Shown piece by piece: positions 1 to 37,548 of a stretch of DNA of 37,548 nucleotides. A program made the position numbers and the translations under genes. The DNA is from Paracoccaceae bacterium (GTDB lineage Bacteria; Pseudomonadota; Alphaproteobacteria; Rhodobacterales; Rhodobacteraceae). The notes under the pieces were generated by a model, which saw nothing but the letters and a program-made list of their open reading frames with translations, ran no database searches and was not told the DNA's origin. Location of the stretch: positions 1-37,548 of the forward strand of contig WOZM01000056.1 of NCBI GenBank assembly GCA_011620265.1, read 5' to 3'. The first letter of the stretch is position 1. Every line of letters begins with the position of its first letter.

Positions 1-949
<949 letters not shown>

Positions 950-953
<4 letters not shown>

Positions 954-2098
954 CCGTGCCGACCGTCAACTGGTCCTACCCCACCGCGATCAAGTTCGGA
1001 CCGGGCCGCATCAGGGAACTTGCGGACCATTGCAAGGCGGTGGGCATGAAGAAGCCGCTCCTTGTCACCGACAAGGCGCTGGCCTCGCTGCCGATCACCG
1101 CGCAGGCGCTCGCCATCCTCGACGCCGCCGGTCTGGGCCATGCGGTCTTTTCCGAGGTCGATCCGAACCCGAACGAGATGAACATGGAGGCCGGGCTGAA
1201 GGTCTACCGTGCGGGTGGGCATGACGGCGTCGTCTGCTTCGGCGGCGGCTCGGCGCTCGACCTTGGCAAGATGATCGCGCTGATGGTCGGGCAGACGGTC
1301 AGCGTCTGGGATCTCGAGGATATCGGCGACTGGTGGACCCGTGCCGACGCCGCGAGGATCGCCCCGATCATCGCGGTGCCGACGACCGCCGGAACCGGCT
1401 CGGAAGTCGGCCGTGCGGGCGTTCTGACCAACTCACTGACCCACAAGAAGAAGATCATCTTCCACCCGAAGCTCCTGCCTGCCGTCACCATCTGCGACCC
1501 GGAGCTGACCGTGGGCATGCCGAGGTTCATCACCGCCGGCACCGGCATGGATGCCCTCGCCCACTGCCTCGAGGCCTATTCCTCGCCCTTCTACCACCCG
1601 ATGAGCCAGGGCATCGCGCTCGAAGGCATGCGGCTGGTGTTCGAGAACCTGCCCAAGGTCTATACCAACCCGACCGACCTCGAAGCCCGCGCCCACATGA
1701 TGTCGGCCGCCGCGATGGGCGCCGTGGCGTTCCAGAAGGGCCTCGGCGCCATCCACTCGCTCTCCCACCCGGTCGGCGCGGTCTACGGGACCCATCACGG
1801 CACGACGAACGCCGTGGTGATGCCGATGGTGCTCGACTTCAACCGCAAGGCCATCGAGACCCGGATCGAGGCCGCGAGCGCCTATCTCGGCATCAAGGGC
1901 GGCTTCGACGGCTTCCGGGCAAGGGTCATGGACCTGCGCGCCGAACTCGGCATCCCCGCCAACCTGACCGCGATGGGGGTCGAGGCGGCGCGGCTCGACG
2001 AGTTGACCGAAATGGCGCTCGAAGATCCGTCCTGCGGCGGCAATCCGGTCGAGATGACGCGCGAGAATACCCGCGCGCTCTTCGGCGCCTGCATGTAG
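950..2098 (+). CDS. Iron-containing alcohol dehydrogenase
   Basis: A 382-aa group III (Fe-dependent) alcohol dehydrogenase, the usual length for the family. The N-terminal nucleotide-binding half has CFGGGSALDLGKM, the family's GGGS dinucleotide motif, followed by PTTAGTGSEV. The metal-binding half has TGMDALAHCLEAY and a late HSLSHPVGAVYGTHHGTTNAVVMP, carrying the His ligands. The start at 950 is chosen because its ATG overlaps the upstream stop and the upstream in-frame extension is only a shadow of the aldehyde dehydrogenase. The pair would interconvert an alcohol, aldehyde and acid in the cytoplasm. Physiological substrate unknown. Confidence 0.93.
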
Positions 2099-2116
2099 GC
2101 GGGACCGGGCGGGCTT

Positions 2117-2178
2117 CCGTAAGGTGGGGTTCAACCCACCTCTGCCGGCCGGAGGGTGGGTTGAAACCCACCTTACGG
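2117..2178. repeat. REP-like inverted repeat of GGTGGGTT-AACCCACC units
   Basis: Two 24-bp arms (2117-2140 and 2155-2178) are inverted copies with one mismatch, separated by 14 bp. Each arm is itself near-palindromic, built on GGTGGGTT..AACCCACC and flanked by CCGTAA/TTACGG, so the unit can fold as one long stem or two small hairpins. It lies 18 bp after the alcohol dehydrogenase stop, where it could act as a terminator or mRNA stabiliser. Similar GGTGGGTTGAAACCCACC repeats are scattered in many proteobacterial genomes. The rest of the 2099-2333 gap holds only a further weak GC-rich hairpin and a possible -10 (TATAGT at 2286) for the next gene. Confidence 0.75.
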
Positions 2179-2333
2179 GAAACCACTGCCGGTCATTCGT
2201 TGCATTTTTGCCGGCCCGCCGGCGAAGGGCCGCCCGAAGCGGGCTGTTGCGATCTCTTGTCTCTCGCAGTAACACCCTGACCGTGTATAGTGCCAGTCAA
2301 CAAGAAGCGGTCAATAAGAAGACGGAGAGCAGG

Positions 2334-4442
2334 GTGCGGGGACAGAAGATCGCAGGCCTCGGCATGACGTCGGTCGCAGCGTTTGGCGCGATCATGGCCT
2401 ATGCCGATCCGCTCCTGAGCGACAATCCGGGGACGTTCGGGCTTCCCGGCCTCATCGACATGCCGACGGCCGAGAGCGTTCCGGAAGGGATGATCGGCGC
2501 GACCGTGTTCCGCTTCGGCGGCGGGATGCGGGTGACGGCGACCTTCCAGGTGACCGACCGGCTCCAGGGCGCGTTCCGCTATTCGCGGGTGCCGGGCGTC
2601 TTCACCAACGGCTCGGTGCTTTACGACCGCTCCTTCGACGTCCAGTACCGCCTGCTCGACGAAAAGCGCCTGCGCCCGGCGGTGGCGATCGGCCTGCGCG
2701 ACTTCATCGGCACCGGGGTCTATTCCGGCGAATATGTCGTGGCGACCAAGTCCATCAGCCCGAGGCTCCGCGCGACGGCCGGCCTCGGCTGGGGCCGGCT
2801 CGGCACCGAGGGCGATATCGGCAGCCCCTTCGGCGACCGCCCGGCGCTCGATATCGGCGAAGGCGGCAAGGCCAATACCGACCAGTGGTTCCGCGGTCCC
2901 GCAGCACCCTTCTTCGGTCTTGCCTGGGACGCCAGCGACAAGCTGACGCTGAAGGCGGAATATTCCTCGGACGCCTATCTGCGCGAAACCGCCGCCGGAA
3001 CGTTCAGCCGCGACTCGTCGGTCAACTTCGGCTTCGACTACCGGATCAACAAGTCGGCGAGCGTCAGCGGCTACTACCTCTACGGCTCCGAGGTCGGGTT
3101 GCAGTTCAACCTCGCCATCGACCCGCGCAAGCCGCCCGTGCCGAGCGGGCTCGAGACCGCGCCGCTGCCGGTCCGCCCGCGGCCCTCGCCGTCGAGCGAC
3201 CCCGCGGCCTGGGCAACCGACTGGACCGCCGACCCCGAAGTGCATCCCGGCATCCAGACCGCCGTCGCCAGGGCGATGGAGAAGGACGGGATGGTGCTGG
3301 AGAGCATGGCGCTTTCAGCCACCCGGGTCGAGGTGCGGCTCCGCAACGAGAGATACCTCGCCCAGCCGCAGGCCGTTGGCCGCACCGCCCGCATCCTCAC
3401 CCGGGCGCTGCCGCCCTCGGTCGAGACGCTGGTCATCACCTCCGTCGCCGAGGGCATGCCGACCTCCTCCGTCACGCTCGCCCGCCGCGACGTGGAAGCG
3501 CTCGAAAGCGAGGAATCGGTGGCGCTCCTGCGCCGGGCGGAGTTCAGCGACGGCGTCGCCGGCGCCCATCCCGGCCTCGTGCCGACCGAACATGTCTATC
3601 CGCGCTTCGTCTGGTCGCTCTCGCCCTATGGCGAGGCGAGCGTCTTCGACCCCGACGATCCCTTGCGCGCCGATTTCGGCGTCGAACTGGCGGGCCGCTA
3701 CGAATTCGCGCCGGGGCTGGTCCTGTCGGGCTCTGTCCGCAAGAAGATCATCGGCAATCTCGACGAGTCGACTCGGGTGTCGGATTCCACCGTCTACCAC
3801 GTCCGCTCCGACCTCGTGGAATACCAGAAGGAGGGCGATCCGGGCATTCACGACCTGACGCTCGCCTGGTATACGCGCCCGGCGCCGAACCTCTATGGCC
3901 GCGTCTCCGCCGGCCTGCTCGAACGCATGTATGGCGGCATTTCGGGCGAACTGCTGTGGAAGCCGGTCGACAGCCGGCTCGCCCTCGGGGCCGAGGTGAA
4001 CTATGTCAAGCAGCGCGATTTCGACACGCTCTTCAGCTTCCGCGACTACGAGATCGCCACGGGGCATGTCTCGGCCTATTACGATTTCGGCCAGGGGTTC
4101 ATGGGCCAGGTCGATGTCGGGCGCTACCTGCTCGGCGACTGGGGCGCAACCTTCACGCTCGACCGCGAATTCGCCAACGGATGGAAGGTGGGCGCCTACG
4201 CGACCCTTACCGACCTTTCCGAGGCCGATTTCGGCGAAGGCTCGTTCGACAAGGGTGTGCGGCTGACGATTCCGGTGTCCTGGACCACCGGCAAGCCCTC
4301 CACCAACAAGGTCTCGACCGTCATCAAGCCGCTCAATCGCGACGGCGGTGCCCGGCTCGACGTCGATGGCCGTCTTTACGACACGGTCCGCAGCACCCAT
4401 CAGGGCGACATGCAGATCCAGTGGGGGAGGTTCTGGCGGTGA
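2334..4442 (+). CDS. yjbH: YjbH family outer-membrane protein of exopolysaccharide export
   Basis: A 702-aa protein of the YjbH/GfcD family, predicted beta-barrel proteins of the outer membrane tied to group 4 capsule/exopolysaccharide secretion. I place the start at GTG 2334 because GGAG (2324-2327) sits six bases upstream and the product then opens with a signal peptide (basic RGQK, hydrophobic core to about residue 22, AYA then DPLL). The mature start LSDNPGTFGLPGLIDMPTAES is characteristic of the family, followed by repeated alternating aromatic/polar strands to the C-terminus (INKSASVSGYYLYGSEVG, final WGRFWR). The region at about residues 270-330 is Pro-rich, between two barrel-like halves. 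It overlaps the next gene by one base (TGATG), forming a YjbH-YjbF pair. Confidence 0.88.
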   Translation: MRGQKIAGLGMTSVAAFGAIMAYADPLLSDNPGTFGLPGLIDMPTAESVPEGMIGATVFRFGGGMRVTATFQVTDRLQGAFRYSRVPGVFTNGSVLYDRSFDVQYRLLDEKRLRPAVAIGLRDFIGTGVYSGEYVVATKSISPRLRATAGLGWGRLGTEGDIGSPFGDRPALDIGEGGKANTDQWFRGPAAPFFGLAWDASDKLTLKAEYSSDAYLRETAAGTFSRDSSVNFGFDYRINKSASVSGYYLYGSEVGLQFNLAIDPRKPPVPSGLETAPLPVRPRPSPSSDPAAWATDWTADPEVHPGIQTAVARAMEKDGMVLESMALSATRVEVRLRNERYLAQPQAVGRTARILTRALPPSVETLVITSVAEGMPTSSVTLARRDVEALESEESVALLRRAEFSDGVAGAHPGLVPTEHVYPRFVWSLSPYGEASVFDPDDPLRADFGVELAGRYEFAPGLVLSGSVRKKIIGNLDESTRVSDSTVYHVRSDLVEYQKEGDPGIHDLTLAWYTRPAPNLYGRVSAGLLERMYGGISGELLWKPVDSRLALGAEVNYVKQRDFDTLFSFRDYEIATGHVSAYYDFGQGFMGQVDVGRYLLGDWGATFTLDREFANGWKVGAYATLTDLSEADFGEGSFDKGVRLTIPVSWTTGKPSTNKVSTVIKPLNRDGGARLDVDGRLYDTVRSTHQGDMQIQWGRFWR

Positions 4443-5152
4443 TGGCCCGGCACTTGCTGGCCGGGTTCGGGCGCGCGGCGCTCCTGTCCGGCATCGTCCT
4501 TGGCGCGACGCTCGCGGGCTGCGGCACCGACACGTCGAGGACCGAGGGCACCTCGATCGCCATCGGCGTCGCCAAGGGGCTGAAGCAGAAGCTTCTCCCC
4601 GGCAAGTCCGCCCCGACGGCGACGCCCGACCCGGAGAAGCTGGCGGCGGCGGCGAAAGCCTCGTTCGCGGGGCCGATCATCCTTGCCCAGATCGAGAAAT
4701 CCGGGCTGTTGACGGTGCTCGGCGAATACGGGCGCAACGGCGACACGCGGACCTACGCGACCCCGAACCAGCAGACGCTGGTCCTGCGGCACGGTCTTCT
4801 GATCGCCACGCGCGGGCTTGGCAACGACCTCATGTCCTCCGAAAGCGCGGCGGCGGCCGGGCTGATCACGCGCCGCCAGGCCGGCACCGTGGCGCGGGTC
4901 TACCGCTATCTCGACGGCGAGGGGATCGAGCGGCCGCTGCCGGTACAGTGCGGCATCAGCCTCGGGCCGGCGAAGTCCTTCGACTTTGCGGGCGACCACT
5001 ACGACACGGTGCAGGTCGACGAGGCCTGCCGGTCGGACGCGGTGAAATTCGAGAACAGCTACTGGGTCACGGCAGGCGGCACGGTCGCGCTGTCACGGCA
5101 GTGGATCGGCCCGGCCCTCGGCCACGTGACGATCCAGCTCGTCCGCCCCTGA
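4442..5152 (+). CDS. yjbF: YjbF/GfcB family lipoprotein
   Basis: A 236-aa lipoprotein of the YjbF (GfcB) family, partner of YjbH in polysaccharide export. The signal peptide ends in a lipobox (TLAGC, Cys27), so the mature protein should be anchored to a membrane facing the periplasm. The body carries the family features: an early small-hydrophobic stretch (GPIILAQIEKSGLLTVLGEYGRNG), a QTLVLRHGLLIATRGLGNDLMS core, and a late SYWVTAGGTVALSRQWIGP motif. The ATG shares its A with the yjbH stop. By analogy with gfcB-D loci it should help export or modify a surface polysaccharide; the glycosyltransferases that would go with it are not in view, although ugd lies 1.3 kb downstream. Confidence 0.88.
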   Translation: MARHLLAGFGRAALLSGIVLGATLAGCGTDTSRTEGTSIAIGVAKGLKQKLLPGKSAPTATPDPEKLAAAAKASFAGPIILAQIEKSGLLTVLGEYGRNGDTRTYATPNQQTLVLRHGLLIATRGLGNDLMSSESAAAAGLITRRQAGTVARVYRYLDGEGIERPLPVQCGISLGPAKSFDFAGDHYDTVQVDEACRSDAVKFENSYWVTAGGTVALSRQWIGPALGHVTIQLVRP

Positions 5153-5184
5153 CCGCCAGCTATGGCGTTTCGGGTTTGCATTGA

Positions 5185-5219
5185 ATCAGAATTCGAACTT
5201 TTCTTGTTCGAATTCTGAT
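5185..5219. terminator. Perfect 14-bp AT-rich hairpin after yjbF
   Basis: A perfect inverted repeat: ATCAGAATTCGAAC (5185-5198), loop TTTTCTT, then the exact complement 5206-5219. It is followed by a T-rich run (TATTTGATATTTT). Position 33 bp after the yjbF stop and the T-rich tail suggest transcription termination. The low GC of the stem, unusual for this genome, leaves an operator role open. Confidence 0.6.
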
Positions 5220-5300
5220 ATTTGATATTTTCACATGAATCCGAAACGCTTCAAGGAACAGGCTGGGGGGCTTTTCCGTCAGCGTCCTCCCCGAAAGCAC

Positions 5301-5330
5301 AAGGGCCGGATGCATCCGCACCCGGCCCTT
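5301..5330 (-). terminator. GC-rich hairpin after the small exported protein gene
   Basis: AAGGGCCGG (5301-5309) pairs with CCGGCCCTT (5322-5330) across a 12-base loop. It lies 28 bp beyond the stop of the minus-strand gene at 5359. There is no clear U-tract on that strand, so termination is likely but not certain. Confidence 0.5.
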
Positions 5331-5358
5331 GCCATATTCTTCAGGTCGGTCGACCGGA

Positions 5359-5550
5359 TCAGGAATCCGACGAAGCCGCCGCGATCACGCCCAGGAGCAG
5401 AAGCGCCGGAACGATCAGGCCCGCGTTGGACGAGCTGGACTCTTCGACGACGATCGGCTCCGCTTCGACGACCGGGGCCGAGTAGCCGCCCGCGAACGCT
5501 GCGCTGGCCGAAAGGGTCAGGACGGCAGCGACGGTTGCAAGTTTTTTCAT
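5359..5550 (-). CDS. Small exported protein with C-terminal hydrophobic segment
   Basis: A 63-aa protein I do not recognise functionally. It has a clear signal peptide (MKKLATVAAVLTLSASAAFA, cleavage before GGY), a short acidic middle (EAEPIVVEESSSSNAG) and a second hydrophobic segment LIVPALLLLGVIAA near the C-terminus with a polar SSDS end. A GGAGAA ribosome site lies seven bases before ATG 5550. Small proteins of this shape (signal peptide, acidic SSSN linker, VPALLLL segment) recur in Rhodobacteraceae. It may sit in the inner membrane with its acidic loop in the periplasm. It is monocistronic, with a hairpin downstream. Confidence 0.8.
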   Translation of the reverse strand: MKKLATVAAVLTLSASAAFAGGYSAPVVEAEPIVVEESSSSNAGLIVPALLLLGVIAAASSDS

Positions 5551-5691
5551 GTTAGTTCTCCGCTCTTAAACCAGTACAAGCCACCGATCACGGCAGCTCC
5601 CTTATTCAAACAAGCACAATCTCGGGAAGAAGCAAAGAGAAATCCCGCGTTGCCGCAGTAGAAACAATGAGGTGTTGCAGATCGGCAGTCA

Positions 5692-6315
5692 TCAGCCGGC
5701 GAAACTCTGGGAAACGTAATAATTTCCACAATATGGGGCCTTCCCGTCGAAGCCAACCCCGGATCCCACGCGTGAGACTTTCCGGTCGAGGATATTGCGC
5801 CGATGCGCCGATGATTCCATCCACAGGCCCACGATTGTCCGGGCCAGCGACGCATAGCTGTGCGGCGGGATCGCCTGGCCGTTGCTGCCGAGAAATCCGC
5901 ACGTCCCCGCGTCGGCGATGCGGAAGGACCGCCCGTCGATCTGGAAACGCGCGATCTGGCCGATATTCTCCGACCCGGCGCGGAACCGCAGCCCCGACGC
6001 TTTCAACCGGGCGGTCGCCGTCGTCTGGCCCGGCGTCTTCGAGTTGTGCGAGAGACTGCGCGCCCGCGCCATCCATTTCGCGTGCTGGCCCGCGACCTTG
6101 CGCAGCCCGCCGGCCTCGGCCACCGGCGGCAAGCCGGCACGGCAGCGCTGATAGTTGATCTCGGCTCGGATCGCCGCGTCGACCAGCCCCTGGTCGATCC
6201 GCCCCTCGGCGTGGATCGACGCCTGCGCGCCCGCGACGCTCGCCCGCGTACAGGCCGCGGCGGAGCCCGCCACCGGCGCCAGCAGCATCCCGACGATCAA
6301 ACCCTTCCAGAACAT
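5692..6315 (-). CDS. Secreted CAP-domain (SCP/PR-1-like) protein
   Basis: A 207-aa exported protein with a single CAP domain. The start at 6315 is preferred to an in-frame ATG 48 bases upstream because it has GGAAAG nine bases before it and gives a proper signal peptide (FWKGLIVGMLLAPVAGSAAA, then CTRA). CAP signatures are a first His/Glu region (LRKVAGQHAKWMARARSLSHNS), a GSENIGQ motif carrying the conserved Glu, and the closing GLWMESSAHRRNILDRKVSRVGSGV with its conserved His, ending in YYVSQSFAG. Four cysteines in the mature part could form disulfides. Bacterial CAP proteins are periplasmic or extracellular; their biochemical role is mostly unknown. It diverges from ugd. Confidence 0.88.
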   Translation of the reverse strand: MFWKGLIVGMLLAPVAGSAAACTRASVAGAQASIHAEGRIDQGLVDAAIRAEINYQRCRAGLPPVAEAGGLRKVAGQHAKWMARARSLSHNSKTPGQTTATARLKASGLRFRAGSENIGQIARFQIDGRSFRIADAGTCGFLGSNGQAIPPHSYASLARTIVGLWMESSAHRRNILDRKVSRVGSGVGFDGKAPYCGNYYVSQSFAG

Positions 6316-6427
6316 GGACAACTTTCCATCCGCTGCGGATTGAGAGACAAGCTCCCCAGACACCGCTCACTGTGCACGGAAATCTGGCAATAAATTGGCG
6401 CCGGGGCGCCGAAATCCTGCTGGGGCG

Positions 6428-6456
6428 TTGACAGGCAAACGGCGATCGTTCCATGT
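6428..6456 (+). promoter_or_regulatory. Candidate sigma70 promoter for ugd
   Basis: TTGACA (6428-6433) is a perfect -35 hexamer, followed after 17 bases by CCATGT (6451-6456), a poor -10. It lies 31 bp upstream of the ugd ATG in the divergent CAP/ugd gap. The -35 is convincing and the -10 is not. Confidence 0.35.
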
Positions 6457-6486
6457 CGGCGCACGGTATTGTTCGAGGACGGATTG

Positions 6487-7791
6487 ATGAAAATCGCGAT
6501 GATCGGAACCGGATATGTCGGCCTCGTCTCGGGGGTCTGTTTTTCCGATTTCGGCCACGAGGTCGTCTGCGTCGACAAGGACCCGCGCAAGGTCGAGTTG
6601 CTGACCGCTGGCAAGGTGCCGATCTACGAACCGGGGCTCGACGTGCTGATGGCCAGGAACGTCGCGGCGGGGCGGCTGTCGTTCACCGGCGATCTCAAGG
6701 CGGCCGTCGATGGCGCCGAGGCGGTCTTCATCGCCGTCGGCACCCCGACGCGGCGCGGCGACGGACATGCCGACCTCACCTATGTGATGGCTGCCGCCGA
6801 GGAGATCGGCCGAGCGCTGACCGGCTACGCGGTCGTCGTGACCAAGTCCACGGTTCCGGTCGGCACCAATGCCGCCGTGCGCGCGGTGATCGAAAAGGCC
6901 GTGCCCGCAGCAGAGTTCGACGTCGCCTCCAACCCCGAATTCCTGCGCGAGGGGGCCGCGATCGACGATTTCATGCGCCCCGACCGGGTTGTCGTCGGCG
7001 TGACCTCGGAGCGCGCGCAGAAGGTGATGGGCGAGATCTACCGCCCGCTTTTCCTGCGCGATTTCCCGATCCTCTACACCGATCTCGAGACCGCCGAGAT
7101 GATCAAGTACGCGGCCAACGCCTTCCTTGCCACCAAGATCACCTTCATCAACGAGATCGCCCGGCTCTGCGAGAAGGTCGGCGCCGATGTGAAGCAGGTG
7201 TCGCGCGGCATGGGCCTCGACAACCGGATCGGCAACAAGTTCCTGCATGCCGGGCCGGGCTATGGCGGGTCGTGCTTCCCGAAGGATACCTCGGCGCTGG
7301 CCCGGATCGGGCAGGAACACGCCGCGCCGATCCAGATCGTCGAGACGGTGATCAAGGTCAACGAGGAGATCAAGCGCCGGATGGTCGAGAAGGTGACGGA
7401 TCTCTGCGGCGGATCGGTGAACGGCACGACCGTCGCCGTCCTCGGCGTGACCTTCAAGCCCAATACCGACGACATGCGCGACGCGCCGTCGCTGACCATC
7501 GTGCCGGCGCTGGTCGGCAACGGCGCCAGGGTGCGCGTCGTCGATCCGCAGGGCCGGCGCGAGGGCGAGAAGCTCTTGCCGGGCGTGACCTGGATGGACG
7601 ACGCCTATGTGGCGGCCGAAGGCGCGGACATCGTCGTGATCCTGACCGAGTGGAACGAGTTCCGCGCGCTCGATCTCACCCGGCTGGCCGGGAGCATGGC
7701 GCATGCCCGCATGGCCGACCTGCGCAACGTCTATTCGCCGAAGGATGCCGAGGCGGCGGGGTTCGAGGCCTATTCCGGCGTCGGGCGCTGA
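6487..7791 (+). CDS. ugd: UDP-glucose 6-dehydrogenase
   Basis: A 434-aa enzyme that oxidises UDP-glucose to UDP-glucuronate with two NAD+, supplying acidic sugar for exopolysaccharide or lipid glycosylation. The NAD fold starts at once (MKIAMIGTGYVG, residues 1-12, with Asp30 after the second strand), then AVGTPT (84-88), TKSTVPVGT, SNPEFLREG, the central-helix Lys/Asn of AEMIKYAANAFLATKI, and the nucleophile Cys263 in GPGYGGSCFPKD. The C-terminal UDP-binding domain has LGVTFKPNTDDMRDAPS. ATG 6487 is chosen over an ATG 18 bases upstream because GAGGA (6475-6479) is correctly spaced and the family begins MKIA. Its closeness to yjbH/yjbF suggests a shared surface-polysaccharide role (inference). 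Confidence 0.95.
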   Translation: MKIAMIGTGYVGLVSGVCFSDFGHEVVCVDKDPRKVELLTAGKVPIYEPGLDVLMARNVAAGRLSFTGDLKAAVDGAEAVFIAVGTPTRRGDGHADLTYVMAAAEEIGRALTGYAVVVTKSTVPVGTNAAVRAVIEKAVPAAEFDVASNPEFLREGAAIDDFMRPDRVVVGVTSERAQKVMGEIYRPLFLRDFPILYTDLETAEMIKYAANAFLATKITFINEIARLCEKVGADVKQVSRGMGLDNRIGNKFLHAGPGYGGSCFPKDTSALARIGQEHAAPIQIVETVIKVNEEIKRRMVEKVTDLCGGSVNGTTVAVLGVTFKPNTDDMRDAPSLTIVPALVGNGARVRVVDPQGRREGEKLLPGVTWMDDAYVAAEGADIVVILTEWNEFRALDLTRLAGSMAHARMADLRNVYSPKDAEAAGFEAYSGVGR

Positions 7792-7802
7792 CGGCGGGCC
7801 GG

Positions 7803-7847
7803 CCGGGGCGCCGCCCCGGACCCCGGGATATTTCCGGCAAGATGAAG
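7803..7847 (+). repeat. Dispersed composite repeat: GC hairpin plus GATATTT..CAAGATGAAG
   Basis: Directly after ugd come a hairpin CCGGGGC-GCC-GCCCCGG (7803-7819) and then the motif GGGATATTTCCGGCAAGATG to 7847. Related copies in this window follow znuB (9378-9403) and bhcD (21347-21466). It lies between the convergent ugd and matB genes and ends within two bases of the matB stop, so it may terminate transcription. Confidence 0.6.
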
Positions 7848-7848
7848 G

Positions 7849-9357
7849 TCAGGGCGCGAAGACGTCCTTCAGCTCGTCCCGCAGAGCGACCTTCTGGACC
7901 TTGCCCATCGTGTTGCGCGGCAGGGTGGCGCGCAGCGCGATATGCTTCGGCTGCTTGAATTTCGCGAGGCTCTTGCCGAGGGCGGCGCGGATTGCCTCCG
8001 GGTCGGGCTTGGTGCCGGATTCGGGGACGACGACGGCCACCACGGCTTCGCCGAAATCGGGATGCGGTGCGCCGATCACCGCGCTTTCGAGGATGCCGGG
8101 CAGCGCGTCGAGCGCCATTTCCACCTCTTTCGGATAGACGTTGAAGCCGCCCGAGATGATCAGGTCCCTGGCCCTGCCGACAATGCTGACATAGCCGTCC
8201 GCGTCGATCACCCCGAGATCGCCGGTGATGAAGAAGCCATTCGGGCGCAGTTCCTCGGCCGTCTTCTCCGGCATGTTCCAGTAGCCCTGGAAGACGTTCG
8301 GGCCGCGCACCTCGATCGTCCCGATCTCGCCCCTTGGGAGTTCCCTCCCCTCGGCATCGCAGATCTTCAGCTCCACGCCCGGCAGGGGGAAGCCCACGGT
8401 GCCCGCCCGCCGCTCGCCCGCACAGGGATTGGAGGTGTTCATGTTGGTCTCGGTCATGCCGTAGCGTTCGAGGATGCGGTGGCCGGTCCGCGCTTCCCAC
8501 TGGCGGTGGGTCTCGGCCAGGAGCGGCGCGGAGCCGGAGATGAAGATCCGCATCTTGTCGACCAGGTCGCGGGTCAGGCGCGGATCGTCGAGAAGCCGGG
8601 TGTAGAAGGTCGGCACCCCCATCATCGCGGTCGCCTGCGGCAGGTGGCGGATCACCTCGGCCGCGTCGAATTTCGGCAGGAAGATCATCGGACATCCAGC
8701 CAGAAGCGCCACATTGGTCGCAACGAAGAGCCCGTGCGTGTGAAAGATCGGCAACGCATGCAGCAGCACGTCGTCTTCGGTGAAGCGCCAGTACTCCGTC
8801 AGCACCTCGGCATTCGACAGAAGGTTGCCATGGCTCATCATCGCGCCCTTCGACCGGCCCGTGGTGCCGGAGGTGTAGAGCAACGCCGCGAGATCGCCGG
8901 CCGTCCGCGCGGCGACGGGCACCGACCCGGCCGCCCGTGCCGCCTCGCCGAAGCTGCCCGTCCCGTCGGCGTTCAGGACTGCGAGCGCCGCGCCGCAGCC
9001 CGCCGCGACCGGGGCGAGCGATGCCTCGGCCCGCCCGTCGCAGAGGAGGAGCTTCGCCCCCGCATCGGCGACGAAATAGGCGACCTCGGCGGCGGTATAG
9101 GCGGTGTTGAGCGGCAGGAACACCACGCCCGCCCGGATCGCGCCGGCGATCACGGCGAGCATGTCGACGCTCTTTTCCAGTTGCAGCGCCACGCGGTCGC
9201 CGGGTCCGAGCCCCGCGGCGACCAGCGCGCCGGCAAAACCTGCGGCGCGTCCGGCAAAGTCGGCATGGCTGACCCGGCTGTCATCCGGCAGGATCAGGAA
9301 GTCCCGCCCGCTGCCCTCATGCCGCCCGAAGAGCGCGTCGTAGAGATGATTGGCCAT
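7849..9357 (-). CDS. matB: Malonyl-CoA synthetase (AMP-forming)
   Basis: A 502-aa acyl-adenylating enzyme, best matched to MatB, which makes malonyl-CoA from malonate, ATP and CoA. Adenylation motifs are visible: the phosphate loop YTSGTTGRSKGA (161-172), the A5-type ERYGMTETNMNTSNP, GDLGVIDADGY, and the catalytic Lys486 in PRNTMGK near the C-terminus. The string TETNMNTSNPCAGERRAGTVG is close to the malonate-selective MatB subgroup; the length also fits. The start at 9357 (AGGGGGG upstream, then MANHLYDALF) is preferred to an in-frame GTG 30 bases upstream. No malonyl-CoA decarboxylase or malonate transporter gene is adjacent, so the supply of malonate is not explained here. Confidence 0.88.
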   Translation of the reverse strand: MANHLYDALFGRHEGSGRDFLILPDDSRVSHADFAGRAAGFAGALVAAGLGPGDRVALQLEKSVDMLAVIAGAIRAGVVFLPLNTAYTAAEVAYFVADAGAKLLLCDGRAEASLAPVAAGCGAALAVLNADGTGSFGEAARAAGSVPVAARTAGDLAALLYTSGTTGRSKGAMMSHGNLLSNAEVLTEYWRFTEDDVLLHALPIFHTHGLFVATNVALLAGCPMIFLPKFDAAEVIRHLPQATAMMGVPTFYTRLLDDPRLTRDLVDKMRIFISGSAPLLAETHRQWEARTGHRILERYGMTETNMNTSNPCAGERRAGTVGFPLPGVELKICDAEGRELPRGEIGTIEVRGPNVFQGYWNMPEKTAEELRPNGFFITGDLGVIDADGYVSIVGRARDLIISGGFNVYPKEVEMALDALPGILESAVIGAPHPDFGEAVVAVVVPESGTKPDPEAIRAALGKSLAKFKQPKHIALRATLPRNTMGKVQKVALRDELKDVFAP

Positions 9358-9377
9358 GCCGCCCCCCTGCGTTTCCA

Positions 9378-9403
9378 CTTGGACCAAATATCCCCGCCGG
9401 AGG
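9378..9403 (-). repeat. Second copy of the GATATTT/CCAAG dispersed repeat
   Basis: On the minus strand it reads CCTCCGGCGGGGATATTTGG followed by TCCAAG, starting seven bases after the znuB stop. It shares the GGGATATTT core and CAAG tail with the copy at 7821-7847, and CCTCCGGCGG with the copy at 21434-21466. Confidence 0.55.
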
Positions 9404-9410
9404 CAAGAAT

Positions 9411-10199
9411 CTAGCGCGCGCGCCGCAGGGGAATGAGGCTGAGGGCGAATATCCCGGCCGCGGCCGAGACGATCGACGGGCCGGCCGGCGTATCGAAGCG
9501 GAGCGAGAGCCAGAGCCCCGCCAGAACCGCGACGGCGCCCAGCGCCACGGCCCAGGCCGCCATCGCCTCGGGCGTCCGCGACAGCGCCCGCGCGCTCGCC
9601 GCCGGGACGATCAGCATCGCCGCGATGAGAAGCGCGCCGACGATCTTGATCGACACCGCGACGACAAGTGCCAGCGCCAGCGTCAGGACCAGCTTCTCGC
9701 GCCTCGGGTCGATGCCCGCCGCCTGCGCCAGTTCCTCGTTCACGGTCGCCGTCAGGAGCGGGTTCCAGCGCCAGACCATCAGCACGAGGACCAGCGCCGA
9801 TCCGCCCCAGACCCAGACGAGGTCGGCGGAACTCACCGCCAGGACATCGCCGAAAAGATAGGCGGAGAGGTCCGAGCGCACGTTCGGCAGGAACGACACC
9901 GCGACAAGCCCGAAGGCGAGCGCCGAATGCGCCAGCACGCCGAGCGCGGTATCGGCCGCCCTGCCCCGGCCGCTGAGGCCGGTCACCGCCAGCGCCATCG
10001 CCAGTGCCACGATCGTGGTGCCCGCCGCCACCGGCAGGTCGGTCGCGAGCGCCAGCGCCACGCCGAGGATCGCCGCATGCGCCGTCGCGTCGCCCATATA
10101 GGCCATCCGCCGCCAGACGACGAAGGCGCCCAGGGGGCCGGCGGCGAGCATCAGGCCGATCCCGGCAAGGGCCGCGCGGATCAGGAAATCGTCAGGCAT
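9411..10199 (-). CDS. znuB: Zinc ABC transporter permease ZnuB
   Basis: A 262-aa integral membrane permease of the metal ABC-3 family, predicted to carry Zn2+ across the inner membrane with ZnuA and ZnuC. It shows a run of about eight hydrophobic segments and the family's opening FLIRAALAGIGLMLAAGPLGAFVVWRRMAYMGDATAHAAILGVAL, where the Asp and His in MGDATAHAA are conserved. Later it has VKIVGALLIAAMLIVPAASA-like sequence (SIKIVGALLIAAMLIVPAASARAL). The start at 10199 overlaps the end of znuC by eight bases; the longer upstream frame is only the znuC shadow. It is the last gene of the zur-znuC-znuB unit. Confidence 0.93.
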   Translation of the reverse strand: MPDDFLIRAALAGIGLMLAAGPLGAFVVWRRMAYMGDATAHAAILGVALALATDLPVAAGTTIVALAMALAVTGLSGRGRAADTALGVLAHSALAFGLVAVSFLPNVRSDLSAYLFGDVLAVSSADLVWVWGGSALVLVLMVWRWNPLLTATVNEELAQAAGIDPRREKLVLTLALALVVAVSIKIVGALLIAAMLIVPAASARALSRTPEAMAAWAVALGAVAVLAGLWLSLRFDTPAGPSIVSAAAGIFALSLIPLRRAR

Positions 10200-10986
10200 T
10201 CCCGGCCTCGGGGCGGTGGTTGTGGTCATGGTCGCGGTCATGGTGGCCGTGATGCACATGACCCTTGCCGGGGTCGGGGTCGTGGACGTGGTCATGGTCG
10301 TGCCGGTAAAGCGCCAGCGCTCCGCCGGTGCCGAGGCCGAAAAGCGCGCGGTATTCCGGCGCGGCCGACACGACCTGCGGCGCGCCTTCGCAGCAGACAT
10401 GGCCATTGAGGCAGATGACGCGGTCCGAGGCGCTCATCACCACATGGAGGTCGTGGCTGACCATCAGCACCGCCACCCCGGTCTCCTGCCGAACCTCCTC
10501 CAGAAGCCGGTAGAACCCGGCGATCCCCGGCTGGTCGAGGCCTTGCGTCGGCTCGTCGAGGATGAGGATCTCCGGCCGCGCCAGAAGTGCGCGCGCGAGG
10601 AGGACGCGTTGCAACTGTCCGCCCGACAAGGCCGCCATCTGCCGGTCCTCGAGCCCCGGCACGCCGGTGCGGTCGAGCGCCCGCGCAGCCTCCTCCGCCG
10701 GCATCCGGCGCGGCAAAGACAGGAACCGCGCGACGGTCATCGGCAGGGCCGCGTCGATGTGAAGGCGCTGCGGCACATAGCCGATGCCGAGGCCCACGCG
10801 GCGCGTGACCGTGCCTTCGGCCGCGCGTTCGAGCCCGATCAGCGCCCGGATCAACGTCGATTTCCCCGACCCGTTCGGGCCGACCACGGTCACGATCTCG
10901 CCCGCGCGGATCGCGAAATCGACCGCGCTCAGCACGGTCTGCGCGCCGTGGCGGACGCTCAGGCCGCGCGCTTCGATGAGGGTCAC
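10192..10986 (-). CDS. znuC: Zinc ABC transporter ATPase ZnuC with His-rich tail
   Basis: A 264-aa ATP-binding subunit energising zinc import. Walker A is GPNGSGKS (36-43), the signature LSGGQLQRV (120-128), Walker B ILILDEPTQGLDQ, and the switch His is in MVSHD. The start is GTG 10986, whose GTGA overlaps the zur stop; this makes the protein begin MTLIEARGLSVRHG, as ZnuC should, and discards a long meaningless upstream extension. After the ATPase core (about residue 226) comes an unusual tail with 12 histidines (YRHDHDHVHD...GHVHHGHHD...DHDHNH), a likely cytoplasmic zinc-binding or sensing segment. Co-transcribed with zur and znuB. Confidence 0.93.
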   Translation of the reverse strand: MTLIEARGLSVRHGAQTVLSAVDFAIRAGEIVTVVGPNGSGKSTLIRALIGLERAAEGTVTRRVGLGIGYVPQRLHIDAALPMTVARFLSLPRRMPAEEAARALDRTGVPGLEDRQMAALSGGQLQRVLLARALLARPEILILDEPTQGLDQPGIAGFYRLLEEVRQETGVAVLMVSHDLHVVMSASDRVICLNGHVCCEGAPQVVSAAPEYRALFGLGTGGALALYRHDHDHVHDPDPGKGHVHHGHHDRDHDHNHRPEAGNA

Positions 10987-11486
10987 GATGCGGCCTCCGC
11001 GCAGGTGGGGCAGAGGCCGAGGGCCTCGACATTCATGCGTTCCACCGAGAACCCGATGCGGGCTGCCGCCGCTTCCATCGCACGGCGTACCGCCTCGGCC
11101 GGCGCCTCGGCCACCGCGTCGCAGGCGCGGCAGATGAAGAAGGCGGGCGAGTGCGCCTCGCCGGGATGCATGCAGGCGGCGAAGGCGTTGAGCCTGCGGA
11201 TACGGTGGGCGAAGCCTTGATCCACAAGGAAATCGAGCGCCCGGTAGGCGACCGGCGGCTGGTTGCCGAAGCCGGCCTCGGCAAGCTTTTCCAGCACCTC
11301 GTAGGCGCCGAGCGCCCGGTGCGATTCGAGCAGGATTTCCAGCGCCCGGCGGCGGACCGGCGTCAGCCGGGCGCCGGTCTCGGCGCTCAACTCCTCGGCC
11401 CGCGCCAGGACATCTCCGGTGCAATGGGCGTGATCGTGCGCGGCGAAGGCGAGTGCCGGATCGGAATGTTTCTGCTCGGTCGTCAT
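10983..11486 (-). CDS. zur: Zinc uptake regulator, Fur family
   Basis: A 167-aa Fur-type repressor that binds DNA when loaded with zinc. The winged helix covers about residues 35-95 (LTPVRRRALEILLE...NQPPVAYRALDFLVDQGFAHRI). The dimerisation/metal domain has HPGEAHSPAFFICRAC with Cys119 and Cys122, matched by CPTC (159 and 162), the structural zinc site. Zur rather than Fur is assigned because it is the first gene of the znuCB operon and faces znuA across a palindromic operator. The N-terminus carries AAHDHAHC, a further possible metal ligand cluster. Its TGA overlaps the GTG start of znuC. The operator position predicts autoregulation. Confidence 0.93.
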   Translation of the reverse strand: MTTEQKHSDPALAFAAHDHAHCTGDVLARAEELSAETGARLTPVRRRALEILLESHRALGAYEVLEKLAEAGFGNQPPVAYRALDFLVDQGFAHRIRRLNAFAACMHPGEAHSPAFFICRACDAVAEAPAEAVRRAMEAAAARIGFSVERMNVEALGLCPTCAEAAS

Positions 11487-11505
11487 GGACAGGTTCGCAA
11501 TCCGC

Positions 11506-11534
11506 TTGACATGTTATGCTATAACATACGATAT
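11506..11534 (+). promoter_or_regulatory. Zur box inside the znuA promoter
   Basis: ATGTTATGCTATAACAT (11511-11527) is a perfect inverted repeat around GCT in the 84-bp zur/znuA gap, and matches the TGTTATA-type palindromes bound by alphaproteobacterial Zur. It lies immediately after a perfect -35 TTGACA (11506-11511) and before a weak -10 (CGATAT at 11529, or TACGAT at 11527). A bound repressor would therefore block RNA polymerase at znuA, and probably at the divergent zur promoter too. Confidence 0.82.
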
Positions 11535-11570
11535 CGTTTCCCGACTCGCAATCCCAGAAAGGAGGTCGCC

Positions 11571-12509
11571 ATGCGACACCCGCTTCCCCTTGCCGCCGCC
11601 CTCGCCCTTCTGGCCCTGCCGGGGCGTGCCGAAGTGCCCGATGTCGTGACCGACATGCCGGTCGTCCATTCGCTGGTCTCCCTCGTCCTCGGCGATCTCG
11701 GCGATCCGATGCTGCTTCTCGACAAGGGGGCCGACGCGCATGACTTCCAGCTTCGGCCCTCGCAGATCCGGGCACTGAACGGTGCGGCTCTCATCGTCTG
11801 GATCGGGCCGGAGATGACACCCTGGCTCGACCGTGCCATCGCCAGCGCGGACGGACCGCGTTCACTGGCCCTCCTCGACCTGCCCGGAACGGTGCTGCGG
11901 ACCGGGCAGGACGAGGACGATCACGGCGCCGGCATGGCGGATGATCAAGATCAAGATCAAGATCATGATCACGGGCACGACCATGGCGGGCTCGACCCGC
12001 ATGCCTGGCTCGACCCCGACAATGCGGCGCTCTGGATCGGGCGGATCTCCGATGCGCTGGTCGATCTCGATCCCGGCAACGCGGTCGCCTACCGTGCCAA
12101 TGCCTCGATCGCCCAGACCCGGATCGAAACGCTCGACAGGGCGCTACGCGAGCGGCTGGCCCCGGCGGCGGACGCCGGGCTGATGGTGGCGCATGATGCC
12201 TATGGCTATTTCGCCGAGCATTACGGGCTGAAGATCGTCGCAAGCCTCGCCGAAGGGGATGCAACCACCCCCGGCGCGGCGCATCTGGCCGGGCTGCGGG
12301 CGGCGCTTGAAAGCGGCGCGGTCACCTGCATCTTCCCCGAAGCCGCGCGCGACCCGGCGCCTGTCAGCGCCCTCGCCGAGGGCACATCGGTGCGGATCGG
12401 CCGGCCGCTCGACCCCGCAGGCCGGGCGATGGGGCCGGGACCGGAGCTCTATCCCGCGCTGCTGACGACGATGGGCGAGGCCATTGCGGATTGCGTCGCG
12501 GGGGATTGA
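11571..12509 (+). CDS. znuA: Zinc ABC transporter substrate-binding protein ZnuA
   Basis: A 312-aa periplasmic zinc receptor (cluster A-I family). A strong AAAGGAGGT ribosome site precedes ATG 11571. The signal peptide runs to about Ala20 (LLALPGRA, then EVPDVV). Likely zinc ligands are His57 (GADAHDFQLRPS), His144 (LDPHAWLDPDN) and the His in MVAHDAYGYF, all at family positions. Between about residues 114 and 139 is a charged His/Asp loop (DQDQDQDHDHGHDHGG), typical of ZnuA and thought to gather zinc. It is divergent from zur-znuCB with a shared Zur operator. Together the four genes are a complete high-affinity zinc uptake system. Confidence 0.94.
   Translation: MRHPLPLAAALALLALPGRAEVPDVVTDMPVVHSLVSLVLGDLGDPMLLLDKGADAHDFQLRPSQIRALNGAALIVWIGPEMTPWLDRAIASADGPRSLALLDLPGTVLRTGQDEDDHGAGMADDQDQDQDHDHGHDHGGLDPHAWLDPDNAALWIGRISDALVDLDPGNAVAYRANASIAQTRIETLDRALRERLAPAADAGLMVAHDAYGYFAEHYGLKIVASLAEGDATTPGAAHLAGLRAALESGAVTCIFPEAARDPAPVSALAEGTSVRIGRPLDPAGRAMGPGPELYPALLTTMGEAIADCVAGD
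11943..11972 (+). repeat. Hexamer tandem repeat GATCAN in the znuA His loop
   Basis: Five consecutive hexamers: GATCAA three times, then GATCAT and GATCAC. They encode the Asp-Gln/Asp-His run of the ZnuA metal loop. Perfect in-frame hexamers can gain or lose units without shifting the frame, so loop length may vary between strains. Confidence 0.8.
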
Positions 12510-12596
12510 CCCGGGCCGGTCCCCGCGCCACTTGAAGCCGGCGCATGACCGAAGGTGAACGATGCCTCACCACCACCTGCCCCGCCGGGACAAGCC

Positions 12597-13595
12597 ATGA
12601 CCGCCGCGCTCCGCGATTTCGGCGCCACGCGCGCCGGCGACCGGGTCGCGGCGGTCGACATCGCGGGCGGCGGCCTTCGCGCCACGGTCCTGACCCTTGG
12701 CGCGACGGTGCAGGACCTGCGTCTCGCCGGGGCCGACTGGCCGCTGGTTCTCGGTGCCGGCAGCGTGGCGGCCTATGAGGCGCCGCTCCTCTATGCCGGC
12801 GCCATCGTCGGGCCGGTGGCGAACCGCATCGCCGGCGCCTCGGCGGTGATCGCCGGGCGGCGCCACGTTTTCGAGGCCAACGAAGGCGGGACGACGGTGC
12901 TGCATTCCGGCGCGGCGGGGCTTCACGCCCGCCTCTGGCGAATCGAGAGCGCGGGCGCGGACCAGGTCACGCTCGGCATCGACCTGGCCGATGGCGAGGG
13001 CGGCTTTCCCGGCAACCGCCGGATCCGTGCGAGCTTCCGGCTGGCCGACCCGGGCGACCTCATGATCGAACTGACGACCGTGACCGACGCGGAAAGCCCG
13101 GTCAACCTCGCCCATCACGGCTACTGGACGCTCGACGGCACCGCGGATACGCTCCGGCACCGGCTGCGGATCGCCGCCGACCAGTACCTGCCGGTCGATG
13201 CCGCGCTGATCCCGACCGGAGAGGTCCGCCCGGTCGCCGGCACCGGTTTCGACTTCCGCGCCGGACGGATCCTCGGCGACGCGCCGCCGCTCGACCACAA
13301 TTTCTGCCTTGCCACGGCGCGGCGCGACCTGACCGAGGCGGCGGAGTTGGTCGGGGCTTCCGGCATCCGGCTCCGGCTCGCGACGACGGAACCCGGGCTG
13401 CAGGTCTATGACGGGCGGCACTTCGCCCCCGGTCCCGACGGGCGCGGCCCGGTCCCCCATGCCGGCATCGCGCTCGAGGCGCAGGGCTGGCCCGACGCGC
13501 CGAACCGGCCGGACTTTCCGCCGGCAGCACTCCGCCCCGGCGAGACCTGCCGTCAGATCACGCGATTTCGGATCGACCGGCCGGACAAGCCTTGA
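12597..13595 (+). CDS. galM: Aldose 1-epimerase (mutarotase) family protein
   Basis: A 332-aa enzyme expected to interconvert alpha and beta anomers of aldoses such as galactose or glucose. Family marks in order are TLGATVQDLRL near the N-terminus, YAGAIVGPVANRIAGA with the substrate Arg, the catalytic His in NLAHHGYWTLDG, LDHNF carrying the binding Asp, and the catalytic Glu in GIALEAQGWPDAPN. ATG 12597 (GGGA eight bases upstream) is chosen over GTG 12555, which has no ribosome site and would add a Pro-rich leader not typical of the family. No sugar operon surrounds it; the actual sugar is unknown. Confidence 0.9.
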   Translation: MTAALRDFGATRAGDRVAAVDIAGGGLRATVLTLGATVQDLRLAGADWPLVLGAGSVAAYEAPLLYAGAIVGPVANRIAGASAVIAGRRHVFEANEGGTTVLHSGAAGLHARLWRIESAGADQVTLGIDLADGEGGFPGNRRIRASFRLADPGDLMIELTTVTDAESPVNLAHHGYWTLDGTADTLRHRLRIAADQYLPVDAALIPTGEVRPVAGTGFDFRAGRILGDAPPLDHNFCLATARRDLTEAAELVGASGIRLRLATTEPGLQVYDGRHFAPGPDGRGPVPHAGIALEAQGWPDAPNRPDFPPAALRPGETCRQITRFRIDRPDKP

Positions 13596-13623
13596 CCGGG
13601 CGGCCGAATTCGGCATCCTGACG

Positions 13624-13646
13624 GTATTCGGATTTTTCAGGAATAC
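13624..13646. promoter_or_regulatory. GTATTC-N11-GAATAC dyad upstream of the GbsR-type gene
   Basis: A perfect 6-bp dyad with an AT-rich spacer lies nine bases before the ATG at 13655. It is in a position where the encoded MarR/GbsR-like protein could repress its own gene. This is inference from symmetry and place alone. Confidence 0.35.
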
Positions 13647-13654
13647 GGGAATCC

Positions 13655-14167
13655 ATGCCGGAACCGCACAGCTTTGCCGATATCGTGGCCGAGATCGGCG
13701 GCCTTGTCGGCCTGTCACGCCCGGCCGCCCAGTGCTTCGCCGCGATCTGGCGCGCGGCGCAACCGCCCTGCGCCGACGACCTGACGCGGGTGCTCGGCCT
13801 GTCGCGCTCCAACGTCTCGACGGCACTGAAGGAGCTGCGCGACTGGGGGCTCATCTCGCGCACGCGGGCGCCGGGGGACCGCAAGGACTACTTCACCGCC
13901 CCGCCCGACCCCTGGGACGTTGCCCGCGCGGTCCTGTCGGCGCGCCAAAGGCGAAGCATCGCGCCGATCCTCGACCGGCTGGTCGCGGCCGGGGCGGACA
14001 AGGGCGACGCGCGGATCGCGGCCCTTCACACCGTCCTCAGCGCGGTCTCGGCGCGGATGGAAGCGCTCGCCGCCCTCGATGCCGAGGCGCTGGCGCGGGA
14101 ATTCGCGCCGGCGACAGCGGAAAAGACAGCCGCCGGCAAGAAGAAGAAAAAGAAGCGGAAGGCCTGA
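13655..14167 (+). CDS. GbsR/MarR family transcriptional regulator
   Basis: A 170-aa winged-helix regulator. The helix-turn-helix is in residues ~35-75 (QPPCADDLTRVLGLSRSNVSTALKELRDWGLI), followed by the wing SRTRAPGDRKDYFTA, the arrangement of the GbsR (PadR/MarR-like) family whose best-known member controls glycine betaine synthesis. A C-terminal helix mediates dimerisation in the family. The extreme C-terminus is a lysine run (GKKKKKKRKA), an oddity that may give nonspecific DNA affinity. No betaine genes are near, so the target is unknown. It is convergent with trcR over a shared hairpin. Confidence 0.82.
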   Translation: MPEPHSFADIVAEIGGLVGLSRPAAQCFAAIWRAAQPPCADDLTRVLGLSRSNVSTALKELRDWGLISRTRAPGDRKDYFTAPPDPWDVARAVLSARQRRSIAPILDRLVAAGADKGDARIAALHTVLSAVSARMEALAALDAEALAREFAPATAEKTAAGKKKKKKRKA

Positions 14168-14191
14168 CGCCCCGCCCGGCAGGCCGGGGCG
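14168..14191. terminator. Hairpin between convergent gbsR-type gene and trcR
   Basis: CGCCCCG (14168-14174) pairs with CGGGGCG (14185-14191) right at the regulator's stop, and an alternative stem GGCGT-GGG-ACGCC (14188-14200) abuts the trcR stop. Two mutually exclusive hairpins in a 33-bp convergent gap suggest bidirectional termination. There is no T-run. Confidence 0.5.
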
Positions 14192-14200
14192 TGGGACGCC

Positions 14201-14950
14201 TCAGTTGTCCTCGTCGTCCTCGTCATCGTCGTTCGGCAGGTTGAAGAAGCTCTCCGCGTCCGAATAGTCTGCCGGGTTCTTCTCTTCCTCTTCCGATCTC
14301 GACAGCGAGAAATTCTCGAGCCCCGCGATCGAGGAAGGCATCTTCGGCTCGGCCGACATGCCCAGCGACTGCTCGGTCGAGACGAGCTTGCGACGCTCGT
14401 CATCCGACATCACCACGCCGTCGGGATTCTTCTTCTTCGCCGCCTTCTGCACGGCGGCGTCAAGCTCGGTCTGACGGCAGAGCCCCAGCGCCACCGGGTC
14501 GATCGGCGTGATGTTCGAGATGTTCCAGTGGGTCCGGTCGCGGATCGAGGCGATCGTGGGCTTCGTCGTGCCGACGAGCTTGGAGATCTGCGAATCCGCG
14601 AGCTCGGGGTGGAACTTCACCAGCCAGAGGATCGCCGCCGGCCGGTCCTGCCGCTTCGAGAGCGGCGTGTAGCGCGGGCCGCGGCGCTTTTCCTCGCCGA
14701 CCGAGGCCGGGTTGAACTTGAGCTTCAGCCGGTAGGACGGATCCTTCTCGCCCTTCTCGATCTCGCCCGGCTCGAGCTGGCTGTTGGCGATCGGGTCGAA
14801 GCCCTTCACCCCCGCCGCGACATCGCCGTCGGCGATGCCCTGCACCTCGAGCTCGTGCATGCCGCAGAAATCCGCGATCTGCCTGAAGCTGAGCGTCGTG
14901 TTGTCCACAAGCCAAACGGCCGTGGCCTTGGCCATGAGCGGTTTCGTCAT
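14201..14950 (-). CDS. trcR: Cell-cycle transcriptional regulator TrcR (DUF1013)
   Basis: A 249-aa DUF1013 protein, the family named TrcR in Caulobacter and confined to Alphaproteobacteria. The N-terminus reads as a helix-turn-helix-like region (KATAVWLVDNTTLSFRQIADFCGMHELEVQGIADGD). A second comes at about residues 100-140 (PAAILWLVKFHPELADSQISKLVGTTKPTIASIRDRTHWN). The C-terminus is low complexity and ends in a strongly acidic tail (NDDDEDDEDN). AGGAGA precedes ATG 14950. The protein is known to be essential or nearly so and linked to cell-cycle gene expression; its biochemical role is not settled. It diverges from the RNase T2 gene. Confidence 0.92.
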   Translation of the reverse strand: MTKPLMAKATAVWLVDNTTLSFRQIADFCGMHELEVQGIADGDVAAGVKGFDPIANSQLEPGEIEKGEKDPSYRLKLKFNPASVGEEKRRGPRYTPLSKRQDRPAAILWLVKFHPELADSQISKLVGTTKPTIASIRDRTHWNISNITPIDPVALGLCRQTELDAAVQKAAKKKNPDGVVMSDDERRKLVSTEQSLGMSAEPKMPSSIAGLENFSLSRSEEEEKNPADYSDAESFFNLPNDDDEDDEDN

Positions 14951-15075
14951 GCGGCGTCTCCTTTACAAATCTCTCCCGCGCCGGGAAAACGGCTGCGACC
15001 CTCGGGCCGCCTTTCCTCGTTTTCGGGGAAGTTCGCGGGCTATATAGTCGTTTCGACGACCGGAGAAAAGAGAAA

Positions 15076-15705
15076 ATGCGCTGGTGTCTCGCCCTCGCCC
15101 TGACGGCCCTGCCCGCCTTCGCCGAAGGCGAGCGCGCCGGCGAATTCGACTATTACATCCTGTCGCTATCCTGGTCGCCCACCTTCTGCGCGCTGACGGG
15201 CGACGCGCGGGGCGAGGATCAGTGCGATCCGCGCCACGATTTCAGCTTCACCCTGCACGGGCTCTGGCCGCAACACGAATTCGGCTGGCCGAGCTATTGC
15301 CGGAGCGGAGAGCGCGATCCCTCGCGGGCCGAGACGCGGGCGATGGCCGACATCATGGGGTCGTCGGGGCTGGCCTGGTACGAATGGAAGAAGCACGGGC
15401 GCTGTTCCGGCCTTGCGGCCAGCGAATATTTCGCCGCGTCCCGTCGGGCCTATGAGAAAGTCGAGATCCCGGAGGTTCTTTCGGACCTTCGGCAGGACGT
15501 GAAGCTTCCCGCCCATGTCGTCGAAGAGGCGTTCGTCGAGGCCAATCCCGGACTCGATGCGACGATGATCACCATCACCTGCGAGGCGGGCCGCATTCAG
15601 GAAGCGCGGCTCTGCCTGACCCGCGATCTCGACTTCCGGCGCTGCGGTCTCGACGCCGCGCGCGATTGCCGGATGGAAGACGCGCTGATGGAAGCGGTCC
15701 GGTAG
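15076..15705 (+). CDS. Secreted ribonuclease T2
   Basis: A 209-aa exported RNase T2, which cuts single-stranded RNA through a 2',3'-cyclic phosphate. The signal peptide runs to Ala16 (LALALTALPAFA, then EGERAG). Both active-site blocks are present: CAS I FTLHGLWPQ with His61, and CAS II WYEWKKHGRC with Glu103 and His107. Cysteines (38, 50, 75, 110 and C-terminal ones) fit the disulfide pattern of the fold. Length is normal for bacterial members. GGAG lies about ten bases before the ATG. The product probably acts in the periplasm or outside in nutrient scavenging. In the 125-bp gap before it are TATATA (15041) and a GTCGT-TTCG-ACGAC hairpin (15047-15060). Confidence 0.93.
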   Translation: MRWCLALALTALPAFAEGERAGEFDYYILSLSWSPTFCALTGDARGEDQCDPRHDFSFTLHGLWPQHEFGWPSYCRSGERDPSRAETRAMADIMGSSGLAWYEWKKHGRCSGLAASEYFAASRRAYEKVEIPEVLSDLRQDVKLPAHVVEEAFVEANPGLDATMITITCEAGRIQEARLCLTRDLDFRRCGLDAARDCRMEDALMEAVR

Positions 15706-15763
15706 GGGGCTTGCGAGGGGCCGGAGGCATCCGGGCAGGCCGTCCCGCCAGATAAGCAACGGA

Positions 15764-15895
15764 GGGCCGCGCCCTCCCTCGGGTGGGCGCTCCGACGGTC
15801 GGGATGGGCACTTTATGGTGCGGCAAACCTCCCGCGACTGTGCGGTGCGCGGCGCCGCAGGGGCGCCCTCCCAAGGGGGAGGGAGGGCGCGGCCC
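15764..15895. repeat. 17-bp inverted repeat in the 322-bp gap after RNase T2
   Basis: The gap 15706-16027 has no convincing gene. It contains GGGCCGCGCCCTCCCTC (15764-15780) and its exact complement (15879-15895), 98 bp apart, plus a GGGC-TTC-GCCC hairpin just beyond. Such GAGGGAGGGCGCGGCCC blocks look like dispersed noncoding repeats. The gap separates the ends of convergent genes (RNase T2 and bhcR), so a terminator role is possible. Confidence 0.6.
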
Positions 15896-16027
15896 GGCGG
15901 GCTTCGCCCCTGAGTCCGGGCCAGGGCCGCCTCGGGGTCAAATCTCCGCTCCATCCCGCGAGCGCCGACCCGATTGATTTCGAGAAACGGACGAAACCCG
16001 TCCCCCGGACGCCCCAACTCCAGCGAT

Positions 16028-16837
16028 TCACCCGGCCCGCCCGCCCGTGGCTTGCGTCACCTCGTCCGCCGCCGCCCGGACCAGCGCGCCGATCGTGGCC
16101 GCCTTCTCGGCCGTCAGGCGGAAGGCCGGGCCCGAGACCGAGAGCCCCGCGACCGGTTCGCCATGGGCGTTGAAGATCGGCGCGGCGACGCAGCGCATGC
16201 CCTCGGCCCGTTCCTCGTCGTCGATCGCATAGCCCCGCGCCCGCGTCGCGGCGAGGTCGGCGAGAAGCTCCGTCTCGGCGCCGATGGAATGCGCGGTGAA
16301 GCGCGGCAGCCCGGCCGCCGAGATCTCCCGCACCCGCGCCTCCGGATACCAGGCGAGAAGCGCCTTGCCGATGCCCGAGACATGCATCGGCCCGAGCGTG
16401 CCGGGCGGGAAGAAGGCGCGGATCGTCTCATGCGTCTCGACCTGGCTCAGGAACAGCACCTGGTCGCGCATCTCGACGCCGAGATTGGCCGTCTCTCCCG
16501 TCGCCCGCATCAGCCGGTCCATCGGCGCCCGCGCGCGTTCGACCACCTTGGTCCGGCGCAGGAACTGCGAGCCGACGCGGAACGCCCCGCCGCCGACATG
16601 CCAGTGCTGGCCCGGTTCCTCCATCTCGACGAAACCGTGGGTCTGAAGCGTCGTCAGCACCCGGTAGACGGTCGGCACCGACTGATCCGTCCGGCCCGCC
16701 AGTTCGGTGAGCGTCAGCCCGCCCGCATCGGCCACCACCTTGAGGATCATCAGCGCCCGGTCGAGCGACTGGATCGTGTTCCCGGCGGTCTTGTCGTGGA
16801 AGCTCTTCGGGCGTCCTCTGGGGCGGGTCACGGCCAT
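16028..16837 (-). CDS. bhcR: IclR-family regulator of the beta-hydroxyaspartate cycle
   Basis: A 269-aa IclR-type regulator. The N-terminal winged helix spans ~residues 20-85 (NTIQSLDRALMILKVVADAGGLTLTELAGRTDQSVPTVYRVLTTLQTHGFVEM), preceded by a basic RPRGRPKSFHDK arm. The effector domain (from ~95) has the IclR pattern LGVEMRDQVLFLSQVE...PMHVSGIGKALLAWYP...GYAIDDEERAEGMRCVAAPIFN...VAGLSVSGPAFRL. AAAGGAGG precedes ATG 16837. It is divergent from bhcABCD, as bhcR is in Paracoccus denitrificans, where the protein senses glyoxylate. A long inverted repeat in the shared promoter is its likely operator. Assignment by context and family is strong. Confidence 0.92.
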   Translation of the reverse strand: MAVTRPRGRPKSFHDKTAGNTIQSLDRALMILKVVADAGGLTLTELAGRTDQSVPTVYRVLTTLQTHGFVEMEEPGQHWHVGGGAFRVGSQFLRRTKVVERARAPMDRLMRATGETANLGVEMRDQVLFLSQVETHETIRAFFPPGTLGPMHVSGIGKALLAWYPEARVREISAAGLPRFTAHSIGAETELLADLAATRARGYAIDDEERAEGMRCVAAPIFNAHGEPVAGLSVSGPAFRLTAEKAATIGALVRAAADEVTQATGGRAG

Positions 16838-16871
16838 GCCGGCCTCCTTTCACCGGGCGGGCGAAAACCTC

Positions 16872-16938
16872 TTTCGCAATGTGAAAAACATTTTAGACAG
16901 TAAAATCATGACGTAAAGAAATTTTTCACATTACGAAA
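16872..16938. promoter_or_regulatory. Long inverted repeat, presumptive BhcR operator
   Basis: TTTCGCAATGTGAAAAA (16872-16888) and TTTTTCACATTACGAAA (16922-16938) are inverted copies with one mismatch in 17. They enclose a second small dyad TTTTA-GACAG-TAAAA (16891-16905), and the left arm joins AATGT-GAAAA-ACATT (16878-16892). This AT-rich island stands out sharply from the GC-rich surroundings. It covers the proposed bhcR promoter and sits 16 bp upstream of the proposed bhcA -35, a geometry suited to self-repression and activation of bhcABCD. Confidence 0.75.
16890..16917 (-). promoter_or_regulatory. Candidate bhcR promoter between the operator arms
   Basis: On the minus strand TTTACG (16917-16912), a 16-base spacer and TAAAAT (16895-16890) form a reasonable sigma70 promoter. 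It lies wholly between the two arms of the inverted repeat, so a bound BhcR dimer pair would occlude it. Confidence 0.45.
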
Positions 16939-16954
16939 AACGATTTTGAAAAAA

Positions 16955-16983
16955 TTGCACCGCCGCGCCCACCCCCCTATCCT
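16955..16983 (+). promoter_or_regulatory. Candidate bhcABCD promoter
   Basis: TTGCAC (16955-16960), a 17-base spacer and TATCCT (16978-16983) lie 31 bp upstream of the bhcA ATG and just downstream of the inverted repeat. The spacing is ideal and both hexamers are moderate matches, as expected for an activator-dependent promoter. Confidence 0.5.
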
Positions 16984-17014
16984 GACCCTGTTCCCGAACC
17001 GAACGAGGCGCCAG

Positions 17015-18202
17015 ATGTCCTTCCAGAACCCGGTCTTCATCCCCGGCCCGACCAATATCCCCGAGGCGATCCGCAAGGCGGTGGACATGCCGACGATCGA
17101 CCATCGCTCGCCCCTTTTCGGCGAGATCCTGCATCCGGCGCGGGCGAACGTGCGGAAAGTGCTGCGTTCGGACAGTGCCGAGATCTTCGTCTTTCCCTCG
17201 ACCGGCACCGGCGGCTGGGAAACCGCGCTCACCAATACGCTGTCGCCCGGCGACAGGGTGCTCGCGGCGCGCAACGGCATGTTCTCGCAGCGCTGGATCG
17301 ACATGTGCCGGCGGCTCGGTCTCGAGGTCGAGGTGGTCGAGACGCCCTGGGGCGAGGGCATCCCGGCAAAGCGGTTCGAAACGATCCTGAGCGCCGACAA
17401 GGGGCATCGGATCAAGGCAGTCCTCGCCACCCATAACGAGACCGCGACCGGCGTCCGCTCCGACATTGCCGCGGTCCGCCGGGCGATGGATGCGACACGG
17501 CATCCGGCGCTTCTTTTCGTCGACGGCGTCTCCTCCATCGGCTCGATGGACTTCCGCATGGACGGCTGGGGCGTCGATATCGCCGTGACCGGCAGCCAGA
17601 AGGGCTTCATGCTCCCCGCCGGCCTCGCCATCCTCGGCTTCTCCGAAAAGGCGATGGAGGCGGGCAAGGCCGCCACCCTGCCCAGGTGCTTCTTCGATAT
17701 CCGCGACATGGAGAAGAGCTATGCCGCCAGCGGTTATCCCTACACACCGGCCGTCGGGCTTCTGAACGGGCTGAAGCTCGCGACCGAGATGCTTCTGGCC
17801 GAAGGACTCGACGCGGTCTTCGCCCGCCATCACCGTATCGCCGAAGGCGTGCGCCGGGCGGTCCATGCCTGGGGGCTGACGCTCTGCGCCGCCGCGCCCG
17901 ATCTCTGTTCCGACACGGTCAGCGCGATCCGCACGCCCGAGGGCTTCAACGCCACCGATATCGTGACCCGCGCCGCGAAAGAGTACGGCGTCGCCTTCGG
18001 GACCGGCCTCGGCGAGGTCGCGGGCAAGGTCTTCCGCATCGGCCATCTCGGCTCGATGACCGATGTCATGGCGCTCTCGGGGATCGCCACCGCCGAGATG
18101 GTGATGGTGGATCTCGGCCTGCCCGTCCGGCTTGGCTCCGGCGTCGCGGCGGCGCAGGATCACTATCGTCATGGCGCGCCGGCGAAGCAGGCCGCCGCAT
18201 GA
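17015..18202 (+). CDS. bhcA: Aspartate--glyoxylate aminotransferase BhcA
   Basis: A 395-aa PLP enzyme of the serine-glyoxylate/aspartate aminotransferase (class V) fold. In the beta-hydroxyaspartate cycle it transfers the amino group of L-aspartate to glyoxylate, giving oxaloacetate and glycine. Marks are NPVFIPGPTNIPEAIRKAVDMPTIDHRSPLF at the N-terminus, FPSTGTGGWE (60-69) for PLP phosphate, VDGVSSIGSMDF (169-180) with the PLP Asp, and the Schiff-base Lys196 in TGSQKGFMLP. ATG 17015 with GAGG six bases upstream matches the known protein start; an in-frame ATG 69 bases upstream lies in the promoter and is rejected. First gene of bhcABCD, with an ATGA overlap to the following frame. Confidence 0.95.
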   Translation: MSFQNPVFIPGPTNIPEAIRKAVDMPTIDHRSPLFGEILHPARANVRKVLRSDSAEIFVFPSTGTGGWETALTNTLSPGDRVLAARNGMFSQRWIDMCRRLGLEVEVVETPWGEGIPAKRFETILSADKGHRIKAVLATHNETATGVRSDIAAVRRAMDATRHPALLFVDGVSSIGSMDFRMDGWGVDIAVTGSQKGFMLPAGLAILGFSEKAMEAGKAATLPRCFFDIRDMEKSYAASGYPYTPAVGLLNGLKLATEMLLAEGLDAVFARHHRIAEGVRRAVHAWGLTLCAAAPDLCSDTVSAIRTPEGFNATDIVTRAAKEYGVAFGTGLGEVAGKVFRIGHLGSMTDVMALSGIATAEMVMVDLGLPVRLGSGVAAAQDHYRHGAPAKQAAA

Positions 18203-18213
18203 AGGACCTCGAC

Positions 18214-19167
18214 ATGGACATCCCGACCTTTCAGGACGTTCTGGCCGCGCATGACCGGATCGCGCCCTACATCCACCGCACTCCGGTGCTGACCTCGTCC
18301 TGTCTGAACGACCTCACCGGGGCCGAGCTTTTCTTCAAGTGCGAGAATTTCCAGAAGGCCGGTGCGTTCAAGGCGCGCGGCGCCTCGAACGCGGTCTTCG
18401 GGCTCAGCGACGATCAGGCCGCGAAGGGCGTCGCAACCCATTCCAGCGGCAATCACGGCCTCTCGCTCTCCTACGCCGCCGGCCGCAGGGGCATCCCCTG
18501 CACCGTGGTGATGCCGCGCACCGCCCCGCAGGCCAAGAAGGACGCGGTGAAGGGCTATGGCGGGCGCATCGTCGAGTGCGAGCCCTCAACGTCGAGCCGC
18601 GAGGCGGTCTTCGCCGGGGTTCTGGCCGAGACCGGCGCCGAATTCGTCCACCCCTACAACGATCCGCGCGTCATCGCCGGGCAGGCGACATGTTCGCGCG
18701 AGCTGAACGGGCAGGTCGAGGGGCTCGACGCCGTGATTGCGCCCATCGGCGGCGGCGGCATGATCTCGGGCACCTGCCTCACGCTTGCGACGGTCGCGCC
18801 GCGGGTGAAGATCTACGCGGCCGAGCCTAAGCAGGCGGACGACGCCGCGCGCTCCTTCCGGGCGGGCCATATCATCGCCGACGACGCGCCGGAAACGGTG
18901 GCGGACGGGCTGAAAGTGCCGCTGAAGGAGCTGACCTGGCATTTCGTGAAGAACCACGTCACCGACATCCTGACGGCCGGGGAGGACGAGATCGTCGCGG
19001 CGATGAAACTGACCTGGACCCGGATGAAGATCGTGATGGAACCGTCGAGCGCCGTGCCGCTCGCCACGATCCTGCGGAACCCCGACACCTTTCGCGGCAA
19101 GCGCGTCGGCGTCATCATTACCGGCGGCAACGTCGATCTGGACAAACTGCCCTGGATGAAGGGTTGA
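18214..19167 (+). CDS. bhcB: erythro-beta-hydroxyaspartate dehydratase BhcB
   Basis: A 317-aa PLP dehydratase of the threonine dehydratase/serine racemase fold, which removes water from (2R,3S)-beta-hydroxyaspartate to give iminosuccinate. PLP lysine is Lys53 in GAFKARGASNA, the substrate loop THSSGNHG is at 75-82, and the phosphate-binding glycine loop GGGGM at 179-183. Two starts are possible: ATG 18199, overlapping the bhcA stop (ATGA), and ATG 18214. I prefer 18214 because AAGGA within the first start region is spaced seven bases before it and MDIPTF matches the homologous N-terminus. It is followed after ten bases by bhcC. Confidence 0.93.
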   Translation: MDIPTFQDVLAAHDRIAPYIHRTPVLTSSCLNDLTGAELFFKCENFQKAGAFKARGASNAVFGLSDDQAAKGVATHSSGNHGLSLSYAAGRRGIPCTVVMPRTAPQAKKDAVKGYGGRIVECEPSTSSREAVFAGVLAETGAEFVHPYNDPRVIAGQATCSRELNGQVEGLDAVIAPIGGGGMISGTCLTLATVAPRVKIYAAEPKQADDAARSFRAGHIIADDAPETVADGLKVPLKELTWHFVKNHVTDILTAGEDEIVAAMKLTWTRMKIVMEPSSAVPLATILRNPDTFRGKRVGVIITGGNVDLDKLPWMKG

Positions 19168-19177
19168 GGAGGACACC

Positions 19178-20341
19178 ATGACCGCACATGACCGTTACGC
19201 GAATCTCGAGGTGGGCTACGACATTCCGGCGAAGCCCGGCATGGACGAGGCCGATATCCAGACCCCCTGTCTGATCCTCGACCTCGACGCGCTGGAGCGC
19301 AACATCGCGAAGATGGGCACCTACGCGAAGGCGCACGGGATGCGCCACCGCAGCCACGGCAAGATGCACAAGTCGGTCGATGTCCAGAAGCTGCAGGAAA
19401 AGCTTGGCGGCGCGGTTGGCGTCTGCTGCCAGAAGGTGTCGGAGGCCGAGGTCTTCGTGCGCGGCGGCATCAAGGATGTGCTGGTCTCGAACCAGGTCCG
19501 CGATCCGCTGAAGATCGACCGGCTGGCGCGACTGCCGAAACTGGGGTCGTCGATCATCGTCTGTGTCGATGACATCGCCAATGTGGCGGACCTCTCGGCC
19601 GCCGCCGTCCGGCACGACACCGAGCTTGGCGTCTTTGTCGAGATCGACTGCGGCGCCGGGCGCTGCGGCGTCACGACGACCGAGGCCGTCCTGCGGATCG
19701 CCAAGGCCGTCGATGCCGCGCCGGGGCTGAAATTCACCGGCATTCAGGCCTATCAGGGCGCGATGCAGCATCTCGACAGCTACGCGGCGCGCAAGGACAA
19801 GCTCGACATTGCCATCGCCATGGTGGCCGAGGCGGTCACGGCGCTGAAGGCGGCCGGGCTTGACCCCGAACTGGTCTCGGGTGGCGGCACCGGCAGCTAC
19901 TATTTCGAGGCCGGTTCCGGCGTCTACAACGAGCTTCAATGCGGCTCCTACGCCTTCATGGATGCCGATTACGGCCGCATCCTCGACGCGGACGGCCAGC
20001 GGATCGACCGCGGCGAGTGGGAAAACGCGCTCTTCATCCTGACCTCGGTGATGAGCCATGTGAAACCCGACAAGGCGATCTGCGATGCCGGCCTCAAGGC
20101 CCAGTCAATCGACAGCGGACTGCCGGTCGTCTTCGGCCGCGACGACGTGACATACGTCAAGTGTTCGGACGAGCACGGAGTGATCGAGGACCCGAATGGC
20201 GCGCTGAAGGTCAACGACAGGTTGCGGCTCGTCCCCGGCCATTGCGATCCGACCTGCAACGTCCATGACTGGTATGTCGGGGTCCGGGGCGGCAAGGTCG
20301 AATGCCTGTGGCCGGTCTCGGCGCGGGGCAAGGCCTACTGA
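19178..20341 (+). CDS. bhcC: beta-Hydroxyaspartate aldolase BhcC
   Basis: A 387-aa PLP enzyme of the D-threonine aldolase (alanine-racemase-like fold III) family. It condenses glycine with glyoxylate to (2R,3S)-beta-hydroxyaspartate, the C-C bond-forming step of the cycle. The PLP lysine is in HRSHGKMHKSVDVQ (Lys62 by family position). The divalent-metal site is at the C-terminus in VPGHCDPTCN (His355, Asp357). The barrel strands DIQTPCLILDLDALERN and VFVEIDCGAGRCGV are typical. A strong GAGGAGG site precedes ATG 19178. Preceded by bhcB (10-bp gap) and followed by bhcD after 27 bp. Confidence 0.95.
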   Translation: MTAHDRYANLEVGYDIPAKPGMDEADIQTPCLILDLDALERNIAKMGTYAKAHGMRHRSHGKMHKSVDVQKLQEKLGGAVGVCCQKVSEAEVFVRGGIKDVLVSNQVRDPLKIDRLARLPKLGSSIIVCVDDIANVADLSAAAVRHDTELGVFVEIDCGAGRCGVTTTEAVLRIAKAVDAAPGLKFTGIQAYQGAMQHLDSYAARKDKLDIAIAMVAEAVTALKAAGLDPELVSGGGTGSYYFEAGSGVYNELQCGSYAFMDADYGRILDADGQRIDRGEWENALFILTSVMSHVKPDKAICDAGLKAQSIDSGLPVVFGRDDVTYVKCSDEHGVIEDPNGALKVNDRLRLVPGHCDPTCNVHDWYVGVRGGKVECLWPVSARGKAY

Positions 20342-20368
20342 CCGCAACCCCCTTTCGAAAGGCTCCCC

Positions 20369-21331
20369 ATGCTCATCATCCCCGAGGCGCTGATCGCCGA
20401 TCTCGTCACGCCCGAAGATGCCTTCGCCGCGGTCGAGGCGACCTTCGCCGCGATGGCGCGGGGCGAGGCCTGCAACTTCCCCGTCGTGCGCGAGGCGCTC
20501 GGCGAGGGGCGGCAATACGGGTTCAAGTCCGGGCTCGACCGGGCGGGCAGGACGCTCGGGCTGAAGGCGGGGGGCTACTTCCCGGGCAATGCCGCGAAGG
20601 GGATCGCCAATCACCAGTCCACGGTCTGTCTCTTCGACCCCGAAACCGGGCGCCCGACGGCGATGGTGGGCGGCAACCTGCTGACGGCGCTCCGCACCGC
20701 CGCCGCGTCGGCGATCTCCATCGACCGGCTGGCGCGGCAGGATGCGAAGGTGCTCGGCATGGTCGGCGCCGGCCATCAGGCGGCGTTCCAGCTCCGCGCC
20801 GCCGCCCGGGTGCGGCGCTTCGAGAAGGTCGTGGCGTGGAACCTCCACCCCGAGATGCTGCCCCGGCTCGGCGCGGTCGCGGCCGAACTGGGCCTGCCCT
20901 TCGAGGCGGTCAGCCTCGACCGGCTTGGCGCGGAGGCGGATGTGATCGTCACCATCACCTCCTCGCCCGCCGCCGCGCTTCTTGACGCGCATGTCCGGCC
21001 CGGCACGCATCTGGCCTGCATGGGGACCGACACGAAGGGCAAGCAGGAAGTCGAGCCGGCGCTTCTCGCCCGCGCCCGCCTTTTCACCGACGAGGTCGCG
21101 CAATCCGTCAGCATCGGCGAGACCCAGCACGCCATCGCCGCCGGCCTGATCGCGGCGGCCGACATCACCCCGCTCGGCGCGGTGATCGCAGGCCTTGCCG
21201 AGGGCCGCCGGTCTGACCGGGAAATCACGCTCTTCGACGGCACGGGGGTCGGGCTCCAGGATCTCGCCGTCGCGCAGGCGGCGGTGTCGCGGGCGGTGGA
21301 GCGCGGGATCGCACGCAAGGTCGAGATCTGA
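20369..21331 (+). CDS. bhcD: Iminosuccinate reductase BhcD
   Basis: A 320-aa enzyme of the ornithine cyclodeaminase/mu-crystallin family. In the cycle it reduces iminosuccinate to L-aspartate with NAD(P)H, regenerating the amino donor for BhcA. Visible are the family's substrate region GFKSGLDRAGRTLGLKAGGYFPGN (Lys66 at the ligand position), HQSTVCLFDPETGRP, the LLTALRTAAASA helix, the Rossmann loop GMVGAGHQAAFQL (130-142), and a late ACMGTDTKGKQE. Length is normal. A modest AGG site precedes the ATG. Last gene of the operon; a multi-hairpin noncoding cluster follows. Confidence 0.95.
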   Translation: MLIIPEALIADLVTPEDAFAAVEATFAAMARGEACNFPVVREALGEGRQYGFKSGLDRAGRTLGLKAGGYFPGNAAKGIANHQSTVCLFDPETGRPTAMVGGNLLTALRTAAASAISIDRLARQDAKVLGMVGAGHQAAFQLRAAARVRRFEKVVAWNLHPEMLPRLGAVAAELGLPFEAVSLDRLGAEADVIVTITSSPAAALLDAHVRPGTHLACMGTDTKGKQEVEPALLARARLFTDEVAQSVSIGETQHAIAAGLIAAADITPLGAVIAGLAEGRRSDREITLFDGTGVGLQDLAVAQAAVSRAVERGIARKVEI

Positions 21332-21346
21332 CGCGCGGGAAGCGGC

Positions 21347-21466
21347 GGGGGCGCTGCCCCCACCGTTCATTGGTTCATCGAACCAATGAACGTCCCCCGA
21401 GGTATTTTCACCACAATGAAAGGAAGGATCACTCTTTCATTGTGGTTCAAATACCTCCGCCGGAGG
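21347..21466. repeat. Cluster of three hairpins after bhcD
   Basis: Three stems lie in tandem: GGGGGC-GCT-GCCCCC (21347-21361); a perfect 13-bp stem CGTTCATTGGTTC-ATC-complement (21364-21392); and a 24-bp stem with two mismatches (arms 21399-21422 and 21434-21457, 11-base loop). The right arm continues into CGCCGGAGG. The third stem contains the GAGGTATTT...CAATGAAAG form of the dispersed repeat seen after ugd and znuB, here as an inverted pair. It fills the 251-bp gap between bhcD and the GAPDH gene and probably ends the bhc transcript. Confidence 0.75.
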
Positions 21467-21582
21467 CGGCCCCGGCCGAAATCCGCACCGCTGTATCGGG
21501 TACAAGATGAGGCTTTCCGCCGGTTGCGCGCGGCGTGATGTCGTGGTCTGACAGGGGCTGGATCAGCCACGGAGGGCCCCGG

Positions 21583-22569
21583 ATGACGGTTCGCATCGCG
21601 ATCAACGGTTTCGGCCGCATCGGCCGGTCGGTCCTCAGGGCCGCCTTGTCCGATCCGGCCCATGCCGACCTCGAGATCGTCGCGATCAACGATATCGCGC
21701 GGCCGGAAATGGCCGCCTATCTCTTCGAATACGACAGCACCTTCGGCCCGTGGAAAGGCGAGGTCAGGCTGGAGGCCGGCGCGCTCGTCGTCGACGGCCG
21801 GCATATCCGGTTGACGGGCGCGCGCGATCTTTCCGCGCTCGACCTTGCCGGCGTCGACATCGCGATGGAGTGTACCGGGCTCGGCGGCGAGCGGTCGTTT
21901 GCCGAGGCCGGGCTGAAGGCCGGGGCCGGGCGGGTTCTGGTCTCGGGCCCCTCGGCAACGGCGGACTACACGCTGGTCATCGGCGCCAACGAGGACGGGC
22001 TGACGCCCGGGCACCGGATCGTCTCCAACGCCTCCTGCACGACGAACGCGCTCGCCCCCCTCGTCCGGCTCGTCGACCGCGAATGGGGGGTGGAGACCGG
22101 CTGGATGACCACGATCCACTGCTATACCGGCAGCCAGCCTATGGTCGACGCGCCCGGCGCCGATTTCGCCCGGAGCCGCGCCGCGGCGTTGTCGATGGTG
22201 CCGACCACGACCTCGGCGCAGCGGCTGCTGGACGTCGTGTTGCCCGCGATCGCCGGCCGGATCGAGGGGGCGGCGGTCCGGGTTCCGGTCGCCTCGGTCT
22301 CGGCCGTGGACCTGTCGGTGATGACGCGCGCAAAGCCGGGGCGGGAGGCGGTGAATGTGGCGCTGGCGGCGGCCGGCGGCGTAATCGGCTGGACCGGGCG
22401 GCCGCTCGTCTCGTCCGACCTCCGCGCACGGCCCGAGAGCATCGTCATGGCGCTGCCGGAAACCCATGTGACCAAAGGTGGCCTGATCCGGGTCTTTGGC
22501 TGGTATGACAATGAATGGGGCTTTTCCAACCGGATGCTCGACGCGGCGCGGCGGATGGCGCGGTTCTGA
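21583..22569 (+). CDS. Type I glyceraldehyde-3-phosphate dehydrogenase paralogue
   Basis: A 328-aa phosphorylating aldehyde dehydrogenase of the GapA/Epd superfamily. The Rossmann start is MTVRIAINGFGRIGRSVLRA with Asp37 (AINDIA) pointing to NAD. Catalytic Cys152 is in SNASCTTNALAPL and His179 in MTTIHCYTGSQ. The C-terminus VFGWYDNEWGFSNRM is canonical. Several spots are not: SGPSATADYTLVIGAN for the usual SAP..TVVYGVN region, SQPMVD after the catalytic His, and VASVSAVDLSV, which recalls erythrose-4-phosphate dehydrogenase. So it could be a second GAPDH or an Epd-like enzyme. GGAGG sits seven bases before ATG 21583. Monocistronic with a hairpin after it. Confidence 0.85.
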   Translation: MTVRIAINGFGRIGRSVLRAALSDPAHADLEIVAINDIARPEMAAYLFEYDSTFGPWKGEVRLEAGALVVDGRHIRLTGARDLSALDLAGVDIAMECTGLGGERSFAEAGLKAGAGRVLVSGPSATADYTLVIGANEDGLTPGHRIVSNASCTTNALAPLVRLVDREWGVETGWMTTIHCYTGSQPMVDAPGADFARSRAAALSMVPTTTSAQRLLDVVLPAIAGRIEGAAVRVPVASVSAVDLSVMTRAKPGREAVNVALAAAGGVIGWTGRPLVSSDLRARPESIVMALPETHVTKGGLIRVFGWYDNEWGFSNRMLDAARRMARF

Positions 22570-22575
22570 GCCGGT

Positions 22576-22603
22576 GAATTCCCGCGCTTTCGGGCGGCAA
22601 TTC
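22576..22603 (+). terminator. Imperfect hairpin after the GAPDH gene
   Basis: GAATT/AATTC outer arms (22576-22580, 22599-22603) and an inner CCCG/CGGG stem (22581-22584, 22591-22594), with a four-base bulge, lie seven bases after the stop. Probably a weak terminator before the lysR gene. Confidence 0.4.
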
Positions 22604-22643
22604 TGCGATTGTCGGCCAGACTGCATCCGAATCGGAACAAGAT

Positions 22644-23546
22644 ATGGACCGCCTCGCCACTGACCGCATGTTCATCGCGGTGATGGAGACCGGCAGCTTC
22701 ACCGCCGCCGCCGAGCGGCTCGGCACAAGCTCCGGCCAGGCCTCGAAGCTGGTCTCGAAGCTTGAGGCCGGCTTGGGTGTGCGGCTTCTCAACCGCACCA
22801 CGCGGGCGGTCTCGGCGACGGAAGTCGGACGCGCCTATTTCGAGCAGGTCCGCGCCCTGATCGAGGATTACGACACGCTCGACCAGAGTGTGCTCGACGC
22901 CGCCCATGCGCCGCGCGGGCGTGTGCGGCTGACCGCGCCGCTGACCTTCGGCACAGCCGAACTGGTCCCCGCCCTCAACGCCTTCGCCTGCGCCTATCCC
23001 GAGATTTCGCTCGAGGTGAGCTTCACCGACCGCATCGTGACCCTCGTGGACGAAGGCTTCGACGCCGCGATCCGCGTCGGCCGGCCGGCGGATACCACGC
23101 TGATCGCCCGGAAGCTTTGCGAGATGCGGTTGGTTCTGGTGGCTTCGGCAGAGTATCTCGACCGGCGCGGCGCACCGGAGGCGCCCGAGGATCTGGCGGC
23201 GCATGACTGCATCATCGACACCAATTTCCGCGATCCCGGCCGCTGGCATTTCCGCCGTGACGGGCTGGTCGTGCCGGTTCCGGTGCGCGGCCGGCTGAGC
23301 TATTCCAATGCCGATGCCTGCCTGAAGGCGGCCGAGGCGGGGCTCGGCCTCGCCTATGTGCCGGAATTCGTCGCGGCCGGGAGCCTGCGCGCCGGCCGGG
23401 TGCGCGCCCTTCTCGGCGATCATGGCGACGAGCCTTACGGCGTCTTCGCCTTCTATCCGCCGGGGCGGCATCTTGCGGCGAAGGTGCGGGTTCTCGTCGA
23501 TCACCTCGTCCGGCATTTTCGCGACGGTGGCGGGTGGAGCCTCTGA
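22644..23546 (+). CDS. LysR-family transcriptional regulator
   Basis: A 300-aa LysR-type regulator. The N-terminal winged HTH is residues ~4-62 (ATDRMFIAVMETGSFTAAAERLGTSSGQASKLVSKLEAGLGVRLLNRTTRAVSATEVG). The effector-binding domain follows a linker helix (RGRVRLTAPLTFGTAELVPALNAF...LEVSFTDRIVTLVDEGFDAAIRVG). It belongs to the DsdC/PecT-like 'RLTAP' subgroup. GGAAC about eight bases upstream serves as ribosome site. It is on the same strand as doxX and the VOC gene. An AT-richer stretch in the 125-bp gap downstream (about 23561-23612) has an imperfect dyad, and may be its target. Confidence 0.9.
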   Translation: MDRLATDRMFIAVMETGSFTAAAERLGTSSGQASKLVSKLEAGLGVRLLNRTTRAVSATEVGRAYFEQVRALIEDYDTLDQSVLDAAHAPRGRVRLTAPLTFGTAELVPALNAFACAYPEISLEVSFTDRIVTLVDEGFDAAIRVGRPADTTLIARKLCEMRLVLVASAEYLDRRGAPEAPEDLAAHDCIIDTNFRDPGRWHFRRDGLVVPVPVRGRLSYSNADACLKAAEAGLGLAYVPEFVAAGSLRAGRVRALLGDHGDEPYGVFAFYPPGRHLAAKVRVLVDHLVRHFRDGGGWSL

Positions 23547-23671
23547 TCGCCAATTGCTTCCGAAATGGATGAGATTAACTTCCCTTGGCCTGGATTATCA
23601 TTTTCGGGGAAGCAGGCCATTTTCCCTCCATCCGCCCGAAAAGGGCTTTGCGAACAGGACAGGAGACGACG

Positions 23672-24109
23672 ATGACCACCTACGACACCACCCGCACCGA
23701 CGGCCTTGCCGCCGCCTCGAACGCCCGATACGCCGCCCTGATCCTGCGGGTCGCGATGGGTGGGCTCTTCCTCGCCCATGTCTGGCTGAAGATCGCGGTC
23801 TTCACGCCTGCGGGCACGGCCGGCTATTTTGTCTCGCTCGGGCTGCCGGGCTTTCTTGCCTATGTGACCATCGCCGCCGAGCTTGCGGGCAGTCTGGCAC
23901 TCATCGCCGGGCTCTGGACTCGCTGGGTGTCGCTGGCGCTTGTGCCGGTTCTCGTCGGGGCGGCCTGGTTCGGCCACGGCTCGGCCGGGTTCTTCTTTTC
24001 CAACCCCAATGGCGGCTGGGAATTCCCGGCGTTCTGGGCGGTGACACTGATCGTGCAGGCGCTTCTCGGAGATGGCGCCTACGCTCTCGGCAAGCCGGCG
24101 GCGCGCTGA
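23672..24109 (+). CDS. DoxX family membrane protein
   Basis: A 145-aa integral membrane protein with four hydrophobic helices. The DoxX opening (ALILRVAMGGLFLAHVWLKIAVF) is followed by GYFVSLGLPGFLAYVTIAAELAGSLALIAGL and a final WAVTLIVQALLGDGAYAL. Bacterial DoxX proteins are membrane partners of redox or detoxification enzymes, often quinone- or thiol-related, but no specific reaction can be read here. AGGAGA before ATG 23672 fixes the start; a longer frame from 23585 has no ribosome site. Between it and the VOC gene are only 28 bp, so the two are likely co-transcribed under the LysR protein. Confidence 0.88.
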   Translation: MTTYDTTRTDGLAAASNARYAALILRVAMGGLFLAHVWLKIAVFTPAGTAGYFVSLGLPGFLAYVTIAAELAGSLALIAGLWTRWVSLALVPVLVGAAWFGHGSAGFFFSNPNGGWEFPAFWAVTLIVQALLGDGAYALGKPAAR

Positions 24110-24137
24110 GGCGCCGGCCCATCGAGGGAGACGGCCC

Positions 24138-24947
24138 ATGTCCACCAGCAGCGCCCCCATCGAGATCGGCCGCGTCGCGCTGACAGTGCGCGACATCGAC
24201 AAGGTCGCCGGCTTTTATGAGGCCGCACTCGGCCTCGAACCGCTCGCCTCGGACGGCGCGACCCGCCGGCTCGGCGCCGGCGGGCGGGTCCTTCTGGAAC
24301 TGCGCGCCGATCCCGCCGCGCGCCGGGCCTCGGCCCGCGAGGCGGGGCTCTTCCACACCGCCTTCCTGATGCCCGGCCGCGCCGCCCTCGCCCGCTGGCT
24401 CGTCCATGCGGCCGAGTCCGGGCTCCGGCTGCAGGGCGCCTCCGACCATCTGGTGAGCGAGGCGATCTACCTCGCCGATCCCGAGGGCAACGGGATCGAG
24501 ATCTATGTCGACCGTCCCCGCGAAGAGTGGCCGCACGAGAACGGCGAACTGCGGATGGCGACCGATCCCCTCGACCTGAACGCGCTGGCCGCTTCGGCCG
24601 ATGCGCCGTGGCGCGGCGCGCCGGACGGCATGGTCGTCGGCCATGTCCACCTCCAGGTCGGCGCGGTGCCCGGGGCCGAGGCATTCTATGTGGGCCAACT
24701 CGGCTTCGAGGTGACGACGCACTATCCCGGCGCCGCCTTCTACGGCTCGGGCGGCTATCACCACCATCTTGGCGCCAATGTCTGGAACAGCCGGGGCGCG
24801 GGACGGCGCAGCGAGGGCACGACCGGGCTCGCCGATCTGGAGCTGCTCGCCGATCCGTCGGAATACGACCGGATCGCCGTCGGACCCGGGACCGCGCTCC
24901 GCGATCCCTGGGGCACGTCGGTGACGGTCACACGAAAGGCGGCCTGA
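24138..24947 (+). CDS. Two-domain VOC family protein, CatE-like
   Basis: A 269-aa protein with two vicinal-oxygen-chelate domains, arranged like CatE-type ring-cleaving dioxygenases and related glyoxalase-fold proteins. Domain 1 is IEIGRVALTVRDIDKVAGFY to LADPEGNGIEIYVDRPREEWPHENGE. Domain 2 begins MVVGHVHLQVGAVPGAEAFYVGQLGF and contains GGYHHHLGANVW. His residues of GHVH and HHH are likely metal ligands in domain 2. The closing ALRDPWGTSVTV lacks the Glu usually found there, so the metal site or activity may differ from true catechol dioxygenases. With lysR and doxX it suggests an inducible response to aromatic or quinone compounds (inference). It ends four bases from the convergent aminotransferase gene. 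Confidence 0.82.
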   Translation: MSTSSAPIEIGRVALTVRDIDKVAGFYEAALGLEPLASDGATRRLGAGGRVLLELRADPAARRASAREAGLFHTAFLMPGRAALARWLVHAAESGLRLQGASDHLVSEAIYLADPEGNGIEIYVDRPREEWPHENGELRMATDPLDLNALAASADAPWRGAPDGMVVGHVHLQVGAVPGAEAFYVGQLGFEVTTHYPGAAFYGSGGYHHHLGANVWNSRGAGRRSEGTTGLADLELLADPSEYDRIAVGPGTALRDPWGTSVTVTRKAA

Positions 24948-24951
24948 TGGA

Positions 24952-26265
24952 TCAGAGTGCGGCGAGGACCCCGCCAAGCCGGTCGAGAAAAAGGTCGGCA
25001 TTGTCGCGGGAAAAGACCAGCGGCGGACGGATCTTCAGGACATTGCCCGCCTTCGCCGTCGCCGAGATCAGCACATGCGCGGCCCTGAGGTCGTTGACGA
25101 TCCGCCCGGCAAGGGCGGCATCCGGCGCACCGTCACGGACGATATCCGCGCCGATGAAGAGACCCGCGCCGCGCACCGGGCCAAGGCAATCGTGCCGCGC
25201 GGCCAGGTCGCGGAGGCCCCCGGCGAGGTAGGCGCCGGTCGTGCGGGCGTTTTCCATCAGCCCTTCCTCCTCGATCACGTCGAGGACGGCCATAGCGGTC
25301 GCCGCCGCCACGGCATTGCCGCCGAAGGTGTTGAAATAGCGCGCCCTGGCGCCGAATTCGGCTACCACCTCCGGCCTCATGACCAGCCCCGCGACCGGGT
25401 AGCCGTTGCCCATCGGCTTGCCGAGCGAGACCATGTCGGGCACCAGCCCGTGCCGCGCGAACCCCCACATCGCATCCCCGGTGCGGGCGAAGCCGGCCTG
25501 CACCTCGTCGGCGATGAAGAGGCCGCCGGCCTTGCGGATCGCACCTGCCGCCGGGGCGAGGAAGCCGGGCGGGTCGGCGAAGACCCCGTCGGAGGAGAAG
25601 ATCGTATCGACGAGGAGCGCGGCCGGCTTGATGCCGTGGCGGAGAAGATCGTCGATCGCCGCCTGCACCGCCGCCGCGAAGCCGGTGCCGGGATCACCGC
25701 CGAAGCGGGCCGGATCGGGGGCCGGCACGGTGCGGACATGGGCGCCCAGCGGCACACCCGCCCCGAGCGAGGGCGACAACTCGGCGATGCTTGCGGTCAC
25801 GCCGTGATAGGCGTTCTCCGTCACGATGACGCCGGCCCCGCCGGTATGTTCCCGCGCGATGCGCAGGCCGAGGTCGTTCGCCTCGGATCCGGTGCAGGTG
25901 AACATGACGTGGGAAAGCGCCGCCGGGAAGGTCGCGAGCAGCCGCTCGGCATAGGTCAGGATGCCGTCGTGCAGGTAGCGGGTGTGGCTCGCGAAGGTCG
26001 CGGCCTGCCGCGCCATCGCCTCCACCACGCGGGGGTGGCAATGGCCGACGCAGGCGACGTTGTTGTAGGTATCGAGACAGGCGGTGCCGTCCTTGTCGTA
26101 GAGCCAGACGCCCTCGCCCCGCACGAGATGCACCGGGGTCTCGTAGAAAAGCCGGTAGGCCGGGCCGAGCGCCCTGGCGCGGCGTTCGACGAGGGCTTCG
26201 TCCTCGGGGCCGAGATGCCCCCGTCCGGCAATATAGGCGTTGGGCATCGTGTCGCGGCGGGTCAT
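24952..26265 (-). CDS. Class III PLP aminotransferase/phospholyase-like protein
   Basis: A 437-aa PLP enzyme of aminotransferase class III. The PLP lysine is Lys283 in SLGKPMGNGYPVAG, with Asp253 (IADEVQAGF) and the phosphate-contact motif CTGSEAN (124-130). The N-terminal stretch FYETPVHLVRGEGVWLYDKDG...NNVACVGHCHPRVVEA is characteristic of the AGXT2L subgroup. That subgroup includes ethanolamine-phosphate and 5-phosphohydroxylysine phospholyases, which eliminate phosphate rather than transaminate. The preceding gene is a kinase of the matching type, overlapping by ATGA. So the pair probably phosphorylates an amino alcohol or hydroxylysine and then cleaves it to an aldehyde, ammonia and phosphate. 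AAGGA precedes ATG 26265. Confidence 0.85.
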   Translation of the reverse strand: MTRRDTMPNAYIAGRGHLGPEDEALVERRARALGPAYRLFYETPVHLVRGEGVWLYDKDGTACLDTYNNVACVGHCHPRVVEAMARQAATFASHTRYLHDGILTYAERLLATFPAALSHVMFTCTGSEANDLGLRIAREHTGGAGVIVTENAYHGVTASIAELSPSLGAGVPLGAHVRTVPAPDPARFGGDPGTGFAAAVQAAIDDLLRHGIKPAALLVDTIFSSDGVFADPPGFLAPAAGAIRKAGGLFIADEVQAGFARTGDAMWGFARHGLVPDMVSLGKPMGNGYPVAGLVMRPEVVAEFGARARYFNTFGGNAVAAATAMAVLDVIEEEGLMENARTTGAYLAGGLRDLAARHDCLGPVRGAGLFIGADIVRDGAPDAALAGRIVNDLRAAHVLISATAKAGNVLKIRPPLVFSRDNADLFLDRLGGVLAAL

Positions 26266-27299
26266 GGCAGGTCCTTTGCGAGGGCGGCGGAAAGGCGGGC
26301 GCGGGCAGTGTCAGGGTCGAGCGCCGAAAGCGCCTCGAACCCGGCGCGCGAACTGGGAAGGTTTCTGAGGAAATAGGCGGCGTTCTCCGGCTGCCGCGCG
26401 GCGCGCCAGTTCGAAAGCACCGCCGTGGTCACCATCCGCATCGCGACGAGGTCGAGGATCAGCGCCTTCTCTCCCGGCAGGAGCGGCAGCACCGAATGCC
26501 AGCCGGCTATGACCGCGCTCAGCGTCCCCAGCGGGTCGGCCGGATCGGCCTGATAGGAGGCGGCGACGGCAAGGTCGCAGATGCGCGGGGTCCGCACCAT
26601 GTCGCCGAAGTCGAGGATGCCAGCGATCCCGGTCGCGCCCGGATCGGTCAGCAGGTTGTGCGGATTGAAATCGGCATGGACGACCTGCCAGGGAAGGTCG
26701 GGAAGCGCCGGGGCGATGTCGGCGTCAAACCGGTCGAGGGCCGCCGCGCAAAGCGCATGAAGGCCCGGATCGGCGACCGACGGCAAGAGCGGGCGCAGCT
26801 TCGCGGCATTGCGGATATCCCAAATTAGCTCGTGATCCTGCGCGGGATGGGCGAAGCCTTCGAGCGCCCGGGTCAGCCGTGCTGCGGTGACGCCCACCGC
26901 GCGGCGCAGCGCGGGCGTGGCGGGCACCGCGTGCAGGGGCGTGCCGTCGAGCCAGGTCAGAAGCCGCAGGATGCTACCCGAGCCAAGCGGGATTTCCACC
27001 CGCCCGTCCCGCGCCGGCACGACGCGCGGCACCGGCAGGCCGGGCGCGCGGCGCGCGACGTGAAGGAGCGCCTCGGTCTGAAAGTTCGTGACCTCCGCCG
27101 GTTCCGCCGCATTGGCGATCTTGACGACGAAACGCTCGCCCCCCGCCGTGGTCAGCCGGAAGTTCTGGTCGCGTTCGGAGGTCAGCGGATCGAGCGCGCC
27201 GATCCGCTCGAAATGCGCCTCGACCAGCGCCCGCACCCGGTCGGGCGTCAGCCGCGGCTGGTCCGAGGTCATGCGGGTTCCGGCGGAAGGGGCGGTCAT
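26262..27299 (-). CDS. APH-family kinase, hydroxylysine-kinase-like
   Basis: A 345-aa small-molecule kinase of the aminoglycoside phosphotransferase/choline kinase fold. Visible are the N-lobe lysine in GERFVVKIAN, the catalytic loop VVHADFNPHNLL (Brenner motif, catalytic Asp), and the metal-binding ILDFGDMVRTP. The order and spacing resemble hydroxylysine kinase (HYKK/AGPHD1). In some bacteria this kinase is fused to the class III phospholyase; here they are separate genes overlapping by four bases, which supports a joint pathway. The start is uncertain: ATG 27299 gives this length, ATG 27272 is an alternative, and neither has a strong ribosome site. Upstream lies the purine permease gene with a hairpin between. 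Confidence 0.83.
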   Translation of the reverse strand: MTAPSAGTRMTSDQPRLTPDRVRALVEAHFERIGALDPLTSERDQNFRLTTAGGERFVVKIANAAEPAEVTNFQTEALLHVARRAPGLPVPRVVPARDGRVEIPLGSGSILRLLTWLDGTPLHAVPATPALRRAVGVTAARLTRALEGFAHPAQDHELIWDIRNAAKLRPLLPSVADPGLHALCAAALDRFDADIAPALPDLPWQVVHADFNPHNLLTDPGATGIAGILDFGDMVRTPRICDLAVAASYQADPADPLGTLSAVIAGWHSVLPLLPGEKALILDLVAMRMVTTAVLSNWRAARQPENAAYFLRNLPSSRAGFEALSALDPDTARARLSAALAKDLP

Positions 27300-27354
27300 G
27301 CAGCGTCAGGCTCTGGTTCAGCCGCGAGGAAGACAGGAAACCGCCGCGGGCGCA

Positions 27355-27383
27355 AGGGGAGCACCGGTGGCCGGCGCTCCCCT
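27355..27383 (-). terminator. Hairpin between the NCS2 permease and kinase genes
   Basis: AGGGGAGC (27355-27362) pairs with GCTCCCCT (27376-27383), with a CCGG/CCGG pairing possible inside the loop. It begins nine bases after the permease stop on the minus strand. No U-tract, but stem strength and place support termination. Confidence 0.5.
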
Positions 27384-27391
27384 GTCCTGGT

Positions 27392-28879
27392 TCAGTGATC
27401 GGCCACTTCGGCGGCACGTTGCAGGTCGTCGGCCGTGCCGCCCGCGCCGTTGAAGAAGGCGTTGAGCGCGACGGCCGAGATCGTGGCGAGCAGGATGCCG
27501 CTGTCGATCAGCGGATGGATCGCGTGCGGCATCCACATCTTGAAGTCCGGCGCCACGAGCGGGATCATCCCGAAACCGAGCGAGACCGCGACGATGAAGA
27601 GGTTGTGGCGGTTGGCGGCGAAATCGACGCCGGAGGCGAGGATGCGGATGCCGGTCGCCGCGACCATGCCGAACATGACAAGGCCGGCGCCGCCAAGAAC
27701 GGTCGTCGGCAGCGCCTCGACCAGGGCGCCCATCTTCGGCACGAGGCCAAGGACGATCAGGATCAGACCACCAGCGACGCAGATGTAGCGGCTCTTGATC
27801 CCCGTGACGCCGACGAGGCCGACATTCTGGCTGAACGAGGTGTAGGGGAAGGTGTTGAAGATGCCGCCGATCAGGGTGCCGAGGCCATCGGTCCTGAGGC
27901 CCGCCGCAAGCCGGTCGGGCGTGACCTTGCGCCCGGTCATGTCGCCGAGGGCCAGGAACATGCCGGTCGATTCGATCATCACCACGATCATCACGAGGAC
28001 CATCGTGACGATCATCACCGGATTGAAGATCGGGGCCCCGAAGTGGAAGGGCGTGATGAGGGCGAACCAGCCGGCCGCGCCGACCCTGTCGAAATGCATC
28101 ATGCCGAGGGCCGCCGCCAGAACGCCGCCGATGACGATGCCGAGAAGCACCGCGATGTTGGCGACGAAGCCCTTGCCGAACTTGGCGATGATGAGGATCG
28201 AGGCCAGCACGACGAACGAGATCAGGATGTTGCCCGGCGCCGCATAAGCCGGGTTCGACACCGACGGCGCGATGCCGAGGCCCTGCGGAACGGCCGGAAT
28301 CGCGCCGCCCGAGGCCGCCGCAAGATCGCCCACCTGCTTCAGCCACTCGGCATGTTCGGGATTGACCGTCTTCGGCGCGGTCGGGCCGAGCGGAAGGCCG
28401 AAGATCCAGTTGATGCCGATGCGCATCAGCGTGACGCCGATGACAAGGATGATGGTGCCGGTCACGACCGGGGGGAAGAAGCGCAGCATCTTCGACATCA
28501 GCGGGGCAAGCAGCATCGCGACGATACCGGCACCGATGATCGAGCCGAAGATCATCCGGGCGCCGTCGACGCCGGGATTGGCGATCCCGATCGAGATCAT
28601 CGGGCCGACCGAGGCGAAGGTCACGCCCATCATCACCGGCAACTGGATGCCGAACCAGCGGGTGACGCCGAAGGACTGGATCAGCGTGACCACGCCGCAG
28701 ACGAAAAGATCGGCGGAGATCAGGAAGGCGACGTCCTGCGGTTCGAGCTTCAGAACGCGGCCGATGATCAGCGGCACGGCGATGGCGCCGGCATACATCA
28801 CCAGCACATGTTGCAGCCCCAGCGTGAAGAGCTTGGGCACCGGCAGGATTTCATCGACCGGATGGGTCTGTTCGGACAT
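27392..28879 (-). CDS. NCS2 family purine (xanthine/uric acid-type) permease
   Basis: A 495-aa inner-membrane symporter of the nucleobase:cation symporter-2 family. Some 12-14 hydrophobic segments are evident. Family marks are GLQHVLVMYAGAIAVPLIIG in TM1, FGIQLPVMMGVTFASVGPMI, the substrate-site region of TM8 (VMIVVMIESTGMFLALGDMTGR, with the conserved Glu), and the NCS2 signature TSFSQNVGLVGVTGIKSR. The N-terminus MSEQTHPVDEILPVPKLFTLG is typical of the purine subgroup. Gln/Glu placement and the neighbour allA suggest a purine or urate substrate, not uracil. GGAAA lies before ATG 28879. It is co-directional with and downstream of allA by 91 bp. Confidence 0.9.
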   Translation of the reverse strand: MSEQTHPVDEILPVPKLFTLGLQHVLVMYAGAIAVPLIIGRVLKLEPQDVAFLISADLFVCGVVTLIQSFGVTRWFGIQLPVMMGVTFASVGPMISIGIANPGVDGARMIFGSIIGAGIVAMLLAPLMSKMLRFFPPVVTGTIILVIGVTLMRIGINWIFGLPLGPTAPKTVNPEHAEWLKQVGDLAAASGGAIPAVPQGLGIAPSVSNPAYAAPGNILISFVVLASILIIAKFGKGFVANIAVLLGIVIGGVLAAALGMMHFDRVGAAGWFALITPFHFGAPIFNPVMIVTMVLVMIVVMIESTGMFLALGDMTGRKVTPDRLAAGLRTDGLGTLIGGIFNTFPYTSFSQNVGLVGVTGIKSRYICVAGGLILIVLGLVPKMGALVEALPTTVLGGAGLVMFGMVAATGIRILASGVDFAANRHNLFIVAVSLGFGMIPLVAPDFKMWMPHAIHPLIDSGILLATISAVALNAFFNGAGGTADDLQRAAEVADH

Positions 28880-28961
28880 GGGTGGTTTCCTTTTTCCCTC
28901 GGGGCCGTTCTTGTTCGCGCCGACGCCGCGCCGCCCCTCGGGTCGCGGTCCGGTCAGGTCT

Positions 28962-28980
28962 GCCGGCCGCTCAGGCCGGC
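28962..28980 (-). terminator. Hairpin at the end of allA
   Basis: GCCGGCC (28962-28968) pairs with GGCCGGC (28974-28980), five-base loop, spanning the allA stop codon. It could attenuate read-through into the permease gene. Weak evidence. Confidence 0.35.
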
Positions 28981-29468
28981 CCGTCTGCGATCACGCGCCA
29001 GGGGGCGTCGTAACGGAATTCCTCGAGGTTGGCGCCCTCGCCGATGCGGTCGACGACGGCAAAGAGGCCGGGCGCCTGAAGCGGGGTCAGCACCCCGTGC
29101 CAGGTGCCGCGATGAAGGTTGATCCCCTGCCCCGGAGCGGTCAGGAAGGCGCGCGGCCGGCCGGGCCGGCCACTTTCGTCCGGGGCGACGATGACCAGGA
29201 AAGGATGCATCGCCATCGGCAGGAAGGCCTGGCTGCCATCGGGATGGCGCTCGACAAGATCGAACTGGTAGGGAATCGCGCGCGGAACGGCATCGAAGAT
29301 CGAAATTCCGGCGCGCCCGGACCCGAAGTCGAGCCTCGCGCGGTCGTGAAACCGGCCGCAGAGGCCTTCGTTGATCATCCGATCCGGATCACCCGCGGCG
29401 TCGAGCACGTCACCGAAGACGGCGAAGGTGGCAGGCGTCAGCCTCTCGGTCCGGATCGTGTCTGTCAT
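28971..29468 (-). CDS. allA: Ureidoglycolate lyase
   Basis: A 165-aa enzyme that splits ureidoglycolate to glyoxylate and urea, the last ureide step of purine breakdown. Family marks are the opening ERLTPATFAVFGDVLDA, a central FLPMAMHPFLVIVAPDE, and LHRGTWHGVLTPL, which forms part of the active-site cupin core. GGAGGAG lies seven bases before ATG 29468. With the purine permease downstream it forms a purine-use unit, but the usual neighbours (allantoinase, hydroxyisourate hydrolase, OHCU decarboxylase) are not here. Just upstream is the scarred junction at 29.5-29.9 kb, which may have separated them. Its product glyoxylate is the entry substrate of the bhc cluster 8 kb away. Confidence 0.9.
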   Translation of the reverse strand: MTDTIRTERLTPATFAVFGDVLDAAGDPDRMINEGLCGRFHDRARLDFGSGRAGISIFDAVPRAIPYQFDLVERHPDGSQAFLPMAMHPFLVIVAPDESGRPGRPRAFLTAPGQGINLHRGTWHGVLTPLQAPGLFAVVDRIGEGANLEEFRYDAPWRVIADGPA

Positions 29469-29519
29469 CGTTCTCCTCCTGCGGCGCGGCCGGGGGTTTC
29501 ACACCCCCGGAAACTCCCA

Positions 29520-29717
29520 CTATTTTTCACGTTTAGACTTCAAGTCGTTAGCGGGTCGATTTGTCCCACTTTTGGCGTTGCCGTCAACGGGTGGGACACT
29601 TTCGTCCGCATTCTGTTCCCCGGATAGCCGGGCCAAGGCCCCCTCTGCCCGCATACGTTGTGAGGCGGCGCGGGTGTCGCGGGTCACTTCCTTGCTGGTC
29701 ATGTGCCCGGTGATCGA
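29520..29717 (-). pseudogene. C-terminal remnant of a tyrosine-type integrase
   Basis: The frame up to the TAG stop encodes SITGHMTSKEVTRDTRAASQRMRAEGALARL and a hydrophilic tail. The GHMTSKEVTRYT-like string is the end of the catalytic domain of tyrosine recombinases of phage/island integrases, where the nucleophile is the Tyr; here the residue at that place reads Asp (VTRDTR), a damaged active site. Everything upstream, including the catalytic Arg/His part, is missing. The homology stops exactly at 29717, the border of the 110-bp inverted-repeat element; the further ORF into the element is accidental. Dead gene, marker of an integration event. Confidence 0.7.
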
Positions 29718-29827
29718 GGCTCTGTTGATGGCGTGGATGCTCTCTCCTTCTGCGATGGCTTCAACACTCATCACATTGGCACATTGCGATGCCGTCAGGA
29801 GGGGGCATCCACGCCATCAACAGAGCC
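29718..29827. mobile_element. 110-bp MITE-like element with 23-bp perfect inverted ends
   Basis: The left end (29718-29740, beginning GGCTCTGTTGATGGCGTGG) and right end (29805-29827) are exact inverted copies over 23 bp. The pairing extends to 31 bp with only two mismatches (29718-29748 with 29797-29827). The interior of about 48 bp codes for nothing recognisable. The GGCTCTGTTG tip is reminiscent of IS6-family ends such as GGCACTGTTG, but I cannot assign a family. No target-site duplication flanks it (GTGATCGA left, CTACAACT right), and different broken genes lie on each side. So it marks a recombination joint, not a simple insertion. Confidence 0.65.
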
Positions 29828-29924
29828 CTACAACTTCACCGATTTCCTCAAGGTGGGTCTGCCGCTCGACATCATCTTCGCCGTGGTCGCGGTGCTGATC
29901 ATTCCGGTCTTCTTCCCGTTCTGA
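29826..29924 (+). pseudogene. C-terminal remnant of an SLC13-type anion permease
   Basis: The last 32 codons before TGA 29922 read PYNFTDFLKVGLPLDIIFAVVAVLIIPVFFPF. This matches the end of SLC13/DASS-type transporters (typical Y.F.DFLKVGLPL... followed by a last hydrophobic helix and IP..WPF). The rest of the gene is absent and the homology begins at the right border of the 110-bp element. There is no start or ribosome site for a separate protein. It is a truncated leftover of a former transporter gene. Confidence 0.65.
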
Positions 29925-29932
29925 GAAAGTAT

Positions 29933-29955
29933 CCGGCCGACCTGTCGGCGGCCGG
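29933..29955 (-). terminator. Hairpin after ssuB
   Basis: CCGGCCG (29933-29939) pairs with CGGCCGG (29949-29955), nine-base loop, seven bases beyond the ssuB stop. The tail on the minus strand is ATACTTTCTC, only mildly T-rich. Likely end of the sulfonate transporter transcript. Confidence 0.5.
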
Positions 29956-29961
29956 AGGCCT

Positions 29962-30732
29962 TCAGTGCAGCCCGAACTCGGACATCAGCTGCCGACGATA
30001 CCGCACGAAGGCCGGATCGTTGCGATCGCGCGGCCGCGGCAGGTCGATGTCGATGAGGCGAATGGCTCCTCCCTTGGCCTTTGGCAGGACAAGAACCCGG
30101 TCGGCAAGAAAGATCGCCTCTTCGAGATCGTGGGTCACGAGGACCAAGGTGACCTTTTCCTCGGCCCAGATGCGGTTCAGTTCTTCCTGCATGGTCATCT
30201 TGGTCATGGCGTCGAGCGCGCCAAGCGGTTCGTCGAGCAGCAGGATTTCAGGCTGCACCGTTAACGCGCGGGCGATGCCTACCCTTTGAGCCATGCCCCC
30301 CGACAATTGCCGGGGCCACGCGCCCTCGAATTCGCCCAAGCCCACAAGGCGGATGTAGTGGCGCGCCCGCTCGGCCGCTTCCGATTTCGGCTCGCCCTGC
30401 ACCTCCAGTCCGAAAGCGACGTTGCCCAGAACCGTCAGCCAGGGCAGCAGCCGCGGTTCCTGAAAGATGACCGACCTTTCCCGCCCCAATCCGTGGACCG
30501 GTGCGCCGTCGATCAGAACACCGCCCGCATCCGGTTCTTCGAGCCCCGCCAGAATCCGGAGAAGTGTCGTTTTCCCGGAACCGCTCGCCCCCACGATGGC
30601 AAGGCTCTCACCGCCACGGATATCGAGGTTGATCTTCTTGAGCACCGTCAGCGTTTGGCCGTCGATGGTGAAGGACTTGGTGAGGTCACGGATCGTGACC
30701 TCACCTTTCGCCTGTGCCTGGATCAGCGTCAT
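29962..30732 (-). CDS. ssuB: Sulfonate-type ABC transporter ATPase
   Basis: A 256-aa ATP-binding subunit of the nitrate/sulfonate/taurine importer class. Walker A is GASGSGKTT (48-56), Q-loop VIFQEPRLLPWLTV, signature QLSGGMAQRVGIARAL, Walker B ILLLDEPLGALDAMTK, switch His in LVTHDLEEA. The EPRLLPWLTV Q-loop and D-loop pattern are typical of SsuB/TauB. A GAGG site lies before ATG 30732; the gap to ssuA is ten bases. It works with the SsuA receptor and SsuC permease encoded just upstream. Which sulfonate or sulfur compound is carried cannot be read, but the neighbouring monooxygenase and FMN reductase support an organosulfur substrate. Confidence 0.9.
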   Translation of the reverse strand: MTLIQAQAKGEVTIRDLTKSFTIDGQTLTVLKKINLDIRGGESLAIVGASGSGKTTLLRILAGLEEPDAGGVLIDGAPVHGLGRERSVIFQEPRLLPWLTVLGNVAFGLEVQGEPKSEAAERARHYIRLVGLGEFEGAWPRQLSGGMAQRVGIARALTVQPEILLLDEPLGALDAMTKMTMQEELNRIWAEEKVTLVLVTHDLEEAIFLADRVLVLPKAKGGAIRLIDIDLPRPRDRNDPAFVRYRRQLMSEFGLH

Positions 30733-30742
30733 AATGCCGGCC

Positions 30743-31723
30743 TCAGTTCGTGACGGGCGTGTCGCCCGTGACCAGCAGGATATCGGCCGCGCTCAACTGC
30801 CCTTCGCGCAGCACGCCCTCGCGCACCAGAACATCGATCCAGAACTGGATGTCACGCTCGACCGCAAGACCGCCCTCGCGCACGCCGTACCCGGCGAAGA
30901 ATTGGGCGACCTCGGGGTTCTCGCCGCGCGCCTCGAGGATGCGGGTTAGGACCGCCCGCGTTTCCTCAGGGTTCTCCCGGGCGAAATCGAGGGCGCGGGC
31001 GGATTGTTCGACGAAGGCCTGGGCCGCGTCGGGATGGGCATCCACCCAGTCACGGCGCAGGACGGTGAAGCCACCGGCAATTTCGCCCAGAACGTCGGTA
31101 TCGTCGAAGACGACGCGGAGCCCGCCGCCTTGCTGCGCTGCTCCCTCGAAGGTCGTCTGCCAGTATCCGAAGGCTGCGACATCGACCTGACCGGAGCGCA
31201 GGACCTGTTCCAGTTGCGGCCCCGGCACCACCACCAGGTTGGCGGCGTCCTGGGGCAGGCCCTCCGAATGGAGCGCCTCGCGGGTTGTGTAGTCGAGATG
31301 CGCCCCCAGCGTGTTCACGGCGATGGTCTGGCCGACGATGTCCGCGATTGTCCGGATCGGGCTGTCCTCAAGCACGACGAATTTCGACTGCACCTCGTCG
31401 TTGATCCCGTTCGTGGGATAGGCTGCAACGAAATCGTTGCCACTGGCGATCGCGTTGATGACTGCCGAGGTCGCGGCCGAGCCGATGTCGACGCTTCCCG
31501 CTGCGAGAGCGAAGAGCGATTCAGGCCCGCCGCCGGCATAACCGGCGTTTTCCAGCGTGATCCCGGTTCCGTCGAAGTAGCCCAGTTCCTGGGCCAGTTC
31601 GTGGGCCGACACGCCGCCATGGCTGGCGAGAAAGCGCAGGGTAACATCTTCCGCGAAGGCCGCGCCGGAGACCCCGAGCGTGAGGGTCGTCGCAGCAAGG
31701 AGGGGTTTGAACGAGATGGTCAT
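30743..31723 (-). CDS. ssuA: ABC transporter substrate-binding protein, SsuA/TauA-like
   Basis: A 326-aa periplasmic receptor. The signal peptide is residues 1-24 (FKPLLAATTLTLGVSGAAFA, then EDVTLRF). The fold is NMT1/SsuA-like: LGYFDGTGITLENAGYAGGGPESLFALAAGSVDIGSAATSAVINAIASG, then IADIVGQTIAVNTLGAHLDYTTREAL, and the hinge region GQVDVAAFGYWQTTFEGA. AAAGGA seven bases before ATG 31723 fixes the start. It delivers the substrate to SsuC/SsuB. Aliphatic sulfonate is the family's commonest ligand, but alternative small anions or sulfones are possible. Confidence 0.88.
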   Translation of the reverse strand: MTISFKPLLAATTLTLGVSGAAFAEDVTLRFLASHGGVSAHELAQELGYFDGTGITLENAGYAGGGPESLFALAAGSVDIGSAATSAVINAIASGNDFVAAYPTNGINDEVQSKFVVLEDSPIRTIADIVGQTIAVNTLGAHLDYTTREALHSEGLPQDAANLVVVPGPQLEQVLRSGQVDVAAFGYWQTTFEGAAQQGGGLRVVFDDTDVLGEIAGGFTVLRRDWVDAHPDAAQAFVEQSARALDFARENPEETRAVLTRILEARGENPEVAQFFAGYGVREGGLAVERDIQFWIDVLVREGVLREGQLSAADILLVTGDTPVTN

Positions 31724-31763
31724 GTCAGTTTTCCTTTGGTTTGGTTGGATTTGGTTGAGAGGG

Positions 31764-32600
31764 TCAGTGATGGGCCGTGCTCCAGCGGCACAGCCGGCGC
31801 TGCAGAACGACCAGCACCCAATTCGCGGCGAGGCCGAGAAAGGCGAGAAGGAATATCGCTGCGAACATCAGCGGGATCCGGAAGTTGTACTGGGCGTTCA
31901 TCACCTGAAAGCCGACGCCCTTGTTCGCGCCGATCATCTCGGCGGCGATCAGCAGCAACAGAGCCGTCGTGGCGGACAGGCGCAGACCCACGAAGATCGA
32001 CGGGACAGAGGCGGGCAGGACGACACGGCGGAAGGTCGTCAGACGGTTCGCGCCGAAGGTGCGCGCCATCTCGATCAGTTTCGGATCGACTTCCTTGACC
32101 CCACCGATGGTGGCCAGAAGGATCGGGAACAGGGTTGCCCAGAAGATCACGAAGACCTTCGACGCCTCGCCAAGCCCGAGGAGCAGGATGAAGACTGGAT
32201 AGAGCGCCAGTGCAGAGGTCTGCCGGAAAAGTTGCAGGATCGGGTCAAGGGCGCGTTCGACGGCCCGGATCTGGCCCATGAAGAGACCCAGCGGGATGCC
32301 GATGCCGACGGCTGCGGCAAAGGCGATGCCAGCGCGCTGCAGCGAGATCGCGATATCATCGACCAGCGCGCCGCTGGACAGACCCGTCCAGAGGGCGCTG
32401 GCCACCCGGTCGATGGGAGGAAAGACCGCCGGGTTGAGCCATCCCGCGGTGCTGGCGATCTGCCAGCCTGCGAAGAAGGCAATCAGAAGTCCATAGTCTG
32501 CGGTCAGCCGCCGGGTCGTACGCCCCGTGCGGATGAGGGCCACCCGAATGTCCGGGCCACGCTGAGCGCGGACGCTCTCGTTTGAAATCTGGTAGGTCAT
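31764..32600 (-). CDS. ssuC: ABC transporter permease, SsuC-like
   Basis: A 278-aa inner-membrane permease of the BPD-transport (TauC/SsuC) class with about six transmembrane helices. The EAA loop that contacts the ATPase is visible as IEMARTFGANRLTTFRRVVLPASVPSIFVGLRL. The final helix ends AANWVLVVLQRRLCRW. AAAGGAGG precedes ATG 32600. The order permease, receptor, ATPase on one strand with 40- and 10-bp gaps indicates one transcript, probably starting further upstream at the monooxygenase gene (11-bp gap). Confidence 0.9.
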   Translation of the reverse strand: MTYQISNESVRAQRGPDIRVALIRTGRTTRRLTADYGLLIAFFAGWQIASTAGWLNPAVFPPIDRVASALWTGLSSGALVDDIAISLQRAGIAFAAAVGIGIPLGLFMGQIRAVERALDPILQLFRQTSALALYPVFILLLGLGEASKVFVIFWATLFPILLATIGGVKEVDPKLIEMARTFGANRLTTFRRVVLPASVPSIFVGLRLSATTALLLLIAAEMIGANKGVGFQVMNAQYNFRIPLMFAAIFLLAFLGLAANWVLVVLQRRLCRWSTAHH

Positions 32601-32611
32601 GGGAGCCTCCT

Positions 32612-33964
32612 TTACTCGGCGGCGTGCGCCTGGGTGCGCAGGGCGCCGTGGCGATTGATCGGGAAGGGCAGGCCGAGGTTTTCGCGCAAGGTCCGGCCTT
32701 CGTAGGCGGTGCGGAACAGGTCGCGCCGCTGCAACTCGGGGATCACGAGATCGACAAAGTCGTCGAGTGCCGTGGGCAGCCAGGGCGGCAGGATGTTGAA
32801 GCCGTCCGCGGCCTCGTTCTCGAACCAGTCCTGAAGCTGGTCGGCAACCTGTTCCGCGCTGCCGATCACCGTGTAGTGGCCGCGGGCCGAGGCGACATGC
32901 TGATAGAGTTGGCGGATGGTGAAGCCATTCTCGTCGGCGATCTGCCGGATCAGAGCTTGGCGCGACTTCATGCCTTCGGTGGGCTCGACCGGCGGAAGTG
33001 GGCCATCGAGGTCAACGCCGGCCAAGTTCAATGTGCCGCCGGTCAAGCCCTTGATCAGGGCGACACCGTCCTCCTCCAAAATTAGGGAGGTCAGCCGCGC
33101 GTATTTCTCGCGCGCTTCGGCCTCGGTCCGACCGACGAAGGGCGAGACACCGGGCATGATGAGAACATGGTCGGGATTGCGTCCATTGGCCGCCGCGCGG
33201 GCCTTGATGTCACGATAGAACTCCTGCGCCGTGTCCAGCCGCTGGTGGGCGGTAAAGATCACCTCCGCTGTGGCGGCGGCCAGCGCGCGGCCGTCTTCGG
33301 ATTGACCTGCCTGGACGATGACCGGATGCCCCTGCGCCGAGCGTGACACGTTGAGCGGTCCGCGCACCTTGAAGTGGTCGCCCTTGTGCAGCGCAGGATG
33401 CACCTTCGAGGTGTCGAAGAAGACGCCGCTGTCCTTGTCGCGGATGAAGACGTCGTCCTCGAAGCTGTCCCACAGCTTCTTGACGACCTCGACATGCTCC
33501 TGCGCGCGGGCATAGCGGAAGGCATGCGGATGCTGTTGATCGAGGTTGAAGTTATGGGCGGCCGCCTCGGTCGCCGTCGTCACGACATTCCAGCCAGCGC
33601 GCCCACCCGAGAGCAGGTCGAGCGAGGCGAACTTGCGCGCCGTGTTGTAGGGCTCTTCGTAGGTGGTGGAAGCCGTGGCGATGAAGCCGATGTTCTTCGT
33701 CAGCGGCGCGAGTGCTGCGAACAGCGTCACCGGCTCGAATCCTGCCACCTTGGCGTTGCCGCCCTCGATCCCGCCACCAAAGGCCACGGCCAGACCATCC
33801 GCCAGGAAATAGGCGTCGAAGAGGCCGCGTTCCGCGGTCAGGGCCAATTGCTTGTGAAAGTCGAAACTTGTCGCCCCATCAGCCGGACTGTCGGGATGGC
33901 GCCACGCCGCGATGTGCTGTCCGCCACCGGGCAGGAATGCGCCGAGTTTGATCTGTCTTGTCAT
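32612..33964 (-). CDS. FMN-dependent monooxygenase, DszA/NtaA family
   Basis: A 450-aa bacterial-luciferase-like flavin monooxygenase of the NtaA/SnaA/DszA (SoxA) subgroup, two-component enzymes that use reduced FMN to oxidise C-S or C-N compounds. Marks are MTRQIKLGAFLPGGGQHIAAWRHPDSPADGATSFDFHKQLALTAERGLFDAYFLADGLA, LDLLSGGRAGWNVVTTATEAAAHNF, RGPLNVSRSAQGHPVIVQAGQSEDGRALAA, and the C-terminal GFNILPPWLPTALDDFVDLVIPEL. ATG 33964 with AAGGAGA is preferred over an ATG 48 bases upstream. The substrate is unknown; sulfone, sulfonate or a thioether-type desulfurisation is likely in this context. The FMN reductase gene precedes it. Confidence 0.9.
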   Translation of the reverse strand: MTRQIKLGAFLPGGGQHIAAWRHPDSPADGATSFDFHKQLALTAERGLFDAYFLADGLAVAFGGGIEGGNAKVAGFEPVTLFAALAPLTKNIGFIATASTTYEEPYNTARKFASLDLLSGGRAGWNVVTTATEAAAHNFNLDQQHPHAFRYARAQEHVEVVKKLWDSFEDDVFIRDKDSGVFFDTSKVHPALHKGDHFKVRGPLNVSRSAQGHPVIVQAGQSEDGRALAAATAEVIFTAHQRLDTAQEFYRDIKARAAANGRNPDHVLIMPGVSPFVGRTEAEAREKYARLTSLILEEDGVALIKGLTGGTLNLAGVDLDGPLPPVEPTEGMKSRQALIRQIADENGFTIRQLYQHVASARGHYTVIGSAEQVADQLQDWFENEAADGFNILPPWLPTALDDFVDLVIPELQRRDLFRTAYEGRTLRENLGLPFPINRHGALRTQAHAAE

Positions 33965-34065
33965 GTCTGTCTCCTTGATCTTGGCAAGCCGCCACCATTG
34001 CCTGACGCGCATCCGCGGTCAGGGTGGCAGGCCTTGGGGTTGGGATCGGGGTGGGTTGGCGGCGC

Positions 34066-34626
34066 TCAGGCCGCCGAGCTTGCGGGTCTTTCGGTCTTCT
34101 GGTGGCGGGGAAGCAAGCCGATCAGCTGGCCGACTGCGGTCTGGAGACGCAAGGCGACATCGGGGGCGACACCGCCGCCTTCCAGATCGGCCGAGGCTGC
34201 GTAGACGCCGACGGGCACCACCGCCGCCTCGAAAAACGCGAACAACGGGCGAAGCTGATGTTCGACGACGAGAGCATGCCTGTGTCCGCCACCCGTCGCG
34301 GTGAGAAGCACGGGTTTTCCCCGCAATGCCTCGGGATCAATCAGGTCGAAGAGATGCTTGAACAACCCGGTATAGCTGCCCTTGTAGACCGGGCTGCCGA
34401 CCACGAGCGCATCGGCGGCAATGAGGCTGTCGATCAGGTCGCGCGCGCCTGGTGCGAGATCAGCGATCCGCCTGGCCGTTCCCAGTGAGGCGCCAAGATC
34501 ACCAAGGTCGAAGACGCGCCCGCCGCGACCCGCGCGAGATCCCGCCTGATCGACCGCCGTCTGGATCAGCTGCCGGGTCCGCGAAGGGGAACTGAAACTC
34601 CCCGCAAAGCCGATGATTTCGCCCAT
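34066..34626 (-). CDS. NADPH-dependent FMN reductase (SsuE/MsuE-like)
   Basis: A 186-aa flavodoxin-fold reductase supplying FMNH2 to the monooxygenase encoded next. The phosphate loop is GFAGSFSSPSRTRQLI (6-21), and GSPVYKGSYTGLFKHLFDLIDPEALRGKPVLLTATGGGHRHALVVEHQLRPLF is diagnostic for SsuE/MsuE enzymes, including the dimer and flavin contacts. AAAGGTGG four bases before ATG 34626 decides the start over an ATG 15 bases upstream. First gene of the ssu-like transcript. The gap 34627-34751 before it contains CTTTGGAAT (minus strand, about 34699-34691), a string also present upstream of the hydrolase operon. Confidence 0.9.
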   Translation of the reverse strand: MGEIIGFAGSFSSPSRTRQLIQTAVDQAGSRAGRGGRVFDLGDLGASLGTARRIADLAPGARDLIDSLIAADALVVGSPVYKGSYTGLFKHLFDLIDPEALRGKPVLLTATGGGHRHALVVEHQLRPLFAFFEAAVVPVGVYAASADLEGGGVAPDVALRLQTAVGQLIGLLPRHQKTERPASSAA

Positions 34627-34751
34627 CTTGCCACCTTTCACGATTATCTCTGTCGTGATTTAGGTGTATCAAGTTCGAACCCGTTTCTCCATTCCAAAGA
34701 CAGTGCCGAAAAGAGGGAATTCACCGCGCGTAATTCCGTTGATGGAGAAAC

Positions 34752-36131
34752 TCAGACCCCCTTGACAGTGGAAAGCTGTCTTGAGCCGAAGACCTCGCGC
34801 GCGAGACGGAATGTCTGTTCGCGGATGTCGGGAATCGCCGTGATTTCCCACAGGGCCCCACGCGCTGCCGGGCCAATCGCGAAGAGCCGGGAGGATGGCC
34901 AGCCGGTCGCATCCTTCACCTGGGCGTCGTTGGTCGTGTCGAGTCCAAGTCTCAATGGATCGAGTCGGGCGGCCCTTCGATCAAGAAGATCGCGGACGAC
35001 GGGCGCGGCGTGCTTGACCGGATCGCGGCGAATACCCCTGCAGTCGATCACATGGTCGACGTCGAATGCGCTTGACCGCGCATGACCACGCTGCGTCACG
35101 ACAAGCCGGATACGGCCATCGTCGCGCCAGGTCGCGCTGTCGAAGCGCCCACGCAGGACGGACAACTGTCCTTGGCGCCGGGCTGTGTCGACCCGCTCCG
35201 ACGAGATCGGAGGCATCCGGTGTCGGTGCACCTCCCAATAGGTTGCGGCGTGCCGCAGGAAACGTGCCCTTTCGTCGATGTCCCATGCCCGCCAGATGGC
35301 CGCGATATGTGGACGGATACCGTCAACCGCATCGCGCCAGGTTCCCCCTGCCTCCTCGGCAGCGCGCACCTTGCCGCGCAACCACAGCATAACGGCGCTG
35401 ACCGAGGCCCCCAACGGAATATCCTCGCGGCCCAGATCGAGCGGCCGGGTCAGGGCATGTACCTGCGGCAGAAGTCCGCGACGGGAAATGCACAAGATGC
35501 CACCGCGATGACCCGCTGCCAGAAGGCTGGCGACATGATCGACCATGCTGAGGCCGGTGCCGATGATCGCGACAGTGGCGTCGGAATTTGCAGGTGCCGA
35601 AAAATCCCACGCGCCGCGCAGGGGCGGCTCGGGATCTGCGGACACGGCATGGCCAGTGGCAAGAATGGCCGCGTCGGCCAGAACCGACGTTCCATCGTCC
35701 AACCGGGCAACGATCCCGGTTTCCGTTTCACGAAGGCCCGTGCAGGAGCCTTGGACGCAGCGGAGCCGGGACGCGTCGCCTCCCTCACGCCACGGGCTCA
35801 GAAGGTCGCCCAGATACTGTCCGTAAGTTGCACGATCGACAAAGCACTGGTCGGTCACACGCCGACCGGTTCGCGACAGCCAGTCCCCGAAATGCCCCGG
35901 CCGGTCGGGCAACGCGCTCATCTGAGCGACCCGCGTGTTGAGAAGATGATCAGGATGCGTGGTGCCATAGGCGATGCCACAGCCTAGCATCGGGCCCCGT
36001 TCAATGATGGTCACGCGGGTTTCGGGATGCCCTTGGCCAAGCAGATGTGCCGCCATCAGCACGCCGCTCGCACCGCCGCCGACGATGATGACGTGGTGAC
36101 AGTGGTCGCGTTGAGTGCTGGATCCGTCCAT
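34752..36131 (-). CDS. FAD/NAD(P)-binding oxidoreductase (NAD_binding_9 type)
   Basis: A 459-aa flavoprotein of the COG4529/YdhS-like family. The first dinucleotide fold is HHVIIVGGGASGVLMAAHLLGQ, followed by GCGIAYGTTHPDHLLNTRVAQMSALPDRPGHFGDWL, the hallmark of the family. A second nucleotide loop is VAIIGTGLSMVDHVASLLAAGHRG. The C-terminal FAD closure is FAIGPAARGALWEITAIPDIREQ. The biochemical role of the family is unsettled; amine or sulfur compound oxidation has been suggested by context only. ATG 36131 overlaps the stop of the 55-aa peptide gene (TGATG), so translation is coupled. Last gene of the hydrolase, 33-aa, 55-aa, flavoprotein operon. Confidence 0.9.
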   Translation of the reverse strand: MDGSSTQRDHCHHVIIVGGGASGVLMAAHLLGQGHPETRVTIIERGPMLGCGIAYGTTHPDHLLNTRVAQMSALPDRPGHFGDWLSRTGRRVTDQCFVDRATYGQYLGDLLSPWREGGDASRLRCVQGSCTGLRETETGIVARLDDGTSVLADAAILATGHAVSADPEPPLRGAWDFSAPANSDATVAIIGTGLSMVDHVASLLAAGHRGGILCISRRGLLPQVHALTRPLDLGREDIPLGASVSAVMLWLRGKVRAAEEAGGTWRDAVDGIRPHIAAIWRAWDIDERARFLRHAATYWEVHRHRMPPISSERVDTARRQGQLSVLRGRFDSATWRDDGRIRLVVTQRGHARSSAFDVDHVIDCRGIRRDPVKHAAPVVRDLLDRRAARLDPLRLGLDTTNDAQVKDATGWPSSRLFAIGPAARGALWEITAIPDIREQTFRLAREVFGSRQLSTVKGV

Positions 36132-36298
36132 CACACCACCATGAGGAGGATGGCGTAGATCACACCCACTACGGCCAGGCCGCCTGCGAACAGTCTCGTG
36201 TCCACGGCATTTCGCTCGATAATCTCGCGCTGCTCGTCAGCATCCAGCGACGAAAGATAGGCGGCGAGGCCGGGATCATATCCGCAACAGGGAAACAT
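36131..36298 (-). CDS. 55-aa membrane peptide with N-terminal CC motif
   Basis: A small protein I do not recognise. It starts MFPCCGYDPGLAAYL, has an amphipathic charged helix SLDADEQREIIERNAVDTR, and ends in one transmembrane segment (about 37-55, FAGGLAVVGVIYAILLMVV), giving a tail-anchored topology. GAGGAGG seven bases before ATG 36298 is a strong ribosome site; the longer frame from 36331 has none. Its stop overlaps the flavoprotein start. The paired cysteines next to a flavoprotein operon could bind a metal or form a redox disulfide (inference). It follows the 33-aa peptide stop by ten bases. Confidence 0.8.
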   Translation of the reverse strand: MFPCCGYDPGLAAYLSSLDADEQREIIERNAVDTRLFAGGLAVVGVIYAILLMVV

Positions 36299-36308
36299 GG
36301 TGGCCTCC

Positions 36309-36410
36309 TCAGGAAAGGATGATGATGGCAAGAAGAGAGACGTAGCAGACCGCGAAGACCGCCATCGGAGTGGCGCGCTTCACGGCACCTATGATCGTGT
36401 CGAGCGTCAT
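36309..36410 (-). CDS. 33-aa single-pass membrane peptide
   Basis: The peptide begins MTLDTIIGAVKRATPMAVFA and continues with a hydrophobic helix VCYVSLLAIIILS to the stop. It has a short amphipathic N-terminus with Lys/Arg (10-12 region), then one transmembrane segment at about 14-32. The case for it being real: its ATG overlaps the stop of the hydrolase gene (ATGA), its stop (TGA) lies inside the ribosome site of the 55-aa gene, and hydrophobic composition is maintained throughout. I know of no homologue. It may be an accessory subunit or anchor for one of the two flanking enzymes. Confidence 0.65.
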   Translation of the reverse strand: MTLDTIIGAVKRATPMAVFAVCYVSLLAIIILS

Positions 36411-36997
36411 GAGAACACCTGTGCATGAAGTTCAGGAACGAAGCGGGCGGATTTGGTCAGGGCAGGCATCCCGCACCCGAGCGGCCAGAGCAGATCCCGG
36501 AGCGCGCAACCTTCGGGCCAGGGGCCATACCCGGAGGCGACATTGATATGACCCGCCTCCCCCATATCGATGAAATCCGCACCCCAGTCCTCGCTCAGAT
36601 TGCGCGCACGATCATGATCCATCCATGGATCGTTCGTGCTTGCGGCGACGATCGTCGGGACACCGAGATCCAGCTGTGGGATGCACCCGAAAGCCTGAGT
36701 ACGTGGGCTGCGGGACGGCTCGGCCGGCGCCACCAAAAGCGCACCGGCCACCCGGACCTGCGGCCAGCTGGCCAACAGCCGGACAATCGCAATGGCCCCG
36801 AGCGAATGCCCGACAAGCACCGCCCCGGGATGGATCAGCGTCGCTGCCGCGATCTCGGTCAGCCACGCTTCGAGCGTGGGCTTGGACCAGGAGCGCTGCT
36901 CCACGATCAGGGCGGTCGGATCGGTGGCAGCCCACCAGTGTTGCCAATGCGGGGCGGGAGATCCGTCGAGGCCGGGGATGAGCAATGTCTTGATCAT
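36407..36997 (-). CDS. RBBP9/YdeN-like serine hydrolase
   Basis: A 196-aa alpha/beta hydrolase of the RBBP9/YdeN family. Family marks are LLIPGLDGSPAPHWQHWW at the N-terminus, the nucleophile elbow VGHSLGAIA with Ser65, Asp123 in ASTNDPWMDHDRA, and His150 in GEAGHINVASGYGPWPEG, a complete Ser-Asp-His triad. AAAGGAGG precedes ATG 36997; the longer frame is not used. Members are small serine hydrolases of mostly unknown substrate. It is the first gene of a four-gene operon and is coupled to the 33-aa peptide by ATGA. The sulfur context suggests an ester or thioester substrate, but this is only inference. Confidence 0.88.
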   Translation of the reverse strand: MIKTLLIPGLDGSPAPHWQHWWAATDPTALIVEQRSWSKPTLEAWLTEIAAATLIHPGAVLVGHSLGAIAIVRLLASWPQVRVAGALLVAPAEPSRSPRTQAFGCIPQLDLGVPTIVAASTNDPWMDHDRARNLSEDWGADFIDMGEAGHINVASGYGPWPEGCALRDLLWPLGCGMPALTKSARFVPELHAQVFS

Positions 36998-37041
36998 TGG
37001 ACGCCTCCTTTCACCGATTACACTACCAACTTGATCGTGTA

Positions 37042-37053
37042 TTGGAATTCCAA
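37042..37053. promoter_or_regulatory. Palindrome TTGGAATTCCAA upstream of the hydrolase operon
   Basis: A perfect 12-bp palindrome 45 bp upstream of the hydrolase ATG. On the minus strand it lies within CTTTGGAATTCC; CTTTGGAAT also occurs upstream of the FMN reductase gene. Near both is a GATCAAGTT or CAAGTTCGAA-like string. A shared activator site for the two sulfur operons is possible. The 36998-37139 gap holds nothing else but the terminator below. Confidence 0.3.
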
Positions 37054-37084
37054 AGTCGCCGACCGATTTAGAAGCCTGTTCTCC

Positions 37085-37112
37085 GAAAAAGGGCGGCCCG
37101 ATGGGGGCCGCC
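37085..37112 (-). terminator. Rho-independent terminator on the minus strand
   Basis: GGCGGCCC (37092-37099) pairs with GGGCCGCC (37105-37112) over a five-base loop, and on the minus strand the stem is followed by C then TTTTT. This is the best intrinsic terminator in the window. It ends the transcript from the peroxiredoxin remnant and sulfate permease side before the hydrolase operon. Confidence 0.85.
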
Positions 37113-37139
37113 TTGCGATCTACACGCCTACGAGAGGTG

Positions 37140-37346
37140 TCAGCCCGGCTGTTTTGTCTTGCGCAGATAGGGAAGGACGCGCTCGAACCCAACAAAACGG
37201 GCTTCCGCATCCGCGTCCGACACGGCGGCCGTCACGATCACGTCTTCGCCCTGTTTCCAGTTCGCGGGCGTCGCCACCTGATGTCTGGCTGTCAGCTGGA
37301 TTGAATCGAGCGCGCGTAGGATCTCGTCAAAGTTGCGTCCCGCACA
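37140..37346 (-). pseudogene. C-terminal remnant of a 1-Cys peroxiredoxin (LsfA/Prx6-like)
   Basis: Reading minus from 37346, the open stretch encodes CAGRNFDEILRALDSIQL..., then TARHQVATPANWKQGEDVIV and ends in ERVLPYLRKTKQPG and TGA. This is the C-terminal third of Prx6-type peroxiredoxins (usual GRNFDE.LR..DSLQLT..H.VATP.NW..G). A TGA (37349-37347) stops the frame immediately before, and the upstream sequence in no frame gives the catalytic PVCTTE part, so the gene is truncated. LsfA, a sulfate-starvation protein beside ssu genes in Pseudomonas, belongs to this family, which fits the sulfur block. Confidence 0.75.
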
Positions 37347-37404
37347 TCAGGCAGGCGCAAGGGAACGGCGCTTCCGTTGCTTCGATCACGGGGCCAAGGG
37401 TCAT
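37327..37404 (-). other. 25-codon ORF at the joint of the permease and peroxiredoxin remnant
   Basis: Starting two bases after the sulfate permease stop (TGAGATG) with AAAGGTCGG upstream, it reads MTLGPVIEATEAPFPCACLM then CGTQL and stops. It contains a CAC..C cysteine cluster. It runs into the peroxiredoxin remnant in another frame. In its place one would expect cysA or an intact peroxiredoxin gene, so this is most likely a chance frame across a deletion joint. A tiny Cys-rich peptide is not excluded. Confidence 0.3.
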
Positions 37405-37405
37405 C

Positions 37406-37548
37406 TCAGCCGACCTTTCTGCCTTCGAGAATGGCCACCACCGCCAGCGCCATGATGGCGATCAGCGTCAGGGTGGAGGCGGCGGCAAAAGCACCCGTGG
37501 CGTTGAGGTCGTTGAACAGCAGTTCGACATGCAGGGGCAGTGTGTTTG
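37406..37548 (-). CDS. Sulfate/molybdate-type ABC permease (C-terminus only)
   Basis: Only the last 46 codons are in the window; the 5' part lies beyond the right edge. The sequence NTLPLHVELLFNDLNATGAF, AAASTLTLIAIMALAVVAILE and the basic end GRKVG match the end of CysW/CysT (and ModB) permeases, where xTLPLxVExLxNDYNxxxAFAxAS is conserved and precedes the last transmembrane helix. The setting among sulfur genes favours a sulfate (CysW-like) role. No cysA follows on the same strand, which is unusual because cysA normally overlaps cysW. Confidence 0.75.
   Translation of the reverse strand, partial: NTLPLHVELLFNDLNATGAFAAASTLTLIAIMALAVVAILEGRKVG

Follow-up and report, generated by a model that had tools for sequence, protein, structure and literature searches.

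What do four minus-strand genes make when they are stitched together start to stop: one membrane-bound complex of a serine hydrolase, a flavoprotein and two small membrane peptides, or enzymes that each come with a peptide of their own? The window is the entire contig of 37,548 bases, whose end also ends the sequence upstream of the hydrolase gene. Its relevant features are as follows.

36407..36997, minus strand: serine hydrolase of the RBBP9/YdeN type (PF06821), 196 aa (Pfam profile, sequence reading)
36309..36410, minus strand: peptide A, 33 aa (sequence reading, overlap, selection test)
36304..36310, minus strand: GAGGAGG ribosome-binding site of peptide B, shared with the A stop codon (sequence reading)
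36131..36298, minus strand: peptide B, 55 aa (sequence reading, conservation before flavoprotein genes)
34752..36131, minus strand: flavoprotein, NAD_binding_9 (PF13454), 459 aa, two dinucleotide-binding motifs (Pfam profile, AlphaFold)
34066..34626, minus strand: MsuE-like FMN reductase (TIGR03566, 211.3 bits, just under the cut-off of 212.5)
32612..33964, minus strand: FMN-dependent LLM monooxygenase of the NtaA/DmoA family (TIGR03860, 570.5 bits, cut-off 279.7)
29962..32600, minus strand: SsuC/SsuA/SsuB-like ABC importer genes (permease 31764-32600, binding protein 30743-31723, ATPase 29962-30732), all below curated equivalog cut-offs, so that a substrate call is withheld

The stitching of the four genes described in the original prediction is exact to the base. 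The hydrolase frame runs from an ATG at 36997, with AAGGAGG upstream, to a TGA at 36407, which overlaps the start of peptide A in an ATGA; the A frame extends from the ATG at 36410 to the TGA at 36309. This stop (36311-36309) supplies the first bases of TGAGGAGG and falls inside the GAGGAGG site of peptide B, whose frame runs from the ATG at 36298 to the TGA at 36131. A TGATG overlap joins the B stop to the flavoprotein ATG at 36131, and the flavoprotein frame runs to 34752. Peptide A has a basic N-terminus followed by one hydrophobic, transmembrane-like stretch (Kyte-Doolittle maximum over 15 residues 2.95). Peptide B does begin with MFPCCGYDPG, the stretch assigned to the larger peptide, and consists of a short head with the YDPG motif and a C-terminal hydrophobic helix without a tail; its one strongly hydrophobic stretch reaches 3.01 on the same scale, its AlphaFold model has a short helix at 9-17 and a long C-terminal helix at 20-54, and the last 12 residues are without charge in 29 of 31 B sequences. 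A single hydrophobic stretch in each peptide agrees with the proposed single-pass membrane proteins. The small proteins CydX and AcrZ likewise have one hydrophobic helix and act with a larger partner; their partners are integral membrane complexes, whereas the genetic partners of A and B are enzymes with no evident membrane segment, one peptide each.

The hydrolase matches PF06821 (Ser_hydrolase) with 173.7 bits against a cut-off of 22, and its nearest solved sequence is 3bdv (DUF1234). Alignment places the catalytic residues at Ser65, Asp123 and His150, and the HSLG, D and H are all present in the window copy; of 52 copies examined, four (the first copy of L040, L181, L186 and L187) have another residue in place of the catalytic serine. 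The whole-domain profile match and the Ser-Asp-His positions are thus common to this enzyme and the RBBP9/YdeN-type hydrolases (PF06821; PDB 3bdv, 1uxo, 2qs9), from which it differs in that its gene is coupled to a predicted membrane-peptide gene and a flavoprotein gene.

The peptides are short and quick to diverge, as chance open reading frames in GC-rich DNA would be, and the 55-aa B sequence taken as a single query found no convincing relative: matches at E ≤1 occurred in 69 of 248 family genomes, all weak save the window itself (best other 0.012), and none in 72,556 plasmid records. The non-conservation suggested by this query proved misleading; B was recovered by reading the DNA before flavoprotein relatives. 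The B members, chosen by position, have diverged rapidly, to a mean column identity of 26%. Of 28 distinct loci with both hydrolase and flavoprotein, mostly in Rhodobacteraceae, 24 have B in front of the flavoprotein. By identical criteria it passes in 23 of the 28 loci, as opposed to 8 of 511 control gene starts (9 of 512 counting B itself). It also occurs in eight more flavoprotein loci without an adjacent hydrolase, including L125, where the frame is doubtful. A transmembrane B is missing from four of the 28 (L043, L068, L073, L126), and in L073 and L053 a B-like frame has no membrane helix. Among 50 distinct hydrolase loci, 17 have a peptide A that overlaps the hydrolase stop; the offset is -3 or 0 in 16 of them, and in L044 the ATG lies 12 bases upstream of where the stop ends. 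Both frames are conserved beside homologues of their enzymes, and amino-acid changes in them are fewer than under neutrality, against the outcome named beforehand as refuting. The nonsynonymous fraction was 0.620 for B (0.706 expected; 0/2000 neutral simulations as low) and 0.618 for A (0.697 expected; 3/2000), and dN/dS was below 1 in 14/14 B pairs and in all six A pairs, of seven, where it was computable. A and B look like genes under purifying selection. Chance frames are extremely improbable given these figures, the profile matches outside the training rows (L041 for A; L163 and L164 for B) and the annotation of B in four plasmid records.

The profile built from the 31 B sequences matched 66 of 394 family genomes at E ≤0.05, and the weaker matches followed were G365, G121 and the second copy in G242. 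At E ≤1e-6 it matched nine genomes, each time directly before a flavoprotein gene, a test of specificity only because all nine had supplied profile rows. Outside those rows, among 13,041 ORFs, B matched L163 (6e-6), L164 (2e-5), L053, L125, L073 and L165, and A matched L041 (E 9.5e-7) and L165; L049, L057 and L064 are not in the scan list, probably because the frames kept were those of 25-150 aa from the first start codon. Profile searches of Pfam and NCBIfam returned no match for A; B had two Pfam matches below the cut-off (best DUF3043, E 0.038) and none in NCBIfam. Some candidates were set aside: the A-like frame of L072 (Pannonibacter), which has an ATGA overlap, scored E 0.9, too weak to count, and a small ORF that follows Lrp in Paracoccus shows no relation to B on inspection by eye. 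In a search for a peptide fused to the flavoprotein N-terminus, the sole extension above threshold (L129, 1.73) was unlike B.

In 18 of the 24 loci, the B stop and a candidate flavoprotein start share 1 or 4 bases. A GGA core stands before 16 of these 18 B starts versus one of the 18 flavoprotein starts (Fisher 6e-7). Since 17 of the 18 overlapping loci have no GGA Shine-Dalgarno core in front of the flavoprotein, its translation, as judged from these start regions, probably depends on that of B. Such an arrangement, with B starts well marked and flavoprotein starts not, would also fit leader ORFs: the act of translating them would only tune expression of the gene that follows, perhaps in response to cysteine read at the CC codons of MFPCCGYDPG, and the product itself would have no role. 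Cysteine-sensing polycysteine leader ORFs exist in mycobacteria, and the gene block here is sulfur-related. However, B has no conserved run of Cys codons (Cys within the first eight residues in 14/31, CC in 8/31), it keeps its hydrophobic helix and, in 21/31, a DP in the head, and selection acts against amino-acid changes, all of which makes a productless leader distinctly unlikely.

The sulfur-scavenging setting that had been proposed is borne out by the MsuE-like reductase, the LLM monooxygenase and the Ssu-like ABC transporter downstream. Of the 28 hydrolase-flavoprotein loci, 18 have sulfur genes (MsuE, LLM monooxygenase, Ssu or Cys) close by; the other 10 have none in the stretch covered, which is short in some cases, and L130 gains CysP/T/W when extended. 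The components of alphaproteobacterial ssu/msu/cys blocks (MsuE, LLM monooxygenase, SsuCAB, CysPTWA, Lrp, peroxiredoxin) are neighbours of the hydrolase and flavoprotein loci too, and the hydrolase-A-B-flavoprotein unit is part of no ssu/msu operon known to us. The locus singles out a flavoprotein and a hydrolase, both uncharacterised, as probable sulfur-acquisition parts in Rhodobacteraceae. With cysPTWA or ssuCAB in many of the same neighbourhoods, A and B could instead act as small regulators on a membrane transporter encoded there, such as CysTW or SsuC, rather than as enzyme anchors; AcrZ, for example, is a small membrane protein with a transporter as its target. We give this little credence: the genes that A and B overlap encode enzymes, not transporters, and in L052 (13.3 kb) and L055 (8.3 kb) B is present and every queried transporter absent. 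L165, where A-B seemed to stand alone by cysPTWA, retains the first hydrolase codons in front and is a decayed copy.

Gene overlaps this tight are what one obligate membrane-bound hydrolase-flavoprotein complex, with four subunits in equal amounts, would lead one to expect, and this was the idea of the original prediction. The enzymes do co-occur far above chance: among 394 family genomes the hydrolase was found in 17, the flavoprotein in 16 and both in 10 (Fisher 6e-12). A search for the four-gene order recovered all four together in 10 of the 28 distinct hydrolase-flavoprotein loci, and Hartmannibacter has the full set. The set nevertheless comes apart. Hydrolase and A occur in genomes without a close flavoprotein (G118 and G382, tested at E 1e-70; G365, at 1e-20), G121 has hydrolase and A with a flavoprotein homologue of just 32%, and L183 reads hydrolase-A-MsuE-LLM with B and flavoprotein absent. 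Conversely, B and flavoprotein occur without a hydrolase at E 1e-15 in G023, G034 and G242, and in the Paracoccus denitrificans group hydrolase, B and flavoprotein are kept while A is absent; in strain PD1222 the three genes lie on plasmid 1. That group is among the 33 of 50 hydrolase loci from which A is missing, so that the hydrolase is not always in need of A. Against strict pairing, in L164 the order Lrp-hydrolase-A-B is not followed by a flavoprotein, the B-like peptide of G365 stands alone, and a decayed copy in G242 keeps one A-like frame and a second B-like one. On the flavoprotein tree the distribution of B needs 11 changes, at least three of them forced by well-supported branches, and an independent-pairs test of B against the hydrolase has just three pairs, too few to be informative. 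After loss of parts, then, A stays mostly with the hydrolase and B mostly with the flavoprotein, a pattern that suggests two pairs of enzyme and peptide that can separate, not a single obligate complex of four proteins. The single stoichiometric complex was not upheld, and we consider it unlikely.

The flavoprotein scores 123.3 bits against PF13454 (NAD_binding_9; cut-off 21.8), and its AlphaFold model (mean pLDDT 89) contains a helical segment at 244-319. Its best Foldseek match is the aspartate N-hydroxylase FzmM (8cp2; E 3.5e-20), with a query TM of 0.71-0.73 but a target TM of only 0.56-0.57, an rmsd of 7.4-8.0 and 18% identity; SidA/PvdA are among the first 50 matches, and dihydrolipoamide dehydrogenases come next at a query TM of about 0.5. 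FzmM is an L-aspartate N-hydroxylase (PMC10404684) and, like the ornithine N-hydroxylases SidA/PvdA, a class B flavoprotein monooxygenase. The model appears to share with these enzymes two dinucleotide domains and a helical block; unlike them, the flavoprotein sits in a sulfur block, has a coupled predicted membrane-peptide gene and finds no FzmM, SidA or PvdA-type enzyme among its sequence-profile matches, of which there are 8 at E 0.001 and 40 at E 0.01. The fold therefore hints weakly at an N-hydroxylase-like oxygenase, weakly because the superposition on FzmM is poor, dehydrogenases follow and a sequence-level match is lacking.

The reading we favour, at about even confidence, is that two sulfur-acquisition enzymes are each made with their own single-pass membrane peptide, A for the hydrolase and B for the flavoprotein, and are tethered by it for organosulfur acquisition. 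Both enzymes would be soluble. The peptides would be C-terminal (tail) anchors in N-in orientation. Their short cytosolic heads, which in A are basic, with KR/RR and a Pro, and in B acidic, often with a DP, would bind the cognate enzyme and keep it at the inner membrane, close to the ABC importers that the same block encodes. At this site the flavoprotein, as an NADPH- and FAD-dependent oxygenase of class B type, may oxygenate an imported organosulfur or sulfonate compound, the hydrolase may cleave the oxidised product or an acyl group, and sulfur could then be released, for example by the MsuE/LLM pair. A fuller version, which we put forward only tentatively, has the coupled micro-proteins as dedicated, detachable anchors that recruit an N-hydroxylase-like flavoprotein and an RBBP9-type hydrolase, so that the imported compound is oxidised and hydrolysed at the importer, in a new pathway with two new micro-protein families. 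If true, it would be unusual for soluble metabolic enzymes to be placed at the membrane by membrane peptides that are encoded separately and coupled to them in translation. A described system of hydrolase-A-B-flavoprotein composition was not found in the open-access literature searched, PMC10903887 included, in line with the earlier claim of none.

Peptides A and B are handled poorly by annotation and easily missed. The four plasmid records list B as a 'hypothetical protein'; in the Hartmannibacter record, whose gene table by its own statement is not complete, A is not among the genes listed and B carries that name with a longer start.

The original prediction of a minus-strand gene order hydrolase, peptide A, peptide B, flavoprotein was confirmed from the sequence and its translations, as were its junctions: the ATGA overlap, the stop of A within the GAGGAGG site of B, and the TGATG overlap.

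36407-36997, minus strand: RBBP9/YdeN-type serine hydrolase (Pfam PF06821, 173.7 bits)
36309-36410, minus strand: peptide A, 33 aa (no match in Pfam or NCBIfam)
36131-36298, minus strand: peptide B, 55 aa (sub-cut-off matches only in Pfam, none in NCBIfam)
34752-36131, minus strand: flavoprotein, 459 aa (Pfam PF13454, 123.3 bits)
Downstream of the flavoprotein, same strand: MsuE-like reductase (profile match just short of the curated cut-off)
Downstream, same strand: NtaA/DmoA-family LLM monooxygenase (profile match)
Downstream, same strand: SsuC/A/B-like importer genes (profile matches under the equivalog cut-offs)

The hydrolase may be the first gene of the unit, since it has its own AAGGAGG site and is preceded by a terminator-like hairpin (37112-37092), in a region holding three such hairpins versus 1.9 expected by chance. 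At 37146-37379 (minus strand) lies the remnant of a 1-Cys-type peroxiredoxin gene, with an in-frame stop and the remainder missing; it matches the Hartmannibacter protein (218 aa) at 73% across residues 140-217, and the Hartmannibacter gene is intact at the corresponding place. The contig end (37418-37546, minus strand) encodes the C-terminus of an ABC permease that matches CysW at 37% (E 2e-7), and cysA and lrp, found between cysW and the peroxiredoxin gene in Hartmannibacter, are absent from the corresponding place in the window.

The hydrolase-A-B-flavoprotein unit is real, conserved and under-annotated. All compared loci (L numbers) were gathered by similarity to the window's proteins and are therefore a best-hit sample: 9 plasmid loci among the 40 matches listed (532 records overall), the best 80 of 582 confirmed contig loci, and 18 matches in 394 family genomes (G numbers), with further loci added from hydrolase searches. 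L048, L120, L122, L124 and L127, identical or duplicate over the region, were left out before counts were made; one species is counted twice, as strains L050 and L058. Searches of family genomes and plasmid records with B as a single-sequence query were unsuccessful; reading of the upstream DNA revealed that B recurs ahead of flavoprotein relatives, beginning MQVCCAYDPGLLIYL in Hartmannibacter, MYYATYDPGFSAFL in Paracoccus denitrificans, MFPCCGYDPGIFAYL in L040 and MYPCCAYDPGLLLFA in Roseovarius pacificus. In 28 distinct loci the hydrolase is the immediate 5′ neighbour of the flavoprotein, in the same orientation, and a hydrophobic B is present in 24 (all except L043, L068, L073 and L126). As a control, hydrophobic ORFs of 40-80 aa from ATG, with a stop no more than 30 bases ahead of the gene start or 20 past it, were found at 9/512 other long-gene starts of the same loci, one of the 9 being B; under these criteria B passes in 23/28 loci, L051 being the additional failure.

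B without an adjoining hydrolase was found in 8 further flavoprotein loci (L041, L054, L066, L069, L121, L123, L125 and L135), among which the L041 contig begins at this point and the L125 frame is doubtful. The Bradyrhizobium and Mesorhizobium flavoproteins examined had neither a B-like ORF nor an adjoining hydrolase; among distant flavoprotein loci, L100 has one hydrophobic ORF, unrelated, and L072 has a hydrolase ~1 kb upstream. In a tree of 79 flavoproteins, from which 30 rows had been excluded beforehand (duplicates, two incomplete, and 22 loci without B or adjoining hydrolase), 31/31 B-bearing rows fell on the same side of one branch (51 rows, SH-aLRT 100), within which the B label changes 11 times. 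B-like frames without a membrane helix (MLDGRLDP... and MIDGRFDP...) precede the flavoprotein in L073 (5891-6007) and L053 (5831-5962).

Within the stretch examined, 18/28 loci carry at least one of MsuE, LLM, SsuA, SsuD and CysP/T/W, and 15/28 an Lrp gene; extending L130 gained CysP/T/W. The fullest order, in Hartmannibacter, is cysPTWA, lrp, peroxiredoxin, hydrolase, A, B, flavoprotein, msuE. Two Paracoccus plasmids encode alike soluble-looking proteins of 57-58 aa behind the Lrp gene (L032 8126-8299, L033 9636-9812). On a Rhizobium leguminosarum plasmid (L148 3788-6673), with taurine-transport genes nearby, there stand consecutively msuE, genes for three small proteins, of which one has a hydrophobic helix, a hydrolase at 39%, a further small protein and gamma-glutamylcyclotransferase. 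Distant flavoprotein relatives occur in two copies each in L038 (5499-13314) and L149 (4983-8252), where their neighbours are an Rrf2 regulator and either ssuD/sfnB or cys genes.

The original prediction named equal synonymous and nonsynonymous change as one possible refutation; in 9 B and 5 A pairs, picked by the analyst as separate lineages, both peptides fell below a null with transition weight 3 and GC 0.65. The nonsynonymous fraction was 0.620 versus 0.706 for B (as low in 0/2000 simulations) and 0.618 versus 0.697 for A (3/2000), an effect significant but modest in size. The B stop shares 1 or 4 bases with a candidate flavoprotein start (GTG in L064 and L065) in 18 loci. In these, a GGA core precedes 16/18 B starts versus 1/18 flavoprotein starts, which makes it probable that ribosomes coming off B go on to translate the flavoprotein. 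Such coupling requires translation of B and is no proof of peptide binding.

A overlaps the hydrolase stop in 17/50 distinct hydrolase loci (55 rows minus L048, L122, L124, L127 and L179) and is absent in 10/10 hydrolases of <46% identity. It has a short sub-type, KR..P..VF..CY (window, L031, L040, L041, L044, L045, L050/L058), and a longer one, M[NT]RLFR or MK.FFR (L051, L064, L068, L164, L173, L178, L185).

The single hydrolase-flavoprotein complex proposed originally fits less well than two enzyme-plus-peptide pairs. L183 (G118, 84% complete) has hydrolase-A-MsuE-LLM and neither B nor flavoprotein; G023, G034 and G242 have B and flavoprotein, with no hydrolase found at E 1e-15. Hydrolase-A without adjoining B or flavoprotein occurs in L173 (G365), L178 (G273, whose flavoproteins sit on other contigs) and L185 (G382). 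There are exceptions: L164 (G121) has Lrp-hydrolase-A-B followed by an antiporter-like gene in place of the flavoprotein, G365 has a lone B-like peptide on a separate contig, G242 retains a decayed copy with A-like and B-like frames, and in the P. denitrificans group the hydrolase lacks A. Despite these separations the enzymes are linked overall: among 394 genomes the hydrolase occurs in 17 (E 1e-40), the flavoprotein in 16 (E 1e-70) and both in 10 (Fisher 6e-12, with about one genome per genus and kinship ignored). In L167 (5838-10641; G023, without hydrolase), B-flavoprotein is divergent from MsuE-LLM; in L165 (reverse complement, ~3820-4205), a decayed copy behind cysPTWA comprises the first hydrolase codons, A-like and B-like frames, then Lrp.

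The last 12 residues of B are uncharged in 29/31 sequences, and its model (mean pLDDT 81, pTM 0.38) has helices at 9-17 and 20-54, so that the C-terminus seems to lie within the membrane. Because B's end lacks charge and the model has a long C-terminal helix, we propose that A and B could be tail-anchored partners, each holding its own enzyme at the membrane. The flavoprotein model (pLDDT 89) best matches the fold of the aspartate N-hydroxylase FzmM (query TM 0.71-0.73, target TM 0.56-0.57, rmsd 7.4-8.0, identity 18%), followed by dihydrolipoamide dehydrogenases (~0.5) and SidA/PvdA (0.53-0.64). FzmM is described as a member of the class B monooxygenases, its two dinucleotide domains flanking a helical one and its core holding an arginine cluster (PMC10404684). 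In the helical segment of our flavoprotein family W265, R273, W280, H294, W299, H302, R303 and H304 are invariant (54 sequences). The enzyme might perform oxygenase chemistry on an organosulfur substrate. The hydrolase triad is intact in all copies found adjoining A or flavoprotein; the serine is lost in 4/52 copies (L040 372-881, L181, L186 and L187), none with A or flavoprotein beside it. Their replaced motifs are HGDG, HGLG, HALG and HGYG, and the L040 copy stands in tandem ahead of an active one.
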